A DNA stretch of 64,000 nt from Craspedostauros australis (Eukaryota > Bacillariophyta > Bacillariophyceae > Mastogloiales > Achnanthaceae). The stretch covers positions 1,426,001 through 1,490,000 of the forward strand of contig JAMXDE010000015.1 of NCBI GenBank assembly GCA_026770025.1. Direction: 5' to 3'. Below, piece after piece: positions 1 to 64,000 of the stretch (the first letter of the stretch is position 1; each line of letters opens with the position of its first letter). A program made the translations under genes and the position numbers. Under the pieces are notes generated by a model. The model was not told the DNA's origin. It ran no database searches and saw nothing but the letters and a program-made list of their open reading frames with translations.

Positions 1-681
1 TGTTGTCGGCAACGTTATTTTCGCTTCCGCTCTCTTTGGTGGCGACGCGTCATCGCAGAGTGCTTCAACGTTATGCCAACGAGTGTCCGATCGCTGGTTT
101 GGTTGTCTCTTTCCACGAAAGACGCGTATAGCGAGTACGTGAACCCGTCGGAAGTGAGAAACAACGACAGTTGGAATCCTTCGTGTTGTCATCATGAACA
201 CAATCGAAGAAAGGAAAAGAGGAAATTTGTGGCCACGCAAATCACGCAAGATCGTGTGATGGATTTATTGTAGAACACACGCAAAACACAGATCATGGGG
301 TCGTGCACATCAGAACGAAGGCGGAAAGATTCTGCGCCTCCATCTCTCAGCATGGTGGCTGAGCACAAAAAGAGTTTGGTTGCTGACACCATCACATCAA
401 GAACCTCACAATCCTTGACACCCATCAAATCCACGGTTCCACACAATTCCACGCTTGGCACCGAAGAGTGAAACGAGGACGCATCTGCTTACAGAAGTAG
501 ATTGAGTTAAGTTGAGTTAAGTTGAGTAGAGTAGAGTCGAGCAGAGTACTCAACAGCATTGCACTTTGTTCCATTCGAGTCTCCGTAACACACTCCCGAC
601 CACTTCTATTCCAACAACAACAGCGGCACCAGTCGCAACAGTCGCAACAACAATAGCAGCAGCAGCAACAGAATCGCCACC
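1..681 (+). promoter_or_regulatory. Upstream region and leader of the SWEET gene
   Basis: No gene was recognised here. A short tandem repeat (TTGAGTTAAG, about three copies, 502-531) is followed by GAGTAGAGTAGAGTCGAG. The last 60 bases before the ATG at 682 are CAA/CAG-rich, a typical unstructured 5' leader, and the start context is CACCATGA. Promoter elements cannot be assigned from sequence alone. Confidence 0.4.
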
Positions 682-1791
682 ATGACGGGCTTCTTCGCAA
701 ACTTCTTCACAGCGCAGACTCTGTTCGGCTACGTGTGTCCCTTCCTGGGATGCATCATCGCCAGCGCCATGTTCGCCGCGCCCATCTCGGATCTGCGGAA
801 GGCCCTGCTGCGCGGATCTTTCGCAGAACTCAATCCCTTCCCGTGGACCGTGATGACGGGCAACTGTCTGGGTTGGTGCATCTACGCGTACTACAAGCAC
901 GATCCCTTCGTCCTGGCGTCCAACCTGCCCGGTCTCGTGCTCTCCATCTGGCTGAATTGCGGAGCCGCCAAGCTGCAGTACCTCGAGCGGCTGCAGGCCC
1001 AACGGAGGGACAATCCCAACCACCACCTCATCACGCAGCCCAACGGCAGCACGGGCGCCTACAGCACAGTCACGTCTGCGATGGGAAGGGGGCATGCCAC
1101 GAGCAACAACCGAGCTGCCAACACCAGCGGCATTCCGCCCGCATTCCACGATGCGTCGCCGCCGCTCGAACTCAACGAGGACCAGAGCACGATCCACGCC
1201 TACAACGAAACCTCCGGACTCATCAACAAGCAATTCGAGTCCCTCATCTGCACATCGCAGGAGGTCTGGATGCTGCGCGTCATCGTCGTGTGGTGCTGCA
1301 TTCTGATTTGGGTTGGATGGATCCTGCCGGATCTCGCCCTGGCCCACCACAACGGCTCGCCCTACGTCCTGTCCTCCAATCACCATCAGCACACGGCCAA
1401 CCTCCAGGCCAACACGGTCGGCTTGATCGTCAACCTCAATCTCATATTCTTCTACGGCGCGCCGCTGCAGAGCATGAAGGAGGTGGTCGCGACCAAGAAT
1501 TCTGCCTCCATCCACCGCCCCACCATGTTCATGAACTGGCTCAACAGCACCTTCTGGATGCTCTACGGTTTCTCGCAGAACGATCCCGTCATTTACGTGC
1601 CCAACTTGCTGGGATTGGGACTGGGTTTGTCGCAGGCCATCCTCTGCGGGTTCTACCCCGTCTGCAACGACCCCAACGCGGCCATGTTCCAGTCGGAGCG
1701 CACAGTGGAAGAACCCAACACGCGAATGCGCTCCACGAGCAGCGAATCCATCGTCGCCGAACAGCAGCACTACACCGAATCGACGAATTAG
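682..1791 (+). CDS. SWEET-family (MtN3/saliva) sugar transporter
   Basis: Predicted 369-aa membrane protein for facilitated sugar transport across the plasma or an internal membrane. The first MtN3 repeat lies at about residues 12-100, with PISDLRK near 34, NPFPWTVMTGNCLGW at 51-65 and NLPG at 81-84. The second is near the C terminus, with NLNLIFFYGAPLQSMKEVV, a NWLNSTFWMLYGF helix and VPNLLGLGLG. The two triple-helix bundles are joined by a helix around WMLRVIVVWCCILIWVGW, giving the usual 3+1+3 layout. Most SWEETs are 230-300 aa. This one has a hydrophilic, Asn/Thr-rich insertion of roughly 90 residues between helices 3 and 4, plus a polar tail. The start has a good context (CACCATG). Substrate and membrane cannot be read from sequence. 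Family call is firm. Confidence 0.9.
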   Translation: MTGFFANFFTAQTLFGYVCPFLGCIIASAMFAAPISDLRKALLRGSFAELNPFPWTVMTGNCLGWCIYAYYKHDPFVLASNLPGLVLSIWLNCGAAKLQYLERLQAQRRDNPNHHLITQPNGSTGAYSTVTSAMGRGHATSNNRAANTSGIPPAFHDASPPLELNEDQSTIHAYNETSGLINKQFESLICTSQEVWMLRVIVVWCCILIWVGWILPDLALAHHNGSPYVLSSNHHQHTANLQANTVGLIVNLNLIFFYGAPLQSMKEVVATKNSASIHRPTMFMNWLNSTFWMLYGFSQNDPVIYVPNLLGLGLGLSQAILCGFYPVCNDPNAAMFQSERTVEEPNTRMRSTSSESIVAEQQHYTESTN

Positions 1792-2512
1792 ACTCGTTTG
1801 GGTGGACGGCTCTTCTTGTATCTTAGCAATAGTATGATAAATCGTAGCAGATGTAGTAGAATTGGGAATGGAAAGTGAAGGGAAGTGCTCAGATAATACA
1901 TTACTCTACTCTGCTGTACGCTAGTCTGCTCTATTACATGCTGAATGGATCGCTGTGCAATTAAGTTGGACTGTATGTATGTAGAATACTTGAGTACTCC
2001 AGCAGTCAAGTGTTCTGCATCTATCTGTTGTGAATGACGTTCCCCATCATCGAGACTACAATTCATGTCGTCATAGTTCTGGATTCTCGTCCCATCTGTT
2101 CCCGCGAAGAAGACGATGAGGCCACTGTCCGCATGTGCGAGGAACAGGAATGAATGAGTGTGAAGGCACGGCCGCAGAGCTGCGCTTTTCCGTGTGACGA
2201 GAATGAGTGGGGCACCGCAATACTTAGCTCCTTCCGACGATCAACGACGGAGAGTTGCGAGGCGGTGTTCTGGATAACATCTTGAGCAACTTCGTGGACA
2301 GCAAGCAAGCGAAAGTATGCCGGCAAGGAATAACACACGATTGTGCTACTGTACGTAGAATACGCTGCATCGATAGTACCCTCCTGGTATGCACATGGGA
2401 GCGCGGTGCGCCATTCATCCAATTGCAAGGAAGGCTCCGCCAGAGCCGCCGTCCGTAACAGATTCACGAGGTCCTCCCCATTTCATTGCGCTATTCCGAA
2501 ACACCACACGTT
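1792..2512. other. Intergenic region between convergent genes
   Basis: This is the shared 3' flank of the SWEET gene (+) and the first DUF6824 gene (-). Short frames on both strands show no recognisable protein. The last ~35 bases (about 2478-2512) resemble the 3' flank of the second DUF6824 copy (about 4889-4924), so the tandem duplication reached past the stop codon. Confidence 0.5.
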
Positions 2513-4150
2513 TCACTCCTCCCGTTTGCGCGACATATTGCGCAAACTCATCGCCGCCCGCTTGCGCGCCACCGCATCGGGCACTTCCTCCCACCAATCG
2601 CCCGAGTCATCATGCTTCAAGAACCGCACCCCAGCATCACGCAGCTTCTGGACCAGCTCACGCGTGATCTCTGTCTTGCGAGGTTTGGACGCTTGATCGT
2701 AATTTGGCTTGCACTCTTGTAACAATCGTGAGAATTCCAAATTGCCGGGGAACTTTTGGAGCGGCCGACCGCGCCCCAGTAGAACGTCGTTGGGGTTGGG
2801 CGGCGTATCGATGCAGTGGTCTGGTTTGTCCTTGTAGTAGTCCTCCAACACCTCGCGGTCACGTTGCAGGCATCGCTCGATAGTGTTATGCTCCGTGACG
2901 ACGTCACAAAGGACATCATCGTTGTCTGGTATCATGGTGGACCGAATGCCATACGTGAGCAGCTCGTTCTTGCAGGCCTGCACCGATCCGTAATGGAATC
3001 TCGCCCGCAACCTATCATACTTCGGTGCCATCTTCAGCGCGTACGACAAGATGTCCTTGAAACGATCATCGGAGATGCAGATGTGCATGCCTGCCGTACG
3101 AGCTGGCATAACATCCAGCACATTGAGTTGCATCATGCTGATTGCATCGCGGAAATAGCGTTCCTCGGCCCTCATTCCAAGTACGACCACTGAGACGCCG
3201 TACTTCTGCGCTTCTGCCGAACGGGCCGACACATGCGGCAGATAAAATATCGCTTGCGCTTGTGAAAGAACCGTCTTCGTCTTCCACCGTGCAGCGAAGT
3301 TGAACACCACCGGCCTGTGGCAGATTCCTTCATTGCTATCATGCACAATGTATGCGCCTTCCTCAAGCGACTGCCGTGCGTCATCCTGCAGATCGGACAG
3401 TATGATGGGTCGCAAAGACTTCTCTCTTCCAAACAACCGTTCCTTGACATGGAAGTACTGCACGATCTTTATGGCCGCCTCCTCAGTGTTCCAATTGGTA
3501 GATCGCAAAATGGAGATGCGGAATGCGACGTCGGATGTCAATCGCGGCGCTAACAACGACGCCATGCGGTATGACCTTTGGATGAGTGCATTCGGAAGAA
3601 GTTTTCGTCGGCTGTCGCATAATCCCATCGTGAGTTCAGCATTCAATCGATGCAGCCGATCTCTCAAGAAGGCCTCTGTCTCTTCCGGCGGTCGACGTAC
3701 GCCGTGAATATCCTCGTAGATGTCTTCCCGGTCTTGTATGGACAGAGACTCAATCTCTCGGGCTTGCAGTTTCTCGGCCTCCGTCAGCTCTTCGAGATGT
3801 TCAGTGGATGTAGTGTCTGAGGTAGCCTCCAGCTGCGATGGTGGCAGTGACAATGGACTGTCTCCATCCAAGCTGCGTTTATTGGAGAGTCTCGATGATG
3901 AACTCTCCTGCTTTTCATCCAATTGACTGATATCGAAGGGGTGCAGATCGCCATTGTAGACCTGCGCATCTGTATCGCTGGTGATTGCAGGATCATCGTC
4001 AAGGGCGTCGTCAAGGGTATCGCCAAAGGTATCATTTCCATTGTGCAGCAAGGACCACAGATCATCACCTCCTGGATCATTGTCGAACAGAGATGCGATC
4101 TGTTCCGAACTGATCAAGTCCCGAAGGTCTGGGTTGGTTCCTTCTGACAT
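2513..4150 (-). CDS. CRAL-TRIO-like / DUF6824-type diatom protein, copy 1
   Basis: 545-aa protein of unknown function. The N-terminal ~130 residues are acidic and disordered. Residues ~205-410 resemble a diatom CRAL-TRIO (Sec14-like) unit: a small helical lead-in (STNWNTEEAAIKIVQYFHVK), ERLFGREKSLRP, then alternating strands ending in a DDRFKDILSYAL-type helix. Such folds bind a lipid, but no ligand can be named. Residues 454-545 carry the DVLLGRGRPLQKFPGNLEF motif and a TEITRELVQKLRDAG helix, the hallmark of the DUF6824-type domain that is expanded in diatoms. The tail is basic (RKRAAMSLRNMSRKR). A close paralog lies 775 bp upstream in the same orientation, and the start is fixed by aligning MSEGTNPD with MSEQTNPD there. 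Nuclear or signalling roles are guesses. Confidence 0.85.
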   Translation of the reverse strand: MSEGTNPDLRDLISSEQIASLFDNDPGGDDLWSLLHNGNDTFGDTLDDALDDDPAITSDTDAQVYNGDLHPFDISQLDEKQESSSSRLSNKRSLDGDSPLSLPPSQLEATSDTTSTEHLEELTEAEKLQAREIESLSIQDREDIYEDIHGVRRPPEETEAFLRDRLHRLNAELTMGLCDSRRKLLPNALIQRSYRMASLLAPRLTSDVAFRISILRSTNWNTEEAAIKIVQYFHVKERLFGREKSLRPIILSDLQDDARQSLEEGAYIVHDSNEGICHRPVVFNFAARWKTKTVLSQAQAIFYLPHVSARSAEAQKYGVSVVVLGMRAEERYFRDAISMMQLNVLDVMPARTAGMHICISDDRFKDILSYALKMAPKYDRLRARFHYGSVQACKNELLTYGIRSTMIPDNDDVLCDVVTEHNTIERCLQRDREVLEDYYKDKPDHCIDTPPNPNDVLLGRGRPLQKFPGNLEFSRLLQECKPNYDQASKPRKTEITRELVQKLRDAGVRFLKHDDSGDWWEEVPDAVARKRAAMSLRNMSRKREE

Positions 4151-4924
4151 GTTCGGAGATGTGCATGCACTCGTAACGCGATGGATAGTGTCTGGTGCTG
4201 TGGAAGGATGTTCAATGTTTGATGAGGGACCGTGCGTCCTATTGTATTATCGCATGCATCTCTTCATGAAAAAACCATCGCATTATGCGTCGTGCGGTGG
4301 CATTGTCCACGACTGTTGTTGCCGAACAAGTTGTTGAGTGACATCGGCAGGTTTGGGAACATCAACAGAGATGAATGAGGAAATGTGGAATTCAAACCAG
4401 TTCCAATCAATTCAATCGAATGGAGTGCGGAACGAGGCAGATCGTCCCAATACGTAGATCGCCAATGAATGTAGAGTGCCGGCGATACTCGTCGAACAGA
4501 TCGATGACGGTACTCTCTCCCCACGAGTGGAGAGGACACAACTTTGGAACATCATGTCATGTCAGGCACATCTGGGGGAATGATATGCAACTTCTTGTCT
4601 CGCATGTCGATGGTAGTAGAACTAAACGACAATGCGCTGCATATGATCAAGTAGGGACAGAGTTCTGGCTGCGTGGTTGCTCACGCAGTTGCCACAGCAT
4701 CGCAGCGTTCTGGGAACTGATCTCGTTCGCAAAGCACCAAGAGATGCATGAGAATGTCGAATACTATCATATTCATCGACGGCAGCTCCGGGGAGTTCAG
4801 AGGCAGTGCTGAACAGCGTCTCGGGCAACGACGATGAGTCTCCCCCATTTCGCGGCGTGGATCTCCTGCACTGCTCCGTCACTCTATTGATGTTTCATTG
4901 CGCTGCTCCACCACACCACACATT
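4151..4924 (-). promoter_or_regulatory. Upstream region of copy 1, between the tandem paralogs
   Basis: No gene was recognised. The first ~90 bases upstream of the copy 1 start (4151-4240, read on the minus strand) share blocks with the same position of copy 2 (6566-6660). Both contain GCATGCA followed by TAACGCGATGGA and a later ATGTTCAA block. Conservation in both copies suggests a retained promoter or leader, or simply recent duplication. Confidence 0.4.
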
Positions 4925-6565
4925 TCACTCCTCCCGTTTGCGTGACATATTACGCAAACTCATCGCCGCCCGCTTGCGGGCCACCGCATCGGGAACCTCC
5001 TCCCACCAATCGCCCGAGTCATCATGCATCAAAAAACGTACCCCAGCATCACGCAGCTTCTGGACCAGCTCACGCGTGATCTCTGTCTTGCGAGGCTTGG
5101 ACGCTTGATCGTAACTTGGCTTGCACTCTTGCAACAGTCGCGAGAATTCCAAATTTCCCGGGAACTTTTGCAAGGGTCGGCCCCGGCCCAGTAGGACGTC
5201 GTTGGGGTTGGGCGGCGCGTCGATGCAATGGTCTGGCTTGCCTTCGGAATACTTGTCCAGCACTTCACGATCATATTGCAGACATCGCTGAATGGTGTCA
5301 TGATTCGTGGCGTTGCCACAAATAGTATCCTCGTTGTCTGGTATCATGGTGGACCGAATGCCATACGTGAGCAGGTGATTTTTGCAGGCCTGCACGGATC
5401 CGTAATGAAATTTCGCTCGCAACCTTTGATCCTTCGGTGCTACCTGCAGCGCGTGGGAGATGATATCTTGAAAACGGTCATCGGAGATGCAGATATGCAT
5501 GCCTGCGGTGCGAGCCGGTACATTATCCAGCACATTGAATTGCATCATGCGAATTGCATCACGAAAATAGTGCTCGTGGGCCTTCATCGCAAGGACGACC
5601 ACAGAGACACCATATTGCTGGGCTTGCGCCGAGCGGGCTGCAACGTGTGGCAGATAAAATACGGCCTGAGCTTGAGAAATAATCGTCTGCGTCTTCCACC
5701 GTGCCGCGAAGTTGAACACCACGGGCCTGTGGCAGATGCCTTCATTGCCATCATGCACGATGTACGCGCCATCTTCGATGGACTGTCTTGCATCATCTTG
5801 AAGATCCGACAACACAATGGGTCGCAAAGACCTCTCCCTACCAAACAACCGCTCCTTGACATGGAAGTACTGCACGATCTTCACAGCCGCCTTCTCAACG
5901 TCCCAATTGGTAGATCGTAGCATCGCAATCCGAAATGCGACATCACATGTTAAGCGCGGCGCCAACAGGGCTGCCATGCGATATGGTTTCTGAACGGAAT
6001 CGCTTTGATGATTCTTGCGTCGGCTGTCGCACAGACCCATGGTGAGTTCGGCATTCAATCGGTGCAGCCGATCCTTCAAGAAGGCCTCCGTTTCTTCAGG
6101 TGGTCGACGTACGCCATGAATGTCCTCGTAGACTTGCTCTCTGTCTTGCAGAGATAGCGCCTCGATCTCTCGCGCTTGCAATTTCTCGGCCTCCGCCAGT
6201 TCTTGTTCAAGATGTTCAGCCGATGAAGGGTCTGAAACAGTCTCCAGATGCGATGGTGGTGATGACGATGGATTGTCTCCATCCAAGCCTCGTTTGTTGG
6301 ATGGTCTCGACGATGAAGTATCCTGCTTTTCATCCAATTGACTGATGTCGAAGGGATGCAGATCGCCATCATAGATCTGCGGATCTAAGTCGCTGGTTGT
6401 TACGGGATCATCGCCAAGGGTGTCGTCAAGAGCATCGCCAAGAGCGTCATCCGCATTTTGTAGCAAGGACCAAATGTCGTCACTCCCAGGATCATTGTCA
6501 AACAGAGATGCGATCTGTTCCGAGCTGATCAAGTTGAGGAAGTCTGGGTTGGTTTGTTCTGACAT
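4925..6565 (-). CDS. CRAL-TRIO-like / DUF6824-type diatom protein, copy 2
   Basis: 546-aa tandem paralog of the gene at 2513-4150. The order is the same: an acidic N terminus with Ser/Asp runs, a CRAL-TRIO-like middle (STNWDVEKAAVKIVQYFHVK, RERSLRPIVLSDLQDDARQS) and a C-terminal domain with DVLLGRGRPLQKFPG and WWEEVPDAVARKRAAMS. The last ~90 residues are almost identical to copy 1, while the N-terminal third has drifted, so the C-terminal domain is under the stronger constraint. An in-frame ATG 33 bases further out (6598) would add MRYMRCMPIAK. I prefer 6565 because MSEQTNPDF aligns with the start of copy 1. Function is unknown. Confidence 0.85.
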   Translation of the reverse strand: MSEQTNPDFLNLISSEQIASLFDNDPGSDDIWSLLQNADDALGDALDDTLGDDPVTTSDLDPQIYDGDLHPFDISQLDEKQDTSSSRPSNKRGLDGDNPSSSPPSHLETVSDPSSAEHLEQELAEAEKLQAREIEALSLQDREQVYEDIHGVRRPPEETEAFLKDRLHRLNAELTMGLCDSRRKNHQSDSVQKPYRMAALLAPRLTCDVAFRIAMLRSTNWDVEKAAVKIVQYFHVKERLFGRERSLRPIVLSDLQDDARQSIEDGAYIVHDGNEGICHRPVVFNFAARWKTQTIISQAQAVFYLPHVAARSAQAQQYGVSVVVLAMKAHEHYFRDAIRMMQFNVLDNVPARTAGMHICISDDRFQDIISHALQVAPKDQRLRAKFHYGSVQACKNHLLTYGIRSTMIPDNEDTICGNATNHDTIQRCLQYDREVLDKYSEGKPDHCIDAPPNPNDVLLGRGRPLQKFPGNLEFSRLLQECKPSYDQASKPRKTEITRELVQKLRDAGVRFLMHDDSGDWWEEVPDAVARKRAAMSLRNMSRKREE

Positions 6566-9371
6566 CTTTGCGATGGGCATGCAACGCATGTAACGCATGT
6601 AACGCGATGGAGAGTGGGTATGATCGTGAAAGAATGTTCAAAGTTGGATGTTGGATGGGAGACGGTGTGGCGGCGTCTCTTGATGAGGATGCGATGGCAT
6701 TGCGCATTGTGGCATTGCGTACGTACTTTGGGGTATTGCCACCAAGGAGGACGCACAACAGTTGCGATATTAGACATTTTATCGGACATTATGCCGCATT
6801 GTTCGATTTTGGATTCACTTTGATCGTACTTTGGTTAGCAGTTGGGCGCATGTCGGACATCGTGTATTTCGGCGTCATCCAATGTTGGTCCTACATAATG
6901 TCCGTTAGTACGTTCGATGAATATCTGTTCGAGAGGAGATCCTTGGTTTCGAACTGCTGACCAAAGTAGGATGTGTTTCATGATTTCCGCCACAACATCA
7001 ACAGCACCATCATCATCCGATGTGTTGATTGATAGGAGTTCTCTGTGTGGCCAACCACACCATGTTTGAGGGAACGCACATCACCGCCACGCCAATGGTT
7101 GTGCAGAATGATGCTGTGCCAGAATCCATCGAACACAAGCAAATCAAGTGAAACACAAAACGTCATACAATCGGACCGTGGTTTTGCCGGACCAAAAATG
7201 TCTTGACACAACATAGAGGAAATGTCAAGTCAAACCGTACCCGAACAATGCTTGTATGATGTTTGAGTGAACCACACAACAGCCATTGCATCAGTGGTTG
7301 GGGGAATGTCACTGTGACTGTCATGGCACTATCATCTGCGGAAGCGCAGTTGTCCATGTAAACAGGCAACAACGACACCTGCGAGCGGAACATCTTGTGC
7401 GACCGAGAACTGCAAAGCACACAAAAGTGGTTGCGAAGGAACCAGCCTGCTGTCGTGTTCATCGCTGTGTCTCGTGAGATGACTGCGCTTCACCAGAATA
7501 CTATTAATCGTGTCTAGAGTACAGCATTGTTGGAGAGAGGAGTGTTGCTCGTGGTCGTTCGCAGTCGTGCTGCAAATGTAGTTGCCTGGTGATACATCTG
7601 TCTGGTAATCGATGTTGCTTGTGATGTTGTGGATGATAGATCTTGCGCGCATCCCCCTTTCTGGTATCGGTATGATAGCGCCCAGTTCGTTGACACGTGC
7701 GCAGTTCAGGTCTTCCTGAGCAACCCCCGTTCTGCGCCGAAATGACGTGCGCAAACAGGGATCGCCCACCACTGCTGACCTATGACTATTGACAGAAAAC
7801 AAAGCAAACTACCTGGTCGTAAAGATAAAGTACTTTTTCTTCTGTTGGTTTGCCATGACTGCCATCGAATATCAAACTGCAAGAGAATGCCAGTTTCTGC
7901 TCGTTCTTGTGTCTGGCGAATTCTTCGCTGCGATGATGGCGAGATGTGAATGGTTAATTGTTGTGCTTCTGTGGTGTGGAACAGAACGGACATGTGTCAT
8001 GCAAGGACAGCTCGTTTGTTGGCATGAGGATGATGGACGTCGTTGCTTCGTTGATGTTGTGCATGCAGACATGTTTCCGCACGAGACAGACACAAGTGCG
8101 TTGTTGTGGCAAACAGCCACGTCGCCATGAGGTCCAGTCGACGTCGTACGACGTTGGTCGGACCAGCATGCACAGCAAGCCAACATACATCCGACGTCAG
8201 TATGCAATCAGCCGACAAACATCATACATTGGTATGATGTATGTCTGACATGTGAATGACGTAATTGACATTTTTGCTAGGAGTAAGGCTAATCGCACCA
8301 ATTTAGGCACCCCCTGTAGAGATAACTATAATATTAATGGCAACAAAAACGCCACTACGTGATAGGGGAGGCCTTCTTTGGTTATTCTATGTGTCTAGTT
8401 GCGAACTAATCATACTGAGTGATCGCAGAGGGGGGTGGCAAGTTGTGCCTTCGAAACGTGGAAAAAACCTGTCACCGCAATGTCATACTTTGCGGTAACA
8501 TTGGTCTGACATTGGTCAAACATTGATCGGACATCAGATGACGTAGGTTGGCTGTTGAGATGACATGATCCGACGGAGGTACGACTTTGGTCGGATGTTG
8601 CAACGACATCGTCTTCCCCACGCAGTGGGTTGGAAAGGCGCAGTACACTGACATTCCACGCGTCCAAGAAACACGAAGCAACAGACAGCCAGTATCCCAC
8701 GACGCGTGGATGAACTTGACACCGGCTCGATGGTAACGGACAGAAGTGGTGGTCGCTGTACGAACTGGTGTCGGCGAAGAATGACCGTCTTTCTGTACAT
8801 TGATGTGCTAAGTTAGAATTTTGTTCGCAGATGCACGACTACGAGACATTTGTCATGGTCACAACAGGTGCTTGTGACAACAATTATTTCCATTGCGCGT
8901 ATCTCCGCTACCATCCATGCCCACACATAATGACCATCAGCAAAGAACAAATTATGTGACGGACATGTTTGTTCGGCACTACAACGTGGTGCGCTTGTTT
9001 TGCCTGTTACGTGTGATGTGGTGTGTGTTAGCAACAAGACCTGCTCAGACGCACTTTCCCATGCGGTCATGTGGTTGTCTAATCATGCAATCTCACATCG
9101 ACAATGTCGATGCCACAGGGAATCTACGAACATTTGCTGCGCCTGTGAATCAGTGACAGTCTCGAGCAATTACGACCACAGCCAACGATTATACGTGACA
9201 AAAGGGGTACCAGGATAGAGTGGAACCCGTCGTGCTTCGCATATCTTGTGATTTGGAACACAACTCATCAATTGGTGATTGCATGCAGAAAGGGTATTGC
9301 ATTTCTGTCACGGCATCTCTCTCTCTCTATTGTATGTAGTATGGAGAGTCTGGCAACAAAGAGGAAACTTG
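6566..9371. other. Long intergenic stretch, no gene recognised
   Basis: About 2.8 kb with only short overlapping frames on both strands and no family motif. The first ~90 bases are the upstream region of DUF6824 copy 2. Around 8130-8600 there are dispersed TTGGTCGGA/CATCCGAC-type words and a small near-palindrome (ACATCATA..TATGATGT, about 8219-8240). These could be relics of an old transposon but are too weak to delimit. Confidence 0.5.
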
Positions 9372-9534
9372 TACAGAATATGACCCCACTTAGTGAGTCG
9401 ACCTGCACTTTGTTACGGGACTCCAGAACTTTTGTCTCAGATATCCAAAAAACGTACATATTCGTATTCTCCTACCTCTCTTTATAAATAATTAACCATT
9501 ACATTTTTGAGATAGATCCTATTTTAAGTTTTAT
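9372..9534 (+). repeat. Left terminal inverted repeat of the ~6.1 kb element
   Basis: Matches the reverse complement of 15299-15463. Strong blocks are ACTTAGTGAGTCGACCTGC plus ACTTTGTTACGGGACTC, and TATAAATAATTAACCATTAC followed by ATTTTTGAGATAGATCC. The middle (about 9425-9470) is diverged. The outer boundary fades gradually. Confidence 0.85.
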
Positions 9535-11233
9535 GGACCCGACAATGTGCGCATTTTTAGACTGCTTTAGGGACTCGGCCGTCTTCTACCGACTACATCG
9601 ATCCAATTTAACCCTTTGCTGTTCTTTGTTTCTGCAACTTTGTTCCGATTTTGAATTGTTTAGTCTCTTTTTCAGGTGTTCGGATGTGACCATCCAACAG
9701 TCCATCCACGATAGCACTAGTTGTAGAATGTTGGGGGAAGCGGCGAATTCGTGTTTACGTTAATTGCACAATGTGCTTGTCCAATCCGTCATCGACGTCA
9801 CGAAATTGGATACTTCGTCATGAAACACCAATCATATCACGATGCGGAAAATCATCAGGTCTGCTTCGTCGTGGCGAAGTGGTTGAGAAGGGTTGGTACT
9901 CCTCGAGTGTTTTGTGTAGTGGTCTTTTTGGACATTCGGTACAATTGGAGGTAAATCTCCACATCCCCCAACATGTGAGGCCGGTTGAGAGTGGCAAACT
10001 CGACACACCGACATGGAAGTGGAGCAACACCAAAAAAACACCACAATGGCCGTCGAACGGTATGCTTGGCGCCGCAACAACCAGGCGGCCAATTCAAGAT
10101 CCAAGCACATCGCCGTCATCTCCACGCAACGTTTGATGGGTGGACGAACAGAGGTGGGGAGAGGGGTTGATTTGGGGCCGTCGTAGGCCCCCAAAATACG
10201 ATCACAATTTGGCCCCAAATCGGCTGGTTGGTTTTGGCCAATGTGTGACACACACAGACCATATCAGCGCCTATGGATGCGCAGGATGCCTCGAGAAGGC
10301 CAATATGAAGGCACCCTCGAAGTTTGAGGGCCGCGGAGCACCGGGAAGGTGTCCGCGCAGAGGCAAAGGTGGTTTTGAGGAGTTTTGGTTGGGGCTCGCG
10401 CAGCACCGGTCGCGTGGCTTTGGCGGTGAGGGGCGATGGGACGACGCCCCTCAATCGTCAAGCCACCCATACAAGATGCGTGCGGCATCAATTGAAGATG
10501 CACATCGTGAAGCATGCTCTTCTCAAGTTGTCTGGAAGACACTGCAGCCAACCATATCTGCGAAATGGTCATGTTTGGTGGGAGCAAAATATGCACCACC
10601 ACATCATCATATGGAGGTGCATCACGTTGGCCATGCACTCCCAGCCCAGTCTGGATGCATCCGCGTGTCGCCATGGAGTGTGGTAATGCACGAGGAGCGC
10701 TTGGAGGGGGTGAAAGGATCGTATGGACGAGATACGGATCCGTATCTGAACTGCATCCACATCGAAAATGATTTTTCGAACATGCTCTGTTTCAGTGTGT
10801 GGATGCATTGCTGCATGCAGAGCCAATATCTGTGGCCATGCTTCATGGAGCGGATAGCTGGGAGGTATGCAGAGCGAATGGTATGCACATTTTTCTGAAA
10901 TACAAGGATGATGATGATGATCATGTGTGCTCATTGGAGGGCAACATTGTGGCATCAACAATTTTTTCTCGAATCCACCACACAAAACACCGCAAACCAA
11001 CATGACTTCCAAAATATGTTCTATATTCATTTAACTTCGATATTCTGATTAACAGATAGCCAGCCGTCTGAATGCAATGTTTACATTTAATTTTAAGCGA
11101 TGTGTTGTTGAGATATAGCATGATAAGCCGATATTTGGATGTGTTTTTTGGATGGCCTCTAGACTCGTTGTAGTAGCATGGTCTGCCACCCACAAAACTC
11201 CACAACTCGTGTTATCGCGGCGATGCACACCCC
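9535..11233. other. Non-coding left part of the ~6.1 kb element
   Basis: No convincing gene. Frames on both strands overlap and lack domains. A perfect 11-bp inverted pair (GATTTGGGGCC at 10169-10179 and GGCCCCAAATC at 10211-10221) could form a hairpin. The stretch holds the 3' flank of the transposase-like gene. Confidence 0.45.
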
Positions 11234-14200
11234 TCACAAAATTTTCGTGCCATCATCATCCAACACAGCCTCACTTTCTGCATTCGCCTTCACTGTGTGA
11301 GCATCACACCACCTCTGATTCTCCAATTCCTCTTCCTCTCTCTGCAACTCCTCTTCGATTCGTTCCTCCTCTGTTCCATCTGGCACATTATTGATGGCCA
11401 CGATTGCAGATGCTGTTACTGTTGCTTTGCTTGTTGTGTTGGTGGTGGTGGTGGTCAGTGTTGTGGTGGTTTCCGTCTTGATGAGGGCAGCCTGCTTCTT
11501 TTCTTTGCGTTGTTTGGCACTGTACGCTGCAAACAGCGACGATTTGACACGCATGGGATTTGCGTGCAGTTGCACGTACCAGTCAGTTTTGGTTCTTGCG
11601 TTGTTCATCAGTTTCTCATGTGCTTCGTGCTCCGATGGCCTGTTTTTTTGGTCCTTCGCGGACGCTTCACAGATGTCCTTCAACTTGTCTGCGATGTAGT
11701 CTGGTAGTTTGGCGTTGGTCCGTGTTGTTTTGCTTGCCCAGCCGGGCACTGCAAGCGGTGGATGTTCTGTTTCTGCGGTCTGGTCTTGTAGTGCTGTGGT
11801 GTGATCGGATGGTAGATGTTGTTGTCCGTCTTGGAGGGCTTTGCCAATCGCGAACGCCTTGCTCTCTGTTGCTGTGCGCCCCATTTTGCGCGTCTTGTCC
11901 GTTTTCCTGGACGATTCGGACGTGATCGGCAGCTTGTCGGACGTGTGCGAATTGGCAGGGACGACACCCAACTCGTTGATGATCCACCCTTCCCATTCAG
12001 CGCTCTTGACCACGACGTCTTCCGTGATACCAGATGCAGCCACCAACCACGCCTGGTCATCATCATACTTCACCTCGTGAGTTTGACGTACCTGTTGCCC
12101 ATTCGCGCGGAATCGTCTTTTTGGTGCGCCAGGAAGCGTCGTGATGTTGCCTTGGAGGGACGACGCGTTGGCAAGTACCGTGGTTGTCCCCGCGATGCTG
12201 CCGGCTTGGAGCGCGAGGAAGAGTTGGAACGGGGTCTTGATGTCCTTGCCACTTTGCACGTATTTTCGCAGTACACGTGTGATGTACGCGAAGTGGGTGT
12301 CCAGCATGCTCTTACCGGTTTGGGCCTCCGTGTAGATCCACATGATGATTTTGGCCGCGTTTCGTGTCACAAGGTTCTTGTTGAGTTTGGACGTGATGAG
12401 CGCGATGTGCTCGTGACTGGCAAAACAACACGCGTTATCGCTCTGTAAGATGATTTCAGTCACGGATGGGTGAATGTCTTTGACCTTTTTTTGCACGATC
12501 TCCAGCAGTCCACCAACTTGAAGAGTGTCTTGTGTCGGTCTTCCATCGACCACAATGTCGATGAACCGATAAGTAAAAATGTCATTGCGACATGTGATGA
12601 CCATTGCCCCAAGCAGTGACATTCCCTTCTTCCCCCAATATTCTTGTTGGGCTTCGCCTTGGCCTGTCGGTAGAATTTTTTGCTTATGGTCAAGTACCAC
12701 ATAGGCTCTTTCAGGCTTATCATTGAGTTCGGATTGATAAAAGGCGATTTGTCGGAATTGAACTTTTGCACGCACTTTGTGAGCCATGTAGTTAACAATT
12801 TCGTTGGCGAATCCCGGCGCCGCCGCAAGCATGGATTGTAATTCGTCCTTGTGTTCTGCGAGTTCGTTGTCCTTAAGCATTGTGACAAAAGGAACAAAAC
12901 AATCATTCACAAATCGCATTGCTGATCCACAACGGTTGCATACTTTACAGGGTTGGTCATTTGTAGTGGTGGGAGAATTGTCATTTGTGACGTTTGGAGT
13001 GTCGTTGGTGACAGAGGTGGTCTTCTTGCGCTTGTGCTTGTTGGTGCGTGGTTGGCGTTGATTGGTTGATGTGGTTGTTGCCTTCTTCTTCTCCTTGTTG
13101 GTGGTGAGTGCGAACGCAGCCGAATGCATGGGATCGTCACACTGAAGCTGCATGTGGGAGGCGGTGAATTCCCATTTGAGGAACACAACAAGCAGTTCGA
13201 GTGCATGCAAGAGGGAATCGGCTGTGCGCACATGTGGAGCGATGACGTCATCTGGCTCGTCGTTGTGGTTGTCGCTCTCGTCATTGGCATCGTTTTGTTC
13301 CTCCCCGTCTGTTTCATACTTAGCCTTCAGTAGGTCTACTAGGCGCGAAATCGCCTGTTTGAGTTTCTCCGTCGCCATCCAGAAGTAGCTTTCGAAGGAA
13401 GAGAGGCCCGTCTTGATCTTGCTTTTGCGTGTGAGTAGGTTGGTGATGAGGGTGAAAGCGGGCATTCCCACTGGGTTGTTGGTCGTGGATGAGTACATGC
13501 CGAATAGTTGTTCGATAGTCGTGCTTCCTCGATCGAACACGGGGACATTTTCAAATTTGACACCTCCAAACTGTACCGTGTGACTCAACCCTGCCTTGTA
13601 CGTAGTGGTGGTCATGAGAAACGACGTCACACCAGACAGGTTGCAAGCACGCACACGATACTGTAGAACCTTGGGCGGAATGATTCCGCCACAGCTGAAT
13701 ATGTCGAAGGCGCGTCGCAACGTTGTTAGTTGACTCCTAGTGTTAGTGGCGCGTGCTGGTGCGACACGAATACGTTGTTCCTCCGGCATGATTTCCACAT
13801 GACGAGACAGGATTGCAGTGACGTTGTTGCATGAAGTAGATGCAGCGAGAACGGCTTTCGCCACGTTAGCAATTGTCTTTTCCCCCCTCACACACAGGGT
13901 GTACAGATTTGAACCGAGTGCAGGCGGCGGCAGGTCCACGCGAGCGCGGACAAACTCCACCACCTGTTTAATCTGACGAGTTGGCAACTCCTCCTGAGGG
14001 AGCAAGACACCCCAGAGCGCAGTAGCCACAGTGACCCACACGCGTGTCAAGTTCCACCATGTTGTCCTATCACCGTTGCTGTCAAGAACGAATCCTGTTT
14101 TGGGCATGTGGTACAACAGTTCAGGATCTAGGCTAGATCCAAGCACTGCCATGACACGAACAATGGCATCGCGCCTCCAGTTTCCCGCCTCTTCCGGATC

Positions 14201-14782
14201 AAACCCGAACTGACCTCCTCTCCTGTTCCTGCTGGCACGCGTTCGTTCACCCCTGTCGTTGTCGTCGTAGGTGGTGTCGCTGTCATTGGAGGTGTCTGCG
14301 TAGACACCAGCAACAACAGCATTGCAGCGACGAGGGAGCCTCGCCGGTGGGGCAGGCTCGGCAGGTGGTGCAACATCAGCTGCAGCAGGCGGGGGTGGCG
14401 CGTTCACGATAACGCTCACCAACGTACCATCGCCAACACCTCGTCCCTCCGAACGCACCCTGACATTGGAGTCGTCGAAGACGCCTCCGTTATTGTCGAG
14501 GATGTGAACGTACACATGCAGCTCGCGAGCGTGCGCATGCGTACTGTTCGGGACGAGGTTGCCATCCGCTGCATGCATCGGCTTCACATCGATCACTCGC
14601 GTGATGGTGCTCGGCTTCCTCAACGCAGCGGACGGCTTGTCAGGCAACAGTTGCTCCGCAGTTGGCAGCAGGAACCCCTTCGAATCGAAGGGAGGAGATA
14701 CAGGGTAAGGAGAACGCGGTTTCTTACTGGGGGAGGGGTTGCCATCCTTGGAGAGGGCCTTGGCAGCAGCAGAGGGAAACAT
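11234..14782 (-). CDS. DDE/RNase H-fold transposase-like protein of an unassigned family
   Basis: 1182 aa from the ATG at 14782, which has a good context (CCACCATG). An in-frame ATG at 14893 would add 37 residues. The N-terminal third is proline-rich and low complexity, then comes a Cys-rich knot (CKVCNRCGSAMRFVNDC). The catalytic-looking core has VVLDHKQK (Asp698), then a block around EYWGKKGMSLLGAM, ILQSDNACCF (Asp782), and IYTEAQTGKSMLDTHFAY (Glu819), giving D-83-D-36-E spacing. Large eukaryotic proteins of uncertain status with SDNAGCYHS and SEPQxGKDxCD motifs share this layout (from memory, not searched). The C terminus is Glu/Arg-rich, likely coiled coil. It sits between inverted repeats, so a transposase role is the simplest reading. 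It has no recognised host function. Confidence 0.75.
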   Translation of the reverse strand: MFPSAAAKALSKDGNPSPSKKPRSPYPVSPPFDSKGFLLPTAEQLLPDKPSAALRKPSTITRVIDVKPMHAADGNLVPNSTHAHARELHVYVHILDNNGGVFDDSNVRVRSEGRGVGDGTLVSVIVNAPPPPAAADVAPPAEPAPPARLPRRCNAVVAGVYADTSNDSDTTYDDNDRGERTRASRNRRGGQFGFDPEEAGNWRRDAIVRVMAVLGSSLDPELLYHMPKTGFVLDSNGDRTTWWNLTRVWVTVATALWGVLLPQEELPTRQIKQVVEFVRARVDLPPPALGSNLYTLCVRGEKTIANVAKAVLAASTSCNNVTAILSRHVEIMPEEQRIRVAPARATNTRSQLTTLRRAFDIFSCGGIIPPKVLQYRVRACNLSGVTSFLMTTTTYKAGLSHTVQFGGVKFENVPVFDRGSTTIEQLFGMYSSTTNNPVGMPAFTLITNLLTRKSKIKTGLSSFESYFWMATEKLKQAISRLVDLLKAKYETDGEEQNDANDESDNHNDEPDDVIAPHVRTADSLLHALELLVVFLKWEFTASHMQLQCDDPMHSAAFALTTNKEKKKATTTSTNQRQPRTNKHKRKKTTSVTNDTPNVTNDNSPTTTNDQPCKVCNRCGSAMRFVNDCFVPFVTMLKDNELAEHKDELQSMLAAAPGFANEIVNYMAHKVRAKVQFRQIAFYQSELNDKPERAYVVLDHKQKILPTGQGEAQQEYWGKKGMSLLGAMVITCRNDIFTYRFIDIVVDGRPTQDTLQVGGLLEIVQKKVKDIHPSVTEIILQSDNACCFASHEHIALITSKLNKNLVTRNAAKIIMWIYTEAQTGKSMLDTHFAYITRVLRKYVQSGKDIKTPFQLFLALQAGSIAGTTTVLANASSLQGNITTLPGAPKRRFRANGQQVRQTHEVKYDDDQAWLVAASGITEDVVVKSAEWEGWIINELGVVPANSHTSDKLPITSESSRKTDKTRKMGRTATESKAFAIGKALQDGQQHLPSDHTTALQDQTAETEHPPLAVPGWASKTTRTNAKLPDYIADKLKDICEASAKDQKNRPSEHEAHEKLMNNARTKTDWYVQLHANPMRVKSSLFAAYSAKQRKEKKQAALIKTETTTTLTTTTTNTTSKATVTASAIVAINNVPDGTEEERIEEELQREEEELENQRWCDAHTVKANAESEAVLDDDGTKIL

Positions 14783-15043
14783 GGTGGAATTGTTGGTGGA
14801 GAGTGTAGTTGTTATTTGGTCGGATGTGATGATCTGCACAGGTTTGAGACGAAGTGAGGAGAGGAGAGCATGGGATGAAAGGCCACCATTCATTGACAGC
14901 CACAGCAACTATTACTACTACTACACTACTAGGGCGAGCACAAGCATGGAACACAACAGAGAGTACACATGACATTGGCGAAGAAAGTTGCGAAATGGAG
15001 CGAAAGTGTGGCGATGATGCCTGAATTTGTGAACAGATGCCGA

Positions 15044-15116
15044 TGATGTGTGATGTGTGATGTGTTTTGTGTTTTGTGTGATGTGTTTTGTGTGATGTGT
15101 TTTGTGACGAGCAAAA
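15044..15116. repeat. Degenerate simple repeat upstream of the transposase-like gene
   Basis: Imperfect runs of TGTGATGTGTTTTG lie between the gene start and the right inverted repeat. Probably replication slippage. It sits where the element's promoter would be. Confidence 0.7.
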
Positions 15117-15298
15117 TGTGAGATCATGTCGCAGATGCTAACGTGTATTTAACGCGTACCAAACGAACGACAATCCCGGCGTCTATTCCGTGATTGGATA
15201 CCATACGATAAATGCATGAGAACATGATCGAACTTTCTGCAAAACAACTAGGAATTTCACAGGGATCGACCCATACGACTTCAGAAAGCCTTTGAATA

Positions 15299-15463
15299 TG
15301 CATAAAACTCAAAATAGGATCTATCTCAAAAATGTAATGGTTAATTATTTATAAGAAGAGGTGGGAGAATACGATTATATGCTTGGTTTGGATCTACTGA
15401 ATAAATGTTCTTGAGTCCCGTAACAAAGTGCAGGTCGACTCACTAAGTTGGCTCATATCCGTG
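15299..15463 (-). repeat. Right terminal inverted repeat of the ~6.1 kb element
   Basis: Reverse-complement partner of 9372-9534. The outer core reads ACTTAGTGAGTCGACCTGC on the minus strand. The inner edge ends near CATAAAACTC on the plus strand. Confidence 0.85.
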
Positions 15464-17071
15464 ACCAACATTCGAAACGGCTCGCTTGTCAAATGTCATA
15501 AAGTGAGTGCAGCGCAAGTTATTCCACATTTATAGTAGTTTCAATACCACGATCAATGTTGACCGATCCGGGTGGTGCCTTACATGTCCAGCATTCGAAG
15601 ATAGAACTCTGATTGTAAACTCCTTCGACGCTATCGACATCATGAATTGCATAGATGTCTTGATTACTTGTTTCCGACCAGTGGCCAGCCTTGAAGCAGG
15701 CATCTCACAATCACTGGCATGCTTCTTATTCCATTCAACGATGTCAATTGTTGGAAGAAGTGCGGATGTAGCAATGAGAAGGAGGCCATTGATGCTCATT
15801 GATATCCAGTATACTCTACGATAAGAAGTTCAGGTGATTTTATGGTGGACGAACATACGATGGAAGTATGCTTTTGACATGGAGCAGTGCAACCGAGTGC
15901 GTGCCTAAGTACGATGTACACTTTTGTGCTAATCAAACTCGAGACTGCATTTTCAGAAGTCTACCCTTGTGTCTACTTTGGGTAGACATTGGTCGTCTGT
16001 CGTGCATACGTAAGGTTCTTGAGCACACCACAGAGTTCTGTGTGATTTCCAACTATTGTGCGTCCTCCAAGCGCTCTCACCACATGACACGGAGCGAGTT
16101 TGGAACAACAACGAAGACAGATCAAAGGAGAGAGAAGAATTCTGTCACTTCAACCAGTTCAATCACGACCAGCGTGAATCAAGGCGTCACACGGAGCCTA
16201 AATTGAATGTAGAGCAGTAGATAGATCGATAGATAGAGAGTTCCTATCCTACATTCCGACTGCGTTACAATCATGCGACGATAGACTGCACATGTAGCAT
16301 CGAAGATCATCGCCGATCGTTTCTCTCTCCAGAGGAAGAGCATGGGTCGAGAGCTACAATTGTCGTACTATACATGTAGGCTCCACGTGATCGCAGTACA
16401 ATGAAGTTATCGTTTCGTTCGCAGAAGTAGAAGTAACAGCAGCAGCAGCAGATCAAAATGTATTCTACGAGCTATACGCCTTTGGTGTGTATTCTACGCA
16501 GGTATTCTATTATATGACTGTCTACCTGTAAAACGATCTTGCGAAGTTGTTGTGGTTGTTTCTTGTTTGATTGGATTGGTATCTAGCTTCGTTAATACAC
16601 TGCTCTTGGTCCGCTCGGTCTCTTGTTAGAGTCTAAGTATGTACCCTGTGCAGTAATCAATTCTGCTCCAGACGTGGATTCAATGACATTTTCTGGTTCT
16701 CACCTGATTCGCGGCTGTGTTGCGTGTCAGTTCGTGTTTCGTCATTTTGGGAACAACCCTTTCCTCCCACCACCACTTAGCCCAAAATTGCTCTCGTGCA
16801 GGAACTTTGGTTTTGTGGTTTCTTGGATGCCCATGAATAGCAGCACCGCATCATGATGGACTCCGCTTGTACTCTCTCACTCTCTCTCGAGAGTAGAGGG
16901 TGCGAGAGTATGACTAATATGCTATACTACTTTGCTGTGGAATCAATTGCAGAGGTGTGCGCTAAGCGAAACGGTCGGTTTGTTTCCTTCATGTTCCGCA
17001 TACTCGTAGTACACATTTGGATTTCACCCAGTTGTCTCTATCCATGCCAATGTTGCGATGCTCGCCGAGGC
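15464..17071. other. Intergenic region, no gene recognised
   Basis: About 1.6 kb without a recognisable protein. It contains a short CAG run (16438-16451) and GATAGAT-type simple sequence near 16220-16240. The right end is the 3' flank of the first desulfhydrase-like gene. Confidence 0.5.
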
Positions 17072-18487
17072 TCAAATGAAGATGCCTCGTGAAGACCCAT
17101 CATTTCTCGAGCCGTTGTCGAGGCAAAGCCGCGTGACCGGTGAGTTCTGTGGAAGCTGCAGATCATCGACCTTGTCGAACATGCTCAAGGCGCCACCTGT
17201 GTGCCAGAACAGGATGTTGCATCCTTGGTACGGACTATCACTTTGCGTAGCATCATCGTCTTCGCCAGCGCTATCGATGGTTGTTGTCGACAACACATTC
17301 TGGAAGAAATGATACAGCGCCTTTCCGCTGCAGACGGGATCCAAGACGATCCCCGTCTCCATTGCGAATTGTTCCATGAACCTGAGCTCCTGCGTCGAGC
17401 TCACTGCGTACCCAAGTCCTTGGCCTTGATGAACAGTCACCCTTCGTCGAAGGAAGGATTCCATGTCATCGGGGTCGTCACCAGCAGATGGCGCATCACC
17501 ATCACCTCCGAACGCCTCACCTGTTGGGCTGTACCCCATGCCTTCCGTCACGATCTTGGCCATGGTCCTGTAGAAGTAGTCCGGGTTGTCGCAGACGCCG
17601 ATTGCATGCAGGTGAACAGACTGAAGCGACGGGCAGAGGGCGAAGCCAATGGCAAGTCCTGCAGCCGTACCGCCGCTCCCGCTCGCAACAACAACATGGT
17701 CAAATGTCACCGCGCTGCTGCGGTCGTCACCTTCTGTATGTGCCCCTGTCTGCTCCAGCTGATGGCTGAGCTCATCCACCGCATTGATGTATCCCCAGGT
17801 ACCAAGGCCATTCGAACCACCGACGGGAACGCAGTAGGGCCGCTCCCCCTCCTCTTGCTCGAGATAGTCCGCCAGTCGCTGCACCATCGTGTGGGACCCA
17901 ACATGCGCATTCTCCTCCGGCGTGCAAGCGTAGATGGAGCTGCCAACCACGCGGTCAATGAGGACGTTGCCAACGGCTCCAAAGCTATCCGTCGCGATGC
18001 CATTCTGCAAGGTGGTTGTTGGTGTTGTTGCGCTGGAACCAGATGCATCGATGTCATCTGCTCGATGCGTTCGCAAAATGAGATGGGGCTTCATGCCCAA
18101 CATGCGCGCCGCAGTCGCCGTGGCTCCGCAGTGATTGCTTTGCTCGCCACCGATCGTGACGACGGACTTGTGACCTTGCGCGCACGCTTCCGCCAGGAGA
18201 AACTCCAGCTTTCGCACCTTGTTGCCGCCCAGTTCCACCCCGCCGCTCATGTCATCACGCTTGATCCAAAGCTTGATGTCGTGCTTTCGCAAAGCGCCAA
18301 GGATTGTGGAGTCTTGGGTGACATCATCTTGTGGCGCCGGTGTGATTTGATACACTGGGGTTGGAAGATTCCCCAGCGACAACCGGCCGTTGGTGGGGAG
18401 GTTCTTGAACTTGCCTTGGGCCCAAGCCGGAAGAGTGTACGCTGCGGGCGTTCGCAGCGATGATCGTAGGAACGAATGCGCGGGCAT
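17072..18487 (-). CDS. PLP-dependent D-cysteine desulfhydrase / ACC deaminase-like protein, copy 1 (Tyr to Cys in active site)
   Basis: 471-aa fold-type II PLP enzyme. Family members either break D-cysteine into pyruvate, H2S and ammonia or deaminate 1-aminocyclopropane-1-carboxylate. Key residues: SGGVELGGNKVRKLEF with the PLP lysine at Lys90, GGEQSNHCGATA with the Gln116-Ser117-Asn118-His119 substrate loop, the PLP-phosphate glycine loop ASGSGGTAAG (269-278), and GLGYAVS with Tyr360. The conserved DPVY(S/T)GKA motif reads DPVCSGKA, so the active-site tyrosine is Cys386 (codon at 17332-17330). Bacterial enzymes are ~330 aa. The extra length comes from an N-terminal extension (possible organelle targeting) and acidic insertions. 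A paralog with an intact Tyr lies directly upstream. Activity is therefore doubtful or altered. Confidence 0.88.
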   Translation of the reverse strand: MPAHSFLRSSLRTPAAYTLPAWAQGKFKNLPTNGRLSLGNLPTPVYQITPAPQDDVTQDSTILGALRKHDIKLWIKRDDMSGGVELGGNKVRKLEFLLAEACAQGHKSVVTIGGEQSNHCGATATAARMLGMKPHLILRTHRADDIDASGSSATTPTTTLQNGIATDSFGAVGNVLIDRVVGSSIYACTPEENAHVGSHTMVQRLADYLEQEEGERPYCVPVGGSNGLGTWGYINAVDELSHQLEQTGAHTEGDDRSSAVTFDHVVVASGSGGTAAGLAIGFALCPSLQSVHLHAIGVCDNPDYFYRTMAKIVTEGMGYSPTGEAFGGDGDAPSAGDDPDDMESFLRRRVTVHQGQGLGYAVSSTQELRFMEQFAMETGIVLDPVCSGKALYHFFQNVLSTTTIDSAGEDDDATQSDSPYQGCNILFWHTGGALSMFDKVDDLQLPQNSPVTRLCLDNGSRNDGSSRGIFI

Positions 18488-19251
18488 GGAGACTGTCTGG
18501 ACTGTCGAACTGCCGTGGATTATTCTCCAGAAAGAGATAGAGAGAGAGGAGTCTGCTGTCGATCACTCGCAGTCTCTTTGCTTGGATGCTCGAAAGAAAA
18601 GAAGAGAAGAGTTGTGGCATCTTCAGAATCACCCAGCCATCATGGCTTGGTGATGATGGAGCAAAGCATGGAAGCAAGATGGAGCCGCTAACCAAAACTG
18701 AGGCACAACGGATGTCTCCAAACGGAGGCTGAAACCCGGCGACAGCTCTTCATCATCGTGGAACAGCACTTCAACTTTCTGTTCTTGTTCCTTCTTGGAT
18801 TTCTGGAGCATCTCCGTGTATGGTATGGATACGAGCGGAGTACACTGAGTGCGTGGAGATGCAAGGCAAGATGAGAAACGGAGAGGGTCGGAAGGCAACT
18901 GATCGTACCACCTCCACGAGAGGAGCTCACGTCTCGCTTCGGACAGAACGTGTCTTGTTGGCGAAGGCGCGTCTGAGATTCGCCGTCACGTCCAATCACA
19001 TCCACACGTTTGGAATTCTCCTTCGGCATGTTCTTGGATGTCACGTGTCGTGCGAGGACGAGCTCGCTGGAGATACGAGTGCGTCACACAATCTCCAGAC
19101 CATTGCCAGCTCCACCCACACATTGATGTACGTGAGACTATTGCTATTACTGTTACTATGAGTGTAAGAAGACGGATAGACTCATTCCCTCCGCTACTCT
19201 CCATGTCCAACTGTAATTGTCGTAAGCGCTTTCAAACGATCAAACCAAAGC
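18488..19251. other. Intergenic region between the tandem desulfhydrase-like genes
   Basis: 764 bp holding the upstream region of copy 1 and the 3' flank of copy 2. No gene was recognised. A purine-rich AGAGATAGAGAGAGAGG run (18532-18548) lies just upstream of the copy 1 start. Confidence 0.5.
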
Positions 19252-20781
19252 TCAAATGGAGATGGATCCTGGAGAGCCTTCATTCGGCTTGCCGTAGAGC
19301 CCGAGCCTCGTCACGGGCGACTGCTTCGAAAGTTGCAGATCATTGACCTTATCGAACAAACCCAAGGCTCTTCCAGTGTGCCAGAACAGGATGTTGCTCC
19401 CATGATATGGATTGGTGGTCTGCGCAGTATCATCCTCTTCGCCACTATCATTGCCATTGTTATCTGTTGTCGACAGCACGTTCTGGAAGAAATGATACAG
19501 AGCCTTTCCGCTGTACACAGGATCCAGCACGACTCCGGTCTCCATAGCGAACTGTTCCACAAAATCCAGTTCCTCCATGGTGCTCACGGCATAGCCAAGT
19601 CCCTTGCCTTGGTGGACAGTCACCTTTTGTCGAAGGAATGATTCTATGCCACCACTGCCGCCCTCGGCATCTGGTGCAGCACTGGTGCCGCTTGACACAT
19701 CATCGGTTGAACTGTGACTGTATCCCATATCCTCTTTCACGATCTTGGCCATGGTCTTGTAGAAGTAATCAGGGGTGTCGCAAACGCCAATGGCGTGCAA
19801 GCGTGTGGAAACAAGTGATGGGCAAAGTGAAAAGCCCATGGAAAGTCCTGCGGCCGTTCCTCCGCTTCCACTGGCAAAGACGACGTGATCGAAGTTCACC
19901 GCATTGCCATCATCGTTGTCTTGCTTTCCATCCTGTCGTTCGCTCTCTGCTCCCGCTTGCCGGAGTTGTTGGCGGAGTTCCTCCACCGCATTGATGTATC
20001 CCCACGTTCCCACTCCGTTTGATCCACCAACAGGAATGCAGTAGGGTTTCTCCCCATGCTCCTTCTCGAGATGATCCGCCAATCGTTTGACCAGCGCGTC
20101 GGAACCAAAACGCCCATACTCGCCAGGCGTGCATGTGTAGATGGAACTACCGACCATGCGATCAACGAGAATGTTGCCGACGGCTCCAAAACTGTCCGCG
20201 CCCTCGTCGACGGCAACCGCGTCGGCTCTCTTGGTGCGGAGGATGAGATGCGGTTTCAATCCCAACATGCGTGCCGCGGAGGCGGTTGCTCTACAGTGAT
20301 TGCTTTGTTCGCCACCGATCGTAATGACGGACGTGCATCCTTGCGCGCACGCGTCCGCCAGGAGAAACTCCAGCTTTCGCACCTTGTTGCCTCCCAATTC
20401 CACCCCGCCGCTCATGTCGTCGCGCTTGATCCACAATTTGATGTCGTGTCTTTGCAGCGTGCCGAGGATGCTCGTGTCCTCCGCGGTGCCATTTTCACCA
20501 TCCTTCTTCTGAACGTCCTGATGCAACGACTGCGGTGGCTGTAGAACTTTATACAGTGGAGTTGGGAAGTTTCCCAAGGACAGCCGGCCATTGCTTGGCA
20601 CGTTCGTGAATCTGCCTTTGAGCCAGGCAGGAGGTTCGTATGCAGCACCCTTTCGCAATGATGAATGCATGGACGAAGATGCAGACATCGAGAGTGCTTT
20701 CTTTTGGGAAGCCAGCACGATCACCACCACTGATGCTGGGATGAGCGACGATCCGTGGAACCTTCGGGTCAACGTATGCAT
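19252..20781 (-). CDS. PLP-dependent D-cysteine desulfhydrase / ACC deaminase-like protein, copy 2 (intact active site)
   Basis: 509 aa from the ATG at 20781. The open frame continues upstream to 20937, but those residues are not family-like. The N terminus MHTLTRRFHGSSLIPASVVV is basic, then hydrophobic, and could target an organelle. Catalytic motifs are intact: KRDDMSGGVELGGNKVRKLE (PLP lysine), GGEQSNHCRATA, ASGSGGTAAG, KGLGYAVS and DPVYSGKALYHFF with the conserved Tyr. Compared with copy 1 it has different acidic linkers and an Arg instead of Gly after the QSNHC loop. Predicted reaction: D-cysteine to pyruvate, sulfide and ammonia, or ACC deamination. Sequence alone does not decide between them. 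It forms a head-to-tail pair with copy 1. Confidence 0.9.
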   Translation of the reverse strand: MHTLTRRFHGSSLIPASVVVIVLASQKKALSMSASSSMHSSLRKGAAYEPPAWLKGRFTNVPSNGRLSLGNFPTPLYKVLQPPQSLHQDVQKKDGENGTAEDTSILGTLQRHDIKLWIKRDDMSGGVELGGNKVRKLEFLLADACAQGCTSVITIGGEQSNHCRATASAARMLGLKPHLILRTKRADAVAVDEGADSFGAVGNILVDRMVGSSIYTCTPGEYGRFGSDALVKRLADHLEKEHGEKPYCIPVGGSNGVGTWGYINAVEELRQQLRQAGAESERQDGKQDNDDGNAVNFDHVVFASGSGGTAAGLSMGFSLCPSLVSTRLHAIGVCDTPDYFYKTMAKIVKEDMGYSHSSTDDVSSGTSAAPDAEGGSGGIESFLRQKVTVHQGKGLGYAVSTMEELDFVEQFAMETGVVLDPVYSGKALYHFFQNVLSTTDNNGNDSGEEDDTAQTTNPYHGSNILFWHTGRALGLFDKVNDLQLSKQSPVTRLGLYGKPNEGSPGSISI

Positions 20782-21335
20782 TTGCTTGCTTGTTTGTTTG
20801 CGTGCGGAAGTTCGCGGGAACACCTCCGAGTATGAGATATAGCAGTGACGATGGGATTGATGTGGAAGAGAGCATGGGCGGAAACCGGGGCCATTGGGGA
20901 TCGGGAGGGAGGATGGATCCAGTTCTTTCCTTTGCACTTGCTGGTGCGCGAGCTATGGCGCCGCGTGGGTCTGCGCTTGTTTCATCTTGCACCATGCTGT
21001 CTTGTGTGTGTTGAGAAAAGCCGCGAGGATCCTTTTGCGCAAAAAGATACGACAAACGCTCATTTGATGGGATTTCCGAAACGTGGATAATCCGACGAAG
21101 GACTGATCATACTACGAACTACTAGCGGATATTCGTCGTTTGTACGAGCAATGATCGAAGTCCAAGGGGGTGGTATCCGTACGACTACCATCCGATTATG
21201 TAATGTACCATGCGCAGCCACTATGAATCATGTTGAACGACTCCGACAAAAATTGATGTAAAATGTATGAGAATCACTTGGCTATTTCGCCACTATCTTA
21301 CTATTACTTGTGCACAGACGAGTATTGTTGTCAGT
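20782..21335. other. Intergenic region
   Basis: This includes the upstream region of desulfhydrase-like copy 2 and the 3' flank of the PS-repeat gene. No gene was recognised. Confidence 0.5.
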
Positions 21336-24300
21336 CTAAGGTAGAGCAACACAAGCTGATGGGTTTGGTCCAGGGCAGTCTTGGGCTGCGTTGTCGATGA
21401 CATATGTCAAGCTGAAGTCTCCGCCACACATATCTTCGATCAAGCACCCCGTATTGCATTTCTCCTGCTTGCTTAGATCACAAACTCCTGATCTGATGAC
21501 AAGGTCGTTCACTGCATCCATCACGGAGGCAATGACGATGCATGCACGCAGTCCCAAACACGCACCCTTCTCGATTGTTAGACTTCCTGGTGACCCCATA
21601 CCCCCGAAGTGCACTTTTTGGCAAGCAGACCGCCCTTGGCATGCATATGCTCCAATGAAGACATTCCCCACGGTTGGTGACAACGTGGTTCCTTGGGTTG
21701 GACGGGAGGCAACACGAGCGCACCCACTATCGCCGTCACATGCCCCTTTCTCGACTCTCACATTGCCGAACATATTTAATCCAATGCTTGTGCAAGCGCC
21801 AGCGTTGGCACAGGCTTCCGGCCCGACTACCCTGTACCCAATCTCGACGTTGGGATTTGGCAGGATTTCGGAGAACCCGCCAAAGAAACTGCATGAATTG
21901 TTACCTGTGCAGCTAGTGATGATGATGGTGTCAGGGAATAATTGCTTGCAGGCATTCAGACCAGTGCAGGATCCCGCACTCACTGTCATCACACCAGAAG
22001 AAGGGCTGAGGGAACAACTGCTAGCAGTCGTGCAACATCTCGTGTCGCAGGCTGTCGTTACGGCAGATGCACTCCCAGTGAACAGCTGAATGTTCTGCAA
22101 CGCTGCCTCCACCAGTGCCCCCATAGCGCTCGCATCGTTCTTGATCGTGTCGAAGCGTTTCTGTGCCACATCCAGGGTTACTGTCCCTGGAGCTGCACCG
22201 CCATTGCACCCGAAGATACTCTTGATCATGTTCCCGTTGCTGCTGCTCAGACCATTAATGGTGGAGACGAAGGTTGCGCATGGGCCCGCGCCATTGTCAC
22301 AAAACACCTCGCCAGTAATCACATTGAAAGTGGATGTCACGTCTCCAGGAGTGGCAAGGCATCCAACCTGAAGCCCAGGGAGGCCTGTGGGAGCTTGGGA
22401 CGGTGCATCAGATGGCACCTGCGATGGTGACTGCGATGGAGGTAGAGAGGGAATATCGGAAGGCATGGAGCTTGGAAGGGCCGACGGTAGACTGGACGGC
22501 ATGCTAGACGGTACAGTCGAGGGAAGATCTGACGGTTGGTGTGATGGCAGATCTGACGGAAGGAGAGAAGGCATATCGGAAGGTAGGGAACTTGGACCAT
22601 CCGACGGTAGATTGGACGGGATAGCAGAGGGTTGGGCTGATGGTAGATCTGATGGAAGTAGAGAGGGCCAGTCGGAAGGTAGGGAACTTGGACTATCCGA
22701 TGGTAGATTGGACGGGGTATCAGATGGTTGGGCTGATGGTAGATCTGACGGAAGGAGAGAAGGCATATCAGAAGGTAGGGAACTTGGACTATCCGACGGC
22801 ATGCCAGACGGCGGTCTTGACAGAGAAGAAGAGGGAACCGCCGAAGGAGGCGAACTCGGACTTTGGGACGGTAGGTTGGTTGGGCCACTGGTCGGAGCTG
22901 ACGATTCAAGAGTAGGAAATGGGGTTGGATAGAATGTGGGGCCTTCTGTTGGCAGCGTGTCCTTTTCAATGCAATACTCATCCACCTTATCTCCTGTTGG
23001 ATTGTTGTTGCTATCGCTGCCTCCCTTTGGACAGGCCCCATCTGCGTTGCTGATGATGTACACCTCATCATGGCTGCATGCTGACTTCGTCATGCAGCCC
23101 CTGCAGCTCGCAACACCAGTGCATTCCCCAGCAGCGACAATTATGTCCGTCTTCATCCCGTCGTTGAACCCCAGCTTCTCGCATGCCCTGTCATTTGTGC
23201 AGGCGGCTTCGCCGACCGTCAAGCTCCCGGCGTGTTTGCCGGCAGGACCACGGTTGACGGTAGAGTGAGTATCCTTGCAGGCGTCGCTACCAACGCACGC
23301 TTTGGAACCAATGTGGACGTGGCTCTGACTGCGAAACGCTGCTGTTCCTTGATCGCGACGTCGTCCAGCGGCGTTGCATGCGTCGGGCCCAAGACACGCG
23401 TTGCTGTGAATGGCCACATCTCCGTAGGATCGGTGCCCTACGCCTTCGCATGATCGTGTGGTGGTGCAGGACATTTCGCCGACGAAAGTGATGCCCCAAA
23501 CCGTGGGATCGGCGTCGTTGTGATTCATGAGCTCGCATGCGCTCACGCCAGTGCATGAAGAGTCCAGGATGAGGGGATTGGGCCCCATGTCTTTGCACGC
23601 ATTGTCGCCGGTGCATGCTGTTATCGCAACAGTCATGAACGGAAGTGGCCCGGCCGTAGCAGCAGCAGCAGCAGCAGAAGAAGAAGAAGCGGCCGTCGAG
23701 GCGCATCCGGATGATCCCTGGCAGCACGGGTTGGCGACGGGCGTCGTTTGATCCATACCGATGGACATGCACGCGGCCTTCATCTCATCGGATCGTTCGG
23801 TGACGAGAACCACCCCTTCCTCGGCCACCAGCGCAAGTTGCTTGGCAAGGGCCGCATTTCTCGCGTATCGATTAAAAAGCTTACGTGACGCTCCTTCTCC
23901 CAAGTTTCCCGCACATGCGAAGTAGTTCTGCAAGTCGGTGGACTTCCTCACGGCGAGCACGGCCTCACGACATGGTTCCTGCGTGGCATCGCACATGATG
24001 GTCTTGGCACGAGCTTCCTCTTGCGTCAAAGTTGTCATTCCGTCTGGTTTGCAGAATACTGTGATAGTGGAATCGAAGTCAGTTTCGGAGACTGGCGGAA
24101 TGGGATTCGGTGGCAACACGGGTTGCGATGTTGGTTGGTTGCTTGATGTTTCTGTTGGCAAATCTGTGGTTAAAGAGGATGGCATGGCTGTCGGAGAAGC
24201 AGACTGCTGTGGGTCTGATTCTTGGTTGCCGTTCTTGGTGGTCTTTGAAGTCTTCGCGCCACCGTCAACAATGTTGCCGTCGGCATCGAGACCCGCCTTG

Positions 24301-24437
24301 AGAGTGCGAGTGGCATGCGCTGCGATGCGGAATTGGTCGATCGCTTCCACCGATCTGTCTCCGCGGAGGTTGGCTTCTGCAGTCGCCAAGAATGCGAAGA
24401 AGGCAATCGTCGGGATAGCAGACTTGATGTTGATCAT
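21336..24437 (-). CDS. Secreted Cys-rich protein with a PSxxPSxxPS repeat spacer
   Basis: 1033 aa from the ATG at 24437, chosen because MINIKSAIPTIAFFAFLATA is a clear signal peptide. The open frame runs further upstream without family character. The layout is an internal duplication around a spacer. The N-terminal half has a ~100-aa helical Cys-pair domain (CREAV.., ending CCQGSSGC), then a run of ~20-30-residue repeats built on ACxGxxAC (CTGDNACKDMG, CTGVSACELMN, CLGPDACNAAG). Residues ~503-680 are a Pro/Ser spacer. The C-terminal half repeats the plan (CDTRCCTTASSC, then CTGLNACKQL, CTGNNSCSFFG, CQGRSACQKV). The Cys repeats look like a disulfide-braced solenoid, probably beta-helical (inference). 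PS-rich spacers are common in diatom wall and adhesive proteins. A cell-surface role is likely, and the exact function is unknown. Confidence 0.85.
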   Translation of the reverse strand: MINIKSAIPTIAFFAFLATAEANLRGDRSVEAIDQFRIAAHATRTLKAGLDADGNIVDGGAKTSKTTKNGNQESDPQQSASPTAMPSSLTTDLPTETSSNQPTSQPVLPPNPIPPVSETDFDSTITVFCKPDGMTTLTQEEARAKTIMCDATQEPCREAVLAVRKSTDLQNYFACAGNLGEGASRKLFNRYARNAALAKQLALVAEEGVVLVTERSDEMKAACMSIGMDQTTPVANPCCQGSSGCASTAASSSSAAAAAATAGPLPFMTVAITACTGDNACKDMGPNPLILDSSCTGVSACELMNHNDADPTVWGITFVGEMSCTTTRSCEGVGHRSYGDVAIHSNACLGPDACNAAGRRRDQGTAAFRSQSHVHIGSKACVGSDACKDTHSTVNRGPAGKHAGSLTVGEAACTNDRACEKLGFNDGMKTDIIVAAGECTGVASCRGCMTKSACSHDEVYIISNADGACPKGGSDSNNNPTGDKVDEYCIEKDTLPTEGPTFYPTPFPTLESSAPTSGPTNLPSQSPSSPPSAVPSSSLSRPPSGMPSDSPSSLPSDMPSLLPSDLPSAQPSDTPSNLPSDSPSSLPSDWPSLLPSDLPSAQPSAIPSNLPSDGPSSLPSDMPSLLPSDLPSHQPSDLPSTVPSSMPSSLPSALPSSMPSDIPSLPPSQSPSQVPSDAPSQAPTGLPGLQVGCLATPGDVTSTFNVITGEVFCDNGAGPCATFVSTINGLSSSNGNMIKSIFGCNGGAAPGTVTLDVAQKRFDTIKNDASAMGALVEAALQNIQLFTGSASAVTTACDTRCCTTASSCSLSPSSGVMTVSAGSCTGLNACKQLFPDTIIITSCTGNNSCSFFGGFSEILPNPNVEIGYRVVGPEACANAGACTSIGLNMFGNVRVEKGACDGDSGCARVASRPTQGTTLSPTVGNVFIGAYACQGRSACQKVHFGGMGSPGSLTIEKGACLGLRACIVIASVMDAVNDLVIRSGVCDLSKQEKCNTGCLIEDMCGGDFSLTYVIDNAAQDCPGPNPSACVALP
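22512..22799 (-). repeat. Three tandem 96-bp units inside the PS-repeat gene
   Basis: Three in-frame copies of a 32-residue unit, itself four 8-residue PSxxPSxx blocks (for example PSDSPSSLPSDMPSLL, then PSDLPSAQ and PSDTPSNL), at 22799-22704, 22703-22608 and 22607-22512. High nucleotide similarity points to recent expansion, so length variation between alleles is expected. Confidence 0.85.
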
Positions 24438-26179
24438 GTTGGTAATTGGAAATTGGTGAGCGGCGATGTGGATTGGCGTGATGGTTGCGGTGTGTGTCCT
24501 GATGTGTGTGTCCCGATGTGTGTCCTGATTTGTGTGTTGTCTTTGTTGAATTCCTCTTCCCAATGTTGTGGACAGGTTTTGTGAACGGTCTGAGGAAGGG
24601 TATTTGGTCGTTTGCTCACACGGTTGCCGAAGCGCAGTTGCGGTGTCTTGCGGAATAGATGGTACGAATACACGTACGTACTCCACACTACGCGCTGCAC
24701 AGTGATGTGAGGGGTTTTCGTTTTCGCTGGGCGGGGTGGACTTTTGTGACTGTTGTGGGGAGACGGAAACGGTGGTCATTCACAAATGCCGATCACGTTT
24801 CGCTTTCCTTCACAATCGATCGCGCAGCACGGGTTGTGAAAACATGCTAACCAGCAAGACCCTTATTCTTCACCGGCGCTGGTGGAAGCACAAATGACCC
24901 CCACCACGACTCGTTCCCGCTAACCCGTGAGGAGTTGTTGCGCAACGGATACGCACACACGACGTGGAGCGGGATGGTAGTTGACAACGTGCTCTGGCGC
25001 CTGTGGCTCGCAGACACATTGGATAGTTTTTATTATCCATTGTATTCTATAACACTTTTATAATATAATATAATATTATAGAATATCATAGATCGTAGGA
25101 CATGATGAAGGGATGAACATGAAGGGATCAAGGACAAGGACCGAACTCAACAGAGAAACAAAGAGACAGAAAGAGAGAGGAAGTAAGGTGGGGAAACCAG
25201 AGAAAGAGAGGGGCAGCGAGGCAACCAGGGAATTGAGACAGTGTCACATCGTAGCTCGAACTGCAGGAACAGTCGTATTCTACAAAGGCATGGTACAAAC
25301 TCAAGGTGCACAATTGCATGGGTGGAATTGACACATATGATCGGCATCTGCACACAATGCCAAGAGGCACCATGTGATACCATACAACATCCAACCATTC
25401 AACCATTCAACCAATCATCCAACACCCACCTGGCAACCCCTCGACAGCTATAGTTGAAGTTCAACTAAGAACCGACTACTTTCCTTTTTAGGGTATCCCG
25501 TGTTGTCGCTTGAAATTGCTTTTGGCGGGCAATTGTCCAAACCCGACAATGGACAGACCTTCCTTGCCCTCCCTTCTTTTCAGTCACGAATCATTCCCGA
25601 TTCTCATGCTACGGTCCGTCTAAAGCCTACCAATGCATGTGGGAACTATATGCTCCTCAGATCCTGTCAGATGGACCTCACCTGGATTCCCTTTTGCTGC
25701 CACGACGCCATCCGGCCATGCCAGCTATATCGTGAGCAATCTAAGCTGCTTCAACCTCAGCAATGGAATCCTGACGGATGTTCAATCTGCTGGCTCCGGC
25801 TGTGCAGCTCCCATCCCTTCAACATCCGCTGAAGCCACAAGACCCACTGCATGACATCGCCAGCGATCCAAGGGAGGAGGACACAGAGGAAAGTACAGTC
25901 TCTTCTCAGCACTGAACCATGAGGGTCAGTGCAGAGCCGTGTCAATACCAGAACATCGTTTCTTCACCCTGCCTACAACTACTAACTCATATTATACATG
26001 TTCGGATTAGTACAAACACTACTACTCTATTCATCGTTACAAGCCTTGACGGTCATACAACACTCAAGCCCAGTGAATTGCGTGAATTGGCCTCGTTTGA
26101 AGCCGGCAGTCCACACGGCCTACTCCGGTTCGTCTACGAAAGTACACGAATCCTAACTGCTATCGACCATCATCTCAAC
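24438..26179. other. Intergenic region, no gene recognised
   Basis: About 1.7 kb. The left part is the upstream region of the PS-repeat gene. An AT-rich low-complexity patch (TATAATATAATATAATATTA type) lies at about 25018-25095. A small palindrome (TAGTTGAAGTTCAACTA) lies at about 25452-25468. Short frames around 25500-25860 show no recognisable domain. Confidence 0.5.
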
Positions 26180-26637
26180 ATGCCAGATGTCGCAAACAAG
26201 CAACTCTTCGCTGCTGTCAGCACAGGCGATCTGTTGGCAATGAAGAAAGGGAAGAAGCAGAATGAAAGAGATGATATCAACAAGATGAAAAGCAGCCAGG
26301 GTTGCACTCCACTTCATTCCACACGTGTGCACGGCAAGCAACAATGAGGATGGTTGCTGAAGACACACATTTGTTGTTTACCCACAGAGATTCCAGCAAG
26401 TTGTGTCGGAAGCCTCAGCTGATGGGAGGCGTTCATGCCCTCTTTTGTGGTGGAACAATGAGCAACAGATTTGATGATGTGTGCATTGCAATGTCCATGA
26501 TGGAGTTGTGCAAGGTCATGGATGAAGACAAGGGCACTGGGAAAGTTGATTTGTACATTCATCATGGCACATTGGCGGACTTTGTGCACTACACCAACAC
26601 ATCCTGTGGACAGCTGAGACTGGTGTCAAGAAAGTGA
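26180..26637 (+). pseudogene. Collapsed relic of an ankyrin-BTB gene
   Basis: The first ~55 codons (MPDVANKQLFAAVSTGDL..) match the N terminus of the intact gene at 28494 (MSNVSDEQLLHAASAGDL..). The next part (SSKLCRKPQLMGGVHALFCG..) matches its C terminus (CSKLIPHPQLMGEIHAVCSG..). Everything between, namely the ankyrin repeats and the BTB domain, is missing, and the two parts lie in different frames. It therefore cannot make the parental protein. The large internal loss plus frame change marks a dead duplicate 1.9 kb upstream of its relative in the same orientation. Similarity is clear at the protein level but well below identity, so the duplication is not recent. Confidence 0.85.
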
Positions 26638-28493
26638 AAGAGGAGCAAAGCGGAACACTGTAGCAGCAGCCATGGAAGGCAATGTGCCATGGAATTGAGT
26701 ACTCCAGACAACTAGCTTAGTCATCACAAAGTAGCCCCAGTGGCAAGCGATTGACTTGTGATCAGAGTTACTTTCGTTAGAGCAATGGTGATGGCGCAAA
26801 GTGGAAATGGCAATCAGTCCACTGCTGTGTTGCACATTCCAAGTCACTTATTGGCTCAACACTTCCATGCACATGCAGTGAAAAGACCATGGCAAGTGTG
26901 CATGTGGTATAGAAGGCTGTGCAGGTGATTCACTCCATCATACAACTGCTAGCTTGCACTTCATGATTTGGTTCAGTTGTGGATAGCGAGATGGGATGGA
27001 TGTGACTGTGAGTGAGCAAGAAGCTTGGAATATCAGCGGCATCGAACCTCAGCCAGAGTCACTATTGGCGCTTTTGTTGTCATCGCATTGTTGGGTCCTT
27101 GCAATATGTGAGCGTTCACCCAATTGTTCGGACTAGCCGTGGGGCAGCTGGTGACCCGACGAGTGAAGAAAATGCCATGCACCTTACCAATTGCGCTTTG
27201 GTCAAGCTTGATGCAACTGAAGGGCACCTTTGCGATACCCGGAGGAGTTCCAACACTTGTGCTCTCATCACTGCGTCTAACGATACTCTGAATGATCACT
27301 TGATGGAGCTTGTGAATGCTGCGATGACATCTGACTTGACAGGTGTGGGTGGCATTTGATCTGGATTTGGTGCGCGATTGGGATCGAGGTGAGCAATAAG
27401 AGAGAACAAGAGACAGTGTGCAAGCAGGAGAGCAACCAAGGGGATGTCATGCGATGCCAATTGAAGTGTGTCACTGATGTGATCATGTATGTGCTGACAG
27501 CAAAACCATGCTTACCTGGCTCTACTCCTCCACTGTCTTGGATTGCTGCTGTTGTAGTGTGCAAGGCTTGCTTCAGTCCAACCAATTGGTTGGATTTGCG
27601 AATACTCAGGTGTTCAAAGCAATACGTTTCAGGCACAATGTATTGGTACCATATGATGTATCGGTGCCAAGCCATTGTTTTTTGCATCTCAGGACCAATT
27701 CACCTCAGGGTGCATGTCTTGAGCAATGCTCCAGCTTAACAACTTGGCCAAAGGCATCATTGGATCAAAGATGTGCAGCATTGGCATCAACGCGGAGACA
27801 TCGCGCACATCTCCAGCACGTTGCGTGATCCAGTCTCAGCTCTGCCATCCGTAAGCTTCACGTTTTCGCACAAGGCATGCATCCTCCACCCGAACTTGTT
27901 CAGATGGGGAATTGAAGCACCAGCGACCGCGCTCATCATCTTGACAGCATTTGCAGAAGGAGGTGTGCCAGGACAGGTATTGCTATTGTGGTAGTCGGAG
28001 ATCATGGTGTTTGTGTGGTGTTCTGTGGGAAGTGTACGACTGGGGAAACGAGCGTGATGGAAAAGCTGTCATGGCGACCAAGTCGCTCGCCCCAACAGTC
28101 ACGCCGTTGGAGGCACGCCCTGCGATCCGGCACAGTTTGGCACAAACAGGGAAGCTTCTGTCGAATGACTCAATGGACTACAGAAAACCGAGTTCGATCG
28201 CATGAATTCCTTCTTCGTGTTTCTTTCGTGTTTCTTTCGTGTTGTTTGTGTGTGTGTGTTTGTGGTCGATGTCGAGAAAGATCTTACAGCAAACCAGAGT
28301 GCGATCATGGAACAGAGAAACAGAACGTGCGAACAAGACAACGACAACCTTGCTATTCCTTGCAGCAGTTTGGTCTCATACCATCAGTCAGCATCGTCAT
28401 CATAAGACCCACTCGCACCGTGAACACATTGAGCAATCATCCAGCAATTGTTTGTTCTCCCAACAGCTCAGCAACCAACGACCAACGACCAAC
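26638..28493. other. Intergenic region between relic and intact ankyrin-BTB genes
   Basis: About 1.9 kb with short frames on both strands. None could be assigned. The last ~250 bases contain a TTCTTTCGTGTTTCTTTCGTG repeat and TG run (28213-28262) and then a CAA-rich leader directly before the ATG at 28494. Confidence 0.45.
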
Positions 28494-30011
28494 ATGTCAA
28501 ATGTCTCAGACGAACAACTCCTTCATGCTGCTTCTGCAGGTGATCTGTCAGTGTTGAAGGAATGGAAGGAGCAGAACGAAGGACGTGATGTCAACACGGC
28601 CACAGACAACTTTGGTCGTACTCTCCTTCATATGGCATGCGCCAACGGGCGCTTGGAGTTTGTCAAGTACCTCATCGACTCAACCAACGCCGATGTCAAC
28701 CGCAAAAACAACGATGACGACACTCCCCTTCACCGTGCATGCTATGGAGGCCATCCGCAGTTGGTCAGGTACCTTGTTGAATCAACCAACGCCGATGTCA
28801 ACTACAAGAACAACCATGGCGACACTCCTCTTCATATAGCATGCCATGGAGGCCACCTGGAGTGTGTCAAGTACCTGATTGAAACATGCAAGGTCAATAT
28901 CGACATCCAAAACAACGACAACAAAACACCCGTCGGTGTAATCGAAGCGCACAATCAGGCCCAGATGATGAGATCAATCATGAGATCAATCATGACGCGT
29001 CTCCGTCATCTCAGTCAACGCAACTTGCAACTGCAGACGCAGCTGCAAACAAAGATGCAGGCGCACAAGCAAAGCCACACAAACACCATCACAACACCAA
29101 CCAAGCACAGCAATCCGAAAATCCACACAACAACCAACATCAGCATCGACCAAGATCGCCGCAGCGCTGTTCCTTCTGAGACCAAGGCAGACATCACCTT
29201 CCTGTGCGGACAAGGCGACGAACAACAGCCAATCAAGGCAAACTCCGGACTCCTCATGGTCACTGTTCCGTCCATTCAGACATTGATCGACTCGGGAATC
29301 CAACATCAGCACGTCGAGGACGGCACTGATGACGGCACTGATTCTGCCACTGCCCCACCCTGCAGGCTCATCCCTCTTCCCAACCTTCAAGCCAAACATG
29401 TCCAACGTGTCCTCGAATGCATCTACACAGGTGAGATATCCTTCGATCGCAGCGCTCCGGACAACGATACTGATACCCGCGATGGCGCTCATGACGATGA
29501 TGATGGCGCTGACCAGCCAACTCCCACCATCGATGGACAGGACGATCTACAACAGCTGATCCTTGTGGCCAACGAGTTCGGCTTCTGGCGACTCAAGCTT
29601 GTTCTTGAAGCAGAGTTGGCCCGCACTCATCTCACAGAGGACACTATGGTAGATGCGTTGATATTCGCTGATCAACACAACTGCGTGGTGTTGAAGGATG
29701 CAGCAATGAGGCTGGCAGCTGCGAATATGAAGACTTTACTCGCTCGTGAAGATTGCAGCAAGCTGATTCCACATCCCCAACTGATGGGAGAGATCCATGC
29801 CGTCTGCAGTGGGAGAGTAGCAAGCAATGAAGTTGATGACAAGTACAGTGCCATGTCCATGATGGATTTGTACAAGATCGTGGATGAAAACGAGGGTCCT
29901 GCGCAAGTGGATTCATACATGGATCGCGCAACGTTGGTGAACCTCGTGCGGTCCGTCACACCTTCCAGGGTGGCTGAGGCCGATGGCGCTGCTGCTGGAG
30001 AAGAGGAGTGA
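28494..30011 (+). CDS. Ankyrin-repeat BTB/POZ-domain protein
   Basis: 505 aa. The ATG at 28494 (MSNVSDEQLLHAASAGDLSV) was chosen because it begins the ankyrin-like first helix pair, it aligns with the relic upstream, and it follows a CAA-rich leader (CCAACATG). Residues ~35-145 hold three to four ankyrin repeats (GRTLLHMACANGRLEFVKYL, DTPLHRACYGGHPQLVRYL, DTPLHIACHGGHLECVKYL). A Gln/Thr-rich linker follows. The BTB domain runs from ADITFLCGQGDEQQPIKANS, is split by an acidic insertion, and continues through VQRVLECIYTGEISFD. After it comes a BACK-like helical part (LVLEAELARTHLTEDTMVDALIFAD). BTB proteins commonly act as substrate adaptors for cullin-3 ubiquitin ligases with ankyrins as the client-binding part. 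That role is inferred here. Confidence 0.88.
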   Translation: MSNVSDEQLLHAASAGDLSVLKEWKEQNEGRDVNTATDNFGRTLLHMACANGRLEFVKYLIDSTNADVNRKNNDDDTPLHRACYGGHPQLVRYLVESTNADVNYKNNHGDTPLHIACHGGHLECVKYLIETCKVNIDIQNNDNKTPVGVIEAHNQAQMMRSIMRSIMTRLRHLSQRNLQLQTQLQTKMQAHKQSHTNTITTPTKHSNPKIHTTTNISIDQDRRSAVPSETKADITFLCGQGDEQQPIKANSGLLMVTVPSIQTLIDSGIQHQHVEDGTDDGTDSATAPPCRLIPLPNLQAKHVQRVLECIYTGEISFDRSAPDNDTDTRDGAHDDDDGADQPTPTIDGQDDLQQLILVANEFGFWRLKLVLEAELARTHLTEDTMVDALIFADQHNCVVLKDAAMRLAAANMKTLLAREDCSKLIPHPQLMGEIHAVCSGRVASNEVDDKYSAMSMMDLYKIVDENEGPAQVDSYMDRATLVNLVRSVTPSRVAEADGAAAGEEE

Positions 30012-31350
30012 ATCACAACAACAGTAGACAGAGAAGTGAGCGTGTCATGAAGTTGAGGAAATGAATAGGCTGTAATCAGAGAAGTAACTACACTACCGTA
30101 TTTCGTAAGCTAGCCATTAGTGATACGTCCAATGGTGCGCCCGGCACGTCTTGGATTTCGCCTTTGGTGACTCGCGCAGTGTGCTGTTCTGCGCACGACC
30201 GTATCGTTCGCAGCACAGCCTGGCTGTCTGGGCCGCAAGGTATGCTCTTTGGCCAATGCATTGCTGATGATCATGCCGCTGCGTTGCAGATAATCCTGGT
30301 TGGTGAACAGCACGTTGGTGTACCATCCAGCATCGTTGGGCAGTGCGGTATGAAGACGATGATCTGGCCACCGCTGCTGTCGCCGTGGTCAATCAAGTGC
30401 TTTCCGCGTTTGTTGATTTCGATGATGTGGAAGGGGTTGTGCAGAAGGAATTGTGCGGGAACGGATGGTGGTATCCGCTGGCATCATGCATGGATCGTTG
30501 TACTCCACTGCAACTGGACGGGGCAGGATGTATGTATCGCGACTGTCGGCTCGTTGGTGTTGCTGCCGCCGTTTTTGGATGGTATCACGCAAGGCGCAAG
30601 CGCACGCCAGCTGCCACATGGGCCCCAATGCGGCTGGCAAGGATGACGAGCCATGGGAAAAGTTGCTGATTCCTTGGCAGATCATTTCTCCAATTTGTGG
30701 ATCCGATGACACCGTGCCTCCATCTCATCGTTTGCAGTTATGGCTGCAATGCATCGCTTTGAGCTTCAGCATGAGTGGGCGTTGGAGGCAATGATGCGTT
30801 CAGTGGTGGCGTAATAGAAGGAGTATCTCCGAACAGCTGGTGCTACAGGTCCCGAAGAAGTTGTTGCGTCCGATCTCATGAATGCACTCGTCCAGCAGGT
30901 ATTGAGTCTCAGCTGCCGACGGCGCATCCAGCGTGGGCGTTGTTGCTGATCACTCAAATCCAGGGCTTATCCCGGAACCATGGCGTCGTTTGCCACTGTT
31001 GATGGCACCGTTGTTGGTGCTGCGATTGTTCATGTGATTGTTTACCTATGAAATTGCCTTGATATCTTCCTTTCTGATGTCACCGATCGATGCGATACGT
31101 TTGCGATCGCTCCTCATCACCACTTCCCATTCGTCGTCATCATCGTCTCCATCTCCATCTCTTGCCATGGTCGCCTTTGTCCATCCTTTTTGCCATGCGA
31201 CGTTGTGCGTGGCTGCTTGGTTCCCCCATGCATTGCTTTACTGGTCATGTCTGTGTATGATACGTTGGCTGACACCTCCATCAATGCACGTAGTTCTATG
31301 CAAGTACAACCATGATCTCTTGCACAGAACGAGGACATGTATTGCCATAG
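30012..31350. other. Intergenic region, no gene recognised
   Basis: About 1.3 kb with overlapping frames of 60-160 codons on both strands between 30100 and 31000. None shows a family motif, and their mutual overlap suggests chance. An old decayed coding sequence cannot be excluded. Confidence 0.45.
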
Positions 31351-33514
31351 TGGAGGTGGTTGTAAGGGTCATAATTTCATAACTGGTCAGCCTCGTTCAC
31401 CCCGATTTCAAGTCACTAACGTCAGTCCCGTATAAAAATCTGCCCCCAAGACTAAATCAGTGCCCGTCAATCCATTGATTCCTTCCATGCATCACCATTT
31501 CTCTCCACGACCATTTTCCTTGTGTGACCCCATTCAGGGTTGTCATGTTGTCATTTGTGGATTGTTAAGATAAGCATTATGTACATCCTATTATATTGTG
31601 GAGAGTATAGTATACTTCTCATGCCATAGGATGAGTCACTGTGCTCCATTGTATTATATCATATTATGCTGTGGAGTATTCGCAAGTGTTGCTGTTGCCG
31701 TGAATGTAGACGTGAACGTGTAGGGATGCCAAAAACAACCCTGTGCTACTTGACACAACACGCACAAGGGGGGAAACGCACAACAGAGCCCAATCGTCCA
31801 CAACATGAGGAATCAACGCAACACTGAAGCTGTCACAACATCACTACCCACTCTGTTGGATACCATCGCAGTCTGATATCGACCAACAATGACGGCATCA
31901 TTCTCGTCCACAGTGAGGACAAGCCATGTATTAGTGTTGTAAGAGCTATCTAAATATATCTAACCCTAATGGACAACATGCCACATAGATGCCTAACAAG
32001 GTCATGTTGTCCAATTCAACATTGACAGGATTATGCTCGACCTCGCTGAATGGGGTCGTATGTTGACACATTCACAGCTTCAGTGTCGCACATCTCTTGC
32101 TGCTTCACACATTCACAAATACATGTGTCTTGCCTAAGTGCAGTTTTCAACTGCCATGAACCAGATGAATGTGTTTGTATGTACATATGTGTCGCTCCGT
32201 GCCATCCGCAGTTCATCTCCATACTACTCTCCAAGTGTCGTCGCTTTCCTGCTTCCCTCTGTCTTCCTTTCTCCACTGGCTGTGCTGCTGGTGTCCACTC
32301 CTTCATTCATTGAACGCTCAACATACCTATCCCAACCATCGCAGCATTCAGCGCAATTGTTTGCTCATCAATCGTCTCATTGTCAATGCTTTGATGATAC
32401 AAATGGCCATTGTAGCTTCCCACTCGCACCTTCTTTGCTTCTGGGTATCGTTGATACATTCCACATCTTCCTTTGCTTTCTTCTCAAGAGCCATTGCTTT
32501 GTATGTCAGGTTACAATTGTCATCCATAGTCCCTGTTTCGTGAGAGTGCTCTTCCATTGCCTCAACTTCAGCCTCTGTCATGTCCATTGCTCCCTACGTC
32601 CTCCAAGATCTCTTCCAACCTTCCAACGAAGGCATATCCTACCAGAAATGGTTCTTCAATTCTGACTTGGAAGTCAGATACTTCATTGCAATGGCAGTGA
32701 CATTGATGTAGCCAAACTTACAACAGCAAATATATGATGGTCGTGGTGGCACCGTGTCTCACGGATCGACGGGCAACGCTTCAATGCCGGGCTATAGCAG
32801 TTATGCCAATCGATCGAACAATGGCCTGGTATGCCCGATGAAGTCGTAGAACTCCATGGAGTTGCCATGCTCTCAAATCAAAGACCTGAAAGATAATGCT
32901 TGATGATGGAAGATGCTTGAGCTAAGGTACCGACCCCACGCACACTTGTTGGCATGGTGTCAAGGATGCAGTGTGCCACAGCACACATGAGGAGGCGCTG
33001 CTGTGTAGCAAGATGCTTGAGAATGACAAGGATGACGGAAATCAAGGCAGCCTGGTGTCGGCGATGATACTGGAGGGTGGAAGTCATGATGGTGGGGGAA
33101 GATATGATCCGCTGGAGTTCATCAGATGATAAATACAGAGTTACACTAGGTGCATCTAAAGAAGGAGTTAAATTGCAACAGAGAGTTGCGATGCAATGGG
33201 TGGGCACGAACAATCAATTTGCAGTAGAGCACATCGGATCAATCTGGTGCGAGCACAAAGTTTTGCTCCGATGCAGCCGTTGAGAACGAATTTTGGACTA
33301 CCACGACTCATCAGAGAGATTATGAAATTATGAACGGTTTCCGAAGAGCGTTCATATTCGCGGACAAGGAGTTCATAATTATTTCGATTGACGTTATGTC
33401 GACGTTGACCCCCATTTCAACGAGGAGCCGAAAGGTATCTTGTGCCCTAAATGGAGCGATATGATTGGCCGAGAGGCCCAGATTATGAAATTATGACCCT
33501 TACAACCACCTCCA
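31351..33514. mobile_element. 2.16 kb unit with perfect 32-bp inverted ends, non-autonomous transposon candidate
   Basis: 31351-31382 (TGGAGGTGGTTGTAAGGGTC, then ATAATTTCATAA) is the exact reverse complement of 33483-33514. If the ends are taken one base in (GGAGG..CCTCC), an AGT lies on both sides, which fits a 3-bp target duplication of the PIF/Harbinger kind. The interior has no recognisable gene, so it would be mobilised in trans. The inner sequence at about 33320-33340 repeats part of the end (GATTATGAAATTATGA). The boundary and superfamily are inferred, while the inverted repeat is directly visible. Confidence 0.65.
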
Positions 33515-34705
33515 GTTGTTGAGTAGTTGTTCTGTGTGACATCAACATCAACAGTTCGTTGTTTTCGGTGATGCCAGGAATTCTTGGCGCACTTCAATCG
33601 TCTGCCTGTCATCCGTGATTGATCGTGATTGGGTGACGTACTTCATTTTGTCACGATCGTGGAATTGGTTTGTGAGTGATGACGACACACACAAACGCAC
33701 TCACAGAGATCACGGTCACCTGTCTGTTGTTGCGCAACCCCGTTCGACGATGGCCACCGACCGCAATGGTCAGAGATGAGAGGCGACATCGGCAGCGCCA
33801 TGATGGAACAGCCAAGGAAGAACCCACATCTGCTCACCATCTTCCTCGTACCGCATCCCTTGACACCATGAGCATACCTATGCTGTACAGCGGGACAATA
33901 CAATGAGGCATCAACATCCATGAGTACCAACAGTTGCAGCAGTACAGCGCCCAGGCTGATTCTCTGATCGGCATTCGATGCGATCATAACGAATGGAGTT
34001 GATGGAAGATGACGGTGTCAGACTACGGTGCTGGACTGCCGGGTCCGTGCGCTCCCGTGGAAAGGCACACATACACAAGCACACATCGCGTCAGCATCAC
34101 GCACTGCAGCGACAGGCTTTGGGAATCGCAGCCTCCTGCACGCGGTGACCACCGCAAGGCAGCAAGACAGCGAGGTGTCTGAAACAAATGCTGGCGACGA
34201 CACATGAAACCGCGCTTCATAGCATCAATTGCATTGATCCACCGGACCAACAGGTGCGGCACAAACTCAGCTGGCGTCAACGAAGCCGCAGCACATCATC
34301 GCCCATCGGTCACAAACGATCACAAACGAAGTTGATGCCAGCGCCGGTGCCAGGCTGGGAATCAGGTGGGATGAAGAAGGGCCGAACGCAGCAAGCACGT
34401 CAAAAGACATGCTGACGTAGACCATGATGGTTGGTAGAAAGACGAGACGTTGCCAAAGAAGGCTACGTACATCTGCACACCATTTCGCACGCCGCGGAAC
34501 TTCCATTCTTTCCACATTGGCGACATGCATTGGTCCTCTGCGCACGGACTGATTCAATGTGCTGCGAACGAACATGGGGCGAGTACTTCCAAGTAGAGTT
34601 TGGAGTCGAGTACTCGAGAGGTATCAAACGACTAGCAGCAATAGGTACGGCACGGCATTTCGGATCAACCCTTATATCATGGAATAGAATATCATATATT
34701 ATGAC
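33515..34705. other. Intergenic region, no gene recognised
   Basis: About 1.2 kb of short frames without domains. The right end is the 3' flank of the long ankyrin gene. Confidence 0.5.
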
Positions 34706-36635
34706 TTACCGTTGCCGTTTTGTCTTTGTCTCTATCTCGCCTTCCATCGACATGTCTGGACTGCAGGTCGGCCGATCCCTCTTCGCGGTGGGATGGCAAG
34801 CCAGCCTCGATTCGAGCAAAGCCAAGATCTTCACATCATGGGTTGCCTTCTGCGCACACTCCAATGCCGTATTGCCAGCTTTGTTCCGCACATGAACATC
34901 GATCTCTTCCAGCGTCATCAGATACTCGACCACCGTTGCCAGACCATACTTGACCGCACGGTGAAGGACTGTGTCTCCGTCATTGTTCATCATGTTCACA
35001 TCCACCGTCACGTTGCTCGATTCAATCAGCAGCTTGATCTTCTCCAGGCAGTCGTTACGGTCGTTGGCGTTGCTTCCGATATCGCTTTCGGTACCAGTGT
35101 CGACGCAGCAGATGCAATGCAATGGAGTATCACCATCACTATTCTGAAGCGTTGCGTCTACTGAGTCATGTCCCACCAACTGCTGAAGGGTGGACATTTC
35201 ACTCTCCTTGCTCATGCATGCAAGATGGAGAAGTGTGTTGCCAGCACGATTCTGGATGTTTGCAATTGGTTTGGCCTCTTCTATCAATCGTTTGGTGATG
35301 ACTGTATCTCCCACACGATTGTTGAGATGGGAGAGATTGCTGAGGTTGGTGGCGGCGATGAGTTGGTGTTGGATGAACTCGAAGAGGTGGGTGAGTCTGG
35401 TGGTATCATTCAACGGAACGAAAATATCTCTGCGGAAGGCGAGGTGCACAGGTGTGTCACCGTCATGGTTCTGGATGTTGAAGCTGCCGTTGGTCTTGGA
35501 CGATTGAAGCATGGACTCAATGGCGTCGCGTTCCTGACGCTTGCATGCAATGTGGAGAGGTGTATTCCCCCACCTGTTTTGAATCTTGAATAATTCATCG
35601 ATACTCAACTTGCTGTTGCTGTTGTGTTCGTTGTTGGCATTATTGGGTTGGTACTCTTCCAGCAGCAGCTTCAAGCAAGGTAAGAAGTTACGGCTGCCGT
35701 AAAAGCAAAGGCGATGCAATGGTGTGTTGCTGTCATTGTTTTGGGTACACATGTGGTTGGCTGTGTCAATTTTGTCACATTGGACCAGATACGCAATCGT
35801 ATCCTGAACATCAACACAGATTGTGTAACAAGCCAGGTGGAGAAGTGTATCACCATTGTTGTTGCGAATGTTGAGACTGACATTGTCACTGATATCATCT
35901 GATTCCACCAGGTATCGAAGGCAGCTGGTCCTCACATCCCGACATGCTGTATACAAAGGTGTGTCACCTTTGTTGTTCTGCTTGTTGATGTTGGCAGCAG
36001 CATCAACTTGGGGACATTGCACCAAGTACTTCAGCACATCGATGTGTCCTTGTTCGCAGGCATGGTGGAGTAAGCTGTTGCCATCAGTATCATCCATGAT
36101 GAAGTGGATTCGATCAGATTCCATCAAGTACTCAGCAAGATCTCTCTTTCCGCTCCTGCAAGCGAGATGGAGCAATGTCTGCCCTCTGTTGTTTCGGGCG
36201 TTGACATCCACATCGCTTCGATCAGATTGCATGAAGTACTCAATGGTATCTCTGTCTCCACGCTTGGACGCAATGTGCATGGGCGTATTGCCGTCCCTGT
36301 CTGGAATGTTGAAATCCACCTGAACGCGGTCGGATTCCATCAGATACTTCACGATATCCGTGTGTCCATTACAGCAAGCACGATGGATTGCTGTCATTCC
36401 AAAGCGATCCTGGAGGTTGACATCCACCTTGATTCGATCAGACTCCACCAAGTACTTCACAATGGCCATGTTTCCATGATAGGAAGCACGATGGAGTGGT
36501 GTATCGCCAAGTTCATGCACAACATTGCAAAGCGTGCCCTCCTCGCATGATTCGACCAAGGCCTGCACCGATGCCAAGTTGTTCCAATTGCATGCTTTGT
36601 ACAATCGTACAAGCCATCTGTCATTGGGGTCATCA
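34706..36635 (-). CDS. Long ankyrin-repeat protein, first exon not identified
   Basis: At least 632 residues, nearly all ankyrin repeats. I count about 15 units, each with a recognisable DTPLHxA core (for example GDTPLHRASYHGNMAIVKYL, GNTPLHIACKRQERDAIESM). Spacing is regular at first and irregular after the eighth unit, where Asn/Ser-rich insertions appear. The tail ends in KTKRQR, a possible nuclear signal. The coding-like frame has no ATG before the repeats. It reads DDPNDRWLVRLYKACNWNN back to an AG acceptor candidate at 36637-36636 (AACAG/TGATGACC on the minus strand) preceded by a pyrimidine tract, and meets a stop at 36655-36653. A short upstream 5' exon is therefore likely, or the gene has lost its start. 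The first in-frame ATG would cut into the second ankyrin unit. Role: protein-protein interaction scaffold, partner unknown. Confidence 0.75.
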
Positions 36636-37384
36636 CTGTTTCCATTCCAGTTTCATTTTGATTGCATTGTAGAATAGAGAATATGCCCCAGCGGATGCAT
36701 TCAGAGTTGGATGGAAGAGAGAGGAAGAGAGGGTGGATTGCGTCAATGTGAGTGTATGGCAAGTAGAAGCAGATGGCAGTGTCATGTGCGCTCAGCCTGC
36801 AGGTCCACATGTATGAGTACGAATGCACACAGGTGCGATCAAGAGGCAGGGGAACAAATGGAAATACTGGTTCGCAGACAGGAAGGTCGACGTCAAGTCG
36901 TTCATGCAAGGGAGGATACCACCATCCCCTCAGCCACACAGCTACCACGTTTTCATGTGTTGGCACATGTACGCATCCACTTCGGGAGACGCCAGCACAA
37001 GGGCAAGTGCGAGTACAAGTAGTGCACTCACATGGGCCTGCGCATGAGCATGTCCATGTGCATGGGTATGCGCGGAGGTGAGTTGAAAGATGGTGGGAAG
37101 GGGAGATCCATGCTGCGTTGACGGCGATCCGTACTCGCAACGATCTGCTCTTTGTTGTTGAGGCTTGGACAGCTGCGACTGTGCGATGTACAAATATGGG
37201 TATCGAGAAGGTCGAGTCCTCTCTCCTCGTATGCATGTATTGCACGGTTGTATATGAACTATGGAATAATACTATGTCAGTATGAACGGTTATGACTTGG
37301 TGACGGGTCCGGGTGGAATCAATGTGAATGGTTTGTGGTGTGCGGATCTGTTGATGTTGCTACTGTTTGTGTTGTGTTCTGCCA
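36636..37384. other. Intergenic region upstream of the ankyrin gene
   Basis: This should hold the missing first exon and promoter of the ankyrin gene if it is intact. A minus-strand pyrimidine tract lies at about 36700-36735. No exon could be assigned with confidence. Confidence 0.4.
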
Positions 37385-37551
37385 GCAAGGCACGGGAAAT
37401 TCGTTGAAAGTGTGTCCGGAGAACGGACAAACGCCCTTCGCCACACCAATCCCGTGTTCGAGGCACTCCTCGACGCCGACGAGCCAAGACCAACTCCGAT
37501 GTTCCAATCTGTGACAGTTAAAAAGACGTTATAGGCGGTAACGTCGATTTT

Positions 37552-37751
37552 ATTACTTTCATTGAAACGTCATTACTTTCATTGAAACGCGATTACTTTC
37601 ATTGAAACGCGATTACTTTCATTGAAACGCTATTACTTTCATTGAAACGCTATTACTTTCATTGAATCGTGATTACTTTCATTGAATCCTGATTACTTTC
37701 ATTGAATCGTGATTACTTTCATTGAATCGTGATTACTTTCATTGAAACGTC
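37552..37751 (+). repeat. Tandem array of a 20-bp repeat, 10 copies
   Basis: Ten exact-period units of ATTACTTTCATTGAA plus a five-base variable tail (ACGTC, ACGCG, ACGCT, TCGTG, TCCTG). The 15-base core is invariant and holds a TTCA-T-TGAA near-palindrome, as a protein-binding half-site pair might. Directly followed by unrelated sequence. Confidence 0.95.
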
Positions 37752-38450
37752 ACGACTGACATCGAATGTTTGTGGGAGTCTTTTGATTCACGATTTGACG
37801 AATCCACGTTTGGACATCCATTCGAACAAAAACAAAATCGTGCGCATGATGCAAACACACGCACAACAACAAGTGCTTGCCCTTACTGTGCAACACAATT
37901 CATAACATTACCACAAGCAGTAGAAGTAGGGTTCCAGATGTATAATATTATATCTTCCATAGTACAACTGTTGCTGTAGTGTTGTTACCATTTTGATTTC
38001 TGCTTGTCCTTCTTGCGTTGTTGCTGATACAAAGACTCATTTGGTTGATCGTCCTTGCCGTTTGGTCGATTGCGTCAGTCTCCCATTTGAGTATTTGGCT
38101 GAGGCAGAAGGATGTGATGGGAGTTGGGTGACGGATGCTTGGCTGTGGGTTGATGTGCCAACTAGATCAACGGAGTACTACTCCACCACTGGTAAGCGTC
38201 TCCGCTTCATGGTGGAAGCCATGGTGCTTGAGACAGGGCTGCCAGAGGTGTGGCCGTGCTACCCTAGTGGAATGGAGCATCTCTACACTTCCACATTGTC
38301 TACCTGGACGCAGGAAAATGCGTGGCAGGCTGACATGCGTATGTAGGTCTCCATTTCCCCTCTCTAACTGCCAAGACAGAACAACCAACTCATTAGGGAT
38401 GTAATCCTCCTAGTAGAATACTCCTAGAAGCAAGAGGCTATGATCAATCA

Positions 38451-40283
38451 ATGCCTGGTGCACCTGTAAGCCATATGGAAGTCAGACCTGCTCAACACAA
38501 ATGGGATGGCCATATGACAGCAAGTCCTACATCCCAGAGAGCACGCCAAACCTCATTTGAGTCTGAAATGGCTGCCGCTTGGATTGTGGTAGCTATCCCA
38601 ATGGAAACTATGGTGGTCAGCCATCATCTCCTGGCCAGGAGCCAATATTGTGATCAACAACATCTAAGCTAGGCCAAGGTCCTGATACGGTCTGTTTTCA
38701 AGGCATCCAGGCTACCTCTTGTTGGAGGACGGCCAGATAGTCCAGGAAGTGGGCCAAAGATCATTGTATTGGGCACGTAGAAGAGGGATCAGGGGAGGCA
38801 CGTATCATCACCAGACAGGCACCACCCTCATGAAGCCATTGCTACCAGTTCATGAACACTTGGCAAGGGGACTAGCTAGCCCCAGGCTGCATATTGAACT
38901 GCATCGATCCAACAGTGAGGATGAATGCAATCATCAGCCAGCTGGTCCGCAGCACCGAGTGCAGTCAATGATGGTCGGTCAAACAAATGGTGTCCACTGG
39001 TGGAGAGGAAGCCTTCATCACCAGTGTTGGCAACAGGAAATGTGTGGCCTGCAGGGACGGGTCATCCAAAATGGAATCGTCACTCCAGCCGCAGAAATGC
39101 AACCACCATTTCTGACCCCTGTCTCCACATTCACATTTGTGAACGAGGTGCCATGCGGGAACCAGCTGATGCAACCGCATCAAGCAGAGCTCACCGGTAT
39201 CTACAGCATATTTGCGTGGATCTATCATGCCAAATTGGTCCATGGGATCAAATGGCGCGTGCAGCTCGCCTGTGACAACGCGTCAGCACTTGTGGTTCTC
39301 GATCCAGCGCGCACCGTCAGGCTGGAGGATGCGGACAGCAATCTAGCAAGCACTACTCATTTCATTGCTTGCAACCTGCAGTCTTGAGCTACTGGATGGC
39401 ATGTCAAAGGGCGCCAGGACAACAAGGGGCTTCCTGTCAACGACCCTTGGGCGCACATGAACATGTTGGTGGACATGTTGGCAGGTTTGCACTGGCAGTG
39501 CATGGAGATACAAGGAAGCATTGCCTGGACGTCAGTGGTGCATGGAGAGAGTATAGCCTGCTATCATCTCCACACAAAGCTATCCCCCCCTCCCCTGTCA
39601 CATATGAGGCCATGCCAAGGCAGCTCTGGAATCGCCAATTCATGGATAGGTTCCTCTGGAGCCGGTTTATTTGTGAAGTCGGCCAAGACCAAGTTGCATT
39701 GGTGGCTGCAATGCCTGGGTTGAGTGAATCCAAACAATGCGCCACCTTCAAGCTAGTCCACAGCGAGATCATGTCTAGGAAACGGAATAAGCAGTGGCAT
39801 GTGCGGACCAGCAACAGGTGCCCAACATGCGGAAAGACCAAGTACATAAATCACATGTGGTTGTGCCAAGGCCTGCTCATGCAATCCACATGGAGTGAAG
39901 ATCTTTCGGAGATGTGACAGAAAATGAAGGCCTGGAAAACGCACCCCTTGGTCACCGCCGGTATCGTGGGGAGGCCAAGAAAGATCAGCAGAGGCGTGCC
40001 ACCGCTCAGCAGTTGGCAGAACTCTCCCTCTGATAACAATATCCGCAGACAGCAAGCGGACGTTGGATGGAACAGCTGCGCCCTTTCCTTGGCGATACTG
40101 TCGAAGTATCAACTGGGCTATGTAAATGGTTGGTCATGCACTTTGGCACTCAAGTCAGCTCCAACAGATGACCAACTGGATGACAACAGCTGCTGCATCC
40201 TGCACAACTTGCAGTACCACAGCACTGGCCACATCACCAGCCACACCAATGCAGCAACCAGATTCCGTACCCCCTCTTCGTGA
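38451..40283 (+). mobile_element. Fossil of a reverse-transcriptase-bearing element (RNase H and C-terminal part)
   Basis: A broken remnant spread over several frames, with a handful of breaks and no reverse transcriptase core left. Recognisable parts in order: an RNase H-like block (HQAELTGIYSIFAWIYHAK and LACDNASALVVL), a block like the diatom KGHQD..WAHMNMLVDMLA region, and a Cys/His motif (CPTCGKTKYINHMWLCQ). These match the C-terminal part of diatom proteins annotated as reverse-transcriptase-domain proteins (from memory). Which retroelement class it belongs to is unclear. Decay suggests an old insertion. No repeats at its ends were found. Confidence 0.6.
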
Positions 40284-40995
40284 GTGGAAGAGTAGAAAGG
40301 AGGAGGAGAAAAGTGCAGTCGGTGCATTGTCATGTGAATTGAGTATAATCCTTGAGCTGTTATTGTGATTAGACCAATGGTGTGCTCCACTTCATCTGTG
40401 TGGCTCGCATGTACAAGGGTTCACTGTGGCTGCAGGTTCAAGCAACAATCAACTCCTATATGGATTCTCATGAGGTATAGGTACACTGGTGCAGTTCTTG
40501 TGGTGGGGATGTGGCAGTTTGGAGGGATGGCGACAGACATGCCTGAACACAAGTGATGGCCAGTACTTATTTATGGGAAATCTCTACATACCTTCAGCGA
40601 TGGCACTGCTGCTGATGCAGCACTGATAGTTGTGGAGCACTTGTACATACTAGCGTGAGCTACTCTGCCATACCACACAAACATGATATAATATAATATA
40701 ATATAAAATAATATAATAGATCACAGTCTCTCTCGCTCTCGCTCTGGCTTTGCAGTTGTGCTGTGTCACAACAATGCCAAATAGAGAATGTACCAATCGT
40801 GCAAAGTACGCAATGGTAGTACTTGCACCAAGAACACATGCATAACCAGCGTTATCGTTCGCTGCATTCACTGATGCACGCAGCACGCACGTTCTCGTTT
40901 TGGAACCACACAAAACTGATCCATCGTGTGTGGGTTGTGTCGAGTTTCGACAAAATCGTGTGAGTCGTGTTTTCGTCGTTCAGTCGTGGTCCGAC
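40284..40995. other. Non-coding stretch before the second 20-bp array
   Basis: No gene was recognised. It contains an AT-rich patch (ATATAATATAATATAATATA type) at 40685-40718 and a CTCTCGCTCTCGCTCTGG run at 40730-40748. Confidence 0.5.
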
Positions 40996-41155
40996 ATTAC
41001 TTTCATTGAAACGTCATTACTTTCATTGAAACGCTATTACTTTCATTGAAACGTCATTACTTTCATTGAACCGTGATTACTTTCATTGAATCGTCATTAC
41101 TTTCATTGAATCGTCATTACTTTCATTGAAACGTCATTACTTTCATTGAATCAGT
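40996..41155 (+). repeat. Tandem array of the same 20-bp repeat, 8 copies
   Basis: Eight units with the same ATTACTTTCATTGAA core and variable tails as at 37552-37751, in the same orientation, 3.2 kb away. The last unit differs in its tail (TCAGT). Shared exact core in two separated arrays implies common origin. Confidence 0.95.
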
Positions 41156-41328
41156 TTGTTGTCATTGGAGTTCGCTTTTTAAACAGATAGACGTTAAAAA
41201 CGTTATTCTAGAACGATTGGTGCAATCAGTTGAGTCGAACTTCAACATCGCTTCAGCGATTCAAAGTAAATCGTCGGAGTGGTCGAACGCGCTCTAAGTC
41301 GTGTTTCAACGGTTTTCCCGTGCCTTGC

Positions 41329-41960
41329 AGAGATGTGCGTGTTTGTGATGGATCTTCGTGTTGGTCATTTGCGTGTTTGGATTCCGATTTGTTCGCATAC
41401 CTCTAGCTTGACTGCGACTAGTGTGTTGTCCGCGAAGGATGGTTCTCATTCCTTGTTCTTGCACACGCATCACACCCACGTTCCGTCAACTTTGGTTGTC
41501 CTGCCGGTCATGGATGCCCTTTTCTCAACATGTCCAGATCGGCACCTCTTCCTCTGTTCCACTTCGTTCCATCTCAAGTCGTTTCGTTCGTACCCAACAC
41601 TTCGCACAACCCAGACCTGGACATGACGAGGATCTGCATTCCACGTTGACGGTCCTCCTCGACGAGCCGTGAATGGCATGAGTACAGGCTCGTACCGAAG
41701 TATTATGTAAGATAATATTTTAAAATAGAATACAATACGAGTATGGTAAACCAAGATGAATCCATTACTTCTGCTAATTGAATGATCGTAGGCCACGTAG
41801 AGTAGAGTACGACAGCTGCTCCAGCTCACCCTATCATCTCCCACTCGTATTGTGAAACTTCAGAAGGGATGATTCCTGTTGCGAGACATGGACGAGAGTA
41901 GCGCGCAGTTTGCTATCTATTGCAATAGTAGAGAGCATTCAAGTTGTTCCGACCCACAAT
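41329..41960. other. Intergenic region, 3' flank of the methyltransferase gene
   Basis: No gene was recognised. Short frames on both strands lack motifs. Confidence 0.5.
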
Positions 41961-43916
41961 CTACTCCTTCGCAATGCTCTCCTTCTCGAAGATCATCAAG
42001 CACTCGATGTGCCTGGTTTGTGGGAACAGGTCGAAGGGTAGAATCTTCGTGATCGCATACCCCGCCTTCACGATGCCTTCGGAATCGCGGGCCTGCGTCG
42101 TGGGATCGCAGGACATGTAGATGATACGTTGCGGCGCAAAGTCGTACAGCTGCTTCAAAAAGTCTTCACTGCAGCCCTTGCGGGGCGGGTCCAACACGAT
42201 GGCAGTGCGGTCGTTGGGGAAGTCGTCGGACAGAACATCGAAGATAGCTTCGGCGGACGCGGCGCGGAATTCGCAGTTGGTGACGTTGTTGCGCTGGGCG
42301 TTTTGGGTGGCCTCCTCGATGGCCTGGTTGTTGATCTCGATGCCGACGACGGTATCAAAATGTTGCGATGCCGACAATGCGAAGAGGCCGGAGCCGCAGT
42401 AGCAATCGGCCAGATGAGTCAATGATGTTCCTTCGGCGGTGGCGGCGTCGTCGGCATCCTGAGTGGATACCACAGGAGCTGTCGCATACTTCAATACCTG
42501 CTCCACCATCAACGGAAGGACGTAGTAGTTGTTTTGAAAGAAGTTGCCGGCGCGGTATCGAAAGTCCAGCGACCCGACGGTGGTCGTCAGGTATTCGTTG
42601 TTGTCGCTTTCGATGTACTCGTCGTTGAGATTGCCCTGGCGGAACAGCAAGGTGGCGCCTTTCTTCTTTTTGCCAGGCGGCGGACTGTTCAACAGACTCT
42701 CCCGCGCCCTTTCGTACGCCACGTTGACTTCGGGCGTGCCGATGGGACAGCGCGGGACGTCGACGATCTGGCGCACGCTGGACTTCTGGAAGCCAATCGC
42801 CGTGATGACGGGGACATCTGTTGCGAAACTGTGATCGTCGTCGTCATCGTTGTCTTTGGTGTCGACGTTCTTGCGTCCTCTGCGACTTTTGGATGGATTC
42901 TGATAGTGCGGTGTCAGCTTGGATCGGTACCCGAAGACTTCATCCGTTCCCAAGCACGGTGACACATGGACATCCGTGATGCCGTACTGCTTCAAGCCAT
43001 CTTGCACGAAGCGCTGCTTCCAATCGCGCTGCGCGCCGATGCTCATGTGCTGCAGTTGGCATCCACCGCAGGTCCCGTAGAGAGAGCACTTCGGTTCGAT
43101 CCGATCCGGCGATGATTGCAAGACCTGCACGAGATCCGCCTCGCTGTAATTGTTGAAGTTCCGAAAGATACGCAACCGCACGCGTTCGCCGGGGATGACG
43201 CCCGGCACCATGACGACCCAGTTCGTTGTTTGCACGGTGGTCCTGTCGTCGTCTGCTTCCGTAGACGCCGATGATGAATCGACACTGCTATCATTTGGTG
43301 CTGCTATCAGACTGCTCCGCTCTTCTGATTTCTTGCTATCACCGCCGCCACCACGCGGACGCCGTCCTCCCTTCTTCTTCTTATGAGCATCACGCTGTTC
43401 CTGCGTGAATTGAATCGGAACACGAGCAATGCCCATTCCACGATTCGTGAGAGTCTCAATCTCCACATCGATCTCCTCGTGGTACTCGAATGGGAATGGT
43501 ATGAATTTGGCTGGTCGTTTGAAGGCAGGTGGCGTCGTTGTTGGTGCGTCTGTTTCTGTTGTTGCGGCTGGCTGATTGGGGCCATTGGTGATATCTGAAC
43601 TCTCCGTTGCTGTCATTTGCAATCCTGTCACGTGAAAATGCCGCAATGGTGTTGCTGTTGTTGACGTTGGCGTTGTGGGTGTGGGTGTGGATGTGAACAA
43701 CGATGAAATCATGGATCGCTGCTGCTGCTGCTGTTGCTGGTACTGATGCTGTCGGTAAGACGTGATCCAGGCATACGCACCGACCTGCCCGTGCCTGAAG
43801 AGCACCGTGGAAAGGAGTAACCTTCCATTGCGTGATGTTGGCATGCCCAATGACACAGACTGTAGGAAAGATGCGACGCAAGACATGGCCAACACGCACA
43901 GAGGTGTGGTTCTCAT
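41961..43916 (-). CDS. TrmA/RumA-type RNA (uracil-5-)-methyltransferase
   Basis: 651 aa from the ATG at 43916. It transfers a methyl group from S-adenosylmethionine to C5 of a uridine in tRNA or rRNA. The N terminus (MRTTPLCVLAMSCVASFLQS) looks like a signal or bipartite organelle-targeting sequence, followed by a Gln/Thr-rich linker. A TRAM-like OB fold follows (EEIDVEIETLTNRGMGIARV), interrupted by a Lys/Gly- and Ser-rich insertion. Iron-sulfur cysteines are in CSLYGTCGGCQLQHM, with a fourth probably in DVPRCPIGTPEV. The SAM-binding domain has DCYCGSGLFALSAS and VVGIEINNQAIEEA, then LDPPRKGC, and MSCDPTTQARD with the catalytic Cys. All key motifs are present. Chloroplast or mitochondrial location is inferred. 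It is transcribed divergently from the displaced DJ-1 gene. Confidence 0.93.
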   Translation of the reverse strand: MRTTPLCVLAMSCVASFLQSVSLGMPTSRNGRLLLSTVLFRHGQVGAYAWITSYRQHQYQQQQQQQRSMISSLFTSTPTPTTPTSTTATPLRHFHVTGLQMTATESSDITNGPNQPAATTETDAPTTTPPAFKRPAKFIPFPFEYHEEIDVEIETLTNRGMGIARVPIQFTQEQRDAHKKKKGGRRPRGGGGDSKKSEERSSLIAAPNDSSVDSSSASTEADDDRTTVQTTNWVVMVPGVIPGERVRLRIFRNFNNYSEADLVQVLQSSPDRIEPKCSLYGTCGGCQLQHMSIGAQRDWKQRFVQDGLKQYGITDVHVSPCLGTDEVFGYRSKLTPHYQNPSKSRRGRKNVDTKDNDDDDDHSFATDVPVITAIGFQKSSVRQIVDVPRCPIGTPEVNVAYERARESLLNSPPPGKKKKGATLLFRQGNLNDEYIESDNNEYLTTTVGSLDFRYRAGNFFQNNYYVLPLMVEQVLKYATAPVVSTQDADDAATAEGTSLTHLADCYCGSGLFALSASQHFDTVVGIEINNQAIEEATQNAQRNNVTNCEFRAASAEAIFDVLSDDFPNDRTAIVLDPPRKGCSEDFLKQLYDFAPQRIIYMSCDPTTQARDSEGIVKAGYAITKILPFDLFPQTRHIECLMIFEKESIAKE

Positions 43917-44453
43917 GATGTACAATTGCGCTTGCAAGTCACTTGGTTAGCTGCTTGTGAATGATGAAAGAACTGTGCTTGGGAGGATGCCGAAGAGGGT
44001 GTGGATGATGATGTCGGCGATCGTGATGTTGACTGTGGTGATAGACACGAGTTGATTGATGGCGTATCCTTCCACATTTCTCGTGATGGGTTTTCTTGGT
44101 TGGCTGATTGCGTGAAATCAACGAATCCGTATGTATGGACGGACAATACTAATGTCTATTAGTTATTGGAGGATTGAGGCAAAATGCATTTATTCATAAT
44201 AAATATATACCATCCGTGAACACGCGTGTCCACAAAGATCGCTTCCAAATTCACGTTTACACATTTTGCACAATGAATCATCTTTCCTGTTCTTGAGCCC
44301 AAGCAGACAGAAGCAACGGTCCACCAACTCGCTGACCCGAAGACCACATCATCACGTCACACGATACCGTTTCGTAGGTGTATCCTTTTGGTTCCTCAAA
44401 TCTCTTGTTCTCCATCAGCCGAATTGATTCCTCATAAAATCAGAAACGAAACC
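43917..44453. promoter_or_regulatory. Former divergent promoter region, cut off from the DJ-1 gene by the Copia insertion
   Basis: The methyltransferase gene reads left from 43916. The next host gene to the right begins at 57737, but only 44 host bases (57693 excluded duplicates aside, 57694-57736) remain attached to it. The rest of its upstream DNA is this stretch. It includes an AATAAATATATACC patch at about 44198-44211. The right edge AAACC (44449-44453) is the left copy of the Copia target duplication. Confidence 0.65.
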
Positions 44454-44591
44454 TGTTGGTATACGGTCGAAGGCCAGACGGAGCAGCAAATGAACCCCTG
44501 TTCACAGCCTCAGCAGAGACAACAGAGACGAGTCATAATAACTTCACATCACACACACACACACTACTCGTATCGTCTCCCGATCATCACA
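44454..44591 (+). repeat. Copia 5' LTR
   Basis: 138 bp, TGTTGGTATACGG..GATCATCACA. Contains a CA run. Identical to the 3' LTR once the nested insertion is skipped. Confidence 0.95.
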
Positions 44592-44601
44592 GGTTATGAG
44601 G
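44592..44601 (+). promoter_or_regulatory. Copia primer-binding site, tRNA-Met anticodon-loop type
   Basis: GGTTATGAGG directly abuts the LTR. Its complement, CCTCATAACC, is the anticodon loop and adjoining stem of a methionine tRNA (CAT anticodon). Priming from a tRNA-Met cut in the anticodon loop is known for Drosophila copia and some relatives. A TATATAAG motif lies shortly downstream (44616-44623). Confidence 0.7.
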
Positions 44602-44730
44602 AAATACGCTTATACTATATAAGACAATCCCCATTGCTTCGTCACCCTCTCTGTATTTTGGAAATCCCCATCCAAACGCAGCTCATCTCATCTCTCTCTT
44701 TGCTCCACGCCTCGTTCCATCACCGCCATC

Positions 44731-46389
44731 ATGCCCGCCAGTGACAACCCCAACAAAACTCCGTTCCACGACACAGAGGAACTCTTCCGTCGCCTCAATT
44801 GGACGTGGCTCGCTGACTTCTCCAAGCATTCCAAAATCGCCTCTGACGGTGAATTCGCTGACTTCCTCGATACCTCTGAAGAGGAGTTCGAGGCTGTCTT
44901 GGACGGCTGGAAGTCTGGCTCCATCACTCGTTGTTTCGGGCTCCGCAATCTTCGCGCGTACGCGGAAGCGAACCCTGATTTTGACGCGTGGTTCACCACA
45001 CTGGAACGCCCCGTGCTCCGTGCATTCGGCAAGGCCAAAAAGCCTCCCGCTATTCGCGACAAGCTTCCCCCTGAAGCCCATGGTGCCTCTGGAGCCCTTG
45101 CGTCGGGTGGTACCACCGATGATGCCCATTCCTCCGAACGTGGTGATACATCTACACCCCGCGGTGACGTGCCAGTCGCAACCGCCGGTCGTGGTGTTGA
45201 CACCAGCGATGCCCCTCTTGATGTTGGTGAAGAACCAGCGCCTGCCGTCGACTTCATCACCGGCTCTGGCCTTACCTACGCCATGGCCCGCAACAACCCT
45301 GCAGTCCTCCCTCATTTCCACTTCAAGGAGGTTCCCATGGTCACAGAGCCCTCGTATGCCGCAATTGGATACTGGCAGCGCTGGGAGCTGAAGCTTGCTG
45401 GGGACGCACCCGCTGGAGTACTCAAGTGGTACACACAGCTCCAGGCTGAGGCTGCTGGTGTGGACATCCACATCTGTCCGCTTTCCGCGTTCAGTCCGCA
45501 GTGCTCCATCATTCCGCGCAACGCTCCACGCGAACGGGTCATCCGTGCCGGCGAGTGGCTGAACAAGAAGTTGCAACAGAAGGACATCCTCGATCTGGAC
45601 GACCCTGCCATCTCCCTATTCTATTCTGGGACTTTCGGCATGTCGCCACACCATCTGTCATCCTTCCTTTTCCTTCATCAAGTGCTCTCGGACGCATACA
45701 TGCGTGTTGCCAACACCGTGAGCCAAGCGCCTGAGTATGGCGATTCGCAAGACGTCATCAAGTTCGCCACGGCGTTGTTGGAATTCCAACAAACCGAGAG
45801 CGTCGTTCACCGTCGCACGATCACTGATGTGGAGCTATCCCGCCGATTCCTCGAAGGTCTTCGCTCTCACCACATGCCTGTGGAGCACCACATCACGTCT
45901 CTGTCCCTGGTGCCAGGCAACAAGCGCGTGCCCCCTCACCTACACGTGTCGGCTCTTGCCCGTACCATCAGAGGAGATCCCACTGCCTCAACGTCCAATA
46001 TTGGCCACCGTGTGCAAACACGTTCGTCTGGGAAGTCTGGTGGCGATGGCAAGCGTGGCGAGCGCAAGCGGTCCGAGTTTTATCAACCGGACAAGGATGC
46101 ATTCTGCTCCGCGTGCCACCGCAAGGGACATCATGCGCGCAGCTGCCTTCCATGGGCACGTGATCTGCGTTTCGTTGAGCTCCGCGAGTCCGAACCTGAC
46201 CTTGCTGCGAAGGTTCTCAAGACGTACAAGGAGGTCTACTCCAGCGAGCGTGCAAGCACAGTTGCCAGGGCTGTCGCTCTTGTCCATCATGGACGTGACT
46301 CATTGAGCGATGACGGCGACAACAGCAGCGACGACGAGCGTACAGCGCAGATCCTTTTCCAGGATTTTGTTCTTGCCGGCCGGAAGTAG
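44731..46389 (+). CDS. gag: Copia Gag-like polyprotein
   Basis: 552-aa open frame starting 139 bp after the LTR (CGCCATCATG). It forms the nucleocapsid-type protein of the element. A capsid-like helical region occupies the middle, followed by a basic stretch and one zinc knuckle, CSACHRKGHHARSC (C-x2-C-x4-H-x4-C), then an acidic Ser/Asp tail. It looks whole. The pol frame starts 47 bp after its stop in another frame, so separate ORFs are used. How pol is expressed is not shown by the sequence. Confidence 0.9.
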   Translation: MPASDNPNKTPFHDTEELFRRLNWTWLADFSKHSKIASDGEFADFLDTSEEEFEAVLDGWKSGSITRCFGLRNLRAYAEANPDFDAWFTTLERPVLRAFGKAKKPPAIRDKLPPEAHGASGALASGGTTDDAHSSERGDTSTPRGDVPVATAGRGVDTSDAPLDVGEEPAPAVDFITGSGLTYAMARNNPAVLPHFHFKEVPMVTEPSYAAIGYWQRWELKLAGDAPAGVLKWYTQLQAEAAGVDIHICPLSAFSPQCSIIPRNAPRERVIRAGEWLNKKLQQKDILDLDDPAISLFYSGTFGMSPHHLSSFLFLHQVLSDAYMRVANTVSQAPEYGDSQDVIKFATALLEFQQTESVVHRRTITDVELSRRFLEGLRSHHMPVEHHITSLSLVPGNKRVPPHLHVSALARTIRGDPTASTSNIGHRVQTRSSGKSGGDGKRGERKRSEFYQPDKDAFCSACHRKGHHARSCLPWARDLRFVELRESEPDLAAKVLKTYKEVYSSERASTVARAVALVHHGRDSLSDDGDNSSDDERTAQILFQDFVLAGRK

Positions 46390-46436
46390 AGCAGCTCTCC
46401 GGTGAACGGCTACTACCCGTTGCTCGCCCATGCGGG

Positions 46437-49400
46437 ATGCAAACAGGCACGCACACCAGCGTTGCATCTCCGCTACAAACTGCCTCAACCCAAGTGCAGT
46501 TCACAGAGCCGGATCGTTTCATGACGTCAACGACGGTCCCGCTCCGTGCAAATGCACTTGCAGGGTCTCGCGACAGCGAATGGCGCCAACGAATTCACGG
46601 TCAGTGTGATCTAGGTGCCAACGTTTGCGCGACTCCACATGCGCGTCTCCTCAGTGACTATACCGCGTTTACTACTCCTTCCAGCCTTGAGGCAGCGGAC
46701 TCGTCTTCGCCTGCTATGGAGTGCCCGGGAGAAGGGTACATGCGGATATCATGTGGTGGCGGCGCGCATCTTTTGGTGCACACTCTTCTGTGCCCACGAC
46801 TGGCTGACACGCTTGTGTCGCCACAGTCTATCATCCGACAACGTGACAACCCATACAACAGCTTCGGCATTGAATCCACCCGACACAATGCTCACATCGT
46901 CTTCAAGTCTCCAGATAACAATCTTCGAGTGCCGCTGTACATTCGCAACGGTCTGTACTTCTTCGGAGGCGTTCGTCCGCGTGCCATGACCTTGAGACAG
47001 GCCTCGCCTACGCTCCTGTCGGAACTTTGGCATCTACGACTTGGACATGTGGGCATGGCGCAGCTGCAGAAGCTTTCCAAGTGCTCCACCGGTATTCCGG
47101 CATCTGTTACACGGCACATTCACCCACTTCGACACTGTGACACGTGCAGCAAGGCAGGATATCAACATGCCACACGCGGCCCCAATGACACGGCTACAGC
47201 CAACGTCGCTGGCGCTAGGTTTCACGTCGACTTTGGGTTCATGAGGGCCACTGACGATGCGTACGGCCAGCGCAAGAAGTCCCAAAGCGCTCAACGGGTC
47301 ATCCACTCCGTCGATGGGTTTTGCGCGTACCTTCTTGTGGTCGATGCGTGTACATGCTATGTGTGGGTGTTTCTTACCAAGGACAAATCCCCACCCATCA
47401 TGGCTGTACGACAGACCCTGACTATTTTTGGGCGCCGCGAGGGCTATCGTGCGGTTCGTGTCGACTTGGGCGGTGAGCTGGCCAGGTCCAGTCAGTTTGG
47501 TACCATGGTCCAGGAATGTGGATACAACGTTGAACCTACTGGAGCAGATTGCGCATGGATGAATGGGAAAGTGGAACGGCTGAACAAGACCTTTGGCACC
47601 ATGGTGAGGGCGCTACTTTACTCGTCCGGGCTCACACCTGACTTCTGGTCCAAGGCGTTGACTCATGCAGTGTACCTCAAGAATCGACTTCATCATTCTA
47701 CACTTGGAAGAACGCCGTATGAGGCTCAACATGGTGTCGCGCCAGACCTCAGTCATCTCCGTGTGTTTGGTGCACGAGTCACTGTGAAGAAGCCTGGCAA
47801 GGCTGCCGCAAAGCTCGACGTTCATACATACGATGGCATCTTCGTTGGGCACACAGCTACGGCGTCAGTGCATGAGTACTACGATATCAACTCTGGAAGA
47901 TTCAAGCGGGCTGGCAACATTGTCTTTGATGAGGCACACTACATGTCTTCCAACAGACCTCCAGGGCCAGCGTTGCTGTACGATCTGGGACTCCCCACAC
48001 CTGCTGTGGAACCAACGCCAAGCAAGATCATTACCAAGCCTGTGTACCCCACCATCGTCACAAGGCATGCCAAGATTCCGGCGACGGCGTGTGCGATACC
48101 GCTTCCGTTGGGAGACATCCTCGATCATTCGCATGTCCATGCCTCTGCTGCAAGGTGCACAGAAACTGGACAAGTCGATATCGTGCATGTTGACACGACC
48201 GATGAACCGTTTGGGTATCCATTCAGCCAAAGTGTGGACGTGCGTGGTACGGACGGCCTCCTTGGGTTCGAGTTTCGGTATGATGAGCAACGGCATCGGC
48301 TTCAGCTTCAACAGTGCAAGTCAGGTCAACCGGCTGCACGTATCACGCGATGGCGGTCCAGGCTGCGCAAGGCGCACCTCATTTCAATTCAAGGTCAACA
48401 GGTGCATACAGCCATGGACGCGCGGCAAGCCATACAGGCCTTGCGTGAACAACGTGTTACCACTGCAGAGTTTGTGTTCGCATTCGATGACGTTCGCAAC
48501 AATCTGTCTCAACACGGGGTCCCGCAGATGTACTTCGATCAGATGAAACATATCCGAGATATCATCGAGACGTCCACTCCCCAAGCACATGCCACCAGTG
48601 TTGCCAATGCACCAGTCAAGCTCACTCGACGAATGCTTCTACAGCAAGATGACTGGGAACAGTGGCAGGCCGCGGAATTCAAGCAGCTGGACCAGTACGA
48701 TGCGCAGCAAATGTTTGGCGATCCTGTTCCAGCTCCCGCAGACGCAGCCATCTTCAATTGGGTCTGGGTCTACGTGGTCAAGACACATGAGAATAATCGG
48801 AAGAAGGCACGCGCTGTTTGCGATGGCTCTACCAGGGGAGGACATGCTCGAATATTCGGACACACCTATGCGGCTACGCCTGATTTGACGGAGTTCAGGA
48901 TTCTCCTTGGCATTGCTGCAATCCAACAGCTCAAGGTGTACAGCTCGGATGTCACAAACGCTTTTGCAGAAGCCCCAGCTGGCGAACAACGATACTTCAT
49001 GAAAGTGGATGAGCCGTATCAAGCGTGGTGGAAACAGAAACATGGCACCACTATTCCTCGCGGCCACGTCATCCCGGTCAACAAGAACCTTCAAGGTCAT
49101 CCTGAAGCACCTCGCCTCTGGAGCAAGCACATCACTGGCATCCTACAACAAATCGGGTTCACTTCGACAACCCATGCTCCTTGTTTGTACACTGGGGCCA
49201 TTGGTCACAACAAGATCTACGTGCTACGTCAAGTGGATGATTTTGCAGTCGCTGCTCCATCACAGAGTGTCTTCGATACATTCTGCGACATGCTCGACAA
49301 GCGCCTCTTCCAGCCCATCACTCGACAAGGACTCATGGTACACTATAACGGACTCGATGTTGATCAAGCTCGGCGATTCGTGCGCATACATTGCACATCT

Positions 49401-50354
49401 TACGTGGACAAGATGCTGGAGCGCAACAAGTGGCAGAACATGCGGCACACTCACAGATTGCCTATGCTGTCGGACAACTCGTATGTCAAGACTTTGGACA
49501 ATGCTGACGTTCCAAGCGATGACAAGGAGCGAGCCGCTCTGGCCACAAGGTTCAAGTTTGGGTACCGCCAAGCCATCGGTGAGCTCATATGGGCTATGAT
49601 ATCATGCCGTCCTGACATTTCTTTTCCCGTTGTCAAACTCTCTCAATTCTCAAACAATCCAGGCGAAGCTCACTTCGAAGCTGTCAAGTTCCTCATGCGG
49701 TATGTCGCGAGCACCAGAGACTATGGCATAACATACTGGCGGCCAGCGTCACTTGTCGATCTTCCCGATGTGCCGGCCCCATCCAAGCTGTCACCACATG
49801 GCGATTCTACGCACGACGTCAATGCCACGCGCCAGCTCGAGGCTTCTACGCTATATGGGTACGTCGACGCCGATTGGGGTGTTGATATACGTCACCGCCG
49901 GTCCGTGTCAGGCATCGTCATGATGTTTGCAGGTGGTGCCATCGCATGGAAGACCAGGGTTCAGCCCACGGTCTCCATGAGCAGCACAGAGGCGGAATTT
50001 GTTGCAGCCAGCGATGCCGGCAAGATGGCTCTTTGGCTGCGGTCGATTCTCCATAAAGTTGGCGTGACACAACCGTTCGCAACCCCCATCTTCGAGGATA
50101 ATCGCGGTGCCCGGCTGATGGCCAGTGCCAGTCAGCCCACTCGGAACTCAAGACACATAGCCATCCGAGAATTCGCGGTCCTCGATTGGGTCGAGACAGA
50201 CCTTGTCGCCTATCCAGAGGTCTCCTCAGAGATGAACGCATGTGATATCTGCACGAAACAGACACCCGTGGTCCTGTTCTTTCGGCACGTTGACCTAGTT
50301 ATGGGTCGCAACGTGCCCTCATATGTAAACGACTACAGGAGTCCGGATTTGTAA
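46437..50354 (+). CDS. pol: Copia Pol polyprotein (protease, integrase, reverse transcriptase, RNase H)
   Basis: 1305-aa open frame that looks whole. In order: aspartic protease motif CDLGANVCATP (near residue 58); integrase zinc-binding LRLGHVG..HCDTC (about 47030-47145); integrase core with DACTCYVWVFL, RVDLGGELA and a Glu in MNGKVERLNKTFG (about 47280-47620); a GKVxVFG-like adaptor region; reverse transcriptase with VYSSDVTNAFAEA and RQVDDFAV (about 48650-49420); RNase H with YVDADWG and SSTEAEFVAASD (about 49860-50080). The gene order and DLGAN protease motif suit diatom CoDi-type Copia elements. Confidence 0.93.
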   Translation: MQTGTHTSVASPLQTASTQVQFTEPDRFMTSTTVPLRANALAGSRDSEWRQRIHGQCDLGANVCATPHARLLSDYTAFTTPSSLEAADSSSPAMECPGEGYMRISCGGGAHLLVHTLLCPRLADTLVSPQSIIRQRDNPYNSFGIESTRHNAHIVFKSPDNNLRVPLYIRNGLYFFGGVRPRAMTLRQASPTLLSELWHLRLGHVGMAQLQKLSKCSTGIPASVTRHIHPLRHCDTCSKAGYQHATRGPNDTATANVAGARFHVDFGFMRATDDAYGQRKKSQSAQRVIHSVDGFCAYLLVVDACTCYVWVFLTKDKSPPIMAVRQTLTIFGRREGYRAVRVDLGGELARSSQFGTMVQECGYNVEPTGADCAWMNGKVERLNKTFGTMVRALLYSSGLTPDFWSKALTHAVYLKNRLHHSTLGRTPYEAQHGVAPDLSHLRVFGARVTVKKPGKAAAKLDVHTYDGIFVGHTATASVHEYYDINSGRFKRAGNIVFDEAHYMSSNRPPGPALLYDLGLPTPAVEPTPSKIITKPVYPTIVTRHAKIPATACAIPLPLGDILDHSHVHASAARCTETGQVDIVHVDTTDEPFGYPFSQSVDVRGTDGLLGFEFRYDEQRHRLQLQQCKSGQPAARITRWRSRLRKAHLISIQGQQVHTAMDARQAIQALREQRVTTAEFVFAFDDVRNNLSQHGVPQMYFDQMKHIRDIIETSTPQAHATSVANAPVKLTRRMLLQQDDWEQWQAAEFKQLDQYDAQQMFGDPVPAPADAAIFNWVWVYVVKTHENNRKKARAVCDGSTRGGHARIFGHTYAATPDLTEFRILLGIAAIQQLKVYSSDVTNAFAEAPAGEQRYFMKVDEPYQAWWKQKHGTTIPRGHVIPVNKNLQGHPEAPRLWSKHITGILQQIGFTSTTHAPCLYTGAIGHNKIYVLRQVDDFAVAAPSQSVFDTFCDMLDKRLFQPITRQGLMVHYNGLDVDQARRFVRIHCTSYVDKMLERNKWQNMRHTHRLPMLSDNSYVKTLDNADVPSDDKERAALATRFKFGYRQAIGELIWAMISCRPDISFPVVKLSQFSNNPGEAHFEAVKFLMRYVASTRDYGITYWRPASLVDLPDVPAPSKLSPHGDSTHDVNATRQLEASTLYGYVDADWGVDIRHRRSVSGIVMMFAGGAIAWKTRVQPTVSMSSTEAEFVAASDAGKMALWLRSILHKVGVTQPFATPIFEDNRGARLMASASQPTRNSRHIAIREFAVLDWVETDLVAYPEVSSEMNACDICTKQTPVVLFFRHVDLVMGRNVPSYVNDYRSPDL

Positions 50355-50376
50355 CTTCCGCTGACTGCGTCAGCGT

Positions 50377-50385
50377 GGGGGGGGG
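50377..50385 (+). promoter_or_regulatory. Copia polypurine tract
   Basis: Nine Gs directly before the 3' LTR (GCGTGGGGGGGGG/TGTTGG), the expected plus-strand primer position. Confidence 0.85.
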
Positions 50386-50472
50386 TGTTGGTATACGGTC
50401 GAAGGCCAGACGGAGCAGCAAATGAACCCCTGTTCACAGCCTCAGCAGAGACAACAGAGACGAGTCATAATA
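50386..50472 (+). repeat. Copia 3' LTR, first part
   Basis: First 87 bases of the 3' LTR, identical to 44454-44540. It ends in TAATA (50468-50472), the left copy of the duplication made by the Harbinger insertion. Confidence 0.95.
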
Positions 50473-50494
50473 GAGGCCTATCGCATTTCACATT
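50473..50494 (+). repeat. Left terminal inverted repeat of the Harbinger element
   Basis: 22 bp, begins GAGGCCTATCGC, perfect partner of 57611-57632. Confidence 0.95.
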
Positions 50495-52741
50495 CACACC
50501 CCTGTGTTCATGTCACATGTGGCACTCACGTTCGGATTTCACATTGGTACTCGTGACTAGTTCGTGACCTACTCAGAAAGACGACCAACATGACTGAATC
50601 GGCTTCTCTTCTGTAGAATAGAGCTCTAGTTTAGACTGCTCTGATATGAATGCTCCTTGCATGTTATCGCATCACTTGTTGAGACCAAAGGTTGATAGGA
50701 TCATTAATGGGTGTGCTCTGAGTTGCACGCAACGCACATCTCTCTTTCTTCTCGTGGGGGCTTCGTGTTCTGAGATTTTCGCTGCCATCTCTTCTTTCTC
50801 AACTTTGCTACTAACAGAGGTCCGGTAACATATGCGCAAGCACTTTGTCCCTGCTGATTCATAGCTTGTTCAAGGCTCTGTTGCCAATATCGATGACAGA
50901 GACCTCTTGATCACTGTATCATGGAGATGGATCAGCAGTTTGTTGTCCAATAGAAGGTCTCCACGCAGTCTACACAGAACTATTACGATTGCGCGTTGGG
51001 TTGGTTGGAGACCAACAAGGACTTCCGATATGGCAGTCAGGATCTCCAAAAGATGCAAAATGCGCGTTGGTCGAAGTCCCTGGTCGTATCTGACTACACT
51101 AGTCCTCAGAGCATCAGGAACACGCCGCGGATGTTGTATCGGGTGAAATAGGATATGAGCAATGATTCCTCAGCTGGATCATGAAGGGGTCCTTTTCTAT
51201 TTGCGCGCAGATATCATATGTGAAGCTTGCAGGCATATTCGACATCGTAATCGCTCTCTATCGCTCCATGCACCTCTCATTCGGAATGCTAGTTTCATCA
51301 TCACTAGCATCTCAAAAAATATCATTGTCACGACAAGGACGACTCAACATTTCTGCAAATGAAGAGAAATGATTGGCCATTCGTTTCGTTCCAACACGTG
51401 GAAGGTTGGATTGCCGGGACTGCAATGTGAAACTCAATTGTGTTTTTGGCTCCTAAAACGCAATCGAGTTTCACTTTCCGAGGGGGAAGTTCGCATGTTG
51501 CCCCTCTAAAAATGTCATTATCAGGTTATTTTGTACCGGGAGTTGTCGGAAAAAGAGAAAATCACGTTTTTCGTGTCGGAGTCTGTTCACAAATGACAAG
51601 AAACTGCCAGTTGCCAGTTCGCCACACGTGATGGACCGCAATCGATTCGAGATGTTCGACTCATACGACTAGGACAAGAATGCCGAGTTGGTTCACGAGA
51701 GCAATCGATCATCTCTGAGTCCCGCATTGTGGCGTGTGTGGGGATGGGATTTCCTCGCTGCGTGTTTTGGTGTTGCTCATTCTCGTCACACTTTGCTGCG
51801 GTGGTCCACAAAGCGCACTGTCGTCTTGGTTGGCAGAACAAGTCCTTGTCTTCTGGTTTGTTGGCTTGTACTACTATTATATTGAACTCATCAAAAGCCC
51901 ACCAGGGACGATCGAGTATCGTTCCCGACCCCACGCCATTTACCTTCTTGATGATGTGATGCGTTTGATTCCCATCAGTGAGAGTTGCCTGCAGGGTAGA
52001 GTGCAAGGAATCCACCAGCAGTATCGCACGGCAAAAAATCACCACAATGCGAGGTGGCCTGATGACCAACCACCAATCGTCACTCTCCACATCACTATGC
52101 ACTGGGTGTCACTCTCATCCATCTTTGTGCAACATTGATAGCAGCAGACTCAAGGAGTAGCAGCCCAATCGATGTTGATAGAGTATGAATCCTTGTCCCA
52201 TGCAATGATATCAGAGCTGATCACGCGCCGACATGCTCCATTTTGTTGCAACATGCGCAGACCGTGCACGCACACCGCAGCATACTCCCTCTGGAGAGAG
52301 ACAGAGAGAGAGATCGTACCTCCATGGTCGCGTTGTTGAGTCTCGTATCGTTGAATACGAAGCAATGTTGTACACACTCAAGCGAAAGGGGTTCCTCGAT
52401 TGGGTCTCCTTCGCTGCGCTTTGTTCTCGAGTTGACTGTCTGAAGAGCTCACACAATTTTGCGCACGCAGAGTAGTGCAGTACTTTCTCATCGTGCCGCG
52501 CTTACATGCTCGTTGACGTCCTATCCATCCCAGGATTGCTGCATCGTCTCACAGTTTAGGACAAGGTGTGGTGTATCTGGTCAATAGAATAGTTGAGAAT
52601 AGATCTAATGCAATTATAGTATATGAGTGGTGGTGCAGTGCTCTTCTATTTGCCGGATTCGACGCGATTCACTCTCCTGGTTGCTGTTGCAAGATGCGTT
52701 CCAGACTACGAATCCCTCAGTATTGTTGAAACTTGTATAAT
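50495..52741. other. Non-coding left part of the Harbinger element
   Basis: 2.2 kb without a recognisable gene, holding the 3' flank of the transposase. Near 51541-51565 is GGGAGTTGTCGGAAAAAGAG, which resembles the inner side of the right end (reverse complement of about 57573-57600), possibly a transposase-binding sequence or an internal rearrangement. Confidence 0.5.
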
Positions 52742-53862
52742 CTAGTATTGTACTTGGAATAGAGAGTTGCCATGTTCGATTTGAAGCTGGGTTATAGTGA
52801 CAATTGCTTTCATCACATGCTTGTGCAACATCAGGTCATGGCGGAAACGATTCTCCAGGATCTTCCAATTCTTGAAGCGGCCATTCACAGTCTCATGGCG
52901 AGCACGAGCTTGGCTTTTGGCTTGCTTCTCCGCCTCTGTAACAAAATCATCGGATGTTCGGACAGCTTCGTCACCGCGGTATCCACGATCAGCCTCCACC
53001 ATCTCACCATCATCCAAGTACTGTTTCAGCAAAGAGCGAAAGATCTTGAGGTCTGGGTGCCGCCCACAAGCAAACGGACCATTCATCCATACGATATCTC
53101 CCTTTTGGATCGACACAGCGATCTCATATCTGATTCCAGCCGATCGGAACTTGTGCGAATACCACTTGCGATCGAATGGGGTTGGCTCGTTGATCTTGAA
53201 ATCAGTGCCATCAACCGTGACCAGGCATGATCTGTTCAAATCCCCAGAGTATCGGTTTTCCCACAGGATCTTTTCATGGCGACGTCAAAGAGAGACAAGC
53301 AGTGCAAAAGATGTGAGCTTGTTTGTTGCTGAATCAATTGTGAGTGAAATGCATTCCCCTTGGGACTTACCACATCATTTTTCAAATCTGCTACAGCCTT
53401 GATGGCTGACCAGATATGGAGCTTGAGAGTCTTATCCGTGGTCCGAAGGAAGACGCATGCCATGCGAACGGATGGGTAGTGCCGCATGTAGTACAGGGCC
53501 CAAAGGAGATGCTTTGGCTTCAGGTCCCCACGACGTGCTGCAAGTGCCCACAGCACAGAGCAGAGATGAGGCGAAATCCCAAATGCAACGGTAAAGTCCT
53601 CCCCAAATGCACCTGATCGGCATCGTAGATTGGTGATGCACTGGCCAGGGGTGAGAAGGATGTAGCGCGCAAGATCGAGGAAGTCTTGCACGCTGCCGAT
53701 GGAGTACCGATGGTCGTAGGCACCATTCAACATTGGTTGGGTGTTTGCTCGAAGGAAGAAGTTGGAGCTGAAGTGATTGCTGTCCCTGCCTCTCCAAATC
53801 ATGAAGGATCGGCCAACTGACTTGGGAGAATCCGTGTCCAATGATGGGGTTGTCTGCTTCAT
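52742..53862 (-). CDS. PIF/Harbinger transposase (DDE_4 family), two exons
   Basis: Exons 53862-53371 and 53269-52742 join to 339 aa. The intron (53370-53270, 101 bp) has GTAAGT at the donor and AAAAG at the acceptor. Joining restores the family motif across the junction: VADLKNDV/ILWENRYSG. Exon 1 has the helical part (FGISPHLCSVLWAL, HLLWALYYMRHYPS). Exon 2 has the nuclease: TVDGTDFKINEP (Asp184), VEADRGYRGDE (Asp258) and RARHETVNGRFK (Glu290), a complete DDE triad. It cuts and rejoins the element's ends. Length suits the family (usually 340-450 aa). Another short 5' exon cannot be excluded, since frames upstream to 54365 are open but lack motifs. Likely functional. Confidence 0.9.
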
Positions 53863-55084
53863 CTGTTCTCTTCTGTAAATGGTTGCTGGCTTGCACCAGT
53901 AGATGCAGCCACTGGCATGGAGCCATTCGCATCCCTCTGCAGTTGAATCGTTGGAAGCAGAGCATCACGTTGTGTTCGTGGTTTTTGATTGATGTTGGCT
54001 GTGCGATGATGGCGATGCGAAAACCGAAGAGCATGGTTCTGTGGTGACTGGGGTGCCCCAGTTGATGGTGTCCTCCGCCGAGGGGCCGCCTCCGGGAGGG
54101 TTGGATGGTGTTCTTCTTCGTCTGAATTCGACACAGAAGAGAGGAGCAAGAGATGTTGGTGCTTGGCTTGAATCGTCGTTGTGAAGCACCACCCCTGGTT
54201 CGTGTGTCTGCTTCCGTTGCATGTGGCAACGCAAATCAAAGAACAGGCCGATCGGCCAAAGCGCACCTCTGCGATGAGCTGTCCTGCGACGGGGTCAACA
54301 TGCTGTTCGGTGGGACCAACTTCGACACAAGCCAATGACAAGTAGCGTTGAGTACTCCACTCCACACCATTTCAAATCGAGGAGCCAAAAAGGCGTCCGA
54401 CAAGTACGCAATTCGCATCCGACAAGTACACGATTTCCATCCGACAGATACTAAATAGGCAAGAAAATTAACGGTTTAGTAACCGTCGGACTAGAACTTT
54501 AGAGTTGTCGGAGTAGAAATGGCGAACCACAAATTCTGTCTTTTGTTTTCTACGTGAGCTACTACTGACTGTTGCGTAGGAAAGCACACATGAGACTTGT
54601 CGGCGAAAACCAGGTACTTGTCCCCCCAAAAACGAATACCGTCGGTTCCTAAGAATTTCTTGTCGGAGGGTCAATATACAGATTTGAAGACATCATTCCA
54701 AGTGAGCCGTCCAAAGCACATGAAGCTGAGTATGCTCACCAAATCCAACTGAGCTCCCACAAAAAGCAAATTCGACCCACGAGGAAGTTGCATTCCGAAC
54801 AAAACAGGATGATGGCACCTCATGCCCTCATGTACGCACCACAATCCTCCTCATCTGTGCAATACTGTTGATTGAAACAGGCAATGACGAATGTGACAGC
54901 CTGAATGCTTGCCGTAGTCTGGCTGCGTTACTCCTACCTGCGTGCTTGATTTGAATAGACAGCTGGTTGATCGATCGATGATACCATCCCCCAGCATTGG
55001 TCGAGTTGTTTGCAGCGTTGCACTCGCAGTATCTGCTGTAGCAGGGGTGTCCATCACAAGCCCACAATTCAGCTTACCTCCAAG
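53863..55084. promoter_or_regulatory. Divergent promoter region between the two Harbinger genes
   Basis: Transposase reads left, second gene reads right. At 54380-54670 there is a cluster of TCCGACAAG / TTGTCGGA words (for example CCGACAAGTACGC, CCGACAAGTACAC, GTTGTCGGAG, CTTGTCGGCG). Related words occur near both ends of the element (about 51545 and 57590). They may be binding sites of an element-encoded protein. Confidence 0.45.
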
Positions 55085-57211
55085 ATGGCACAAATCCAAG
55101 TTGCTCGAGCTCAAAGGTGGTCACCCGCAGGAGATCACGCTGCTTACATCATCAAAGGTTTCATCTCCAATCCTCCTCGCTTCCAACCAACCAAGGAAGG
55201 CTTCTCGAACTTCTGGGAGTCGCACGTCGAGTGGCACAGTCTCTACAGCCAAAAGAACACGAAGAAGAATTTCCTCAATTGTTGGGCCCGTCTGCTGAAG
55301 TTCCTCGAGAGTGGAAAAGGTGCGTCCGTTTTGTGATGTTGCCTGTTGTGACTATTATTGTGATCGCCGACTGTCCTGACATGTTCGTGAACCAAATCTC
55401 TTCTCACACAGCTCTGATTTGCTTTGCTGTGCACAGGATTTGGATCTGATTTTCGCAAGAGGTGCGGTCTGGATTCCACAGAACGCCTTGCAGAATTGCG
55501 TGAACAACGCGGAATCGACCTGAACTACCGACCAGCACAAGGCGCTGTTAACAACACTGATGCCAATCACCCTCCTGCTGCTGATCTTGCTCGCGGTTCT
55601 TCTTCGGACGACGACGAAAGTTACCTTCCTTCTGTTCATTCTGATCGTCTCGGCTCTGCTGTATCTTCAGACAGCTTGGAGCTCGACCCAGGATTCGTTG
55701 ACGACGATCTCTCTCAAGCTACCCCACCATTCATTATGCCTCGTCGTGGAGTTCAAGGCCCTCGTGGACCCCCTGTCCGAGACGTGAACAAGCCAACACC
55801 TCCTCCTGCCCCCAAGCGCGACGCCACACCCAACGACAAGACCATCGTGGATGCCATGGGCAAGATGGGAATCCGGAGTGCAGATCGCGCCATGAGCCCT
55901 GCACTGGACATGGTCAAGCTCGGATCATTCACTGAACGTGCTTTCGATCCTTTGACAGCTGCGAATGGAACTGGGCGCTACCGTGAGGGGATTCACATGT
56001 TTGTGGTCCTGGACGCAAAGGTAGATCCAGATTCTGTGGCGCTGTCTACGGAGGATGAAGGGTGGACACTGAAGCTGACATACAAGGTACCAAAGATGTA
56101 CTTCACAGCAGAGTGCATCTACGGAGTCTACGGATACGACAAAGGGTTTTCTACAAGCCTTGCGGCGGCTAAAAATTATTTCCAGGATCTCGCTCGGAAG
56201 GTCACCGACGATGCAGGCGAGCTTGTTGTCAGCTGCCAGTTCAGCCTCCCAAGGAAGATTGACAGCCTCTTCCGCAACGTCAAGACCAAGGACCTCGAGG
56301 AACCCAACTTCGAGATCGTGGAGAACTACCTTGGTACCACCACACTGGTGACGTTCTGCTTTTTTCAGGAGAACTTCAATCAGCAGCAGTTCGGGACGGC
56401 TGGTCGTCGTGGCGTCCGAGGCTTGGATGGGATGGTGTACTCCTTCAATCCCATCATGCCTGCGCCCGCCGTCCCGACTGCACAAGGATTTGGCTCCCAC
56501 CCCTTTGGCCATCCTGCTCCAACCCAACCAGGCGGTGGCAGCAGCAACCATCATCCTGCTCCGTTCGGATCTCCGATTCCCAATTCTGGTGGCGGGTTTG
56601 CCAGCCCTGCAGCAGCCACCCAGAATGCTGCCCAGACTGCTGCGCAGACTGCTGCGATCCGCCAGCAGATGGAGCGCGAGGCCGCGGCCCAAGTTGCTCG
56701 AGCGCAAGAGCTAGCTCGCAAGGAACGGGCCGAATGCGAGGCTCTCTTGCGTGCGGCAAAAGAGCGCTCCCAGCTTGATGCTCAGGCCAAGGCCCGAATT
56801 GAGCATGAAGCTCGGGCCCAGTTCGAGGCCATGCGCAACGAAGCTTATGCTCGTGAGCAGCATGCGCAGGCTCGGCTGGCTGAGCTTGAGGCGCAGCTCC
56901 TTCAAGCTCACACCAACGCATCCCTGGCTTCCCACAATCCCAGCGGGTTGCCTGGTGGTGGCGTTCCCGACCCAGTCTGGAGCTCCTCTCAATCCAGCAG
57001 TACTGGGAGCTCCATCCCCACTGTCGAGATGGAGATGACAGCTCTGACAGGCTCTGTGCGCCCCCGCAACGGTGAGGATGCCCCACGTCGTGATGATGTG
57101 CTCCGCCTGAAAGTGGATGAGGTATCAGGCGGAGCTGCAGCAGGAATGCCTGATGGAGTGAATGGCAGTGTTGTGTCTGCCGATGCAACAGGGCACACTG
57201 TGAACGCCTAA
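55085..57211 (+). CDS. Second gene of the Harbinger element, two exons, function unknown
   Basis: Exons 55085-55319 and 55437-57211 join to 669 aa. The intron (55320-55436, 117 bp) is bounded by GTGCGT and GTGCACAG and the junction reads LESGKG/FGSDFRKRCG. Start context is CAAGATGGC. The N-terminal ~100 residues (ending LAELREQRG) are Trp/Phe-rich and helical (QRWSPAGDHAAYII, FSNFWESHVEWHSLYS) and could be a Myb/SANT or trihelix-like DNA-binding part, as found in the partner protein of other Harbingers (inference). The middle holds an alpha/beta region (HMFVVLDAKVDPDSVAL..YFTAECIYGVYGYDK) that I do not recognise. The C-terminal third is Pro/Gly-rich, then an Ala/Glu/Arg coiled coil. It lies between the element's ends, so it travels with it. 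A captured host gene is the alternative. Confidence 0.8.
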
Positions 57212-57610
57212 GTGCAGCGCAACGCAGCACACCGCATCAGCCTGAATGCGTCAACAACAACAACAACAAAATCACCGCATCACCGTGAATGCGTCAACAC
57301 CAGAAACATCACACGAGAAGCAGCAAAGCACAGAAATCACAGACAGAGAGCACTACTCCCCAGAGTAGATCACACAGAATAACAACAACAGCACGAACAA
57401 AACCAAAACAAACACCAAAAAACAACGAAAACAACAGAAACAGAAACACAAAGGAGAGAACTAACTAAGTACTCAATAGTAGTAGGAACAAACAAAGTAC
57501 CATGATGGGTGCAAACCACATATTTATGTCTAATCAAGTACTTAGTCTTGCCAATTCCGACATAAAAAGTAAGCTTTTCTCCTTTTCCGACAACTCCCCG
57601 TGGGACTCCC
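57212..57610. other. Right non-coding end of the Harbinger element
   Basis: CAA- and ACA-rich sequence (57248-57440) follows the stop codon. The last part contains ATTCCGACATAAAAAG and TTTTCCGACAACTCC just inside the right inverted repeat. Confidence 0.6.
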
Positions 57611-57632
57611 AATGTGAAATGCGATAGGCCTC
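57611..57632 (-). repeat. Right terminal inverted repeat of the Harbinger element
   Basis: 22 bp, perfect reverse complement of 50473-50494. Followed by TAATA, the second copy of the target duplication. Confidence 0.95.
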
Positions 57633-57688
57633 TAATAACTTCACATCACACACACACACACTACTCGTATCGTCTCCCGATCATCACA
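57633..57688 (+). repeat. Copia 3' LTR, second part
   Basis: TAATA duplicate (57633-57637) and then the last 51 bases of the LTR, identical to 44541-44591 and ending ATCACA. AAACC (57689-57693) is the right target duplication. Confidence 0.95.
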
Positions 57689-57736
57689 AAACCATTCGAT
57701 CAACAAGTACACAAAGCACCAACAGCAAAGTCACCA

Positions 57737-58647
57737 TGGTCAAGGTGAGTCTCCCTGAACGATGTTGGTGAAGCCGCGTTGGTTGGTCAGTGTTGCGGAC
57801 AAGTGTAGTACGAGCAGGACCAATGACTCCGCATGTGGAAGCAGAATACAACGAAACACAATGGCGGTGCGAGGATCTACACGAATCAACACAGATCATC
57901 CTGCTTCGCTTTGTTGTGATACTGCCCATCATCGTCTCACCTTGCCTCCATGATTTCTGCAACAACCCGCAGATCGTCCTCATCAGCACATCGGCTCCCA
58001 TCCTGAAGGAGACCGAAGAAACCGGCGTCTGGATGGAAGAGATCGCCGCACCGTACTACAAATTCGTCGAGGCCGGATACGAGGTCACCATCGCTTCGCC
58101 TGCTGGCGGTGCCATCCCCGTCGATGCCGGCAGTCTCAGTGATCCCTTCTTCACCGATGCCTCCAAGAAATTCCTGCACGACGCCACCGCCATGGGCAAG
58201 TTCATGCATTCCAAGAAGCTTGAGACGCTCCAATTCCCATCCGACTACGATGCCATCTACATGCCGGGCGGGCACGGATGCTGCGTGGATTTCATCGACA
58301 ATGCGACCCTCAAATCGGCCATCGAGACCATGTACAATGCCGGCAAGATCGTCGCGACGGTCTGTCACGGACCCATCTGCTTGTGCGATTGCGAGACGCC
58401 GGATGGAAAGCCGTTCGTGCAGGGCAAGACGGTGACTGGATTTGCGGATTCGGAAGAAGAGGCCGTGCAGAAGGTCGAGCTGGTGCCGTACCTCATCGAG
58501 ACCAGGTTCAAGGAGCAGGGCGCCAACTATGAAAAGGCCGATGACTGGAATTCCAAGGTCTGCATTGACGGCAACCTCATCACCGGACAGAATCCTCAAT
58601 CGTCGGAGGCTGCCGCGGAAGCCGTTATCAAGGCGCTGGCTGCCTAG
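57737..58647 (+). CDS. DJ-1/PfpI superfamily protein (Hsp31-like glyoxalase III/chaperone type), two exons
   Basis: Exon 1 (57737-57745) codes only MVK. The intron (57746-57972, 227 bp; AAG/GTGAGT and CCCGCAG/ATC) leads to exon 2 (57973-58647), giving 227 aa that begin MVKIVLISTSAP, the expected first strand. Start context is GTCACCATGG. Motifs: ETGVWMEEIAAPYYKF with the conserved Glu, MPGGHGCC, and the nucleophile elbow VATVCHGP with Cys134-His135, then FADSEEEAV, which supplies the acidic partner in Hsp31-like members. The family detoxifies glyoxals or acts as an oxidative-stress chaperone in the cytosol. The length suits the Hsp31 branch. The 3' end of a Copia element sits 43 bp upstream of the ATG, so its native promoter is displaced and expression may now depend on the LTR. 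Confidence 0.93.
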
Positions 58648-58995
58648 AGATAGCAAGTGCACTACCGTAGCAATTGAGCTCTGCCAAACACTGTTGTGCT
58701 CCGCTGCATTTCAATCACTGCAGAAGAGTTGCTGTTTTGCTCGAGGTACTCCACACAACGGATGGCGACCATTAACAGTCACAATGCAAACAGATGTACT
58801 GTTGTGCCAAGCTGCCGTTTTCGCGCAAATTGAGCAATGATGCATCTTGCGGTCGAAGCTCCAGACCAAACATTTCACCACAGGTGGAGGAGCACCATTC
58901 TCTATAATACATGGGCGTTTATGTCTTTAATCGCTTTCCATTCATTTCTATAGCATGCCTGGTCGTGTGCTGCCGTTGGCTTGATCCTGTCCTCC
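58648..58995. other. Intergenic region between convergent genes
   Basis: Shared 3' flank of the DJ-1 gene (+) and the charged coiled-coil gene (-). No gene was recognised. Confidence 0.6.
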
Positions 58996-61900
58996 TCATT
59001 TGTCCTTCTTGCCACTCTCGTTCACTGGGCTTGGTGCGACCTGCGCTCTATTTGCCCGTCCCATCCGGAACCCTGGTGCGGCGCTGCGCAACCTTGGAGT
59101 TTGAGGCTTGGCGCCGAAGCTGAAAATGTTCGATTTGCCGCCTTCATCTCCTTTCTTGCCCGCCGCCCCGCCTTTGGAGCCCTTTGGCGTCTTCACATTC
59201 GAAATCCCAATGTCGGACAGTTCGATGGATTCCTCGGTGGCCGCGTTCTTCTGCAACTTCTGGGTTTCCTGGATGTCGGATGACAGGGTCACCTCGATGG
59301 AACTTTCGACCGGCGACATCACGGAGAGTTTCGTGCCAGGTGCGCCACCTTCGGCTTCATCATATGAGGTGCTTGGGCTCTTCATCGGTTCTTCATCACC
59401 CATCCCCAACTCGACCATGTTGTTGCTGCCTTCGCTGCGGACGACCCTCTTGCCAGCCGCATCGTCGTCTGCGATTTTCAGCAAATCGTCGATCCCTGCC
59501 TGCAAAGTCTTGTCGGTCTCGGCCAGGAATTCACGCATGGAGTCTGGAACGAAGTCCTCGCTGTCCGAGCTGGGTTGCAACTCAACGTTCATCTCGACAT
59601 CGGCGACGCCGGCTTGCTTGTTTTCGGATTGCTCCGCCTCTCTTGTTGCATTGTTGGCGACCGCGGGAGCGTTCGTTGTCTCCATCTCCTGCTTTTTGCT
59701 GCCATTGCTGTAGCTCCTGCTTGGAACATTGCCGATGAAGTCTTCGGGACAGGGGGGCTGGCGCTTGCGTGGCTTTGCGGAGGCCTCCTGCTGGACCTTC
59801 CGTGCCTTCTCCGCAAGTGTGGATTGCGGTTGATCACCGGGGGATGCGCTGGTGTTCTTGTCCTGTTCGGAAGGTGGAGCAACTTGGTTGGAAACGGCGT
59901 TGTCCAGTGGTTGGGCTTTTCGTTCATCGACGAGCGCGGGTTCGTCTTCATCAACATCCATCTTGTCCTTCGCTCCGTCACCTCCATGAGCAAGGCCTTC
60001 CACTGTTGGCAACGTCGCTGCCAACGTGGCCTCCAACTCATCGATGGCAGGTGCCATCACGGCATCGTATTCCTCACTTTCAAATGAACTTTTGTCGGGT
60101 TTGGCCGTTAGTGCCATGACGTCTTCAATTTGGTCCACCATCACCCGGTCGGCGTCCTCGATGAAACTCCTCAGTGATTCTGGAATGTAATCATCGTCGT
60201 CTTCATTCTCGCCCTCATCGTCATGCGCAGTAGTCTTATCGCTGGAGTCGACGTTGTGGCGAATGACATCCTTCCCTTCGTCGGCATCTTCCTCCGCGAA
60301 CGCACTTTCGCTTGTGACAACTTCGATCCCAGCCTCCGTCTTCGGAGACGTGGCCTTGCCGGTGGTCGGGGTGCCCTTACCTTGATTGTTTATGAGTTCA
60401 GTCTCTGTCGAATGCGATTTGATGTTCGATGCAACCTGCCCCGTGTGCTCGTCGGACTGCGACGGCGATTCTTGATCCTTGGTGGTGGCAACAGCGACGG
60501 CGGCCTCATCACCTTTGCTCCTTTGTCGTTGCTCGTCTTGTGTCTTCGCGGCGATTCCGGAATCATCCGTGTAGCTTGGCATGATCGGGAAAGTCCTCCC
60601 CTCACGCATGGTGTGCTCGTGCTCTGTGCCAGCGCACAGTACCGAATCGAACTTATCCGACATGAGCTGGTTGGCCGCCTTGAGGAATCCCTTCAGCGCG
60701 CCCGGGACGAAGGCGTCGTCTTCGCTCACATACGTCTCGATATCGCGTGTCGATCCAGACCAGACGGAGAAGTCTTCGGCTTCATCCTGATCTCGTCGTC
60801 CTCCACGCCGCAGCGATTCGAGATTGTTCTTGAGGTGCTGCTGCAACGGTAGATCGTGCAATTTGTCCGAGCTCGCAGATTCAGATGAAGGTAGTTGTAT
60901 GGCGTCACTGTTCCCCTCATCGGCTGCCATGCGCTTGGTGGCCTGTTCCACCTGCGCTTTGATGCGAGCAAGCGCTGCGCTTTCGGCCGCCCGGCGTTCC
61001 TCATCCACATCTTCCGACGTGCTGGGCTGGTCTTGAAGATCTTGGCTGCTTTGGGATTCGATTGTCACTGCATTACTCTCGGGCGATTTCACGTCTTGCT
61101 GTTTGATTCCACCATGCTGGTCAACTGCAGGAGCCGAAATAGAAGCAAGCGCAGGAGCAGGAGCAGCGGCAACTTGCGCGTAGGACATGCCGCTGCTTGC
61201 ACGCACTTTACTGCTTGTCGCCCTGGTCGGTGCAGTTGCATTCGAAGCCGACGTAGCGGCTGAAGCAGCAGCGGGGATGACATCTGAGTTTTCGAATGGC
61301 TTCTCCTTTGATTCTGATTTCTCTGCGATTTCGTCAACCGGCTTGGAGACTGGAGGGGTGATGACGACCGTTGGAGCAGCTGGTTTGGACTCCGTCGGTT
61401 TGTTCAGAGCGGCATCGTCAATGCTGAATGAGACCAGATTCTCCAACTCCGTTGCGCTGTTCAACAGCTCTTGCTGCAGTATGTCCAATCCTGCAGTCGG
61501 ATCGTCTACCTCCGATTCTTCGTTGCCGATGTTGGGCACAGGGGCAGCTTGCACCTTCGGAGGGTTCTCCGCTTTCTTCAGGATACCATCCAGACTCTTT
61601 GGCTTCTGCGGTGTCGTATCGCCGCCGCTGCCATCGCCACGTGATCGCAGTATGGCATCAGCTTGCATCTTGATGTCTTCCTGTTGCATGAGCTTGGAGA
61701 GCTCGTCCTCCGCAGCACGGCAGGCCTTCTCCTCGGCCTCGACGGTGGCTTCTTGCTCTTCCCGCAGCTGTCGCTCATGTTCTTCTTTCATCTTGCGCAG
61801 TTCCACCTGAGCGTGCATCTTGGCTGTCTCCTCAAGTTTGATACGCTCTGCTTCTTTCTTGGCCCTTTCATGCTCCTCCTTCATTGCACGTGCCTTGGCT

Positions 61901-63999
61901 TCTTCTTCCGCCTTGAGCTTGCCTTGCAATTGAGCCTCTGCCTCCAGCTTCTTCAATATCTGTTCCTCCTCCTCCTTTACCTTGCGCTCCAGCTCGAGTT
62001 GTCGCTTCTGCTCTGCCTCGGCCGCTTGTCGCTTGGCCTCCTCCAAAACCGCGGCCGCAGCCACCGCCTTCTTTTGCGCGCTCTGCATCTCGGCTTGCCG
62101 CCGTTCTTCTCGCATTTCCTCCGCCAGCCTCTCCATTTCCGCGGTCTTTGCTTCGGCTTCCTTCTTCCTTGCTGCCTTTTCTACTTCGCGCTTTCGTGAC
62201 TCCTCGGCAAGTCGGGCTTCTTCCGCGGCTCTGGCTTCGGCCTCCCTTTGCTTCTCGATGCGCGTTTGGGCAAGGCGCTCCGTCTTCATGGCGACGCGAG
62301 CTGCCTCCGTCGCCTTCGCGCGTTCTCTTGCATCCTCAGTATTCTTGGCGAGCAGCTGCGCACGTTTCTCCCGCTCGGCCTTCTTCCTTTTCATCTCCCG
62401 GGCCTTCTCCACGAGCTTCTTGCGCTCTTCCCGCTGCCGTGCCTCGTCACGCTTGGTCTTGGCCGCTGCTTCCTTCTCTGCCTCCTGCCGTTTCCTTTCG
62501 GCCGCTGCCTTTTTCGTGCGTTCTTCTCGCTTGATGCGTTTCTCGGCAGCCTCCTGTCGGATCAGCATGAGTTTCTTCTCCTGCGCCGATGTCGGCGTAT
62601 CCAGCTTTGCGCTTCGTGTGGAGGAAGGACGGCTGTCTCCGCTGCCTGGGACTCGACGGGGAGACGAAGCACGCGCCGTTTGCGATTTCGTGGAATCTTG
62701 AGCGGGGTCACCACCAGCTGACATGTTCGTTTGAATTGGATCGGGCCTTGCCCTCGTCGATCCTAGTGGTGGGGCCATCGGCGACCTCGACCTGTCACGA
62801 TACGGGGACGAATCTGACGAACGCAGCGATTTCTCGAAGCTCAATGTGCGCGCTCGAGAACCCAAGCCATCCGCTTCGTATGGTGACAGCCTGGATTTGG
62901 TGGGACTCATGTACCTTGGTGGTGATGGCGATTGCGAAGGTTCAGCAGCCGACGACGACTGCTTGGTTGCATCGGTTTTTGGCTCACCGGAGGTTGGCTC
63001 CGTCTGTTTGGACGAGGACGGTTGCTCATCTTGGGGCTTGAGTTCCTCTGCGGGTGTCACTTTTGCCGATGGATCATCCTCATGAGGCTTCTCGCTGGAA
63101 ATGACATGGTCTTCATTCACAATTTCAGCGGGCACGGTTGCAGTCGACATTGCAGCGTCGATTGCAGGCTCCGTCGTGGCAGACGCCTTCGCAGAAGCGG
63201 TCTCGCTTTCAGTAGGCGAATGTTGTGCGGGTTCCTTGGTGTCTGTGGCACGCCGGAACTTGGGAACCGGTGGTTTGCGCTTGCTGCGCGCAGCTGGATC
63301 CGGTTGGGTAGGCGTGACCTTCTTGGGACGCTGTCCTGTGTGACGCGGCACAGGTGCTTTCCTTCGGTTGGCACCCATGGGGAGTCGCGACGAGGATGAT
63401 GCTGCCGTGCTTCGCTTGGCGTTGACGGAGCGTTTCTTGGGTGCAGTGACCTTCTTTCCGGGCGTGGACAAATCCAGCCGCTGTTTGACCTGCGTTAGAT
63501 GCCTGCGTCGGAATGGCTCGGCGTTTTCGGGACCGATGGAGGCTTCGCCGATGGCAGGTGAATCCATGCCGTTGACGGATGATGCCATGGGACTGTCGGA
63601 TACAGTCTTCGCGCGTGGGTGGCCTGTGGATTTGGACTTGATCTCGATGGGGACCGGACGAGGACTGCTGCTGTCGCCGCGTTGCTCACGAGATGCCGAT
63701 GATGGTGCAAATCGAGGGCGGATGATTCTGGAAGGAAAGGTGGAGCCGACGGATGGCATTGGCTGTCCGGACCTTGTCGGACTGGGCTGTCTGCCGGATT
63801 TGGATTTGATCTGCGACATCGTCGCCGTGGTCTTCTTCTTTTCCAGCTCCTGCCGACGCACGTGCACTTGCTCCTGATGAAACAGCCGTTCCTGCCTGGC
63901 GGCCTCCGCTGTATCGCGTTGCATGCGCTGCTTTTCCTCCGCGGAGGGCGATGCCACAATTCCCATTGCCTCTTGCACCGCAGCGTTGTCCGCACATGG
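58996..63999 (-). CDS. Giant charged coiled-coil protein, 5' end outside the window
   Basis: At least 1667 residues. The frame is still open at the right edge, so the start is missing. The N-terminal part is Ser/Pro/Lys-rich and disordered, with many basic SP-type sites. About 61640-62590 codes a ~315-residue run of alternating Lys/Arg and Glu (for example EAAEKRIKREERTKKAAAER, KKLEAEAQLQGKLKAEEEAK), a single long helix or coiled coil. The C-terminal third is acidic and holds three copies of a ~30-residue motif with consensus (F/Y)(V/I)PxxLxxFLxxAD: AFVPGALKGFLKAANQL, YIPESLRSFIEDADRVM and FVPDSMREFLAETDKTL. No known domain was recognised. The composition suggests a cytoskeletal or scaffold protein (inference). 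Single exon as far as visible. Confidence 0.85.
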   Translation of the reverse strand, partial: PCADNAAVQEAMGIVASPSAEEKQRMQRDTAEAARQERLFHQEQVHVRRQELEKKKTTATMSQIKSKSGRQPSPTRSGQPMPSVGSTFPSRIIRPRFAPSSASREQRGDSSSPRPVPIEIKSKSTGHPRAKTVSDSPMASSVNGMDSPAIGEASIGPENAEPFRRRHLTQVKQRLDLSTPGKKVTAPKKRSVNAKRSTAASSSSRLPMGANRRKAPVPRHTGQRPKKVTPTQPDPAARSKRKPPVPKFRRATDTKEPAQHSPTESETASAKASATTEPAIDAAMSTATVPAEIVNEDHVISSEKPHEDDPSAKVTPAEELKPQDEQPSSSKQTEPTSGEPKTDATKQSSSAAEPSQSPSPPRYMSPTKSRLSPYEADGLGSRARTLSFEKSLRSSDSSPYRDRSRSPMAPPLGSTRARPDPIQTNMSAGGDPAQDSTKSQTARASSPRRVPGSGDSRPSSTRSAKLDTPTSAQEKKLMLIRQEAAEKRIKREERTKKAAAERKRQEAEKEAAAKTKRDEARQREERKKLVEKAREMKRKKAEREKRAQLLAKNTEDARERAKATEAARVAMKTERLAQTRIEKQREAEARAAEEARLAEESRKREVEKAARKKEAEAKTAEMERLAEEMREERRQAEMQSAQKKAVAAAAVLEEAKRQAAEAEQKRQLELERKVKEEEEQILKKLEAEAQLQGKLKAEEEAKARAMKEEHERAKKEAERIKLEETAKMHAQVELRKMKEEHERQLREEQEATVEAEEKACRAAEDELSKLMQQEDIKMQADAILRSRGDGSGGDTTPQKPKSLDGILKKAENPPKVQAAPVPNIGNEESEVDDPTAGLDILQQELLNSATELENLVSFSIDDAALNKPTESKPAAPTVVITPPVSKPVDEIAEKSESKEKPFENSDVIPAAASAATSASNATAPTRATSSKVRASSGMSYAQVAAAPAPALASISAPAVDQHGGIKQQDVKSPESNAVTIESQSSQDLQDQPSTSEDVDEERRAAESAALARIKAQVEQATKRMAADEGNSDAIQLPSSESASSDKLHDLPLQQHLKNNLESLRRGGRRDQDEAEDFSVWSGSTRDIETYVSEDDAFVPGALKGFLKAANQLMSDKFDSVLCAGTEHEHTMREGRTFPIMPSYTDDSGIAAKTQDEQRQRSKGDEAAVAVATTKDQESPSQSDEHTGQVASNIKSHSTETELINNQGKGTPTTGKATSPKTEAGIEVVTSESAFAEEDADEGKDVIRHNVDSSDKTTAHDDEGENEDDDDYIPESLRSFIEDADRVMVDQIEDVMALTAKPDKSSFESEEYDAVMAPAIDELEATLAATLPTVEGLAHGGDGAKDKMDVDEDEPALVDERKAQPLDNAVSNQVAPPSEQDKNTSASPGDQPQSTLAEKARKVQQEASAKPRKRQPPCPEDFIGNVPSRSYSNGSKKQEMETTNAPAVANNATREAEQSENKQAGVADVEMNVELQPSSDSEDFVPDSMREFLAETDKTLQAGIDDLLKIADDDAAGKRVVRSEGSNNMVELGMGDEEPMKSPSTSYDEAEGGAPGTKLSVMSPVESSIEVTLSSDIQETQKLQKNAATEESIELSDIGISNVKTPKGSKGGAAGKKGDEGGKSNIFSFGAKPQTPRLRSAAPGFRMGRANRAQVAPSPVNESGKKDK

Positions 64000-64000
64000 A

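Follow-up and report, generated by a model that had tools for sequence, protein, structure and literature searches.

A young Copia insertion just upstream of an Hsp31-type gene in the diatom Craspedostauros australis and its likely effect on the gene's promoter

In the 64,000-nucleotide stretch of Craspedostauros australis DNA analysed here (the window), a Ty1/Copia-type retrotransposon is inserted upstream of an Hsp31-type gene, and this insertion is real and well supported. The arrangement indicates that two divergent genes were separated by a 579-bp interval and that the element entered this interval, duplicating AAACC. One of the two is a single-copy gene of the Hsp31/glyoxalase-III type, and its start codon lies 42 bp beyond the inserted block. 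The arrangement further indicates that an element with terminal inverted repeats (TIRs) split the 3′ LTR, that a Harbinger-like transposon later inserted within this TIR element, and that the reading frame of the gene survived intact. On the inserted allele most of the native promoter would be gone, and transcription would be lower or newly started, from the remaining 42 bp, from a 51-bp LTR tail or by read-through from a nested element. A Copia insertion, two nested transposons, an intact gene and a promoter mostly lost on the inserted allele make up what we consider, on balance, the best explanation overall. The insertion event is clear yet ordinary in kind, and what it does to the gene is something that we only infer.

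The element occupies positions 44454–57688 on the plus strand, between a left target-site duplicate AAACC at 44449–44453 and a right one at 57689–57693, both recognised by reading the sequence and by comparison with sister sites. These duplicates, including the end of the right copy at 57693, and the LTR ends are as the sequence-only reading had described them. The 138-bp 5′ LTR (44454–44591, plus strand; delimited by LTR comparison and genome matches) begins with TGTTGG at 44454. The 3′ LTR, on the same strand, ends with ATCACA, its last base being 57688, and lies in two parts: a first 87 bp at 50386–50472, the final bases of which are the first copy of a TAATA duplicate, and a last 51 bp at 57638–57688, the sole LTR part adjoining the gene. 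Taken together, these parts are identical to the 5′ LTR at 138 of 138 positions. Direct identical LTRs with TG...CA ends and a 5-bp target-site duplication are features of Copia membership, and the element is young and recently active. With the right duplicate included, the inserted block measures 13,240 bp. Because the target duplicate is perfect and the same 5-bp signature is found at sister sites, the earlier claim that a Copia insertion separates the gene from its former upstream DNA holds.

Directly after the LTR the Copia sequence starts GGTTATGAGGAAATACGC, and the element carries two ORFs on the plus strand, a gag-like ORF of 552 aa (44731–46389) with one CCHC knuckle and no Pfam match, and, in a different frame, a pol ORF of 1305 aa (46437–50354) with Pfam matches to gag_pre-integrs (residues 194–239), SH3_retrovirus (432–500) and RVT_2 (766–1002). 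The location of the RVT_2-type reverse transcriptase after the integrase region is a further feature of Ty1/Copia membership. No Pfam integrase-core match was found in pol at E up to 0.1; motifs spotted there by eye are ones that we take to be integrase-like, protease-like and RNase-H-like.

The 5′ LTR gave at least 41 matches in the genome (40 of 78 candidates were scored), at least six other loci hold essentially full-length matches to the internal region, at 92–98%, and at least two solo LTRs of the family are present in the assembly. Thirteen family sites were inspected, three of which showed one end only; of the ten with both outer LTR ends readable, the present locus included, nine carry perfect 5-bp duplicates. 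The exception, C3, has no duplicate and its LTRs are unlike each other (81% and 97% to the reference element), a pattern such as would be expected of a recombinant. Eight 5′-side copies (A, B, B2, C, D, E, F and G) show 0 substitutions relative to the present element across 138 aligned LTR positions, although they diverge by about 2–9% over the first 280–1,460 internal bases that were compared, the value for copy C being inflated by one badly aligned bin beside a deletion; a ninth copy, H, has 27 LTR differences in 137 positions. LTR hyper-conservation was considered as a separate finding and dropped, because the copies are non-independent, the adjacent 200 bp are also similar (just 2–5% difference on the 5′ side in eight copies; on the 3′ side 1–2% in seven copies, 2.5% in C14 and 6% in H) and some LTRs vary, the CA repeat of the 5′ LTR differing in length from that of the present element in F and G, and the 3′ LTR of C14 differing at 2 of 138 positions. 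Insertions of this family may tend to fall shortly upstream of gene starts. With starts taken from a crude codon score (that of C15 placed at 147, its first in-frame ATG being at 258) and distance cut-offs picked after the sites were known, five of the ten sites had a predicted start facing them at no more than 500 bp (1.8–3.1 expected; P 0.011–0.14, by coding-score threshold) and three at no more than 250 bp (0.9–1.6 expected; P 0.048–0.21); given such start calls and post hoc distances, an insertion preference for gene starts is not established.

The sequence-only reading had described a single nested transposon in the 3′ LTR. A sister copy and the junctions reveal instead two DNA elements, one inside the other, which split the LTR by 7,160 bp and leave its first 87 bp 7.2 kb distant and its last 51 bp (56 with the duplicated TAATA) adjoining the gene. 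The outer element has a 22-bp TIR, GAGGCCTATCGCATTTCACATT; its left arm (50473–51538) includes the inner target CCG at 51536–51538, and its 35-bp right end (57598–57632) begins with the second CCG and is followed by the second TAATA copy (57633–57637), read as a 5-bp target duplicate, or as a 3-bp one (AAT) should the TIR extend by one more base. The inner element (51539–57597; 6,059 bp), with TIR GGAGTTGTCGGAAAA and the 3-bp target duplicate CCG, contains a DDE_Tnp_4 transposase ORF (52742–53239, minus strand; Pfam PF13359, E 2.6e-12) and a second ORF of 595 aa without a Pfam match (55424–57211, plus strand) that points at the Hsp31-type gene. The outer element has a sister copy without the insert (C16:204774–205872; 1,099 bp, 98% identity), which shows the expected empty junction, and all 10 Harbinger-like copies inspected, out of 24 scored candidates, carry 3-bp CNG duplicates (CTG, CAG or CCG); together, these observations explain the nested junctions. 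The transposase, the TIRs and the 3-bp target duplicate liken the inner element to the PIF/Harbinger superfamily, whose typical target site is TWA. By contrast, all ten of the inspected copies have CTG, CAG or CCG, and because the target is CNG rather than TWA we call the element Harbinger-like.

The gene itself is predicted from its sequence to comprise exon 1 (57736–57744, plus strand, encoding MVK), a 228-bp intron (GTGAGT...CAG) and exon 2 (57973–58647, plus strand; placed by Pfam, structure matches and alignment), which together encode a protein of 227 aa with zero internal stops and an intact frame. The start codon previously placed at 57737 is indeed an ATG but begins at 57736, so that the host DNA remaining before it is 42 bp (57694–57735; 19 A, 13 C, 5 G and 5 T, with no ATG) rather than the 43 bases counted earlier. 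The protein matches Pfam DJ-1_PfpI (E 6.8e-18) and, over nearly its whole length, the solved structures 1u9c (5e-48) and 4p5p (1.2e-39), whose chains bear only the names APC35852 and ThiJ/PfpI family protein, as well as 4lru (glyoxalase III; 1.2e-26) and YDR533c (3.6e-20). Glu30, Cys138 and His139 of yeast Hsp31, the triad positions according to PMC4021431, align with Glu, Cys and His here, as judged by eye. By contrast, the human DJ-1 chain 2rk3 matches weakly (2.4e-4 across 61 residues) and is far outscored by the Hsp31/GLX3 chains. The product, identified earlier as DJ-1, is on these comparisons more aptly described as belonging to the DJ-1/PfpI superfamily as an Hsp31/glyoxalase-III-type member: it shares the DJ-1_PfpI domain, the Glu-Cys-His triad and its best structure matches with the branch of YDR533c and its kin, and the name "DJ-1 gene" overstates its kinship with DJ-1 (PARK7) proper.

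The former upstream region of the gene, 532 bp of host intergenic DNA (43917–44448), is stranded 13.2 kb away, as had been noticed before, beside a divergent methyltransferase gene of the tRNA_U5-meth_tr type (41961–43916, minus strand; Pfam PF05958, E 2e-19) with its in-frame ATG at 43916. These 532 bp would contain the Hsp31-type promoter, and they may mainly serve the methyltransferase, which retains them upstream and is probably little affected. Of seven motifs sought in them, ACGTCA (44354), TATATA (44204), ATTGG (44165) and TAATAA (44197) occur once each, raw counts without a chance expectation for short words that mean little. The spliced protein matches the 74.8-Mb assembly once, and a second intact copy, which had been raised as a possible objection, was not found there. 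The proposed comparison of occupied and empty sites, made within the assembly, yielded no empty allele, the right flank with the gene and the left flank (query 43600–44448) each matching once. With a single match to each flank in the assembly, the living cell may still carry an uninserted second haplotype. Rfam gave zero matches across the whole window at gathering thresholds. As a separate observation, the host alga carries a silicon transporter.

Judging from the positions of these features, the inserted allele has likely lost or shifted the normal promoter of the Hsp31-type gene. Some core promoter may survive if transcription normally begins within the last 42 bp, and the cell would be hardly affected if these 42 bp hold both the start site and a minimal core promoter, or if the other haplotype is uninserted. 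The A/C-rich, ATG-free composition of the 42 bp is compatible with a 5′ leader, the gene is intact though matched only once in the assembly, and many Phaeodactylum insertions checked by reads sat in one haplotype (PMC2806351). However, 42 bp offer almost no space for upstream control elements; we regard such a near-neutral outcome as credible but doubtful. The sequence-only reading had proposed that the LTR or the nested transposon now controls the gene, driving or silencing it, perhaps in a stress-linked way. It is unlikely, in our estimation, that the LTR drives the gene, with the adjoining 56 bp (a TAATAA box that the nested duplication restored, a CA repeat and the conserved LTR end) acting as a core promoter under element-like, possibly stress-linked control. 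Among 17 distinct LTR sequences aligned, the older of which are 79–90% identical to the present one, CATAATAA is retained in 14, and of the 15 sequences extending to the LTR end 12 keep CGTATCGTCTCCCGATCATCACA; zero ATG starts occur in 57620–57735, and the 163-bp Blackbeard LTR is sufficient as a nitrate-starvation promoter (PMC2806351), an analogy that makes stress-linked LTR control reasonable in kind. Direct driving is weakened, however, because the adjoining 3′ LTR is split, 87 of its 138 bp sitting 7.2 kb off; moreover, the nested element altered the bases preceding TAATAA, and the conservation may stem from integration or reverse transcription, further LTR stretches being retained too. 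A more specific version, in which a hit in the TAATA box and its duplication left a 56-bp mini LTR core promoter, freed of upstream LTR control and running the gene, strikes us as quite improbable.

Spreading of chromatin marks from the young 13.2-kb mobile block, which would silence the gene, is distinctly unlikely. Maumus et al. reported all tested Phaeodactylum LTR elements to be methylated, as demonstrated by McrPCR for Blackbeard and as data not shown for the others (PMC2806351). By contrast, CpG observed/expected is not lowered in the Copia part (0.96 versus 0.92 in the window; 0.81 in the nested part, 0.87 in the left 10 kb and 1.03 in the right 6 kb), a ratio that says little on methylation in elements too young for it to do so. 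Near-identical repeat copies of the kind that could yield a chimeric join are present in the assembly, but an artefact of this sort is hardly credible, since matching target duplicates occur at each of the three nested insertions and an independent copy of the outer element, free of the insert, shows the predicted empty junction.

For Phaeodactylum, published work already describes promoter activity of LTRs, copia insertions specific to one haplotype and insertions near the 5′ ends of genes (PMC2806351), and the present locus alone leaves current knowledge unchanged. A literature search over the openings of abstracts recognised no published account of this locus, and we do not claim its absence in print. 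Because the insertion is young and natural, no second copy of the stress-type gene was detected and each of the three nested elements has readable junctions, the locus is a clean test case of whether short diatom-type LTRs, or fragments of them, can capture a host gene. In the diatom CoDi Ty1/copia elements described by Maumus et al. in 2009, LTRs measure 153–844 bp in the families described (163 bp in Blackbeard), TG/CA ends are found in 23 of 26 families and LTR pairs are near-identical; some insertions lie within other mobile elements, many are confined to one haplotype, and PtC34 of Phaeodactylum is inserted 82 bp upstream of a 5′ UTR (PMC2806351). Harbinger-like elements have been reported in Thalassiosira pseudonana (PMC2806351). 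The present element resembles Blackbeard and the other CoDi elements in being of the Ty1/copia type, with short LTRs, TG/CA ends, an identical LTR pair and a position near coding sequence. It differs from them in its LTR of 138 bp, below the 153–844 bp range, in its insertion 42 bp from an ATG, and in the pair of nested DNA transposons that interrupts its 3′ LTR.

The Ty1/Copia-type element occupies 44454-57688, starts with TGTTGG, ends with ATCACA and is bordered by AAACC target duplicates at 44449-44453 and 57689-57693, the right one ending where a sequence-only reading had placed it. Its 5′ LTR (44454-44591, 138 bp) and its 3′ LTR, now in two pieces (50386-50472 and 57638-57688), show no difference over all 138 positions. 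A gag-like ORF of 552 aa and a pol ORF of 1305 aa matching gag_pre-integrs, SH3_retrovirus and RVT_2 indicate that the element belongs to Ty1/Copia. The downstream gene's start codon begins at 57736 rather than at 57737 as read earlier, which leaves 42 host bases, not 43, between it and the right duplicate. Before insertion, the intergenic stretch between this ATG and that of the divergent methyltransferase gene measured 532 + 5 + 42 = 579 bp. The insertion has cut the gene off from 532 bp of its former upstream DNA.

The window corresponds to C13:1426001-1490000 of the assembly (74.8 Mb, 90 contigs). Searching that assembly with the window LTR gave at least 41 matches, a lower bound with 40 of 78 candidates scored. 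Flanks were inspected at 13 sites (the window and 12 other loci). Both outer LTR ends were readable at ten, nine of which, window included, had perfect 5-bp duplicates. Those at other Copia elements read TGTAG, CTCTT, GTATC (twice), AATTG and CTTCT; two solo LTRs have GTTCA and CAATA. The remaining site, C3:2350621-2356739 (L039/L040), has LTRs 81% and 97% identical to that of the window copy and no target duplicate, the pattern expected from recombination between two elements. The insertion structure at the window locus is therefore not due to chance. The internal region has at least six other essentially full-length matches (92-98% identity; the nearest among those scored, on C2, 98%), along with relatives that are shorter, broken or more distant, giving at least 56 matching stretches with 40 of 89 candidates scored. 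Judging from sequence, the family includes young members. On the 5′ side, eight of the nine family copies compared show no substitutions relative to 44454-44591 and internal stretches differ by about 2-9%; untranslated stretches adjoining the LTR also change slowly, and part of gag changes fast. A G run, apparently the polypurine tract, precedes the 3′ LTRs, its length varying from 8 bases to at least 20 in the stretches read.

The 3′ LTR is split at TAATA by a 7,160-bp insert (50473-57632). The sequence-only reading had seen one nested transposon here; the insert is present, but comprises two elements, one inside the other. The outer arms (50473-51538 and 57598-57632) match an uninterrupted 1,099-bp element with 22-bp terminal inverted repeats on C16 (L042) at 98% over 1,067 bp and 100% over 35 bp, these being the two copies among the matches listed. 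Its flanks are TAATA/TAATA in the window and TACTA/TACTC on C16; if the inverted repeat is read one base longer, the duplicates become 3-bp AAT and ACT, respectively. The inner Harbinger-like transposon (51539-57597, 6,059 bp, DDE_Tnp_4) is 99.8% identical to a C10 copy, with six mismatches and one gap in 6,063 positions. The typical Harbinger-type target site is TWA, whereas all ten copies examined (the window and nine loci, L013-L021) have 3-bp CNG duplicates (CTG, CAG, CCG). Because each element sits inside the preceding one, the order of insertion is Copia, outer element, Harbinger-like transposon. The identical LTRs and the C10 copy suggest that the Copia and innermost insertions are young, zero differences over 138 bp bounding LTR divergence only at about 2% by our estimate.

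In the gene model, exon 1 (MVK) and exon 2 are separated by a 228-bp GT-AG intron and encode an open 227-aa predicted protein. The gene had been called DJ-1, and a DJ-1_PfpI domain (Pfam) is indeed present, but solved structures of the Hsp31/glyoxalase-III kind (1u9c, 5e-48; 4p5p, 1.2e-39; 4lru, 1.2e-26; YDR533c, 3.6e-20) score far above human DJ-1 (2.4e-4). The yeast Hsp31 triad, Glu30-Cys138-His139 (PMC4021431), aligns to Glu, Cys and His. An additional intact copy, raised earlier as a counter-case, was not found: the protein matches the assembly once at E up to 10, so no near paralogue was seen in this search.

On the inserted allele, the promoter of the Hsp31-type gene would have been lost or shifted. 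The suggestion that the LTR now drives the gene loses force, since 87 of its 138 bp lie 7.2 kb away. The 56 bp left beside the gene nevertheless carry a TAATAA box, restored via the nested-element duplication; of 17 distinct LTR sequences, 14 preserve CATAATAA, the LTR end is exact in 12 of the 15 extending that far, and no ATG starts within 57620-57735. The 163-bp LTR of Blackbeard, a diatom Ty1/copia-type element, functions alone as a promoter (PMC2806351). Possibly, chromatin marks spreading from the insertion silence the gene. Each flank matches the assembly once, which fits either a collapsed or a homozygous locus; no empty allele was seen in these searches.

A sister copy at C6:2365755-2371818 lies 142 bp, duplicate included, upstream of a transportin-1-like ORF (L037 562-3576) that reads away from its 5′ LTR; the alignment to 2qmr (2.5e-119) begins at residue 154, which leaves the true start uncertain. 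Next to the C15 copy is an ORF matching DDRGK (1.6e-7, above Pfam's cut-off); its first in-frame ATG lies at a distance of 258 bp. The copy at C23:740369 immediately follows a long open frame carrying copia RNase-H-like motifs and is thus probably inside another element. Of ten sites, five have a facing predicted start no more than 500 bp away, where 1.8-3.1 would be expected (P 0.011-0.14 depending on threshold), a pattern that is suggestive at most.

The assembly also holds a large silicon-transporter family: 88 stretches reach the Silic_transp (PF03842) cut-off in a Pfam profile search (e.g. L044, L045), two only with in-frame neighbours added. At least 480 of 513 profile positions are covered in 32, of which 28 are stop-free; among 14 control genomes, one gave a match, below cut-off. 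Copy numbers given in PMC13403384 for diatoms and Parmales run from 2-3 up to more than 30. Chlorophyll-binding proteins are present; for one (L058), the top-ranking structures are four long multi-domain LHCI chains from one entry; among single-domain chains, a fucoxanthin chlorophyll a/c protein (8iwh, 4.9e-32) matches best. With this gene content, the source is probably a diatom or a close relative.

For diatom elements, Maumus et al. (PMC2806351) describe near-identical LTR pairs, LTR lengths of 153-844 bp, insertions near genes (in one case 82 bp ahead of a 5′ UTR) or into other elements, and haplotype-specific insertions. The window locus adds a new, well-preserved case of this published kind, special in its nearness to the ATG, in lying before a stress-type gene with no second copy detected, and in its triple nest.
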